Below are positions 1-28,063 of a DNA stretch of 28,063 nt, in pieces. The notes under the pieces are model-generated. The model did no database searches and was not told where the DNA came from. It saw only the letters and a program-made list of their open reading frames with translations. Position numbers and translations under genes: made by a program. Position 1 is the stretch's first letter. Each line of letters begins with the position of its first letter. Origin of the DNA: a virus; the IMG/VR virus record IMGVR_UViG_3300042567_000910, positions 1 through 28,063 of that record. One strand, given 5' to 3'.

Positions 1-969
1 AAGGCCGCATCTTTCGGCGTTACTTCCTTGGCCGTAGCTATGGCATCAATGGCCTTGTACATGGCGTTCAAAGACGACGAAGATTTCAAGCAGCGCGACG
101 AGTGGGACCGGGATAACTTCTGGTGGTTCAAGCTCCCCGGCATGGACTACGCATTCCGCGTACCCAAACCTTTTGAGATCGGCGCACTGGGCACGATCGC
201 AGAGCGTACCTTGGAGCAGATCATTGACGAAGACGCAGAGGGCAAGCAGTTTGAAAGCAGTATCAAGCGCATGCTGGGCGATACGTTTGCCATGAATCCT
301 ACGCCTCAATTCATTAAGCCATTGATCGATCTGTACGCCAACAAAGACAGCTTCACCGGATCGCCTATTGAGAGCGCAGGCATGGAGCGCCTGTCCAAGC
401 AAGAGCGTATGACAGACACCACTAGCCCATTGGCGCAGGCAGTGGCCTACACAACCCAAGCTTTTGGCGAGAAGGGTGAGCTCTCCCCTGTGCAGGTGGA
501 GTACGCCATCAAGGCTTACTTTGGCTGGCTGGGCGGGACCGTGGCGGAGACTAGCCACTATGCGACCATGCCGTTCCGCGAGGGTGCATACCCTGACGCC
601 AAGCTCATGGACCGGGTCAGTGTTGGCTTTATTAAAGAGCTACCGTCGAACCAGTCCAAGTATGTGAATGCTTTCTACGAGAGCAACAAGCAGATCAGCC
701 AAGCCTACGCCGACATGCGGCACTTCTCCGAAGCCAATGAAATGGACAAAGTCATTGAAATTATGGAAGAGAAGGGCGATTTGATTGCCTTGCAGAAGAT
801 TTATGACCACACAGCCAAGAGCATGGCTAATGTACGGAAGCAAATTAAGATAATTATGAACGACACATCGATGGACGGTGCCGAGAAACGGGAAGAGATC
901 GACCGCTTAAAAGGCATCATCAGCATGTATGCCCAACAAGCCGAAGATGTAAGGAAGTCCCTGAAATAA
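1..969 (+). CDS. C-terminal part of large internal virion protein (LPD38-like), 5' truncated
   Basis: The reading frame is open from base 1, so the gene begins upstream and only the last 322 residues are present; the TTG at base 28 and the ATG at 40 are internal. The segment FRVPKPFEIGA followed by an acidic, helix-rich stretch resembles the large polyvalent protein-associated domain 38 (LPD38) that closes very long virion proteins in podovirus-type phages. The last 100 residues are charged and look alpha-helical or coiled-coil. Such proteins are carried inside the capsid and ejected with the DNA. It is followed at once by a palindromic hairpin and by a convergent minus-strand operon. The family call is from memory of the motif; the late-gene role is inferred from it. 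Confidence 0.7.
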   Translation, partial: KAASFGVTSLAVAMASMALYMAFKDDEDFKQRDEWDRDNFWWFKLPGMDYAFRVPKPFEIGALGTIAERTLEQIIDEDAEGKQFESSIKRMLGDTFAMNPTPQFIKPLIDLYANKDSFTGSPIESAGMERLSKQERMTDTTSPLAQAVAYTTQAFGEKGELSPVQVEYAIKAYFGWLGGTVAETSHYATMPFREGAYPDAKLMDRVSVGFIKELPSNQSKYVNAFYESNKQISQAYADMRHFSEANEMDKVIEIMEEKGDLIALQKIYDHTAKSMANVRKQIKIIMNDTSMDGAEKREEIDRLKGIISMYAQQAEDVRKSLK

Positions 970-970
970 C

Positions 971-1004
971 TCAGGGAACCCAAACTCTTGGGTTGCTTTC
1001 TATT
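971..1004 (+). terminator. Hairpin at convergent gene ends; copy 1 of the 18-bp palindrome
   Basis: AACCCAA (977-983), loop ACTC, TTGGGTT (988-994), then GCTTTCTATTTT. The stem plus T-rich tract just after the stop at 969 fits an intrinsic terminator for the virion gene. The same palindrome recurs at 5657-5674 and 19706-19723, where it sits in promoter regions, so an operator role is also possible. Confidence 0.55.
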
Positions 1005-1278
1005 TTCCGCCTGTGGTTAACCTGTGGACAACTCGTTGAATGGTAACGTTTAGCGCGTCCAGTTCGTCCATTTTCCGTATGATCCATGCACGTTTTTGCC
1101 CGTGCCATCCCATCATTGAGCCTTGGTGGCAGTCGTAGCACAGGGCCACCACCGTGTACTGGTAGTGTTGCTTGACGTGGTGGGCGGAGCTAGGGCCGGG
1201 AGCATCACACACGCTGCATGGCAATTCCTTGACCATGGCAACGTACTCCTTTTCCTTGGCGGTGAGGGTATTGTTCAC
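1000..1278 (-). CDS. Ref-like HNH protein (RecA-dependent nuclease family)
   Basis: 92 residues. The order CSVC (21-24), HH (33-34) and CYDCH (47-51) gives a Cys4-type zinc knuckle around an HNH-like core. It resembles the Ref/RecA-dependent nuclease family, in which phage P1 Ref cuts DNA inside RecA filaments. The start is a GTG at 1278 that overlaps the stop of the upstream gene (GTGA), implying translational coupling; a GAGAAAG ribosome site lies upstream. It is the last gene of the leftward recombination operon, next to SSB and ERF genes, which suits a role in recombination or double-strand-break processing. A generic phage HNH or a DUF968-like protein is the main alternative. Confidence 0.6.
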   Translation of the reverse strand: MNNTLTAKEKEYVAMVKELPCSVCDAPGPSSAHHVKQHYQYTVVALCYDCHQGSMMGWHGQKRAWIIRKMDELDALNVTIQRVVHRLTTGGK

Positions 1279-1475
1279 AGCCGATTCTTTCTCTCGGCCA
1301 TCATGGCCTCTGCCATATTAAAAACAACCGCTGCTTTTGATACGCCTTCCGGGACGTCAATAAGCCGGAGCATGGCAAAACCAGCGTACCAATCCAGCAT
1401 AGTGATCTCCTGAATGGATGGGACCGGCTCCTTTTCGGCCAGTGCAGCCAGCCCCTCTTTACGTTTTGTTGCCAT
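1275..1475 (-). CDS. Small phage protein of unknown function
   Basis: 66 residues from the ATG at 1475, chosen because GGAG lies 6 bases upstream; a longer reading starting at 1517 has no such site. The end pattern WYAGFAML...AEAMMAER resembles the protein encoded at 7691-7909 (RDYFAAKAM...ADAMMAAR). Both look like the very common small phage family with a 'DYFA-KAM ... A-AMM--R' layout, whose function is unknown. The gene overlaps the upstream ribbon-helix-helix gene by 17 bases and the downstream Ref-like gene by 4, so all three are probably translated together. Confidence 0.65.
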   Translation of the reverse strand: MATKRKEGLAALAEKEPVPSIQEITMLDWYAGFAMLRLIDVPEGVSKAAVVFNMAEAMMAERKNRL

Positions 1476-1758
1476 CGTGTACTCCAATCCTTTTTTCAAG
1501 CTGCTCAGCAAGCGCATCGGAAATCAATTGGTCGTGAACGGCAATATTATTGGCCCATGAATCTGCCTTGATGATCTTGATGGCATCGCGCATTCCTTTG
1601 GTGTAGCCGCTGGAGAATGCATCGTCACCCTCGATGATCATGGTGATGGCATCACGGACTATGGCAGACGCCTTACGGCCCTTGGCTGCCTCTTTAAGCT
1701 TGAGGTATACATCCTCTCGCAGGTGTACTGAGTAAGGTACTAAACGTTTTGTTTCCAT
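1459..1758 (-). CDS. Ribbon-helix-helix DNA-binding protein
   Basis: 99 residues. Residues 7-42 show the Arc/CopG/MetJ ribbon-helix-helix pattern: a short strand (PYSVHLRED) followed by two helices with LKEAAKGRKASAIVRDAI. This fold binds DNA as a dimer and is used in phage regulators and antitoxins. The C-terminal half is charged and unassigned. It overlaps its upstream neighbour by 19 bases and the downstream gene by 17. A toxin-antitoxin pair was considered, but the downstream product does not resemble a toxin. A regulator of the early operon is the simplest reading. Confidence 0.65.
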   Translation of the reverse strand: METKRLVPYSVHLREDVYLKLKEAAKGRKASAIVRDAITMIIEGDDAFSSGYTKGMRDAIKIIKADSWANNIAVHDQLISDALAEQLEKRIGVHDGNKT

Positions 1759-2159
1759 GCTAAAAATTCCTGTTGTATTGTCATAAAGTAACGCAGCGCG
1801 TCACGGTTTTCCTTGAGCTCCGACCTTGAGCTAATCCCAAGTTCAGTGCGCAGCCAGTCTGTCGCCTCCTCCTCGCTTTCATCAAACGTCTGACCTTTTT
1901 CAATCAGGAATTTATGGAACAAAGGATCACGGCAAAGTATTGCTGCCATGGTCACAGGGTTGTTAGGGTACTCTTGCTCGCGGTTCAATGGTTTGTTTTC
2001 GCCATTAAGCCGGACCATTACAACCTGATACCGCGCCCCAACGAAGTCACGAAGTATCTCTTCGGGGACCTCGTCAGGATGCAGTGACAGCGTCAAGACG
2101 TAGCCTGTGCGATTCTGATTCATCGCAATCTTTACGGCCTCAAATTGACTTGTACGCAT
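1740..2159 (-). CDS. Conserved phage protein of unknown function next to ssb
   Basis: 139 residues, ATG at 2159, two bases after the SSB stop. The N-terminal half carries a beta-rich pattern (VLTLSLHPDEVPEEI, then YQVVMVRLNGE), and the C-terminal half reads as helices around CRDPLFHKFL. I recall similar proteins beside SSB or annealing genes in Burkholderiales phages, and know no function. Its place in the recombination operon suggests a role in DNA metabolism; that is inference only. No catalytic motif or membrane segment is visible. Confidence 0.6.
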   Translation of the reverse strand: MRTSQFEAVKIAMNQNRTGYVLTLSLHPDEVPEEILRDFVGARYQVVMVRLNGENKPLNREQEYPNNPVTMAAILCRDPLFHKFLIEKGQTFDESEEEATDWLRTELGISSRSELKENRDALRYFMTIQQEFLAWKQNV

Positions 2160-2161
2160 GA

Positions 2162-2539
2162 TCAGAAAGGCAAATCTTCGTCTACGATCGGCTCAACAAC
2201 GCGCTCTTTTGTTTGCTGGCGGGGCTCCTCGCTATCACGTCGACCGCCCTGCAGCGCTACGTCATTGACGCGCACATCCATAGACTTGCGTTGAGCACCC
2301 TCCTTATCAACCCATTCCCGCTCGGTAATAGTTCCCGATACAGTGACGGCCTGACCCTTAACAAGGTACGGGGCAAGGCTCTCTGCGCGCTTACCGAACA
2401 GGCTGCAATTCCACCAAATGGTTCCTTTGTCCTTGCCCATGGAGTCGGCAATGGAGAAGTTACAAATAGCGTCGCCGCTGTTTAGGTGCTTCACCTCGGC
2501 TGCGCGGCCAAGCTGGCCTGCAATGGTAATGACGTTCAT
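2162..2539 (-). CDS. ssb: Single-stranded DNA-binding protein
   Basis: 125 residues. Residues 1-98 match the bacterial SSB OB-fold (N-terminal NVITIAGQLGR, WWNCSLFGKRAE, YLVKGQAVTVSGTI), and the last six are DEDLPF, the acidic tip that binds partner repair and replication proteins. The linker is short. It protects single-stranded DNA during phage replication and recombination. Its start overlaps the ERF gene stop by 4 bases (ATGA), so the annealing protein and SSB are made as a coupled pair, a common phage arrangement. Confidence 0.95.
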   Translation of the reverse strand: MNVITIAGQLGRAAEVKHLNSGDAICNFSIADSMGKDKGTIWWNCSLFGKRAESLAPYLVKGQAVTVSGTITEREWVDKEGAQRKSMDVRVNDVALQGGRRDSEEPRQQTKERVVEPIVDEDLPF

Positions 2540-3246
2540 GCTTGATCCTTAAATTTAGTACGTGCTGATTTGAAATCGCCCATAAGGCTTTCGTATTGCT
2601 CTGCTGCTACAACCTTGAGGTGGTCGTAAATGTTACGGTTAACCTTGAAGATTGACATAACGTCGGTTTCGTTCTGTGCCTGCTCCAGCGCTACGCCGGT
2701 GGTGGCTAGGACCAAATCGATCCACATCTTTACATCGGTACCGGGCTTTGTTTCCACCTTGATAAACCATGCGCCGTCGCTAGGTGTGCCGTCGCTCTTG
2801 CCTTGCATTGCCTCGGGTGCAGCCGCCGCCACTGGACGGGCCGCAGGTTTAGCCTTTGGGGCTGGTGCTTCGGAGCCGCTGGTGGCGTCAAGGACGTCGT
2901 GCTCAACAATCTCCATGGCAGTCATCCACAGGTAACGACGCTGGTAGGTTTCCACTGCTCCAAGGTTTTGGATTGGGTGGGTGCCTTTCAGGTTCGCTTC
3001 CGCCATAGGGCTGGTGATCACGATGCTGGTGTTATCTTCCACGTCCGTAATGGTTAGGGATGCAACCTCGGCCGTATACGAAACTACGCCGCACAGGCCG
3101 TGCTTATAAAAGATGCTTTGGATTTCCGGCAAGAAGTCGCCGAGCTCGAAATAAGAATAGCCAGCAAACTTATTAAGGCCAGACTTCTTCAGCTTCGTTC
3201 CCTGCAGATCAATGCGGGACATCATTAATTTTTTATATACAGACAT
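2536..3246 (-). CDS. ERF-family single-strand annealing protein
   Basis: 236 residues. The N-terminal 125 residues carry the ERF superfamily signature (KKSGLNKFAGYSYFEL, then DFLPEI, a central VVSYTAEVASLTI strand region and QRRYLWMTAMEI). ERF proteins, named after P22 Erf, anneal complementary single strands in RecA-independent recombination and can circularise phage DNA. An Ala/Pro/Lys-rich linker (about 125-150) leads to a C-terminal helical domain (about 155-236) that I do not recognise. Coupling to SSB by ATGA and proximity to a PD-(D/E)XK nuclease gene complete a recombination module. Confidence 0.85.
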   Translation of the reverse strand: MSVYKKLMMSRIDLQGTKLKKSGLNKFAGYSYFELGDFLPEIQSIFYKHGLCGVVSYTAEVASLTITDVEDNTSIVITSPMAEANLKGTHPIQNLGAVETYQRRYLWMTAMEIVEHDVLDATSGSEAPAPKAKPAARPVAAAAPEAMQGKSDGTPSDGAWFIKVETKPGTDVKMWIDLVLATTGVALEQAQNETDVMSIFKVNRNIYDHLKVVAAEQYESLMGDFKSARTKFKDQA

Positions 3247-3254
3247 ATAGACCT

Positions 3255-3539
3255 TTAAGCTTTAGTTGATGGACGGCCACGGCGTTTTGCTGGAGCACGG
3301 CCACGGCGTTTGGTGGGAGTGCCGTCCTTATTAAATCCGTATGGCGCTAAAGGGGGAATATTAGGTGCCATTTCATCAAAAATTGTTGGCTTAGCAGGCT
3401 CATCTTTCTGAATGCTTTCCAATAAACTTTTATCAAGGTAATGGATCAAGCGATTCACTTTGTTGAACGGCAGGGGCAGTAAAGCCGTGATGATGGTTTC
3501 TATCTCGTTGTAAGCGAGGGTGACGTTTAAGATTTTCAT
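3255..3539 (-). CDS. Small protein with AT-hook-like basic tail
   Basis: 94 residues from the ATG at 3539; a longer reading would need the TTG at 3569. The body (ILNVTLAYNEIETIITAL...YLDKSLLESI) looks like two or three helices. The last 20 residues repeat a KRRGR-x-PAKRRGRP pattern, similar to AT-hooks or the tails of histone-like proteins, so DNA binding is likely. The DNA encoding the tail carries a matching direct repeat (GCACGGCCACGGCGTTT-like units near 3270-3310). It sits between the MazG-like and ERF genes. No family was recognised. Confidence 0.6.
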   Translation of the reverse strand: MKILNVTLAYNEIETIITALLPLPFNKVNRLIHYLDKSLLESIQKDEPAKPTIFDEMAPNIPPLAPYGFNKDGTPTKRRGRAPAKRRGRPSTKA

Positions 3540-3555
3540 GTTTACTTTCAAGTGG

Positions 3556-3861
3556 TTATTCTTTAACAAAGACGCCGTTTTCTAGCAGCGTCCCTTTTCT
3601 GTGTTGTATTTCACGGTAAGCGGAATACAGGCAGTCAACAAGGTTAATGTCTTGCAGGGCGCAGTAGTTGATCAGGCATACAACAACATCACCTACGCCG
3701 TCCTTGATGCCACCAAGGTCGTTTTTAATTGTTGCATCTGCAAGTTCACCAAGCTCGCTCATAGCTTTTAAAAGCTGGGTGGCTGGCGTAGAGTTAGGAA
3801 TGATCTGCCTAGCCTCTGCCCATTGGACAACCTTCATTTCAATTTCTGCATACGATGGCAT
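3556..3861 (-). CDS. MazG-like nucleotide pyrophosphohydrolase
   Basis: 101 residues. The all-alpha NTP-PPase pattern is clear: SELGELADA (35-43) gives the ExxE metal-binding helix, and DGVGDVVVCLINY (54-66) gives the second acidic helix; AYREIQHRKG (81-90) closes the fold. Phage MazG-like enzymes hydrolyse (d)NTPs or related nucleotides to the monophosphate and may tune host nucleotide pools. The ATG at 3861 is preceded by AAAGGATTTAT. A 106-base gap holding a tRNA T-arm-like motif separates it from the gene upstream. Confidence 0.8.
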   Translation of the reverse strand: MPSYAEIEMKVVQWAEARQIIPNSTPATQLLKAMSELGELADATIKNDLGGIKDGVGDVVVCLINYCALQDINLVDCLYSAYREIQHRKGTLLENGVFVKE

Positions 3862-3923
3862 ATAAATCCTTTAAGGTTGGGGTACTCGCTGCGTCTGTTG
3901 CGCCACGCCATGTCGTTGCCTAG

Positions 3924-3942
3924 TGCTGGAATCGAACCAAGA
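3924..3942 (-). other. tRNA T-arm-like sequence without the rest of a tRNA
   Basis: On the minus strand the sequence GGTTCGATTCC (3938-3928) matches the conserved T-arm of bacterial tRNAs, with four of five T-stem pairs possible. The flanking 60 bases give no matching acceptor strand, D-arm or anticodon arm, so I do not call a tRNA. A fragment of a host tRNA, a past attachment site or chance are all possible. Confidence 0.3.
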
Positions 3943-3967
3943 ACAGCATCCGCTTTCCCCCAGAAAA

Positions 3968-4117
3968 TCAATAACAAGTCGTATTGCAATTGTTGCCGTA
4001 ACAGCAGGTTGTGCAAGTAACGTACTTCCCGTTAGCGGTGTAGCTGTGCGTAGAGCAAGCCGCCCATGTTGTTGCTGACAAAGTAACAACGTATAAAGCC
4101 AAGATAAGTTTTTTCAT
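3968..4117 (-). CDS. Small secreted cysteine-rich peptide
   Basis: 49 residues. MKK followed by a hydrophobic stretch (LILALYVVTLSATTWAA) is a typical signal peptide, with cleavage likely near residue 20. The mature part of about 29 residues has six cysteines (21, 35, 38, 39, 44, 48) in a CTTCCYGNNCNTTC pattern, enough for three disulfides. AAGGA sits upstream of the ATG at 4117, and the ATG overlaps the previous stop (ATGA). Export to the periplasm and a disulfide-bonded fold are inferred. I know no function; action on the host envelope or superinfection exclusion would fit. Confidence 0.7.
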   Translation of the reverse strand: MKKLILALYVVTLSATTWAACSTHSYTANGKYVTCTTCCYGNNCNTTCY

Positions 4118-4452
4118 GATGTATGTCCTTTTAAAAAAATACGTAAGATTTCTACTGGCGCTTGTTTCCCTGCATCTAAGAAAAGCTGCCGAATTGCTGA
4201 GGCGAAGATGTAGTCGTTAGGTCCTTCCTTTGTTGCTTTACTTGTTATTGCACGGCTTTGTCGTCCAAAAGGAATTTTCAAAGTCGTGTATGAAGATAAA
4301 GCGTTTGAGGTTTTTACAGTAAACCCAAGCTCTTTAGAAGCCTGCTCTGAAATTTCATCTTGAAGCATGTGCTCGTATTTGTTGTGGTTCTCTGCAACCC
4401 AACAATTTAACTTGTATGCCTGCTCGTGGTTAAGGCGGTTATTCTTTCCCAT
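4114..4452 (-). CDS. Hypothetical phage protein
   Basis: 112 residues from the ATG at 4452, which has GGAG six bases upstream; a GTG at 4455 is an alternative. The sequence (NHEQAYKLNCWVAENHNKY, then helices through KELGFTVKTSNALSSYTTL) may hold a helix-turn-helix-like segment near residues 40-60: a helix, a turn at LGFTV and a second helix. That is only a hint. It overlaps the upstream gene by 14 bases and the secreted peptide by 4, so it belongs to the same transcript. No family was recognised. Confidence 0.55.
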   Translation of the reverse strand: MGKNNRLNHEQAYKLNCWVAENHNKYEHMLQDEISEQASKELGFTVKTSNALSSYTTLKIPFGRQSRAITSKATKEGPNDYIFASAIRQLFLDAGKQAPVEILRIFLKGHTS

Positions 4453-4663
4453 CACCTACTCCTTCAATTGATTGTTGATCAGGGTCGCGGTACAACTCTA
4501 CCTTCACGCCGCTGCCGAGCGATTTAACCAAGTCTTCTTGGCTTGCCACGCGGACGGTGAACATTGAATTAGCCACATGAGATAGCGCTTGCTGGCGCAT
4601 GGTTGCTTTTACTAAACGGACTTTGTTGTCCGAGGTTCCTACGAGATAAATACGTTCTGCCAT
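4439..4663 (-). CDS. Conserved small phage protein of unknown function
   Basis: 74 residues. The pattern RIYLVGTSDNKVRLVKAT, then QALSHVANSMFTVRVAS, then a Gly-rich end recalls a widespread small phage family ('YLV...RLV-A....A..HVA...V-VAS--DLV--L-G-KVE'). The family has no known function. The predicted fold is alpha/beta. The ATG is at 4663, four bases after the nuclease stop, with a GGAGT ribosome site within the end of the nuclease gene. Confidence 0.6.
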   Translation of the reverse strand: MAERIYLVGTSDNKVRLVKATMRQQALSHVANSMFTVRVASQEDLVKSLGSGVKVELYRDPDQQSIEGVGDGKE

Positions 4664-4667
4664 AGAG

Positions 4668-5555
4668 TTACTCCTTGGTTGGCTTGTTTGCTAGATAGTT
4701 TTTAAATTGGTCGCAGAACGGCGCTGCCTGACAATAGTTTTGGCACCGTGTTCGCTCACCTTCTCTCACTTCAATAGCGTAGTTCTTTGCATCCTTGATG
4801 GATGACAAAGCTTCCTGCGCTTCCTCATCGGTCTTGTGAACCGACTTAGCACGAACACCGCCAATTTTCTTGACGGCGTATGTAGTTTGCTTTTCCCACA
4901 TTTCTTCTGCTGTGCATTCAGGCATGTCGTCGCCTGCATGTGTAGCGAAATAGGCGTCGTTGTGCAATGACAAACGGCCCTTGATGTATGCCTCACGTTT
5001 CTCTTGTGACCACAATGGGATATCGACGGTAGCCACAGGCGATGATGGATAGCCTTCGCGGTTCACGTCGCGCGCTGCCCAGTCCCGGACAATGGCAATG
5101 ATCTGCAGCTTCTTTACAGGCGTTTGCTTTACCTTCTCTACGAACCATGCGTAGATGTTCAATTGGTTCTCCCAATCGGCCTTAACGTTCATCACAGCCC
5201 ATGCGCCGGTGACTTTGTAGTCGCTGACAATGATGCCGTCTTCTTCTACTTCTTGCAGGTCGATAGCACCACTGATCTTCCAGCCTTCAAACTCGCAGAA
5301 CAGGCGCTCCTCCACGATGTGGTGATCGTCCTTGCCGTGCTCTAAAATTCCATGCACCGCAGAGCCGAACAAAGACCAAACCATTTCGCTGGCGTCCTGC
5401 TCGATGTCGTCCCAGTGCTTGGCTTTAAGCTGCACGATGCGTGGGCTATTGATGATCTCTGTTGCAGAGATTTGAGAGTCCCCCTTTGTGTACTGCGGCC
5501 GCTTAATAACGTTCACAAACGTTTGGGGTAGATTGAATTTATTGGTTAGCTTCAT
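4668..5555 (-). CDS. PD-(D/E)XK (RecB/Cas4-like) nuclease
   Basis: 295 residues from the ATG at 5555, chosen because AGGA lies just upstream; the 63-base extension to 5618 would cross the promoter. Motifs in order: GSAVH (64-68), EE (83-84), GAID (96-99), SDYK (111-114) and QLNIY (131-135), the RecB-family layout with D99, D112 and K114 as the likely active site. Near the end, C271, C275 and C281 resemble the C-terminal cysteines of Cas4/AddB iron-sulfur nucleases; C87 or C213 could be the fourth ligand. It is the first gene of the leftward recombination operon and probably supplies the exonuclease that works with ERF and SSB. Confidence 0.8.
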   Translation of the reverse strand: MKLTNKFNLPQTFVNVIKRPQYTKGDSQISATEIINSPRIVQLKAKHWDDIEQDASEMVWSLFGSAVHGILEHGKDDHHIVEERLFCEFEGWKISGAIDLQEVEEDGIIVSDYKVTGAWAVMNVKADWENQLNIYAWFVEKVKQTPVKKLQIIAIVRDWAARDVNREGYPSSPVATVDIPLWSQEKREAYIKGRLSLHNDAYFATHAGDDMPECTAEEMWEKQTTYAVKKIGGVRAKSVHKTDEEAQEALSSIKDAKNYAIEVREGERTRCQNYCQAAPFCDQFKNYLANKPTKE

Positions 5556-5585
5556 GTTTTCATCCTGTCTGATTGTTCCGGTGCC

Positions 5586-5652
5586 TAATGTAACAGGTAG
5601 CATACCACACGTCAACACCTAATTTAAATTATTTTTTGTTCCTGTTACATTA
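5586..5652. repeat. 12-bp inverted repeat, probable operator pair of the divergent promoters
   Basis: TAATGTAACAGG (5586-5597) and its exact reverse complement CCTGTTACATTA (5641-5652) are 43 bases apart. The left arm covers the -10 of the leftward promoter. The right arm holds an equivalent TACATT (5646-5651) facing the rightward gene at 5690. Related words TAACAGG and CTGTTGCATT recur at 6968-6990 beside a third promoter. Confidence 0.6.
5587..5615 (-). promoter_or_regulatory. Sigma70-type promoter of the leftward recombination operon
   Basis: On the minus strand the -35 TTGACG (5615-5610) and -10 TACATT (5592-5587) are separated by exactly 17 bases, about 30 bases before the nuclease ATG. 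One arm of a 12-bp inverted repeat covers the -10, so repression at this site is likely. Confidence 0.7.
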
Positions 5653-5656
5653 CGGG

Positions 5657-5674
5657 AACCCAAGAGTTTGGGTT
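5657..5674 (+). repeat. Copy 2 of the 18-bp palindrome
   Basis: AACCCAA-GAGT-TTGGGTT, followed by GCTTTA. It starts 5 bases after the right operator arm, where a transcript from the TACATT at 5646-5651 would begin. It could be an operator over the start site or a leader hairpin of the gene at 5690. Confidence 0.6.
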
Positions 5675-5689
5675 GCTTTAGGAAAACCT

Positions 5690-5974
5690 ATGCGAATAGC
5701 TGCACGAAAAGACCGCAATCAGGACGAGATAGTGAAGGCGCTACGGGGCGCAGGAGCCTATGTTAAGCCCATAAACCACGAGGGATTGTTTGATCTACTG
5801 GTATGGCACCAAGGTAAGACGTTCTTCCTTGAGGTGAAGGATGGCGACAAGCCGCCCAGCGCGCGCCGGCTAACCGATGCCGAGCAAAAGTTCCACGACG
5901 AATGGCCGGGTGATAACCTCTTTGTTGTTTGTAGTATTGACGAAGCACTTTACATCATCGCAAATCAACAGTAA
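5690..5974 (+). CDS. VRR-NUC-like small nuclease (PD-(D/E)XK fold)
   Basis: 94 residues from the ATG at 5690, preceded by AGGA at 6-base spacing; the longer frame from 5636 crosses the palindrome and has no ribosome site. E13, then GLFDLLV (32-38, D35), FFLEVK (45-50, E48 and K50) and RLTDAEQKFHDEWPG (60-74) follow the VRR-NUC/Holliday-junction-resolvase-like layout E...D...ExK. Stand-alone VRR-NUC proteins in phages can cut branched DNA. It would therefore suit the recombination module on the other side of the shared control region. A generic endonuclease of the same fold cannot be excluded. Confidence 0.75.
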   Translation: MRIAARKDRNQDEIVKALRGAGAYVKPINHEGLFDLLVWHQGKTFFLEVKDGDKPPSARRLTDAEQKFHDEWPGDNLFVVCSIDEALYIIANQQ

Positions 5975-6019
5975 GATTGCGCTGCACTGTTCATGGGTGC
6001 TTTCTCCTTGTTTGTGATT

Positions 6020-6047
6020 GCGGCTCCTTAACCGGGGCCGCTTTTTT
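6020..6047 (+). terminator. Intrinsic terminator after the VRR-NUC-like gene
   Basis: GCGGCTCC (6020-6027), a 6-base loop and GGGGCCGC (6034-6041) form an 8-bp stem with one wobble pair, followed by six T. It lies 46 bases after the stop at 5974 and closes this transcript before the gene-free region. Confidence 0.85.
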
Positions 6048-6059
6048 CCAAGGGCTAAG

Positions 6060-6129
6060 AAGATTGTGGAATGAGGCGCTTCACTGCGCTGCTGGACAAA
6101 TTTCAGCCGAGAGTGCATTCCACAGTCTT
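6060..6129 (+). ncRNA. Long stem-loop at the start of the gene-free region
   Basis: AAGATTGTGGAATG (6060-6073) pairs with CATTCCACAGTCTT (6116-6129) over 14 positions with a single U-G pair. Within the 42-base interior, GCGC/GCGC and GCTG/CAGC could form two smaller hairpins. No coding frame explains this symmetry. A structured RNA element is likely; its transcript is unknown. Confidence 0.5.
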
Positions 6130-6133
6130 GTTA

Positions 6134-6176
6134 GTGAAAACCGACACCGTGTCGGTTTTGGTGAAAACGTTTTCAC
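6134..6176. repeat. Two adjacent near-perfect palindromes
   Basis: AAAACCGACAC-C-GTGTCGGTTTT (6137-6159) has 11-bp arms around one base. One base further, GTGAAAACGTTTTCAC (6161-6176) is a perfect 16-bp palindrome. The word GTGAAAAC also starts the first unit (6134-6141). The first could act as a weak terminator (stem plus TTTT); the pair also resembles tandem operators. Confidence 0.55.
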
Positions 6177-6199
6177 TTAGACGCATGGGGATTATCAGC

Positions 6200-6229
6200 T
6201 TGCACTCTGTGCATTCAATTGGGTACATC
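6200..6229 (+). promoter_or_regulatory. Weak candidate promoter upstream of the hammerhead ribozyme
   Basis: TTGCAC (6200-6205), 18 bases, then TACATC (6224-6229). The -10 box is poor. It is listed because a plus-strand transcript across 6339-6384 is needed for the ribozyme to be made and no better box was seen in this stretch. Confidence 0.25.
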
Positions 6230-6338
6230 CAAGAGTAGTCTCCATTCGTGTTGGTGAAAGTAAATTACCCCGCTATGGGTACCGAGGAGTGGCCTAGCCC
6301 TCCCTTGAAGAAATCGGTTTGTAGCCGCCAACAACTAA

Positions 6339-6384
6339 CACGGCTGAAGAGGCTTGATGAGCCGAAACGCAATTGCGTCCCGTG
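6339..6384 (+). ncRNA. Hammerhead ribozyme, type I topology
   Basis: Every conserved core element is in order. Stem I 5' strand is CACGG (6339-6343). The core CUGAAGA (6344-6350) fits CUGANGA. Stem II is GGCU-UGAUG-AGCC (6351-6363) with the required G10.1-C11.1 pair. GAA (6364-6366) follows. Stem III is ACGC-AAUU-GCGU (6367-6378), giving the A15.1-U16.1 pair. C17 is at 6379 and stem I 3' strand is CCGUG (6380-6384). Cleavage is predicted between 6379 and 6380. Stems II and III are closed by loops and stem I is open, hence type I. An internal loop (UAA/GA) and three further pairs, AAC with GUU, may extend stem I, giving a place for the tertiary contact with loop II. Activity is inferred from the core. 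Confidence 0.8.
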
Positions 6385-6394
6385 GAGTTTCCCG

Positions 6395-6502
6395 TGTGGG
6401 GGAATAAATGGAAACCTTAGTGGTTCAACCTAAGCGCCTTCAATGAGGGCATTTAGGCCGCTGGTGTGCAACGGACCATGACTGCACACATCTTGCCCCA
6501 CA
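6395..6502 (+). ncRNA. Multi-branched RNA domain just downstream of the ribozyme
   Basis: TGTGGGG (6395-6401) pairs with CCCCACA (6496-6502) and encloses two strong hairpins. One is CCTAA-GC-GCCTTC (6429-6441) with GAGGGC-A-TTTAGG (6445-6457). The other is GTGTGCA (6464-6470) with TGCACAC (6483-6489), a perfect 7-bp stem. A different 5-bp pairing, CTTAG/CTAAG near 6416-6434, competes with the first. An A/T-rich run follows (6505-6526). If the hammerhead cuts, this domain would lie near the new 5' end of the downstream RNA. Confidence 0.5.
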
Positions 6503-6527
6503 ACTTATAAAATATTTTTAAAAAAGA

Positions 6528-6556
6528 TTGCGCAAACAGAAAAACTCGTGTAGAGT
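6528..6556 (+). promoter_or_regulatory. Sigma70-type promoter of the small RNA
   Basis: TTGCGC (6528-6533), 17 bases, TAGAGT (6551-6556), with start expected near 6563. The -10 context CGTGTAGAGT resembles GGTGTAAAGT in the promoter at 6984-7012, suggesting the two are recognised alike. Confidence 0.6.
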
Positions 6557-6562
6557 TCGTTC

Positions 6563-6666
6563 TGTTGTAGTCGATCACAACGAAGTAAGCCGTTTACTCA
6601 TGCATTTTGGCCTTCGGGGATTCTCGGAGGGATCGACCCGAAGTGCAGTAGTAAACGGCTTTTTTC
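6563..6666 (+). ncRNA. Terminator-bounded small RNA
   Basis: It runs from the predicted start near 6563 to a T-run at 6660-6665. A 5' hairpin GTTGT/ACAAC comes first (about 6564-6580). A very long 3' hairpin follows: AAGCCGTTTACT (6587-6598) with AGTAAACGGCTT (6650-6661), TGCA (6601-6604) with TGCA (6644-6647), CTTCGGG (6612-6618) with CCCGAAG (6637-6643), then GATTC with GGATC near the tip. The loop displays CGGAGGG, a Shine-Dalgarno-like sequence. The reading frames here look random. It may be an antisense or decoy RNA, or an elaborate terminator of the ribozyme transcript. I do not recognise an Rfam family. Confidence 0.6.
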
Positions 6667-6960
6667 ATTTGCGCGACGCCAACCCTCAGAGCGGGTTAGC
6701 TAACAGGCCAATGTCGGGGCCGTACTCAAGAAACCGATGCCGCTTTATAGACCCCCGGCGGCGCAGCGTTCCGTAGCGACTGCAGAAAACGAACAGAGCA
6801 AACCGACAAAGCGTCTGGCCCACGAAACGGGCGTTCGACAATTGAATACGGCGTTCAGCGAGCGGCAGGCAAGTAAGCTGGCCGGAGGTCCCCCAATACC
6901 TGAATACAGGGTGCAGATCGGGAGCCTCGGGGGTCTTCTAAAAGCTGTTATGCTGGCTGG
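6667..6960. other. Gene-free segment with further RNA-like structure
   Basis: No convincing gene is seen; the frames here lack ribosome sites and recognisable products. Local hairpins include AACCC/GGGTT (about 6680-6697), GCCGC/GCGGC (about 6740-6764), GCCC/GGGC with loop ACGAAAC (about 6819-6833) and ACCTG-AATA-CAGGGT (about 6898-6912). CCCCC near 6893 can pair with GGGGG near 6930, enclosing the last hairpin, and the helix extends outward after a mismatch. This suggests one or more structured RNAs rather than protein. A large phage RNA such as GOLLD was considered but not recognised. Confidence 0.4.
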
Positions 6961-6967
6961 TGTAAGA

Positions 6968-7012
6968 TAACAGGAACTAACTGTTGCATTTTTTATAAAG
7001 TTGGTGTAAAGT
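6968..7012 (+). promoter_or_regulatory. Promoter with operator-like words for the rightward small-gene operon
   Basis: TTGCAT (6984-6989), 17 bases, TAAAGT (7007-7012), start near 7019, 21 bases before the first ATG. Upstream and across the -35, TAACAGG (6968-6974) and CTGTTGCATT (6981-6990) repeat the words of the inverted repeat at 5586-5652, so the same regulator may control both. Confidence 0.65.
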
Positions 7013-7039
7013 GGAATTTCAACAAACGAAAGGAACGAC

Positions 7040-7282
7040 ATGGCGACAAGGAAAATGATAGAGGTACAGGGCAATGTGCCCGCAGCCGAGGCCGAAGCCA
7101 TCAAAACAAAAGTAGGCTTGGTGATGGACATGTCCGGCAAGGACGACGACACGAAGCTATCCGTACTTACCTTTGCTTTGGTTTTTACAGCGGTGAACGC
7201 CGGGGCTGAGTTTTCTAGCGTAATCAGGATGCTGGCAACGGTATACGAGGAGCAATTTCACTACGAAGGAGACGAGGAATGA
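7040..7282 (+). CDS. Hypothetical protein, first gene of the rightward early operon
   Basis: 80 residues, ATG at 7040 with AAAGGA upstream. The sequence is acidic at the end (YEEQFHYEGDEE) and otherwise helical (AEAEAIKTKVGLVMDMSG, then LTFALVFTAVNAGAEF). The middle stretch LTFALVFTAVNAGAEF is hydrophobic but short and probably buried rather than membrane-spanning. No family was recognised. As the first gene after a regulated promoter it may be an early host-interaction protein; that is inference. Its stop overlaps the next ATG (ATGA). Confidence 0.6.
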   Translation: MATRKMIEVQGNVPAAEAEAIKTKVGLVMDMSGKDDDTKLSVLTFALVFTAVNAGAEFSSVIRMLATVYEEQFHYEGDEE

Positions 7283-7485
7283 GCAAGATAAAAATTCAAT
7301 TGGTTGAAGATGAAGAAACCCCTACCGTGTTCGAGCGGTTTTGGGACAACCTAATGACGTTTGTTAAGTGTGTGGGGTTGTTTGTTGCCATCTGCTTTGC
7401 TATTGGCTACTTCAGCGTTGATAAGCCGCAGACAACGCAGTGTGAACCAACCAAGACCGTTTTAGCTAGGAGCATATTTAAATGA
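7279..7485 (+). CDS. Small single-span membrane protein
   Basis: 68 residues. A charged N-terminus (MSKIKIQLVEDEETP) is followed by one hydrophobic segment at about residues 27-46 (TFVKCVGLFVAICFAIGYF), then a polar tail of about 20 residues with one Cys. This predicts one inner-membrane helix. No holin-type pair is near it and it lies among early genes, so lysis is unlikely; membrane-linked host takeover is a guess. Coupled by ATGA to both neighbours. Confidence 0.65.
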   Translation: MSKIKIQLVEDEETPTVFERFWDNLMTFVKCVGLFVAICFAIGYFSVDKPQTTQCEPTKTVLARSIFK

Positions 7486-7694
7486 CAATGACAAAACAGG
7501 AATTCAAAGACCGTTGGGAATCTAACGACAACGGAGGCGGCATAAGCTACGACGACATCGCCAAGTGCGCTGTGGCGTGGGGCATATCACGTACCCCAAA
7601 GACACGCCGCATTGATGTCATCCGCTATCAAGTGCTAGTGGCGGCAGGTACAGTTGACGCAGAAGAATTTGCACCTGAGAAGGAGGAAGCATGA
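7482..7694 (+). CDS. Conserved small phage protein of unknown function
   Basis: 70 residues. The pattern KQEFKDRWESNDNGGGISYDDIAKCAVAWGI, then RTPKTRRIDVIRYQVLVAA, is familiar from small phage proteins of unknown function. A Gly-rich turn lies between two helical halves, and the last residues are acidic. No catalytic motif is visible. The start and stop overlap the neighbours by ATGA, so it is translated as part of the chain. Confidence 0.65.
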   Translation: MTMTKQEFKDRWESNDNGGGISYDDIAKCAVAWGISRTPKTRRIDVIRYQVLVAAGTVDAEEFAPEKEEA

Positions 7695-7909
7695 ACGACA
7701 CACCAGCATTCCCACATACATGGCTTGACCCGCAACTAAGATCAAGCGTTGTTGCAAAAGGCATGACCCTGCGTGATTACTTTGCAGCCAAGGCTATGCA
7801 AGCAATGATTAAGTACGGGCCTTGGAGTGATTATGTAGATATGGAGCAAATAGCTAGGCTTGCCTACCAACAAGCAGACGCAATGATGGCTGCTAGGAGC
7901 GCAGAATGA
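7691..7909 (+). CDS. Small phage protein of the 'DYFAAKAM' type
   Basis: 72 residues. It contains GMTLRDYFAAKAMQAMI and ends in AYQQADAMMAARSAE, the layout of a very common small phage family without known function. The gene at 1275-1475 on the other strand encodes a diverged relative, so the phage carries two members in separate operons. The N-terminal FPHTWLDP part is typical of this family. Joined by ATGA at both ends. Confidence 0.7.
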   Translation: MNDTPAFPHTWLDPQLRSSVVAKGMTLRDYFAAKAMQAMIKYGPWSDYVDMEQIARLAYQQADAMMAARSAE

Positions 7910-8367
7910 TTACTCAAAAAGAATTGCTAGAAAATCTTGTGTACAACAAAGACACAGGGGTGTTTACACGAAAAATTAGTCTAAACACCAAAATTCGAGT
8001 TGGTGATGTGGCTGGAGGAAAAGACGTAAAAGGGTATGTTTGCATCCGAGTTATGGGAAAAACATATAAGGCGCATAGGCTGGCTTGGCTTTATGTTCAT
8101 GGGAAATGGCCTGAAAACGAAATAGACCACATCAATGGTTGCACAGACGACAACAGCATTTTAAATTTAAGAGACGTATCAAAATCCATAAATCAACAAA
8201 ACAGGCGCAGTGTTAAGGGGTATAGCAAAGACGGCAACCGATGGAAAGCGCAGATTAGAGCAAATAGTAAATGGACGCATCTTGGTTGTTTTGAAACAGA
8301 AGAAGAAGCACATAGCGCATACGTTAATGCAAAAAATACTATGCACATGAAAGCGAGGGAAAAATGA
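7906..8367 (+). CDS. HNH homing-type endonuclease with AP2-like domain
   Basis: 153 residues. HRLAWLYVHGKWPE (57-70), EIDHINGCTDDNSILNLR (72-89) and QQNRR (97-101) form the HNH_3 active site with H57, D74, H75 and N82 among the key residues. Residues 102-145 (GYSKDGNRWKAQIRAN, then LGCFETEEEAHSAY) match an AP2 DNA-binding domain. This combination is typical of free-standing phage homing endonucleases. The coding sequence is richer in A/T than the neighbours, which suits recent entry. It has nevertheless kept ATGA overlaps with both flanking genes, so it is fully integrated into the operon. Confidence 0.9.
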   Translation: MITQKELLENLVYNKDTGVFTRKISLNTKIRVGDVAGGKDVKGYVCIRVMGKTYKAHRLAWLYVHGKWPENEIDHINGCTDDNSILNLRDVSKSINQQNRRSVKGYSKDGNRWKAQIRANSKWTHLGCFETEEEAHSAYVNAKNTMHMKAREK

Positions 8368-8678
8368 ACCAAGAAGACATTATCCGCATGGCGCGGGAGG
8401 TTGGTTTATGGCCTGCCGTAACTGACAACTTTTCAAAAGAACTTGTAGCCCTTGCCGCAAAAGAACTAGAAGCTTTTGCCAAACTAGTAGCAGCAGCCGA
8501 ACGCGCTGATATGCGAAAGGGTTTTGCTGGTGTAACGCTGTGGCTTGGGGCTGGGGAAGTAACGCAGCTTGTTACCGAAACGCAAATCAAGTATGAAAGA
8601 AATCAAGGCGATGCACTGACGGAAGCTGCGCAAAGGTGCCTTGATATATACGCTGGAGCAAGAGGAGAAACAAAATGA
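8364..8678 (+). CDS. Conserved phage protein of unknown function (MNQEDIIRMAREVG type)
   Basis: 104 residues. The opening MNQEDIIRMAREVGLW and the central LEAFAKLVAAAERADMRKG are very common in phage proteins of unknown function, usually as mosaic modules joined to different ends. The C-terminal half (TQLVTETQIKYERNQGD...RCLDIYAGA) is less typical. It is soluble and mostly helical. Coupled to the HNH gene upstream and the next gene by ATGA. Confidence 0.65.
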   Translation: MNQEDIIRMAREVGLWPAVTDNFSKELVALAAKELEAFAKLVAAAERADMRKGFAGVTLWLGAGEVTQLVTETQIKYERNQGDALTEAAQRCLDIYAGARGETK

Positions 8679-8887
8679 ACCACTTAAAAAACGTATGGGA
8701 ATGGCTGATAAACCATTGGGTCATGCCAACCCCTGCGGAACTCGTAGCAGAGGAACTGATACAAGCGCAGCGCACCAAGCTACGCCACCAGTCCGCAATG
8801 GAGTACCACACCGCCATCGTTGCCTACAACGTGGCACGGATTAAACGCCTTGAAGGATTGACCGCAAAGCAGGAGGTGGTGGAATGA
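8675..8887 (+). CDS. Small helical phage protein
   Basis: 70 residues. After MNHLKNVWEWLINHWVMPTP, it is a long amphipathic helix (AELVAEELIQAQRTKLRHQSA, then YHTAIVAYNVARIKRLEGL) of coiled-coil type. Similar small proteins with an 'ELIQAQR-LL--Q-A-EYH-AM-AY---RI-RL' pattern are frequent in phage early regions; the function is unknown. The tryptophan-rich start may contact membrane or protein. ATGA joins at both ends. Confidence 0.6.
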   Translation: MNHLKNVWEWLINHWVMPTPAELVAEELIQAQRTKLRHQSAMEYHTAIVAYNVARIKRLEGLTAKQEVVE

Positions 8888-9108
8888 AAAAATACACCGA
8901 TTGGTTTTCACCGAAAATTAAGCCTGTGCATATTGGCGTGTACGAAGTATCTCTTGGTAGATTTTACAGCCCCCCGTATGCCTATTGGAACGGTAAACGC
9001 TGGGGATTGGCTGCGCTTTCGGTAGCAACTGCAACAAATTGTAAACTTACAGCGGTAGCAAGGCAAGATAAATCGTGGCGTGGGCTTACAAAGAAGGCGG
9101 TGGTATGA
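8884..9108 (+). CDS. Conserved small phage protein (YTDWF...KPVHIGVYEV type)
   Basis: 74 residues. YTDWFSPKIKPVHIGVYEV, then YAYWNGKRWGLAA and the ending KSWRGL, form a recurring small phage and bacterial protein: a short beta-rich fold with conserved Trp and Gly. The motif order matches many phage hypothetical proteins; no biochemical role is known to me. Joined to its neighbours by ATGA. Confidence 0.65.
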   Translation: MKKYTDWFSPKIKPVHIGVYEVSLGRFYSPPYAYWNGKRWGLAALSVATATNCKLTAVARQDKSWRGLTKKAVV

Positions 9109-9314
9109 AAGTTCTATACACACGAACCCTTAAAAGCGGCAAACGCCACGTTTTAATTGAACTGCAACACGATGGCGAGAAACTCATGTCAATCAAAGAG
9201 GGTGAGCATTACAAACTCGGTGGTCAAGTCGATGACATCGTTAAGGGTCACGTCATAACCGAAGCGCATGGCGTTTACTGGTGCAGCATTACACAACAGT
9301 GGGAGGAAGCATGA
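9105..9314 (+). CDS. Hypothetical phage protein
   Basis: 69 residues from the ATG at 9105, which overlaps the previous stop; a longer frame from 9075 lies inside the upstream gene. The sequence alternates as expected for a small beta-sheet protein (VLYTRTLKSGKRHVLIELQ, then YKLGGQVDDIVKGHVI). An ending of YWCSITQQWEEA resembles other small proteins of this operon. No family was recognised. Confidence 0.6.
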   Translation: MKVLYTRTLKSGKRHVLIELQHDGEKLMSIKEGEHYKLGGQVDDIVKGHVITEAHGVYWCSITQQWEEA

Positions 9315-9502
9315 AAGATGAAAAACCATTAGAGCCTTGGGTCGTTGTAGCACCTGACGGTTTGCGTTGGATTGGTCTTGCTAAGAACGAGCACCACGCA
9401 TGGCAGTTTGCTTTAGGCTGGCCTGACCAAAAAGAGATTGCGGATACCAAGGCGATTGGCTGGTATGCGGTTAAGGGTAACCTCACATGGAGCAAGCCAT
9501 GA
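9311..9502 (+). CDS. Hypothetical phage protein
   Basis: 63 residues from the ATG at 9311 (ATGA overlap and GGAGGAAGC upstream). PWVVVAPDGLRWIGLAKNEHHAWQFALGWP looks like a compact alpha/beta fold with several tryptophans. The pattern 'HHAWQFALGWP...EI' is reminiscent of other small phage proteins, but I know no function. It stays in the ATGA-linked chain. Confidence 0.55.
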   Translation: MKDEKPLEPWVVVAPDGLRWIGLAKNEHHAWQFALGWPDQKEIADTKAIGWYAVKGNLTWSKP

Positions 9503-9822
9503 AAGAAGCATTGAAACTTGCGCTTGAGGCGTTGGAAACAGAGCGAGATATTTATCGTGAGAATGATGAAGACGGAGCGCCTGAATACATTCTTGAAGCC
9601 ATCACCGTCATTGAAGCAGCCTTGGCGCAGCAAGAGCCTTGGTGCATGAAGATGAACGGTTGCAAGACCAAGTGCGAAGACTGCCCCGATGAGCCAGCAC
9701 AACGCCCTTGGGTAGGGCTGACGGAGGCGCAATTCTTGGAGGCTGCACGGCTTGCCGAGCATGGTAATTATTTAGTTGCGTTTAAGCGTATTCAAGAATG
9801 GCTAAAGGAGAAGAACACATGA
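9499..9822 (+). CDS. Mosaic phage protein with 'RPWVGLTE' module
   Basis: 107 residues from the ATG at 9499, preferred over 9487 because it overlaps the previous stop as in the rest of the chain. The opening MKEALKLALEALE...AITVIEAALAQ is a common phage helical module. The centre CKTKCEDCP (after a WCM) has four cysteines in all, possibly a zinc site. The end QRPWVGLTEAQFLEAARLA followed by IQEWLKEKN is a second common module. The last module recurs in the gene at 10171, including 26 bases of nearly identical DNA, which points to shuffling. Function unknown. Confidence 0.65.
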   Translation: MKEALKLALEALETERDIYRENDEDGAPEYILEAITVIEAALAQQEPWCMKMNGCKTKCEDCPDEPAQRPWVGLTEAQFLEAARLAEHGNYLVAFKRIQEWLKEKNT

Positions 9823-9977
9823 CACAAGAAGACATTCAAAAAGCATGGAACCTAATGTCCACGCATAACAGTGAGTTGATGCTGGAGAACGAGCGTTTAA
9901 AACAGCAGCTTATGCAGCGGAGTCTGTGGTACGCGCTTAAACGTGCAATCAATATTTGGAGAGGAAAGAACACATGA
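9819..9977 (+). CDS. Small coiled-coil protein
   Basis: 52 residues, bounded by ATGA overlaps at both ends (9819-9822 and 9974-9977), with AAGGAG upstream. MTQEDIQKAW, then a heptad-like stretch SELMLENERLKQQLMQ and a basic tail LKRAINIWRGKNT. It probably forms a short coiled coil with a positively charged end that could touch nucleic acid. I do not recognise it; its reality rests on the exact overlaps and good ribosome site. Confidence 0.65.
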   Translation: MTQEDIQKAWNLMSTHNSELMLENERLKQQLMQRSLWYALKRAINIWRGKNT

Positions 9978-10174
9978 TTAAAGTAGGAGACATAGTACAG
10001 GTAGACCCAAGCAAAGAAATGTTTGGAGCCTGCATGGTCACAGTGACCGAGGTAAAAGACTGGGGCATCCAAGGCTACGTTCAGTCCGCTGGTGTAGAAG
10101 GGCAACAGTACATTCGTTTAAACACCGAACAGTTTGAACCAACAGGCGGGAAAGCCATATGGGTAGCACAATGA
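9974..10174 (+). CDS. Small beta-rich phage protein (KOW/SH3-like?)
   Basis: 66 residues from the ATG at 9974. MIKVGDIVQVDPSKEMFGACMVTVTEVKDWGIQGYVQ reads like a small SH3-type barrel: 'VGDIVQVD' then 'VTEVK-WGIQGYV'. Such proteins are common and unassigned in phages. The end GGKAIWVA is also typical. ATGA overlaps on both sides. A fold-level guess only. Confidence 0.55.
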   Translation: MIKVGDIVQVDPSKEMFGACMVTVTEVKDWGIQGYVQSAGVEGQQYIRLNTEQFEPTGGKAIWVAQ

Positions 10175-10518
10175 CTGGAGAAGCATTGAAACAAATTGTT
10201 GACCTTTTGCAACCAGTTGCAGCACTTGCAGGCGGAACACCTTTTGAACATTCAGAGGTTATCCAAAGGTGCGTGGATGCAACAGAGATTGCATTGGAAG
10301 CCTTGGCACAGCCAGTACAAACTGTTTCTCTCACAAGTGCAAGATACATTGCAGACGAAGACGATGACATTCAAGTCTATCAACGCCCTTGGGTGGGGCT
10401 GACGGAAGAGGAGAGAGATGCAATCACAGACAAGGTAATTGGGTTTAACTCTTGCTGTGGATGGGAAGATGATTACGCCAAAGCCATTGAAGCCAAACTC
10501 AAGGAGAAGAACGCATGA
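10171..10518 (+). CDS. Mosaic phage protein with 'RPWVGLTEEE' module
   Basis: 115 residues from the ATG at 10171. The N-terminal part (LLQPVAALAGGTPFEHSEVIQRCVDATEIALEALAQ) is a helical module. Residues around QRPWVGLTEEERD, through CCGWEDDYAKAIEAKLKEKN, repeat the C-terminal module of the gene at 9499. Both genes also end in nearly the same GGAGAAGAAC-CATGA sequence that serves the next start. Function unknown; the protein is likely soluble. Confidence 0.65.
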   Translation: MTGEALKQIVDLLQPVAALAGGTPFEHSEVIQRCVDATEIALEALAQPVQTVSLTSARYIADEDDDIQVYQRPWVGLTEEERDAITDKVIGFNSCCGWEDDYAKAIEAKLKEKNA

Positions 10519-10796
10519 AACTAGCAGCAGGTAACCCTAACCTAATGAAGAAGCAAGCCACGCGGGTTAACAGACACGCAACGCTTGGAGCACTACCTAG
10601 CACCTTGGGGGATAAGAACCCAAGCAAATACGCACGAGGCGGAGCAGTGCTAATGGAGCGCACGGACGACATGGCATCACCTCGAACGTTCAACCACATG
10701 AAGGACGGACAGGTCTACATTCCAGAGCGCATGGAGTCTGTACGACCCGGTGCTACAGATGCGCTGCGCCTGCCGAGTAGGGGGTATCCAACCTAA
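10515..10796 (+). CDS. Hypothetical basic protein
   Basis: 93 residues, ATG overlapping the previous stop. Rich in Lys, Arg, Asn and Gly with little predicted order (NPNLMKKQATRVNRHATL, KYARGGAVLMERTDD, VYIPERMESVRPGA). It could bind nucleic acid, but there is no motif. It ends the unbroken ATGA-linked chain that began at 7279; an 83-base gap follows. No family was recognised. Confidence 0.5.
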   Translation: MKLAAGNPNLMKKQATRVNRHATLGALPSTLGDKNPSKYARGGAVLMERTDDMASPRTFNHMKDGQVYIPERMESVRPGATDALRLPSRGYPT

Positions 10797-10879
10797 ATAG
10801 TCTCCAATGTGACACAGCAATAAACATAAAAAGCGGAGCTCGTGTACCCTCACCGGCCCAGCACAAACAAAGGAAAAAC

Positions 10880-11134
10880 ATGTTCGATAACTACCAGCAA
10901 GCCAAACTGAAAAGCTTCGTGCGCCCAAAGGAAGGGGACTACTTCCAAGGTACAGAAAATACCCTGCTCGACAAGGGTATCGCAGAGTTAAAAATCCAAA
11001 GCCCGGAACTATTTCACGCGAGCTTTGAAACCATGCGTAAGCGCGTATTCTTTGACGAGCCGCCTCGTGAAAGCGGGTATGCACAGATTCCCATGGCAGG
11101 CTTTATCCGGCCACTAGAGGGATGGAAAAGCTAA
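10880..11134 (+). CDS. Hypothetical phage protein
   Basis: 84 residues, ATG at 10880 with AAAGGAAAAAC upstream. LKSFVRPKEGDYFQGTENTLLDKGIAEL, then LFHASFETMRKRVFFDEPP, gives an alpha/beta look without a known motif. The preceding 83-base gap has no clear promoter. The stop TAA overlaps the next possible ATG by one base (TAATG). It lies just upstream of the replication genes and may belong with them. Confidence 0.55.
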   Translation: MFDNYQQAKLKSFVRPKEGDYFQGTENTLLDKGIAELKIQSPELFHASFETMRKRVFFDEPPRESGYAQIPMAGFIRPLEGWKS

Positions 11135-11454
11135 TGCTCACCGAAGACGAGCAAAAAGAAATCCTCAAGCTTGCAAAAGAATTAGCCTCGGCCTACCACA
11201 AAGACAAGTCCCTCGCCAAGCGCATGGGGTTTAGCTTTAACGGCAAGACCAAGGCCCATCTGCAGGCAAAGAACAAATTAACCAACTACCTAAAGGAAGC
11301 AGGATGCAAGACATTCCCAACTTTGCTGCTTGGAGCAACGAAAACCTTGCCAATTTTGCCGCCGACGCCTATCGAAAATTACAGCAACAACACGACCGAA
11401 TCGAACAACTCCAAGCCGACTATAAAGACGCAGTGGCGCACTATCACAAACTAA
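11134..11454 (+). CDS. Hypothetical phage protein with a long overlap at its 3' end
   Basis: 106 residues from the ATG at 11134 (TAATG junction); an ATG at 11122 is an alternative start. The first 55 residues (LTEDEQKEILKLAKELASAYHKDKSLAKRMGF, then KTKAHLQAKNKLTNYLKEAG) look like a real helical protein. The remaining 50 residues are Pro/Thr/Asn/Ser-rich and overlap the better-looking frame at 11304-11477, so the tail may be a read-through of the neighbour's DNA. Either the genes truly overlap by 151 bases or a frameshift has removed an earlier stop. Confidence 0.5.
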   Translation: MLTEDEQKEILKLAKELASAYHKDKSLAKRMGFSFNGKTKAHLQAKNKLTNYLKEAGCKTFPTLLLGATKTLPILPPTPIENYSNNTTESNNSKPTIKTQWRTITN

Positions 11455-11477
11455 TTACAGGTAAAGAAAATGAATAA
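11304..11477 (+). CDS. Small helical phage protein, overlapping frame
   Basis: 57 residues, ATG at 11304 after AAGGAAGCAGG. IPNFAAWSNENLANFAADAYRKL, then QQQHDRIEQLQADYKDAVAHYHKLI, is a coherent amphipathic helix pair. I recall the 'WS-ENLA-FA-EAY-----Q---I--L--D--DA---Y--L' pattern in phage proteins that precede ParB-like or helicase genes. It lies in a different frame from the gene at 11134 and overlaps the next ATG by 8 bases. Confidence 0.65.
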   Translation: MQDIPNFAAWSNENLANFAADAYRKLQQQHDRIEQLQADYKDAVAHYHKLITGKENE

Positions 11478-12303
11478 AGAACTAGAACTAAAACTGATCC
11501 GCATCGATTGCGGCACACAATCACGGGCAGAGATAAGCCAGTCTGTCATCGACGAATACGAAACCGCCATGATCGACGGCTCTGTATTCCCTCCGGTGAC
11601 CGTCTTCCATGATGGCGTGGACTATTACTTGGCGGATGGTTTTCACCGTTACTTCGCCACCAAAAGCCTAGGCAACCCAACCATTACGGTAGACCTACAC
11701 ACCGGTACGCTGCGGGACGCTAGGTTGCATTCGTTCTCTGTCAACTCCATGCATGGGCAGCGCCGCACAAACGCGGACAAGCGCAAGGCGGTACTTGCAA
11801 TGCTGGATGACTTTGAATGGAGCGGCTGGAGCAACCTAGAAATAGCACGTCGCTGCCACGTTAGCGCCACATTGGTAGCCAGCCTGCGGGAGGAAACCGA
11901 TAACAAGGATCGCAAGTACGTCACCCCGACCGGCATTGTGGCAACCAAGAAGGTAGCCAACGTCAAGCCAAAAGCTGAAGAGCCAGCGAGTAAAGCCACT
12001 CCTGCAGCCCCTTCAGAAGACGTAGAACAACCACTGGATTCCATTGATCCAGCCATGATGGACGAATTGGTTATGGAAAACGAGCGGCTAAACGAGCGTG
12101 TTGCACTGGCTGCAATGGATGCAACAGACGAAGAAAAGCAAGCTGCTGAAGTACTTATTGCCGAATTACGTGAAGAAATCAAGATGCTCAACATCGAAGT
12201 TAAGAGCTTACGCATCAGCCGGGACCAGTTCCAAGCCGAGAACGCGCAGTTGAAAAAGCAAGTCGCTGCCCAACAACGTCAATTGAAAAAGCTAGAGGCA
12301 TAA
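11470..12303 (+). CDS. ParB-like nuclease-domain protein
   Basis: 277 residues. The N-terminal 90 residues follow the ParB/Srx fold: an RIDCGTQSR start, then PPVTVFHDGVDYYLADGFHRYFA (41-63), with ADGFHRY in place of the usual GEHR box. Residues 118-140 (SGWSNLEIARRCHVSATLV) are a helix-turn-helix. A linker rich in Ala/Pro/Lys leads to a coiled coil from about residue 195 to the end. Phages often carry such proteins next to helicase and primase genes; roles in origin recognition or gene control are possible. No ParA partner is present, so plasmid-type partition is unlikely. Confidence 0.8.
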   Translation: MNKELELKLIRIDCGTQSRAEISQSVIDEYETAMIDGSVFPPVTVFHDGVDYYLADGFHRYFATKSLGNPTITVDLHTGTLRDARLHSFSVNSMHGQRRTNADKRKAVLAMLDDFEWSGWSNLEIARRCHVSATLVASLREETDNKDRKYVTPTGIVATKKVANVKPKAEEPASKATPAAPSEDVEQPLDSIDPAMMDELVMENERLNERVALAAMDATDEEKQAAEVLIAELREEIKMLNIEVKSLRISRDQFQAENAQLKKQVAAQQRQLKKLEA

Positions 12304-12312
12304 AGCCACAGC

Positions 12313-12340
12313 CTACGCCGGCAGGCTTGTATGCCGGTAG
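12313..12340 (+). other. Intercistronic hairpin before the helicase gene
   Basis: CTAC-GC-CGGCA pairs with TGCCGGTAG around an 8-base loop, leaving two bulged bases. The GGAG ribosome site of the helicase begins two bases later (12342). It has no T-run, so it more likely affects translation or mRNA stability than termination. Confidence 0.4.
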
Positions 12341-12351
12341 CGGAGAATTAA

Positions 12352-13824
12352 ATGGCACTACATTTACGTGACTATCAAGAGCAAACCTTGGCCGAATTAC
12401 GCAAAGGGTTTGCAGAAGGCAAGCGATCCCAAATGCTTTACGCCCCCACGGGCGCAGGCAAAACAGAGATGGCTATTGCATTGCTGGAGGCCACCAAGGT
12501 CAAAGGCAACAAGGCAGCCATGCTGTTGGACAGGATCATTCTGTGCGACCAAACCAGCCAGCGCTTAGAGAAGTACGCTATCGAGCACGGCGTCCTGCAG
12601 TCTGGGCACTGGCGGTACAGGCCGTATGAGAACATACAGGTATGCTCCGCGCAGACAATTGAAAAGCGCGGCAGCTTCCCCGGCCTTAACCTGCTCATAG
12701 TGGACGAAGCCCATACCACGCGGCAGCAGACCATAGAGTTCATACGCAATAACCCGGGCATCCGCGTCATAGGTTTGTCAGCCACGCCATTCACCAAAGG
12801 CCTTGGAAATACGTATGAGAACGTCATCAGTACGATCACCACCAAGGAATTGGTAGAGCAAAAAGTACTCATGCCCCTCAAAGTATTTGTTGCCAAAGAG
12901 ATCAACATGGAGGGCGCAAAAAAGGTTGCGGGTGAATGGAGCCAAAAGGAAACAACCACCCGAGGGATGCAGATCACCGGCGATATCGTGGAGGAGTGGA
13001 TTAAAAAGACCCACGAAATTTTTGGCCGTCCACGCAAGACAATCATCTTCTGCTCCGGCGTAAACCATGGCGCTGACTTGGCCGCTAAGTTTGCAGGCCA
13101 CGGTTACAACTTCATTGCGGTGAGCTATCGGGACGACGACCAGTTCAAAATGGACGTAATCGAGGACTTTGCCAAGCCTGACACGGAAATACATGGACTT
13201 ATTGCCACAGACATCCTGACCAAAGGTTTTGACGTGCCCGATGTAATGATCGGCGTGTCGGCCAGACCGTTTAGCAAGTCTCTATCCTCCCACATCCAGC
13301 AAATGGGCCGGGTTATGCGCGGTTGCGAGGGAAAAGAATTCGCCGTATGGCTGGACCACAGTGGCAACTACCTGCGCTTTCAAGAAGACTGGGACGACGT
13401 CTATGCCAATGGCGTCCACAGTTTGGATGATGGCAGGGAGAAACCCAAAAAGGAAAAGACCGAAGGCGAGAAAAAAGAAGCCAAGTGCCCCAAGTGCGGC
13501 AACTTATGGTCGGGCGGCTCGGACATCTGCTCGCATTGCGGCTTTATCCGTGAGCGTAAGAACGCTGTCGTGTCCGTCAATGGCAAGCTAGAAGAGTTAA
13601 AAGAAGCGGTAACGTATGGCAGCAAGCAGGACTGGTGGTCGATGTGCCAGTACAAAATCCAAACCCACGGATGGTCGGATGGCAGGGCAGCGCACGTCTA
13701 CAAGGAAAAGTTCGGGGTGTGGCCGAAAGGATTAATGCCAACGCCAATGATGCCATCGCGGGAATTTGAGCGGCACGTCAAGGCTGGCTTAATTCGCTAC
13801 CTCAAAGGCAAAGGGAAAAGATAA
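12352..13824 (+). CDS. Superfamily 2 DNA helicase with zinc ribbon
   Basis: 490 residues. Motif I is APTGAGKTE (31-39), motif II DEAH (118-121), motif III SAT (143-145), and the second RecA-like domain ends with QMGRVMR (317-323, motif VI). Residues 379-396 form a zinc ribbon, C-x2-C-x10-C-x2-C. The layout is that of phage DEAD/DEAH helicases related to UvsW/RecG-like and type III restriction helicases; ATP-driven unwinding during replication or recombination is expected. The start has GGAG upstream. The stop overlaps the primase ATG by one base (TAATG), so helicase and primase are produced together. Confidence 0.92.
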   Translation: MALHLRDYQEQTLAELRKGFAEGKRSQMLYAPTGAGKTEMAIALLEATKVKGNKAAMLLDRIILCDQTSQRLEKYAIEHGVLQSGHWRYRPYENIQVCSAQTIEKRGSFPGLNLLIVDEAHTTRQQTIEFIRNNPGIRVIGLSATPFTKGLGNTYENVISTITTKELVEQKVLMPLKVFVAKEINMEGAKKVAGEWSQKETTTRGMQITGDIVEEWIKKTHEIFGRPRKTIIFCSGVNHGADLAAKFAGHGYNFIAVSYRDDDQFKMDVIEDFAKPDTEIHGLIATDILTKGFDVPDVMIGVSARPFSKSLSSHIQQMGRVMRGCEGKEFAVWLDHSGNYLRFQEDWDDVYANGVHSLDDGREKPKKEKTEGEKKEAKCPKCGNLWSGGSDICSHCGFIRERKNAVVSVNGKLEELKEAVTYGSKQDWWSMCQYKIQTHGWSDGRAAHVYKEKFGVWPKGLMPTPMMPSREFERHVKAGLIRYLKGKGKR

Positions 13825-14651
13825 TGGACTTCTTGGTTTACTGCAAGCTCCACGGGATTTTGATCGACCACGTTCCAGAGATCGGTATCTGGAAGCGATA
13901 CGCCACAGAAGATCACCCGCACAAACGTAATGGCGCGGTCAAGTTCATGGGCAACCACGCCTTTGTACAGAACCACGCCATCGAAACCGAGATCAGCGTA
14001 TGGCAATCGGATACTCCCAACGCATACGACCCAAAGCAAATAGCGAGGGCAGCCAAGGAAGCGGAGTTCAAGCGGGCAAAGCTGCAGCGCGAAGCAGCCG
14101 GTAAAGCTGCATGGATTCTCAAGCAATGCCAAATGGCAAAGCACGAATACCTGAAAGCGAAGGGATTCGAGGAGGACTATGGCAACGTGTGGATCAACGA
14201 GGGCCAGCAGTTTCTAGTGATCCCGATGCGGTCGGATGGACACTTGGTCGGTGCTCAGGTGATCAGCCAGCAGGGCGAAAAGAAATTCTTGTATGGGCAG
14301 AGGACCACAGGCGCTACGTTTACATTCGACAACAAGGGCCCGCACATTCTTACCGAAGGCTATGCCACGGCTTTATCTGTTCGGATGGCTCTAAAGCAAT
14401 TGAAGCGCCGCTACACCCTGCACGTTTGCTTTTCGGCTGGCAACATGGTGAAGGTGGCGGCTGCGCTACCGGCTGGGCTGGTGATCGCCGACAACGACGA
14501 GAGCGGGACCGGTGAGCGCGTGGCAAAACAGATCGGATGGCCCTATTGGATGAGCGACACCCCAAAGGAAGACGCGAACGACTGCCACCGGCGCGTCGGT
14601 TTGTTTAGGTTCTCGCAAAGCCTAACAAAATCATTGGTAGTACTGGGATGA
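13824..14651 (+). CDS. Toprim-domain primase-like protein
   Basis: 275 residues. Residues 172-240 are a Toprim domain: ILTEGYATAL with the catalytic Glu 178, and GLVIADNDESG with D223 and D225 as the DxD metal site. DANDCH (250-255) matches the later acidic/His motif of primases. The N-terminal half (residues 1-60 and 95-160) looks like the region before Toprim in P4-alpha/DnaG-related phage primases, but the four-cysteine zinc finger of DnaG is absent. It follows the helicase without a gap. Its last bases overlap the convergent gene at 14631 by 21 bases. Confidence 0.85.
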   Translation: MDFLVYCKLHGILIDHVPEIGIWKRYATEDHPHKRNGAVKFMGNHAFVQNHAIETEISVWQSDTPNAYDPKQIARAAKEAEFKRAKLQREAAGKAAWILKQCQMAKHEYLKAKGFEEDYGNVWINEGQQFLVIPMRSDGHLVGAQVISQQGEKKFLYGQRTTGATFTFDNKGPHILTEGYATALSVRMALKQLKRRYTLHVCFSAGNMVKVAAALPAGLVIADNDESGTGERVAKQIGWPYWMSDTPKEDANDCHRRVGLFRFSQSLTKSLVVLG

Positions 14652-14840
14652 GTTAAGCGGCCGGACGATAAACCGGTCCGGCTCGGTGGCCTCCGCGACG
14701 TGGAATTGGTGCATGATTCCCAAGCCGAGCTCAAGGGATAGGTTACCAAGCCCGATATAGTCGGCGCTCACGGTAACCTTCCCGTCCTCCTCATGGATGA
14801 ATATTGCGAAAAGCGCTGGGGGTGGTTTCTTCTTCGCCAT
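14631..14840 (-). CDS. Hypothetical small protein
   Basis: 69 residues, ATG at 14840 with a weak GTGAG upstream. MAKKKPPPALFAIFIHEEDGKVTVSADYIGLGNLSLELGLGI looks like a mixed beta/alpha fold. It overlaps the primase end on the opposite strand by 21 bases and the next upstream gene by 50, which is long; one of the two starts may be wrong (an internal ATG near 14715 is possible). It is the last gene of the leftward island. No family was recognised. Confidence 0.5.
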   Translation of the reverse strand: MAKKKPPPALFAIFIHEEDGKVTVSADYIGLGNLSLELGLGIMHQFHVAEATEPDRFIVRPLNSSQYYQ

Positions 14841-14991
14841 GTCGTATGCTCACAATTTGGGTTATGTTTCCATCTGCTGGGTCGCATTCAAGCGCCAGCG
14901 CCGTAATTTTTCGGATGATTTCGACGGGCCCCGACGCCTCCATCTCTAAATCAAACTGGTGTACTCGGACAATTCGGATGATAAAGTTCAT
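14791..14991 (-). CDS. Hypothetical small protein
   Basis: 66 residues, ATG at 14991 overlapping the previous stop (ATGA, 14988-14991). MNFIIRIVRVHQFDLEMEASGPVEIIRKITALALECDP suggests beta strands and a helix in a small alpha/beta fold. It shares 50 bases with the following gene. It is coupled to the gene upstream and so appears to be translated. No family was recognised and no motif is visible. Confidence 0.5.
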   Translation of the reverse strand: MNFIIRIVRVHQFDLEMEASGPVEIIRKITALALECDPADGNITQIVSIRHGEEETTPSAFRNIHP

Positions 14992-15203
14992 TCGGATGAT
15001 ACCCCCACGGTGGCAAGGACCTCGGCGGTCAGTTTTTCGGCGCGGTGGCGGGCCTCGATCAAGGCGGCGACGCGGTCGGCTGGGCTCAGGCGTTTTGCGA
15101 AAATCACGGCCAAGCGTTTGTTTAGGTCGCGGGCCTGTGGGCTGGTATTAAATGCGGCCTGCTCTAGGGCCTGAATAAATGCCTCGGCGTTTGATAATTT
15201 CAT
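14988..15203 (-). CDS. Hypothetical helical protein
   Basis: 71 residues from the ATG at 15203, which overlaps the stop of the gene upstream (ATGA) and has AAGG before it; the longer frame upstream is only the shadow of that gene. The sequence (NAEAFIQALEQAAFN, then DLNKRLAVIFAKRLSPADRVAALIEARHRAEKL) is all helix and rich in Ala, Arg and Glu. No family was recognised. High G+C at third positions is shared with the genes to its right. Confidence 0.55.
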   Translation of the reverse strand: MKLSNAEAFIQALEQAAFNTSPQARDLNKRLAVIFAKRLSPADRVAALIEARHRAEKLTAEVLATVGVSSE

Positions 15204-15397
15204 TGTGTGGCCTTGTTGGTTGCGCGGGCCTCTTTGCGGCCCTGCTCGATTAATCGGCGCGCCTCGGTCTGGTCGGCTGGCGTCTCGCGGTCTAGCATCT
15301 CGCGCAAAGTACTTGCGCGGGCTGCGCTCTTGAATCGGCTCGGTGCGCGCTCGTATAAATAGCCGGCGTTTATATATTGGTTTTCGGTGTGGTGCAT
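15200..15397 (-). CDS. Hypothetical small phage protein
   Basis: 65 residues from the ATG at 15397 with GAGAG upstream. YINAGYLYERAPSRFKSAARASTLREML, then DQTEARRLIEQGRKEAR, is helical and basic. A few phage and plasmid small proteins have a similar 'Y--AG-LYE---SRF' opening; the function is unknown. A 70-base gap with a hairpin (15432-15452) separates it from the GP88-like gene upstream. Confidence 0.55.
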   Translation of the reverse strand: MHHTENQYINAGYLYERAPSRFKSAARASTLREMLDRETPADQTEARRLIEQGRKEARATNKATQ

Positions 15398-15431
15398 GGT
15401 GCTCTCTTTTCCCGGGACAATTCCCGCGCAT

Positions 15432-15452
15432 ACCCTCACGATTTGTAAGGGT
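15432..15452 (-). other. Intercistronic hairpin in the leftward island
   Basis: On the minus strand ACCCTTAC and GTGAGGGT form an 8-bp stem with one U-G pair around AAATC. A neighbouring AGCGC-CA-GCGCT and CGGGA-ATTG-TCCCG could also fold. There is no T-run, so it is more likely an mRNA-processing or stability element than a terminator. Confidence 0.4.
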
Positions 15453-15467
15453 AAGCGCTGGCGCTGT

Positions 15468-16145
15468 TTAGGCGGTGGCGATTGGTATCACGCGGCGCGC
15501 GCGCTGGTCGATTGCCTTGGCCTTGCTGCCATGGGCCCTAAACCCCACAATTGTCGACCGGCTGGCCTTTGCGCATAGTCCGCAAACGGCGCACGTCATA
15601 TATTGGACCGTCTGCGCGGGGCAAATCAAGATCGCGCGGCCTTCGGGCGTTGTGGAGTGTTTGGGCGTGTCCATGGGCACTATACAAGCGACGGGCAAGC
15701 CATGGGCCGCGAGTCGGTCCGCGTGGCCTGCGTCGTCGGCTGACAGATTAACGGTGAATCCGTGCTCGGTGGCCTGCTTGGCCCAGTAAATCGCCTCGGC
15801 GTTTTGCTTATGGGTGAAAGTAAAACCGCGCCGGCCCTTGTTGGCCTTCACTATTTCGCCCAGCTCGTAGGCGTCGACGGTTTCGCCATTCCCGGGCAGA
15901 TCGCCTGCGACGTTGTGGCGCCATAGTTGGCCGGCCGGTAGTGCTGCAATATGGGCCGCGAGCGCCTTTATCGGTTGGCCGCGTTGCGGTACTTTGTTCC
16001 AATTGAGTCGCGTGTAATAGTCCTCGGCATAGCATCCGGCGCGGTAGTGGGCGCACGACGGCGGGCAGCTCTCGCGCTCGGTGTAGGTCTGCGGGATTGG
16101 TCCGGTTTTGCGGTTGCTGGACTCTTTGATAAAGTGATAAAGCAT
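15468..16145 (-). CDS. Cysteine-rich GP88/DUF7227-like protein
   Basis: 225 residues from the ATG at 16145, which has AGGAG upstream and overlaps the previous TAA by one base. CPPSCAHYRAGCYA (27-40), RHNVAGDLPG (76-85), TFTHK (109-113), VNLSADD (132-138), C154, CPAQ (175-178) and CAVCGLC (185-191), then IVGFRAHG, make the pattern I associate with the GP88/DUF7227 group of phage and plasmid proteins. Eight cysteines in clusters suggest a metal or iron-sulfur site. The function is unknown. It is the only protein over 150 residues in the island and its best-conserved-looking member. Confidence 0.7.
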   Translation of the reverse strand: MLYHFIKESSNRKTGPIPQTYTERESCPPSCAHYRAGCYAEDYYTRLNWNKVPQRGQPIKALAAHIAALPAGQLWRHNVAGDLPGNGETVDAYELGEIVKANKGRRGFTFTHKQNAEAIYWAKQATEHGFTVNLSADDAGHADRLAAHGLPVACIVPMDTPKHSTTPEGRAILICPAQTVQYMTCAVCGLCAKASRSTIVGFRAHGSKAKAIDQRARRVIPIATA

Positions 16146-16363
16146 TATTTTTTCTCCTGTTGGTTTAATTCGTTGGCTAGGTCTTGGCCGCTGTTGCGCC
16201 CTATCCATCCACGGCCCGACCATCCCCACGCGCCGCGCTCGATATCGATTCGGTTTTCTCCCCACGACAATTGCATGCACGTTTTACCGGCTGCGACGGC
16301 TTTGCGGATTGCTGCGCGTAGGGTTGGGGCGCTGGGTTTGTTTGTGTATTCGATTTCAATCAT
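16145..16363 (-). CDS. Hypothetical small protein
   Basis: 72 residues from the ATG at 16363, with AAAGG upstream. MIEIEYTNKPSAPTLRAAIRKAVAAGKTCMQLSWGENRIDIER has an alpha/beta look; the middle WGWSGRGWIGRNSGQDLANELN is Gly/Trp-rich. The start overlaps the stop of the gene upstream (ATGA) and the stop overlaps the GP88-like ATG by one base, so the two are translationally coupled. Function unknown. Confidence 0.6.
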   Translation of the reverse strand: MIEIEYTNKPSAPTLRAAIRKAVAAGKTCMQLSWGENRIDIERGAWGWSGRGWIGRNSGQDLANELNQQEKK

Positions 16364-16515
16364 AATTTTGCCTTTAAGTAAATTTTGCATGCCTCTAAAC
16401 GGCGGTTTTCGTCGGGAGTGTTTAGCCATTGGTGAATCGATAGCGCGCGGCGCATTGCGTCGATTTCCCAGCGCGGCCGGTTTCCCAGTATTTGGCGGGC
16501 TTGGTCTAGGGTCAT
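16360..16515 (-). CDS. Small phage protein (ILGNRPRWEI type)
   Basis: 51 residues, bounded by ATGA overlaps on both sides (16512-16515 and 16360-16363). MTLDQARQILGNRPRWEIDAM, then RALSIHQWLNTPDENRRLEACKIYLKA, matches a small helical family I recall from phages and plasmids of Proteobacteria ('ILGNQPRW-L--M--AL-----LNTPE---RLEAAK--L'). The function is unknown. AAAGGA lies almost against the ATG, so it may be translated mainly by coupling. Confidence 0.75.
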   Translation of the reverse strand: MTLDQARQILGNRPRWEIDAMRRALSIHQWLNTPDENRRLEACKIYLKAKL

Positions 16516-16721
16516 TCCTTTGCCCCAATATGATAAAAAACAATCCTGTCACCGGCTGCGCGTATTAGGTCGCGCTGCTCAATTGCGACGGCTCGCGCAT
16601 CGGTGCGGGCATATGGGTCCATCTTGTGGCGCGCCATGGCTGCGTCGATTTGCGCGTCGGTCGGCTGCGGTGGCGTCCATGGTTTCAGGATATCGGCAAA
16701 AAGTGGGTGTAGATTGCTCAT
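16512..16721 (-). CDS. Hypothetical small protein
   Basis: 69 residues, ATG at 16721 (ATGA with the gene upstream) and GAGGGG before it. HPLFADILKPWTPPQPTDAQIDAAMARHKMDPYA, then a helical AVAIEQRDLIRAAGDRIVF, is soluble and without a motif I know. It sits in the middle of the coupled set from 16891 to 15468. Function unknown. Confidence 0.6.
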   Translation of the reverse strand: MSNLHPLFADILKPWTPPQPTDAQIDAAMARHKMDPYARTDARAVAIEQRDLIRAAGDRIVFYHIGAKE

Positions 16722-16891
16722 AAAAACCCCTCGGCGTAATCTTCCAAGCTTGTCACGAGTCCGTCGAAGTCCTCTTCGGGCCCTAGTAGGTCGGCCAGCG
16801 TATAAACGACGGTCGGGTCGTATTCCAGCGCGAGCTCTTTAAGATACTCGGTGCGGTTGTCGAATCCGTTTTCGGTGTAGATTGTTTTCAT
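16718..16891 (-). CDS. Small acidic phage protein (LADLLGPEEDFDGLV type)
   Basis: 57 residues, ATG at 16891 after AAGGAG at 8-base spacing. IYTENGFDNRTEYLKELALEY, then VYTLADLLGPEEDFDGLVTSLED, is highly acidic and matches a small family frequent in phages and plasmids of Proteobacteria. The overall charge suggests a DNA-mimic or protein-binding role, such as anti-restriction; that is only a guess. Its stop overlaps the next ATG. Confidence 0.75.
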   Translation of the reverse strand: MKTIYTENGFDNRTEYLKELALEYDPTVVYTLADLLGPEEDFDGLVTSLEDYAEGFL

Positions 16892-16903
16892 GTTGTCAGC
16901 TCC

Positions 16904-17134
16904 TTAAAATTTATAAGCGTAAAAAGTGGACCGGCCTTCGGTCCCGATATATTCGACCAGCTCAGGGTGAGCGCCTAAAAATAGCGCGGCGGCTTCCCGT
17001 ACCGGGTTGGGGCTCGCGTAGTCGTAAGCGTAGGACGTTGGTTTTTTATGAGTCTCGGCCAATAATTTAACCCGCAGGCGCGCGCCCTTGGTATCGGTGG
17101 CGGATTGGTAAGTAACGCGGGCTACTTGAATCAT
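16904..17134 (-). CDS. Small phage/plasmid protein (YQSATDTKGARLRV type)
   Basis: 76 residues, ATG at 17134 overlapping the previous stop. IQVARVTYQSATDTKGARLRVKLL, then YAYDYASPNPVREAAALFLG and a Tyr-rich end, forms an alpha/beta pattern I recall from small phage and plasmid proteins without known role. GGAG lies upstream, inside the gene before it. Function unknown. Confidence 0.65.
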   Translation of the reverse strand: MIQVARVTYQSATDTKGARLRVKLLAETHKKPTSYAYDYASPNPVREAAALFLGAHPELVEYIGTEGRSTFYAYKF

Positions 17135-17295
17135 TGGGTTGTCTCCATTAAGTTAATGCAGCGCATGCGGTCGGCTTCGGCGTTAAGCTCGCGGGCCAGC
17201 GCCTCGGCATATGGTTGTGGCCGGTCTGCTGTGTGGCAGAGAATCAAGATCGTGCCGGCTGCCTCGCGCAGTAGGTTTACTAAACTGTCGTCCAT
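17131..17295 (-). CDS. Hypothetical small protein
   Basis: 54 residues, ATG at 17295 with AAAGGAG upstream, stop overlapping the next ATG (ATGA). MDDSLVNLLREAAGTILILCHTAD, then YAEALARELNAEADRMRCI, is two helices. The stretch AGTILILC is hydrophobic but too short to span a membrane. The coupling and ribosome site support it. Function unknown. Confidence 0.6.
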   Translation of the reverse strand: MDDSLVNLLREAAGTILILCHTADRPQPYAEALARELNAEADRMRCINLMETTQ

Positions 17296-17298
17296 GGT

Positions 17299-17475
17299 TT
17301 AAGCTCCTTTCAGATCAAAAAATGCGCGGCTGCCATCGGGCTCGCGAATATAAACCGGCTCGATCGCCTCGTCGATAGCGTCGGCCACTTCCTCGGCCAT
17401 GGTGCCGGGTCCCTCGGTGCTGCCTAAGTAGCAGGCGTTGGCCGGTAGGCTGTCAAAATCTAAAAATTGTTTCAT
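17299..17475 (-). CDS. Small acidic hypothetical protein
   Basis: 58 residues from the ATG at 17475, after AAGGAAAC. MKQFLDFDSLPANACYLGSTEGPGTMAEEVADAIDEAIEPVYI is acidic, with one helix and a short beta end. The ribosome site of the next gene lies across its stop. No family was recognised. The longer frame reaching 17577 is a shadow into the upstream gene. Confidence 0.6.
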   Translation of the reverse strand: MKQFLDFDSLPANACYLGSTEGPGTMAEEVADAIDEAIEPVYIREPDGSRAFFDLKGA

Positions 17476-17539
17476 GGTTTTGTTTCCTTGAAGTTTGGCA
17501 AAATCGCCCAACAAACCCGCGCGCGGGCCTGTTAGTCGA

Positions 17540-17968
17540 TCACGCGTGAGAGTAAAACGCCTGCCACCAGCTCTCAAGGAAAGCGTTAACGGTGTGATCG
17601 ATTACGGTGCCTCCGTCGTCTTCGTCGGCGTGTGGGTGAATCAGCGCCCAGCCTGCGAATGCTCCAGTACTGTCGCGCAAAGTGATCTCGGCCTCTTCCA
17701 CTGCTGCGACGTTTTCGCAAATCTCGCGGTATTTGGTCGACCGGCTCAGATCGGGCTCGTCGCCTCCACTGTCGACGGTAACGGTATAGCCGGCGGCAAG
17801 CGCGACGCGAATCAGCGATTTATACGCGCTGCGCTGGCGGGTTATCTTGGACCAGCTCGCGGGGTTGCCGGTCTGCTCGGTGTAAAACCGACAATTGGCC
17901 TCGGCTGCGGCCTGCGTGTCGAAGTCGCCTAGGCTTGTTCCGTTGTGGTTGGTGGTGGTGTATTTCAT
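17540..17968 (-). CDS. Hypothetical phage protein
   Basis: 142 residues, ATG at 17968 with AAGGAG upstream. The N-terminal part (MKYTTTNHNGTSLGDFDTQAAAEANC) resembles the start of small host-mimic domains that read a 'd-d-a-e-f-a--' pattern. The end DHTVNAFLESWWQAF recalls the '-YTVN-F-ESW' ending of some phage proteins. It is mildly acidic. It is the largest member of the right half of the island. Function unknown. Confidence 0.65.
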   Translation of the reverse strand: MKYTTTNHNGTSLGDFDTQAAAEANCRFYTEQTGNPASWSKITRQRSAYKSLIRVALAAGYTVTVDSGGDEPDLSRSTKYREICENVAAVEEAEITLRDSTGAFAGWALIHPHADEDDGGTVIDHTVNAFLESWWQAFYSHA

Positions 17969-17980
17969 TGCGTGAGCTCC

Positions 17981-18208
17981 TTAAAATTCTGAATTGATAG
18001 CGTTTGCGTTTTGGTCTGCCCACCATCCTGCGACGTTTTTTAGTACCTTCCAAGCCTCGGCCGTGGTCAGGACCGTGCCGGTCTCGCTGTGGGTGAATAG
18101 ATTTTGATAATCGGCGGCGGTCCAGCTCTCGACCATTAGGTCGCCTCCCTGCTCGTAGTGCTCCAGCGCCCAAGCTTTCATTGATTCGATTTCGTGTGTG
18201 TGGCTCAT
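17981..18208 (-). CDS. Conserved small phage protein (MKAWALEHYEQGGDLMVE type)
   Basis: 75 residues from the ATG at 18208, after AGGAG. HTHEIESMKAWALEHYEQGGDLMVESWTAADYQNLF, then AEAWKVLKNVAGWWADQ, matches a small helical family I recall from many Proteobacterial phages, with unknown role. The longer frame to 18247 has no ribosome site. A strong site of its own suggests independent translation. Confidence 0.7.
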   Translation of the reverse strand: MSHTHEIESMKAWALEHYEQGGDLMVESWTAADYQNLFTHSETGTVLTTAEAWKVLKNVAGWWADQNANAINSEF

Positions 18209-18219
18209 GCTTTTTGCTC

Positions 18220-18351
18220 CTATCGGTTGTTTTTGAAAGCCATGCATTCGGCATAGGTTCCGCTGAATGCGATTCGGTAACTATTCCGCACGTCTGCGCC
18301 CTTGCAGATAATGACGTTTCCGAAGTGGTTGATTTGCGCGGTGTAGATCAT
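18220..18351 (-). CDS. Very small hypothetical protein
   Basis: 43 residues from the ATG at 18351 with AGGAG at good spacing. IYTAQINHFGNVIICKGAD, then YRIAFSGTYAECMAFKNN, looks like a compact beta-beta-alpha domain, with AECMAFKN as the final helix. This end resembles the small 'ARIF' type repeats of phage proteins. It lies between two genes with equally strong ribosome sites. Function unknown. Confidence 0.6.
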   Translation of the reverse strand: MIYTAQINHFGNVIICKGADVRNSYRIAFSGTYAECMAFKNNR

Positions 18352-18356
18352 TGCGT

Positions 18357-18584
18357 TTACTCCTGTGGTTGATAGTCTGCGAAAAGTCCCAATAGGCGCT
18401 CGGCTGCCTCGGTGCTCTGTCCACCTTTCATGAGCTGGGCCGCTAAGCGCATCTCGGCGATTAGGTGCGTCACTTGGTTTGCTTGTGTGCATTGCTCATG
18501 ATCGCTGATTAGGATCGTCGCGGCTGCGGCCATCTTCTCGGCGGTGCGGCTCAGGCTGTTTAATTGTGCTGCGGTGTAGGTCAT
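18357..18584 (-). CDS. Hypothetical helical protein, first gene of the leftward island
   Basis: 75 residues from the ATG at 18584 with AGGAG upstream. TYTAAQLNSLSRTAEKMAAAATILI, then THLIAEMRLAAQLMKGGQSTEAAERLLGLF, is all helix. It is the first gene of the island, so a promoter should lie between 18585 and 18900 on the minus strand; I found no convincing box there. Function unknown. Confidence 0.6.
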   Translation of the reverse strand: MTYTAAQLNSLSRTAEKMAAAATILISDHEQCTQANQVTHLIAEMRLAAQLMKGGQSTEAAERLLGLFADYQPQE

Positions 18585-18900
18585 GTTGTCTGCTCCTGTC
18601 GTGGTTGGTGAGGTGTTTATTACGCCTGAACAATTTAAAACCATCGTACGCGCCAACGACCAAAACGATCGCAACTGCGCCAAGTGCGAAAATAATTTAT
18701 CGGGCCGGTTTTCCCTCGGTGGCCGGTGCTGCTGCCTGCGCGGTGGCCGGTCCTGTGCCAAGCTCGCGGCCGGTATTCTCGGGCGAAGCCCAGCGGCTTG
18801 TGTGCTGCTACTCCACTAGGTGAGACAACAAACCCTCAAGGGAAGCGCTCTCCCTCTCCCTTTCCTGTTTTGACTCCAAACCCTATAAACTCCGGTCCTG
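18585..18900. other. Gene-free divergent region between the small-gene island and terS
   Basis: No supported gene. The minus strand carries a stretch reading IIFALGAVAIVLVVGAYDGF-like residues near 18614-18690, but no start codon other than ATT or TTG and no ribosome site, so it is not called. A pyrimidine-rich tract (18847-18870) and the terS promoter lie at the right end. The promoter of the island was not identified. Confidence 0.4.
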
Positions 18901-18929
18901 TTGCAGTCCTGATTCTGTTCCCCTACAAT
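18901..18929 (+). promoter_or_regulatory. Late promoter of terS, predicted leaderless
   Basis: TTGCAG (18901-18906), 17 bases, TACAAT (18924-18929). The usual start six to seven bases after the -10 falls on base 18936, the A of the terS ATG. No Shine-Dalgarno sequence precedes the ATG, in agreement with a leaderless message. Confidence 0.65.
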
Positions 18930-18935
18930 CCGACC

Positions 18936-19646
18936 ATGATCAAGCAAACCAAACCCACCAAATTAACCCGCGCTCAGATACGCGAGGGTCTAGATCAAAT
19001 ACCGATCGACCATATATTGGGCAAGCGGTCACAATCTGAACTCACCAGTAAACAAAAGCGATTTGCTCACGAAGTCGCGAAGGGCTCCACCAAAGCCGAC
19101 GCCTACCGGACAGCGTATAACAAGAACCCAGCGCCCAGCACAATAGTCACAGCGCCCTATAAGGTCGCCGCCGATGCTAGAGTACAGCGCGAGATAATGG
19201 CCTATGAGGCAGCAATTGAGGCAGAGAAACATCGAACCCCTGCCGCTCTCAGGGCTCTGGTAATCCATTCGCTGGTCCAAGTGGTACTCGACCCTGATGC
19301 CGGCCCAGCTCAGAAGGTCCAAGCGGCCAAGGTGCTCGGGACCGTCACGGAGGTTGCTGCATTCACGGAGCGCAAAGAAGTGCGCACCATCTCAAGCAGT
19401 GAGGATGCGAAGGCTAAAGTAATGGGAGAGCTGCGGCGCTTGATGACGGCCGGCGCAGTCGACGCAAACGTGATCGACGCCGACGCCGACAGCCTGCTCT
19501 CAGAATTGGCAGCCGACGAACCCCACCCCACCCCCACCCCCCAAACCAGTCAGCCGGAGTCCCATGACTCTCTACATACTATTCCACTCAATCAAAACCT
19601 AGATATTTTCGATACCCCCCCACCTTCCAACCAAGAAGAAACCTAA
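18936..19646 (+). CDS. Terminase small subunit
   Basis: 236 residues from the ATG at 18936; the longer frame from 18726 has no ribosome site. LTSKQKRFAHEVAKGSTKADAYRTAY (36-61) is the helix-turn-helix opening of the Terminase_2 type small subunits. A helical middle (ALRALVIHSLVQVVLDP, then KVQAAKVLGTVTEVAAF, about 104-143) should form the oligomerisation part. A long Pro/Ser/Thr-rich tail (about 190-236) is unusual. The protein recognises the packaging site on phage DNA and passes it to TerL. Its identity is supported by TerL 400 bases downstream. Confidence 0.85.
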   Translation: MIKQTKPTKLTRAQIREGLDQIPIDHILGKRSQSELTSKQKRFAHEVAKGSTKADAYRTAYNKNPAPSTIVTAPYKVAADARVQREIMAYEAAIEAEKHRTPAALRALVIHSLVQVVLDPDAGPAQKVQAAKVLGTVTEVAAFTERKEVRTISSSEDAKAKVMGELRRLMTAGAVDANVIDADADSLLSELAADEPHPTPTPQTSQPESHDSLHTIPLNQNLDIFDTPPPSNQEET

Positions 19647-19705
19647 AAAAATTTATACAAAAAAATATATGAAGAACGCATCTCTTATATTAAAAAAACC
19701 AAAGC

Positions 19706-19745
19706 AACCCAAGAGTTTGGGTTCGTTTGGCAAAGTTGCTATAAA
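19706..19745 (+). promoter_or_regulatory. Copy 3 of the 18-bp palindrome within a promoter
   Basis: AACCCAA-GAGT-TTGGGTT (19706-19723). TTGGGT (19717-19722) can serve as a -35, followed after 17 bases by TATAAA (19740-19745). Binding at the palindrome would block this promoter. On the minus strand the same unit is followed by a T-rich tract, so it could instead terminate antisense transcripts. The next gene encodes a LexA-type DNA-binding protein, a natural candidate ligand. Confidence 0.5.
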
Positions 19746-19803
19746 TTTAAGCATGCGGGCGTCCAAAATGGACTTTACAGAGCAAGAATGCATGGAGATG
19801 GAA

Positions 19804-20028
19804 ATGAGCCCAGTACAGAAGGAAGTGTTTTTAATCGTTGACGAATGGTGGAAGATGTACGGGTATTCCCCTACTATTAGAGATATTGCGTACCAGAGGG
19901 GCAAATCAGGTCTAGGGAACACGATGGACATTGTGAACAAGTTGGTTCGCCTTGGGGTGCTTAAAAAGATCAATGGCGGTGGCAGGTCGATCCGGCCGGT
20001 GTACATTAACTTCAAGGCTTTGGAATGA
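19804..20028 (+). CDS. LexA-type winged-helix DNA-binding protein
   Basis: 74 residues from the ATG at 19804, which has GGAG six bases upstream; in-frame ATGs at 19753, 19768, 19792 and 19798 are alternatives. SPVQKEVFLIVDEWWKMYGYSPTIRDIAYQRG, then NTMDIVNKLVRLGVLKKINGGGRSIRPV, follows the LexA N-terminal domain closely (GYSPTIRDIA corresponds to GyPPTlrEIa). The autocleavage/peptidase domain is missing, so this is a stand-alone binding domain. It overlaps the TerL ATG by 4 bases. Placement between TerS and TerL is uncommon; control of the late region is likely. Confidence 0.8.
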   Translation: MSPVQKEVFLIVDEWWKMYGYSPTIRDIAYQRGKSGLGNTMDIVNKLVRLGVLKKINGGGRSIRPVYINFKALE

Positions 20029-21527
20029 CCGACCTTGAAAAGATAGAGCAGTTGATGGCTGGATTGCAGCCTAATGAGCAGGAGACATTGCTAGCTCAGG
20101 TGGAGGAATATAGGGCGGCGCTGGAAAGGGAGACGGCGCAGGGCAACTTTATGGCCTACGTAAAAATGATGTGGCCGGGTTTTGTCCATGGCAGACACCA
20201 TGCAGTGATGGCAAAAAAATTCGAGGCTATCGCCAATGGAACCTTAAAGAGGCTGATCATTAACATGCCGCCTCGGCATACAAAGTCGGAGTTTGCTTCC
20301 TATTTGTTGCCTAGCTGGTTCCTAGGTAGATACCCTAACAAGAAGATTATTCAGTCTTCCAATACTGGGGACTTGGCTGTCAACTTTGGCCGCAAGGTTA
20401 GGAACTTGGTGGATTCAGAAATGTACGCCAAGGTGTTTCCCGGGGTGGCATTGAGACAAGATAGTAAGGCGGCCGGCCGGTGGGCTACTAACCAGAACGG
20501 GGAATACTTTGCCATTGGTGTGGGTGGTACGGTTACTGGTAAGGGTGCGGACCTACTGATTATTGATGACCCGCATTCTGAGCAAGAGGCTGCTATGGCG
20601 GCTGGCGATCCTAGCGTCTTTGACAAAACCTATGAATGGTATACGTCCGGACCCCGGCAACGTTTACAACCGGGCGGGGCCATTGTGATCGTTATGACCC
20701 GATGGGGTGATAGGGATTTGACCGGTCGGGTAATTAAAGACGCCACCATGAGGGACCAAGCCGAGGAGTGGGAGGTCATCGAGTTCCCCGCCATCATGCC
20801 TAGTGGTAATCCCTTATGGCCTGAATTCTGGTCCTTCAAGGAATTGAGCGCGCTACGCGAGGAACTACCACCATCAAAATGGAACGCCCAGTACCAACAG
20901 GCTCCGACGGGTGAAGAGGGTGCGATGGTCAAAAGGGAGTGGTGGAAGATTTGGGACAAAGAAAATCCGCCGCCTTGTGAATTTATCATCCAGTCTTGGG
21001 ACACGGCATTTACAAAAAACGAACGCTCCGACTATTCGGCCTGCACTACTTGGGGCGTCTTCTATATGGACGGCGACGTCAATAATGTGAACGTCATCCT
21101 CCTTGATGCATTCCAGAAACGGATGGAGTTCCCGGAATTAAAAGAACGCGCCCTAGCCGCGTACCAAGAATGGGAGCCGGACGCTTGTATTATTGAGGCT
21201 AAAGCGGCGGGGGCCCCTTTAATATTTGAACTGCGTAAAATAGGCGTAATGGTTTCAGAATACACCCCTAGCCGTGGCAACGATAAATTCGTTCGTTTAA
21301 ATTCTGTCACAGACATGTTCCGGTCTGGTAAAGTGTGGGCACCAGAAACCCGGTGGGCCAGCGAAGTAGTTGAACAGATGGCGTCCTTCCCGATGGGCGA
21401 CCATGACGACCTTGTGGACTCAAGCACTCAAGCCTTGATAAGGTTTCGACAAGGCGGCTTCCTAAGATTAGAATCCGACGAACGGGAAGAGTTAAAAAGT
21501 TTTCGGCGTAAACACAGTTACTATTAA
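20025..21527 (+). CDS. terL: Terminase large subunit
   Basis: 500 residues. The ATPase domain has a Walker A-like PPRHTKSE (82-89) and Walker B LLIIDDP (177-183). The RNase H-like nuclease domain has SWDTAF (325-330, D326), ACIIEAKAAG (387-396, E391) and GDHDDLVDS (458-466, D461/D462). This is the complete TerL layout of the Terminase_6 type. It powers DNA packaging into the prohead and cuts concatemers. The start is coupled to the LexA-type gene by ATGA; the portal gene follows after 21 bases. Confidence 0.95.
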   Translation: MTDLEKIEQLMAGLQPNEQETLLAQVEEYRAALERETAQGNFMAYVKMMWPGFVHGRHHAVMAKKFEAIANGTLKRLIINMPPRHTKSEFASYLLPSWFLGRYPNKKIIQSSNTGDLAVNFGRKVRNLVDSEMYAKVFPGVALRQDSKAAGRWATNQNGEYFAIGVGGTVTGKGADLLIIDDPHSEQEAAMAAGDPSVFDKTYEWYTSGPRQRLQPGGAIVIVMTRWGDRDLTGRVIKDATMRDQAEEWEVIEFPAIMPSGNPLWPEFWSFKELSALREELPPSKWNAQYQQAPTGEEGAMVKREWWKIWDKENPPPCEFIIQSWDTAFTKNERSDYSACTTWGVFYMDGDVNNVNVILLDAFQKRMEFPELKERALAAYQEWEPDACIIEAKAAGAPLIFELRKIGVMVSEYTPSRGNDKFVRLNSVTDMFRSGKVWAPETRWASEVVEQMASFPMGDHDDLVDSSTQALIRFRQGGFLRLESDEREELKSFRRKHSYY

Positions 21528-21548
21528 GATAACCAGCGAAAGAATACT

Positions 21549-24041
21549 ATGGCAACCAACAGCATGAGCCCATCCTTATATCAAGCCCCTATGGGAATTG
21601 ATGCAGGACTCGGAGAACCGGATTTGGAAATTGAAATTGAAAACCCTGAAGGGGTAACAATTACTGCAGGCGGAATGGAAATTGAAATTTTGCCGCAGAC
21701 CGAAGAAGAGTTTGATGTAAACCTTGCCGAAGAAATGGATGACGGCGAACTGCAAAAGTTAGCCAGCGAGTTAATTGATTTAGTGGACACCGACATCCAG
21801 TCTCGCAAAGATTGGGTAGAGATGTATGTAAAAGGACTTGACGTCCTAGGCATGAACTACGAAGAGCGCACAGAGCCATGGCTAGGTGCCTGTGGCGTGT
21901 ACTCCACAATTCTTACAGAAGCGGCCATCCGTTTCCAATCAGAGACTATTACCGAAAGCTTCCCGGCGCAGGGCCCCGTCAAGACCCGCATTATTGGCGA
22001 AGAAAATCCAGAAACCACCGAAGCTGCAGAACGTGTCCGCGATGACATGAACTACCAATTGACCGAAGTGATGTTGGAGTATCGCCCTGAGCATGAGCGC
22101 ATGTTGTATAGCTTAGGCTTGGCTGGCTCTGCATTTAAGAAGGTCTACTACGATCCAGCACTTGGCCGTCAAGTGTCAATGTACATCCCTGCAGAAGACA
22201 TCATCATTCCTTACGGCGCGTCTAGCACCCAGACGGCAGAGCGTGTTACTCATGTAATGCGTAAAACCAAAAACGACATCCGTAAATTACAGGTGGCCGG
22301 TTTCTACCGCGACATCGAGTTGTCTGATCCTGAGCCAATTCATACAGACGTTGAAAAGAAAAAAGCCGAAGGCCAAGGCTACACACTAACTGACGACGAG
22401 CGTTATCAGATTCTTGAAATCCACGTCGATTACAGCCTACCCGGCTACGAGGACGAAGACGACATTGCTCTTCCTTACATCATTACCATTGATCGCGGTA
22501 CTTCAGAAGTATTGGCTATCCGCCGTAACTGGAACAAAGACGACGATCTTTCACAGAAGCGCCAGCACTTTGTGCAGTACACATATGTACCCGGCTTTGG
22601 AGCCTACGGCCTTGGCCTAATCCATTTGATCGGCGGCTATGCGCGCGCTGGCACATCTTTGATTCGCCAGTTGGTTGACGCAGGTACTTTGTCTAACTTA
22701 CCCGGCGGTATGAAGACTAAAGGCATGCGCGTCAAGGGAGACGACACACCCATCGCCCCGGGCGAGTTCCGAGATGTGGACGTTGCCTCCGGCACGATTC
22801 GCGACAACATCATGGCGCTGCCATACAAGGAGCCAAGCCAAGTTCTGTTGGCGTTGCTGAACCAAATCACTGAAGAAGGTCGTCGCTTAGGTTCGATCTC
22901 CGACATGAACATCAGCGACATGGGCGCGAACGCTCCGGTGGGCACAACCCTTGCGCTGCTTGAGCGACAGTTGAAAACCATGTCTGCAGTACAGGCGCGC
23001 GTTCACTATTCGATGAAGCAGGAGTTCAAGCTCCTCAAAGAAATCATCCGTGACTACACCCCTGAAGAGTACAACTACACTCCTGAAGGCGGCGATCGCA
23101 AAGCAAAGCAATCGGACTACGACCTTGTAGAAATTATTCCGGTGTCGGACCCCAACAGTTCGACCATGGCCCAGCGGATCATGCAATACCAAGCGGTCAT
23201 TCAGTTGGCCCAGAGCGCACCGCAGATTTATAACCTTCCACATCTGCACCGCCAGATGATTGAGGTACTTGGCGTTAAGAATGCCGATAAATTGGTTCCT
23301 ATCGATAGCGATCAAAAGCCCCGCGATCCTATTTCAGAGAATATGGCCTTCCTTAATGGTAAGCCAAATAAAGCATTTATCTATCAAGACCACGAAGCAC
23401 ACATTGCGGTACACAGTACGTTCCTGCAAGACCCAATGATTGCAGCAGCGATTGGACAAAGCCCCATGGCAGCCCAAATGCAGGCTGCTATTCAGGCTCA
23501 CATTGCAGAGCACCTTGGTTTTGCTTACCGCGTGAAAATTCAAGAACGCCTTGGCGCTCCTTTGCCTACACCAGACGTCGAACTTTCACCAGAATTGGAA
23601 GTTCAGTTGTCCCGCGTGGTTGCACAGGCCGCACAGCAGTTGTTGATCATCAATAAAGGCCAAGCAGCGCAGCAGCAAGCCGCTCAGCAAGCCCAAGACC
23701 CAATCCTCCAGCTTCAAATGCAGGAAGTTCAGATCAAAAAGCAGGACGCTGACACTAAAGCTCGCAAGGTGGACGCAGATATTGCCAATAATCGTGAAAA
23801 ATTGGCCCTTGACGCGGACAAAGGTGGGATTGACCCCCTACAACTCATGCAAGAGGCCCAACAAGCTGAGCAACAGCACCAGCAGCAGCTACAAATCAAC
23901 GCCCAGCAGGCTCAACAGGCTGCCCAAGCCGCTCAACAGCAGATGGCAATCAAGCAACAACAGGCCCAGCAAGGCATGGCAAATAAAGCCGCACTTTTAA
24001 ATCAAAAATTAGCCGGACAACCACCAAAACAAGGGGTTTAA
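21549..24041 (+). CDS. Portal protein (podovirus type)
   Basis: 830 residues, ATG at 21549 with GAAAG upstream. An acidic N-terminus precedes the portal core: RKDWVEMYVKGLDVLGMNYE, WLGACGVYSTILTEAAIRFQ, AFKKVYYDPALGRQVSMYIPAED, VQYTYVPGFGAYGLGLIHL, NLPGGMKTKGMR and NAPVGTTLALLERQLKTMSA. The last 140 residues or so (about 690-830) are a Gln/Ala-rich coiled coil with many QQ and AQQ repeats, like the barrel of P22-type portals. It forms the dodecameric ring through which DNA passes. The position after terL confirms the call. The next gene starts one base after its stop. Confidence 0.92.
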   Translation: MATNSMSPSLYQAPMGIDAGLGEPDLEIEIENPEGVTITAGGMEIEILPQTEEEFDVNLAEEMDDGELQKLASELIDLVDTDIQSRKDWVEMYVKGLDVLGMNYEERTEPWLGACGVYSTILTEAAIRFQSETITESFPAQGPVKTRIIGEENPETTEAAERVRDDMNYQLTEVMLEYRPEHERMLYSLGLAGSAFKKVYYDPALGRQVSMYIPAEDIIIPYGASSTQTAERVTHVMRKTKNDIRKLQVAGFYRDIELSDPEPIHTDVEKKKAEGQGYTLTDDERYQILEIHVDYSLPGYEDEDDIALPYIITIDRGTSEVLAIRRNWNKDDDLSQKRQHFVQYTYVPGFGAYGLGLIHLIGGYARAGTSLIRQLVDAGTLSNLPGGMKTKGMRVKGDDTPIAPGEFRDVDVASGTIRDNIMALPYKEPSQVLLALLNQITEEGRRLGSISDMNISDMGANAPVGTTLALLERQLKTMSAVQARVHYSMKQEFKLLKEIIRDYTPEEYNYTPEGGDRKAKQSDYDLVEIIPVSDPNSSTMAQRIMQYQAVIQLAQSAPQIYNLPHLHRQMIEVLGVKNADKLVPIDSDQKPRDPISENMAFLNGKPNKAFIYQDHEAHIAVHSTFLQDPMIAAAIGQSPMAAQMQAAIQAHIAEHLGFAYRVKIQERLGAPLPTPDVELSPELEVQLSRVVAQAAQQLLIINKGQAAQQQAAQQAQDPILQLQMQEVQIKKQDADTKARKVDADIANNREKLALDADKGGIDPLQLMQEAQQAEQQHQQQLQINAQQAQQAAQAAQQQMAIKQQQAQQGMANKAALLNQKLAGQPPKQGV

Positions 24042-24242
24042 ATGGAACAAAACGTAATGGACCTGCTTACAAAGCAGCTTAACGAGGATCGAGAGATGTT
24101 AATTTCCGCTATTGCGGGTGGGAAAGTAACAGATTTTGCGGAGTACAAAGAGTTATGTGGGCAAATCCGGGGAATTTCCCGAGCACAAATCCGTGTAACT
24201 GAAATGGTGTCGCGCCTGAGAGCCGGGGAGCAGGACGACTGA
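24042..24242 (+). CDS. Small helical protein between portal and GroES genes
   Basis: 66 residues, ATG directly after the portal stop. MEQNVMDLLTKQLNEDREMLISAIAGGKVTDFAEYKELCGQIRG is helical, and the end (RVTEMVSRLRAGEQDD) is charged. Small proteins of this size with 'L---L-G-A-D--EYK---G-I-GL' patterns often follow phage portal genes; the function is unknown. GGGG lies at an acceptable distance upstream inside the portal end. Probably a minor head-assembly protein. Confidence 0.7.
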   Translation: MEQNVMDLLTKQLNEDREMLISAIAGGKVTDFAEYKELCGQIRGISRAQIRVTEMVSRLRAGEQDD

Positions 24243-24248
24243 GTTTGG

Positions 24249-24292
24249 ATGGGTTTATCTGGGGTTACCCGCCGAAATACGCTAAACCCCAT
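24249..24292 (+). other. Hairpin between two head genes
   Basis: ATGGGTTTA (24249-24257) pairs with TAAACCCCAT (24283-24292) leaving one bulged C. It lies in the 71-base gap before the GroES-like gene and has no T-run. It may change translation or decay of one part of the head transcript. Confidence 0.4.
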
Positions 24293-24313
24293 GCGTGAAA
24301 GTAAGGAAATCGA

Positions 24314-24715
24314 ATGTCAGAATTTAATGTTAACGCCGTAGATTTGTCTGGGGTACTAAATGCCACAGATGAAGAAAAGGCCCGACAGATTCCAGACCCG
24401 GTTACATACCATTTACTGTGTATGTTGCCTAAGGCCGAGGAAGAAATCGGAGAAAGTGGGCTGATTAAAACCAGCCAAATGATGCATCACGAGGAGCTTC
24501 TATCCCCCGTGTTGTTTGTAGCCAAAATGGGCCCTGACGCCTTTACTGACGAAAAACGTTTCCCAAGCGGCCCAAGCTGCAAGGTAGGCGACTTTATTTT
24601 GGTTCGCCCTAATAGCGGTACACGGATGAAAATCCACAATACCGAATGGCGGCTTATCAATGATGATTCGGTTGAAGCAGTAATCCAAGACCCACGAGGA
24701 GTACAACGGCCATGA
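24314..24715 (+). CDS. GroES-like co-chaperonin
   Basis: 133 residues, ATG at 24314 after AAGGA. The chaperonin-10 pattern is visible: PVTYHLLCMLPKAEEEIGESGLIKTS (29-54) includes the hydrophobic GLI of the mobile loop that docks on GroEL, KVGDFILV (90-97) matches the KVGDIVIF strand, and EWRLINDDSVEAVI (111-124) matches the closing 'ilre-DIlavi'. It is longer than GroES at both ends. Phage co-chaperonins such as T4 gp31 redirect the host GroEL to fold the capsid protein. Location between portal and scaffold genes, overlapping the latter by ATGA, suits a head-assembly role. Confidence 0.85.
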   Translation: MSEFNVNAVDLSGVLNATDEEKARQIPDPVTYHLLCMLPKAEEEIGESGLIKTSQMMHHEELLSPVLFVAKMGPDAFTDEKRFPSGPSCKVGDFILVRPNSGTRMKIHNTEWRLINDDSVEAVIQDPRGVQRP

Positions 24716-25677
24716 GCATCGAAAAAACTGAGTTTGAGTTTCCAGACGAAGAAGGTACCAAAAACGCTCGTGCCGGTGGCCGTGTAGTTGAACCTGAATC
24801 CGATAAAGAATCCGATACAGAGATTGAAATTGTTGACGACACCCCTGAAAAGGATCGCCATCGCACCCCTTTAGGTGAAGCGCCTAAGCCGGTAACTGAT
24901 GATGAGCTCGCTAAATACAGCGATCAAAAGCTGAAGGACCGCCTTGCGCACATGAATAAGGGCTACCACGAAGAGCGACGAGCCAAGGAAGTAGCTTTAC
25001 GGGAACGTGAAGAAGCTGTCCGGGTTGCGCAATCTGTCGTAGAAGAGAACAAACGCCTGCAAGGGTCGCTTGCCTCCAACCAAACGGCACTGATTGACCA
25101 AGCCAAGATGGTAGTAGCATCGGAAATCGAAGATGCTAAACGGGCCTATAAGGACGCCTATGAGGCGGGGGACTCTGAAGCACTTACAAAGGCGCAGGAA
25201 AAATTAACCACCGCATCAATCCGTGCGGATAAGGTACATAATTTTAAACCTACCCCTTTACAAACTAAAGAATATCCTGTACAAACGCAACAACAGGCTC
25301 CTCAAGCGCCTGAAGTTGATTCCAAAACACGCGACTGGTTAGACAAAAATTCGTGGTTTGGTACCAACCGAAAGATGGCAGCTTACGCTCTCATTTTGCA
25401 CGAGGACCTAAAGGATTCTGGTGTGCCTGTGGCTAGTGATGAATATTACGAAGCTATCGACGCCGATATGAGAAAACGGTTCCCTGAGTCATTTGCAGAC
25501 GAACCCGCTGATGCTAAAACTTCTCAGCGAACAAAATCAAATGTAGTTGCACCGGCATCACGTAGTACAGCGCCTCGAAAGATCGTACTTACACAAACGC
25601 AGGTAAACATCGCCAAGCGGCTCGGCGTTCCTTTGGAACTCTATGCTCGTAAGGTTGCGGAAGAAATGAGGAAATAA
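24712..25677 (+). CDS. Scaffolding-like protein
   Basis: 321 residues. The N-terminal 55 residues are strongly acidic and disordered (DKESDTEIEIVDDTPEKD). LKDRLAHMNKGYHEERRAKEVALREREEAVR is a long charged coiled coil, and the C-terminal third (SKTRDWLDKNSWFG, then DADMRKRFPESF) has the form seen in scaffolding proteins of podoviruses, ending in a basic helix. It should guide assembly of the capsid shell and leave before packaging. Position between portal and major capsid genes supports the role. The exact family was not recognised. Confidence 0.75.
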   Translation: MSIEKTEFEFPDEEGTKNARAGGRVVEPESDKESDTEIEIVDDTPEKDRHRTPLGEAPKPVTDDELAKYSDQKLKDRLAHMNKGYHEERRAKEVALREREEAVRVAQSVVEENKRLQGSLASNQTALIDQAKMVVASEIEDAKRAYKDAYEAGDSEALTKAQEKLTTASIRADKVHNFKPTPLQTKEYPVQTQQQAPQAPEVDSKTRDWLDKNSWFGTNRKMAAYALILHEDLKDSGVPVASDEYYEAIDADMRKRFPESFADEPADAKTSQRTKSNVVAPASRSTAPRKIVLTQTQVNIAKRLGVPLELYARKVAEEMRK

Positions 25678-25680
25678 ATT

Positions 25681-26133
25681 ATGACTGAACAAATTCGTAA
25701 GAGCCGTGAACTCGATACCCGCGCAACCACAACTCGCCCAGCGAAGTGGCTGCCACCCCAGCTTCTGCCCGATCCCACGCCGGAACCGGGTTATGCGTTT
25801 CGCTGGATTCGTACCGCGACTCTTGGCAAAGATGATCCGACAAATTTATCTTCAAAGCTACGTGAAGGCTGGGAGCCCGTAAAGGCATCTGACCATCCTG
25901 AGATTAGATTGTTTGGTACAGCCAATGGCCAGTTTCCAGACAGTGTTGTCGTAGGTGGATTGATGTTATGCAAAACACCCGTGGAGTTTACGGAACAACG
26001 TGACGAGTACTACCGCCAACAAGCGGAAACTCAAATGAATTCTGTAGATAACACGTACATGCGCGAGAGTGACCCACGTATGCCGCTTTTCAAAGAGCGT
26101 AGTACCAAAGTTACTTTCGGTAAAGGTATTTAA
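25681..26133 (+). CDS. Conserved head-region protein of unknown function
   Basis: 150 residues, ATG at 25681 with GAGGAAA upstream inside the scaffold end. KWLPPQLLPDPTPEPGYAFRWIRTATLGKDD is a Pro/Trp-rich opening. WEPVKASDHPEI, then VVVGGLMLCKTPVEFTEQRDEYYRQQAE, is a recurring phage pattern in which a small protein lies between scaffold and major capsid genes. It probably helps head assembly. No enzymatic motif was found. Confidence 0.7.
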   Translation: MTEQIRKSRELDTRATTTRPAKWLPPQLLPDPTPEPGYAFRWIRTATLGKDDPTNLSSKLREGWEPVKASDHPEIRLFGTANGQFPDSVVVGGLMLCKTPVEFTEQRDEYYRQQAETQMNSVDNTYMRESDPRMPLFKERSTKVTFGKGI

Positions 26134-26150
26134 TTTTTTGGAGTTTAACT

Positions 26151-26747
26151 ATGGCTTATCCTACAGTAAGCGCTCCGTACGGCCTAGAGCCCATCAATCG
26201 TATTGATGGCATGCCTTACGCGGGTGCTTTACGTCAGATTCCTGTTGCTGCTGGTTTTGGTACTGCTATTTTTAATGGCGATACCGTACAAATCAATAGC
26301 GATGGTTACCTGATTCTTTCTACCACTACTAACTCTGGCGCTATTGTCGGTGTATGTGTTGGCGGTCAATATGTGAACTCAAGCGGCCAAACCGTTCAAG
26401 CTCAGTATTTGCCTGCTTCCATCTCTACATCTACAAACCTCGCCTATGCGTACGTTATTGATGATCCAATGGCTCTGTTCAAGGTCGCAGTTGTGTCTTC
26501 TGGCACTACTATGAGCTCAGCAGGTCGTACGGTTGTTGGAACCAACTTGGCTTTGGTATTGAACGCTGGAAGCACCACTACTGGTAATTCCGCTTTCGCT
26601 GTTACCTTGACCGGTGCTGGTACTACCGCAACCATTCCAGTTCGTGTAATCGACGTTGTGCCGGAAACTGCTACAGCCGCTGATACTTACACCGAATTAT
26701 TGGTGAAGATTAACACTCACCAATACAACAACACCACTGGTGTTTAA
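26151..26747 (+). CDS. Head decoration-like structural protein
   Basis: 198 residues, ATG at 26151 with GGAG upstream. MAYPTVSAPYGLEPINRIDGMPYAGALRQIPV, then GDTVQINSDGYL and GVCVGGQYVNSSGQTVQAQY, is a beta-rich, Gly/Thr/Ser-rich structural protein. I recall this type directly upstream of the major capsid gene in podovirus-type phages, where it is taken to be a capsid decoration or stabilising protein. The sequence has no signal peptide. The capsid gene follows after 10 bases. Confidence 0.75.
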   Translation: MAYPTVSAPYGLEPINRIDGMPYAGALRQIPVAAGFGTAIFNGDTVQINSDGYLILSTTTNSGAIVGVCVGGQYVNSSGQTVQAQYLPASISTSTNLAYAYVIDDPMALFKVAVVSSGTTMSSAGRTVVGTNLALVLNAGSTTTGNSAFAVTLTGAGTTATIPVRVIDVVPETATAADTYTELLVKINTHQYNNTTGV

Positions 26748-26757
26748 GGAGTAAAAA

Positions 26758-27669
26758 ATGGCTATTTCACGCGCACAACTACTTAAAGAACTCTTGCCCG
26801 GTCTGAACGCATTGTTTGGACTTGAGTACGCCAAATATGGTGAAGAGCACAAAGAAATCTACGAAACAGAAGCGTCTGAGCGTAGTTTTGAAGAAGAGAC
26901 CAAGCTGTCTGGTTTCTCCGCCGCTCCGGTGAAGAACGAGGGCTCTGCCATTGCTTATGACAATGCGCAAGAAGCTTGGACTGCACGTTACAACCACGAA
27001 ACAATCGCGATGGGCTTCTCCATCACCGAAGAAGCCGTGGAAGATAACTTGTATGACTCTTTGTCAGCACGTTACACCAAGGCTTTGGCCCGTGGTATGG
27101 CGTACACCAAGCAGGTTAAGGCTGCCTTTGTATTGAACAACGCGTTCAATACTGCGGTTACCTACGGCGACGGCGTTACCTTGTGTAACACTGCTCACCC
27201 CCTGATCTCTGGTGGCACCAACAGCAATCGTCCGTCAACCGGCGCTGATTTGAACGAAACTTCGTTGGAAAACGCAGTTATTCAGATCGCTGCTTGGACA
27301 GATGAGCGCGGTTTGCTGATCGCTGCTAAGCCTAAGAAGCTGGTCGTACCTCCTTCTTTGATGTTCGTTGCTACCCGTCTGTTGGAAACTAACCTCCGTG
27401 TTGGTACTACTGACAACGATATCAACGCATTGAAGAACAATGGTTCGATCCCTGAAGGCTATTGCGTCAACCACTTCTTGACCGACACAAACGGTTGGTT
27501 CTTGTTGTCTGACGTGCCTAACGGCTTGAAGCACTTCGTCCGTATGCCTTTGGCTAATTCCATGGATGGAGACTTCGACACCGGAAATGTACGTTACAAG
27601 GCCCGCGAGCGTTACAGCTTCGGCGTTAGCGACCCACTCGGCATCTTCGGATCGCCCGGTTCGTCCTAA
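26758..27669 (+). CDS. Major capsid protein
   Basis: 303 residues, ATG at 26758 after AAGGAG. AISRAQLLKELLPGLNALFGLEYAKY, FEEETKLSGFSAAPVKNEGSAI, YNHETIAMGFSITEEAVEDN, TLCNTAHPL, IAAKPKKLVVPPSL and MDGDFDTGNVRYKARERYSFGVSDPLGIFG are the landmarks of an HK97-fold, Mu gpT-like major capsid protein. The codons are the most regular in the window, as expected for a highly expressed gene. It is closed by a strong terminator. Confidence 0.92.
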   Translation: MAISRAQLLKELLPGLNALFGLEYAKYGEEHKEIYETEASERSFEEETKLSGFSAAPVKNEGSAIAYDNAQEAWTARYNHETIAMGFSITEEAVEDNLYDSLSARYTKALARGMAYTKQVKAAFVLNNAFNTAVTYGDGVTLCNTAHPLISGGTNSNRPSTGADLNETSLENAVIQIAAWTDERGLLIAAKPKKLVVPPSLMFVATRLLETNLRVGTTDNDINALKNNGSIPEGYCVNHFLTDTNGWFLLSDVPNGLKHFVRMPLANSMDGDFDTGNVRYKARERYSFGVSDPLGIFGSPGSS

Positions 27670-27686
27670 GCCCTCGGGCTTTATAG

Positions 27687-27715
27687 AAAGGGCTCCTTCG
27701 GGGGCCCTTTTTATT
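27687..27715 (+). terminator. Intrinsic terminator after the capsid gene
   Basis: AAAGGGCTCC, UUCG tetraloop, GGGGCCCTTT: a 10-bp stem (with one U-G) closed by the stable C-UUCG-G loop and followed by TTATTT. A smaller hairpin AGCCC-TC-GGGCT (27669-27680) precedes it. It separates head transcripts from the next unit. Confidence 0.9.
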
Positions 27716-27717
27716 TG

Positions 27718-27746
27718 TTGCACACCACCAAACAAAGTGATATATT
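27718..27746 (+). promoter_or_regulatory. Sigma70-type promoter after the capsid terminator
   Basis: TTGCAC (27718-27723), 17 bases, TATATT (27741-27746). It begins two bases after the terminator T-run and gives a leader of about 85 bases before the next ATG. Confidence 0.65.
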
Positions 27747-27767
27747 CCAACTAATCCGGGTTTTCCG

Positions 27768-27812
27768 GTGTATCAAACAGTCCCGGCTGACTGACATGCA
27801 AGATTGATACAC
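27768..27812 (+). repeat. Perfect 9-bp inverted repeat in the leader
   Basis: GTGTATCAA (27768-27776) and TTGATACAC (27804-27812) are exact reverse complements around a 27-base loop. In RNA it forms a leader hairpin upstream of the ribosome site at about 27824; in DNA it could be an operator. Confidence 0.6.
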
Positions 27813-27838
27813 TTCAACGCATGTAAAGGAATTACATC

Positions 27839-28063
27839 ATGGGATTCGCAACTCACCTTGGCCCTTGGCTGCTCGGAACTGTTCGTAACACAACCGGCAC
27901 TACTGTTGGCACTATTGAAAACTGCGGCGCAACCGTTGTTTCTCAAACATTTAAAAAGAACTACACAGGTCAAGCCGCTTCCGCGACTACCGACACCATT
28001 TGCGTGTTACCTGCTGGCGCTCAAATTGTTGACATCTTGATTGACACCACTGTTGCATTTACA
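27839..28063 (+). CDS. Structural protein next to the capsid gene, 3' truncated
   Basis: The first 75 residues are present; the gene runs off the window. ATG at 27839 with AAAGGA upstream. MGFATHLGPWLLGTVRNTTGTTVGTIENCGATVVSQTF, then TICVLPAGAQIVDILIDTTVAF, is a Thr/Gly-rich beta protein of the sort found just after major capsid genes in podovirus-type phages, probably a capsid-cement or head protein. It has its own promoter and leader hairpin. Family assignment is by general appearance only. Confidence 0.7.
   Translation, partial: MGFATHLGPWLLGTVRNTTGTTVGTIENCGATVVSQTFKKNYTGQAASATTDTICVLPAGAQIVDILIDTTVAFT

Follow-up and report, generated by a model that had tools for sequence, protein, structure and literature searches.

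A phage hammerhead ribozyme joined at its predicted cut site to a conserved, pseudoknotted and naturally permuted RNA domain

What hammerhead ribozymes do in phages has been an open question since they were listed in 2011, and a stretch of viral DNA from IMG/VR (record IMGVR_UViG_3300042567_000910, 28,063 nucleotides, hereafter the window) raises it again. A hammerhead sequence lies at 6339–6384 on the plus strand, in a block free of genes, and what it might process is not obvious from its position. We found that it is the 5′ module of one conserved, larger RNA (6328–6506) and not a lone ribozyme. This gives a partial answer to the question of what is processed, as the domain immediately downstream, which is conserved and pseudoknotted, begins right at the predicted cut.

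Reading the sequence, stem I is formed by 6339–6343 and 6380–6384 (CACGG/CCGUG), followed by the CUGAAGA core strand (6344–6350), stem II (6351–6354 with 6360–6363, where a fifth pair, U-G, is possible), GAA (6364–6366), stem III (6367–6370 with 6375–6378, including A15.1-U16.1) and C17 at 6379. The predicted cut is between 6379 and 6380. The type I class is defined by CUGANGA, GAA, an A15.1-U16.1 pair, a base other than G at H17 and three stems in type I order, all of which are present. The original prediction had described a complete hammerhead at this position, with the same stems and cleavage after 6379; on re-reading, every core position was there and the coordinates were correct. As far as a sequence definition can establish it, we confirm 6339–6384 as a complete type I hammerhead. 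The gene-free block of 1 kb in which it had been placed is also real (5975–7039), but contains further conserved non-coding sequence.

An Rfam search of 6250–6450 had been proposed as a check. The best match, to Hammerhead_1 (RF00163), reached 17.3 bits where the gathering score is 34, with E 0.12 across all families; no Rfam family reached its gathering threshold for the hammerhead stretch. The gathering score is the curators' cut-off and not a mechanistic feature; the relative L003 scores 28.7 bits against the same cut-off. The minimum free energy (MFE) fold of 6330–6395 is the hammerhead, with stem I lengthened by AACU/AGUU and a z-score of only −1.1. The MFE fold of the longer 6300–6512, from a method that cannot hold pseudoknots, lacks stem I, so folding context may matter. 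A strict matcher (full core required, stems of at least 5/4/4 bp) found one hammerhead in the window. In 60 Mb of first-order Markov sequence simulated with the same dinucleotide make-up it found none, for a chance expectation of fewer than about 0.003 per window. The window hammerhead is therefore not due to chance.

Similarity to the window extends well beyond the ribozyme. In BLAST comparisons, the relative L015 shares 6328–6506 at 88 per cent identity and many others share 6363–6471. The whole element, hammerhead plus core, was delimited at 6328–6506 (plus strand) from the stretch common to L015 and an alignment of nineteen elements of the same permutation, form A. Five helices make up its core, namely hairpins P5, P1 and P2 and two pseudoknots, P3 and P4, all parts being on the plus strand. 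Strand S3 (CCGUGGAG, 6380–6387), conserved as NCG[U/C]GGAG in all forms, is the 3′ strand of stem I before the predicted cut and would be the new 5′ end of the core after it. Hairpin P5 (6387–6415; 6387–6392 with 6410–6415), identified from the alignment and the strand-swap control described below, holds in its loop the 5′ strand of P4 (GUGGGG, 6396–6401), which forms a pseudoknot with CCCCAC at 6496–6501 and covaries across forms. The 5′ strand of P3 (GUGGUUC, 6420–6426) precedes hairpin P1 (6429–6457, from the alignment), a helix at which the RNA of forms B and C is open. Next come strand S1 (CCGCUGG, 6458–6464), a near copy of S3 in which U6462 covaries with A6408, and hairpin P2 (6464–6489; 6464–6469 with 6484–6489, from strand swapping). 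P3 joins the strand before P1 to the P2 loop, where its partner GGACCAU lies at 6473–6479 (again from strand swapping), and P4 joins the P5 loop to the conserved 3′ strand (AUCUUGCCCCACAAC, 6490–6504). Invariant loops, compensatory stem changes and gaps that are not in threes rule out a coding sequence.

Scanning IMG/VR for the hammerhead returned at least 21 loci, nearly all with the full motif. A second scan, using a pattern from the downstream part only, returned at least 119 stretches, and about nine in ten distinct matches were true relatives. Relatives were picked by the pattern CCC-N5-GGGGAAUAANUGG, so part of the conservation seen within it follows from the selection itself, whereas P2, P3, S1, S3 and the hammerhead all lie outside it. 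A pattern for S1 gave mostly chance matches, yet also added about 22 new members and variants of P5 among the matches listed. There were at least about 90 non-redundant examples, and omitting the window and a near-identical enterobacterial group left at least 92 elements. Viral sequences with the element number about a hundred or more and show it in two rearranged versions. Cultured carriers include the Pectobacterium phages Pappous and Taid, Dickeya phage Setonix, the Arthrobacter phages Constance and Karkharias, and Mycobacterium phage Gaia; a match in Mycobacterium phage MP1 was set aside, as no core was seen.

The distribution of the element is patchy, enriched in phages and marked by horizontal exchange. 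Only 4 of the first 119 matches listed in a scan of bacterial genomes were the element, compared with about nine in ten in viral contigs, and at least 15 of 5,426 E. coli genomes carry it, in prophages. Among the matches listed, it is absent from all 77 other loci that share the window's nuclease gene. The two closest loci (L023 and L024, about 95 per cent identical around the element) carry a different gene in its place: an ORF of about 140 codons, nuclease-like by eye, sits at the spot (L023:5183–5690, and in L024). A BLAST search of 5900–7100 against phages and plasmids had no match. Two viral contigs (L002:1339–1386 and L006:1821–1868, both minus strand) have full type I hammerheads without the core, followed by unrelated sequence.

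The relatives fall into three forms. Form A, the form of the window, has the order hammerhead, P5, P3, P1 hairpin, S1, P2 and 3′ strand. Form B begins with S1, P2 and the 3′ strand, followed by an internal hammerhead, P5 and P3; its open end is P1. Form C has a short linker where the hammerhead would be; the 34-nt linker of L105 was considered as another ribozyme, without Rfam support. Forms A and B are two circular permutations, and the permutation joint is the hammerhead site. Among the matches listed, the hammerhead is at the same place in every form A relative and in 53 of 73 form B/C relatives, and several of those without one hold variant or decayed hammerheads. The predicted cut is invariably just before the NCG[U/C]GGAG of the same core strand. 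A phage intergenic hammerhead, as the original prediction had it, is well supported by this recurrence. With about 75 related RNAs sharing the fixed place, most of them found by a pattern free of the hammerhead, chance becomes untenable. Mycobacterium phage Gaia and L117 have a paired U3/A8 change that preserves the hammerhead core. Variants of this type are known to be active (PMC3088659), and the change suggests that catalysis is maintained.

S1 and S3 are near copies (NCGUGG), and the base before CGUGG is identical in 69 of 71 sequences (69 of 73 in another count). P1 pairing was considered as the cause of this identity and fails in several sequences.

To assess the core helices, we exchanged strands between 67 distinct form B/C sequences in 200 swaps. 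This control preserves composition but not relatedness, and its margins are not to be taken as probabilities. Mean helix length fell on swapping from 7.9 to 4.8 bp for P3, 6.2 to 4.9 bp for P4, 6.0 to 3.7 bp for P5 and 5.0 to 3.3 bp for P2, each beyond all 200 swaps. Four helices, two of them pseudoknots, therefore pass the control, and in the alignment the P3 and P4 pairs are also possible in form A. MAFFT offsets P3 by one column between form A subfamilies, so P3 was judged by strand swapping and not by column counts. A distant pair also changes in concert from G..C to U..A (CGUG with ACUGG, or CG[U/C]U with AAUGG), with no exceptions among 71 permuted sequences (61 of one state, 10 of the other). 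The same is true of form A, where the window and L164 show the rarer state. Finally, a covariance model (R1) built from seventeen form A cores, with the window and L015 left out, matched the window at 6379–6508 (plus strand) with 115 bits and E = 3e-35, E-values being rough, and recovered P5, P1, P2 and the conserved strands in form A order.

The neighbours of the element vary widely and include Q, lysis, terminase, portal, head-tail and integrase genes and tRNA arrays. Among the matches listed, it lies among the tRNA genes at 18 of 25 tRNA-bearing loci, and 18 of 92 elements are within 250 nt of a tRNA compared with 6.5 expected. These elements are near tRNAs but not at fixed tRNA ends, and some sit inside a tRNA array or between two genes that converge. 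At most loci, element and neighbours share one direction. Form A is often found at the start of an operon: lambdoid prophages have it between Q and the lysis genes, L146 and L179 have it before terminase, and in the window it precedes the operon at 7040. Insertion strictly 3′ of terminators was rejected as a rule, being weakly enriched (5 of 88 upstream and 7 of 88 downstream, compared with 1.1 per cent in the control).

Transfer between phages is clearest for a lambdoid prophage (L007) and the T7-like Enterobacter phage SDFMU_EhYP, whose copies are 96 per cent identical. At both loci, the element replaces the 37–41-nt tip of a conserved stem just after a terminator, a stem also found in lambda, HK75 and phiKDA1. 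As lambdoid and T7-like phages have this stem in common, recombination in it suffices for the exchange. The stem itself (CACAACAGGUAAGAGCAYUG ... CAGUGCUCUUWCCGUUGUG; L211, lambda 44400–45300; L210, HK75; L212, the T7-like phiKDA1) has an exchangeable tip of 37–41 nt, and in HK75 a tRNA-like sequence is seen by eye behind it. In phage CUS-3, it is annotated only as a ‘boundary sequence’. Elsewhere, a small covarying hairpin with the loop GGAAAGAC occurs just 3′ of the element in L198, L116, L150, L153, L166 and L186, and in L198 it also precedes the element, as a 21-nt direct repeat.

What RNA would such an element produce? On balance we lean, by a small measure, towards a stable phage RNA that stands alone, with a ribozyme that either makes its 5′ end or nicks its chain. 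According to this model, 6328–6506 would encode a single RNA in which a type I hammerhead is joined at its cut site to the pseudoknotted core. We infer that the hammerhead cuts after C6379 and frees the core from the upstream transcript, leaving it with a 5′-OH end at CCGUGGAG; the product would be a discrete, processed non-coding RNA starting at NCGUGGAG. Folding of the core through its hairpins (P5, P1, P2) and pseudoknots (P3, P4) would give a stable RNA that probably acts on its own and not on one neighbouring gene. In form B, cutting at this site would nick the RNA at the equivalent place in the fold and give the same 5′-OH end, while in form C the two strands are simply joined. The module behaves as an accessory gene that phages acquire, lose and exchange. 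In favour of this model, a hammerhead precedes or interrupts the core, which was retrieved independently of it, in every form A relative and in most form B/C relatives. Diverse neighbours and tRNA clusters point to action in trans. Against the model, form C has no ribozyme, and cutting is thus not essential to the core; the form B cut would break the RNA in two, and a stable RNA would have no need of that; intrinsic terminators are directly downstream in a small minority (7 of 88 among the matches listed); and stem I is not kept in the MFE fold of the long transcript.

The position of the element ahead of late operons points instead to action in cis. A polycistronic phage mRNA could have its 5′ leader trimmed by the cut, which would leave a pseudoknot-covered 5′-OH that shields the message from 5′-end-dependent decay or otherwise tunes the downstream operon. 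The frequent placement of form A at operon heads (Q/lysis, terminase, the 7040 operon) and the shared direction of element and neighbours fit this idea. It is nonetheless rather doubtful, as the neighbours are not constant, some elements lie in tRNA arrays or between converging genes, and the form B cut is internal to the RNA. The core might also sense a ligand, protein or tRNA and switch the hammerhead, for example if S1 and S3, which share NCGUGG, are rivals for the 5′ strand of that ribozyme's stem I. The S1/S3 first-base identity, invariant loops that resemble a binding site or tertiary contacts, and the missing stem I in the long-transcript fold could all be read in this way. We consider such regulation unlikely: the identity mostly persists in sequences without a hammerhead and so is not only about stem I, the core occurs without the ribozyme, and the loops are partly inside the search pattern and hence conserved-looking by construction.

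The coincidence of permutation joint and hammerhead raises the prospect of a retrozyme-like mobile RNA, in which the hammerhead processes multimeric transcripts into unit-length RNAs or circles and these are copied back into DNA, a cycle that would also create the permutations. Movement between unrelated phages and the 21-nt repeat flanking L198 are compatible with this. However, the flanks of the other form A elements share 10 nt or less and homologous recombination in the shared stem explains the lambdoid/T7-like transfer, making this a very improbable account. We would give somewhat more credence, though still little, to a compound proposal in which the core represents a new class of RNA, catalytic or ligand-binding and perhaps a phage–host conflict effector carried with tRNAs, and has also spread through hammerhead-processed RNA circles as a prokaryotic counterpart of retrozymes, the source of the two circular permutations. 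Least plausible of all is a chance or dead hammerhead beside an unrelated conserved RNA. The sub-threshold Rfam score and weak folding z-score would suit it, but its absence from random sequence, its same position in about 75 relatives among the matches listed and the retained paired core change leave it scarcely believable.

The hammerhead alone belongs to a known kind. Type I hammerheads of phages and prophages (RF00163; Perreault et al. 2011, PMC3088659) have the same catalytic core, topology and intergenic location; such reports treat the hammerhead alone, and the text searched mentions no fixed downstream domain. PaP3 and Bcep176, phages with previously tested hammerheads, do not carry the core. 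RAGATH-1-hammerhead (RF03152) shares the hammerhead core and matches with only 13.7 bits over model positions 26–77, against a gathering score of 56.3. Theta ribozymes (PMC10879173) are likewise self-cleaving RNAs tied to phage tRNA genes, at the 3′ ends of phage tRNAs, but they are of a different, HDV-like class, directly abut the tRNA 3′ ends and have no separate conserved core; HDV-family models gave no match to the element in the Rfam search. Retrozymes and viroid-like RNA circles also combine a hammerhead with a compact non-coding unit, and circular permutation is expected in such cycles, whereas our element is phage-borne and has terminal-repeat anatomy in L198 only. GOLLD, ROOL and OLE are likewise ornate structured RNAs of phages or bacteria, far larger and without an Rfam match to the element. 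GOLLD occurs near phage tRNAs.

The core matches no model in Rfam 15, and tRNA, tmRNA, twister, HDV-like and other known RNAs were rejected as identities for it for lack of a match. We found no description of it in the open literature, which is what was searched, so an earlier description in subscription papers or preprints is possible. Within that scope, the composite RNA and its core appear to be new. A conserved partner fixed to the cut site makes the function of phage hammerheads testable through the partner domain, by asking which RNA end is made and what the product does. The family is pseudoknotted and naturally permuted with a ribozyme at the joint, its ribozyme-free variants are natural controls, and it occurs in cultured phages that grow on laboratory hosts, among them Mycobacterium phage Gaia and Arthrobacter phage Constance.

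The rest of the window's gene-free block has structure of its own. A second conserved non-coding block, at 6679–6990, is 81–95 per cent identical in at least nine related phages, with gaps that are not in threes; it folds into a long closed structure with five compensatory pairs and has no Rfam match. Upstream of the element, 6059–6176 holds an inverted repeat (AAGAUUGUGGAAUG/CAUUCCACAGUCUU) and two palindromes (AACCGACACCGTGTCGGTT and GTGAAAACGTTTTCAC), which are possibly operators.
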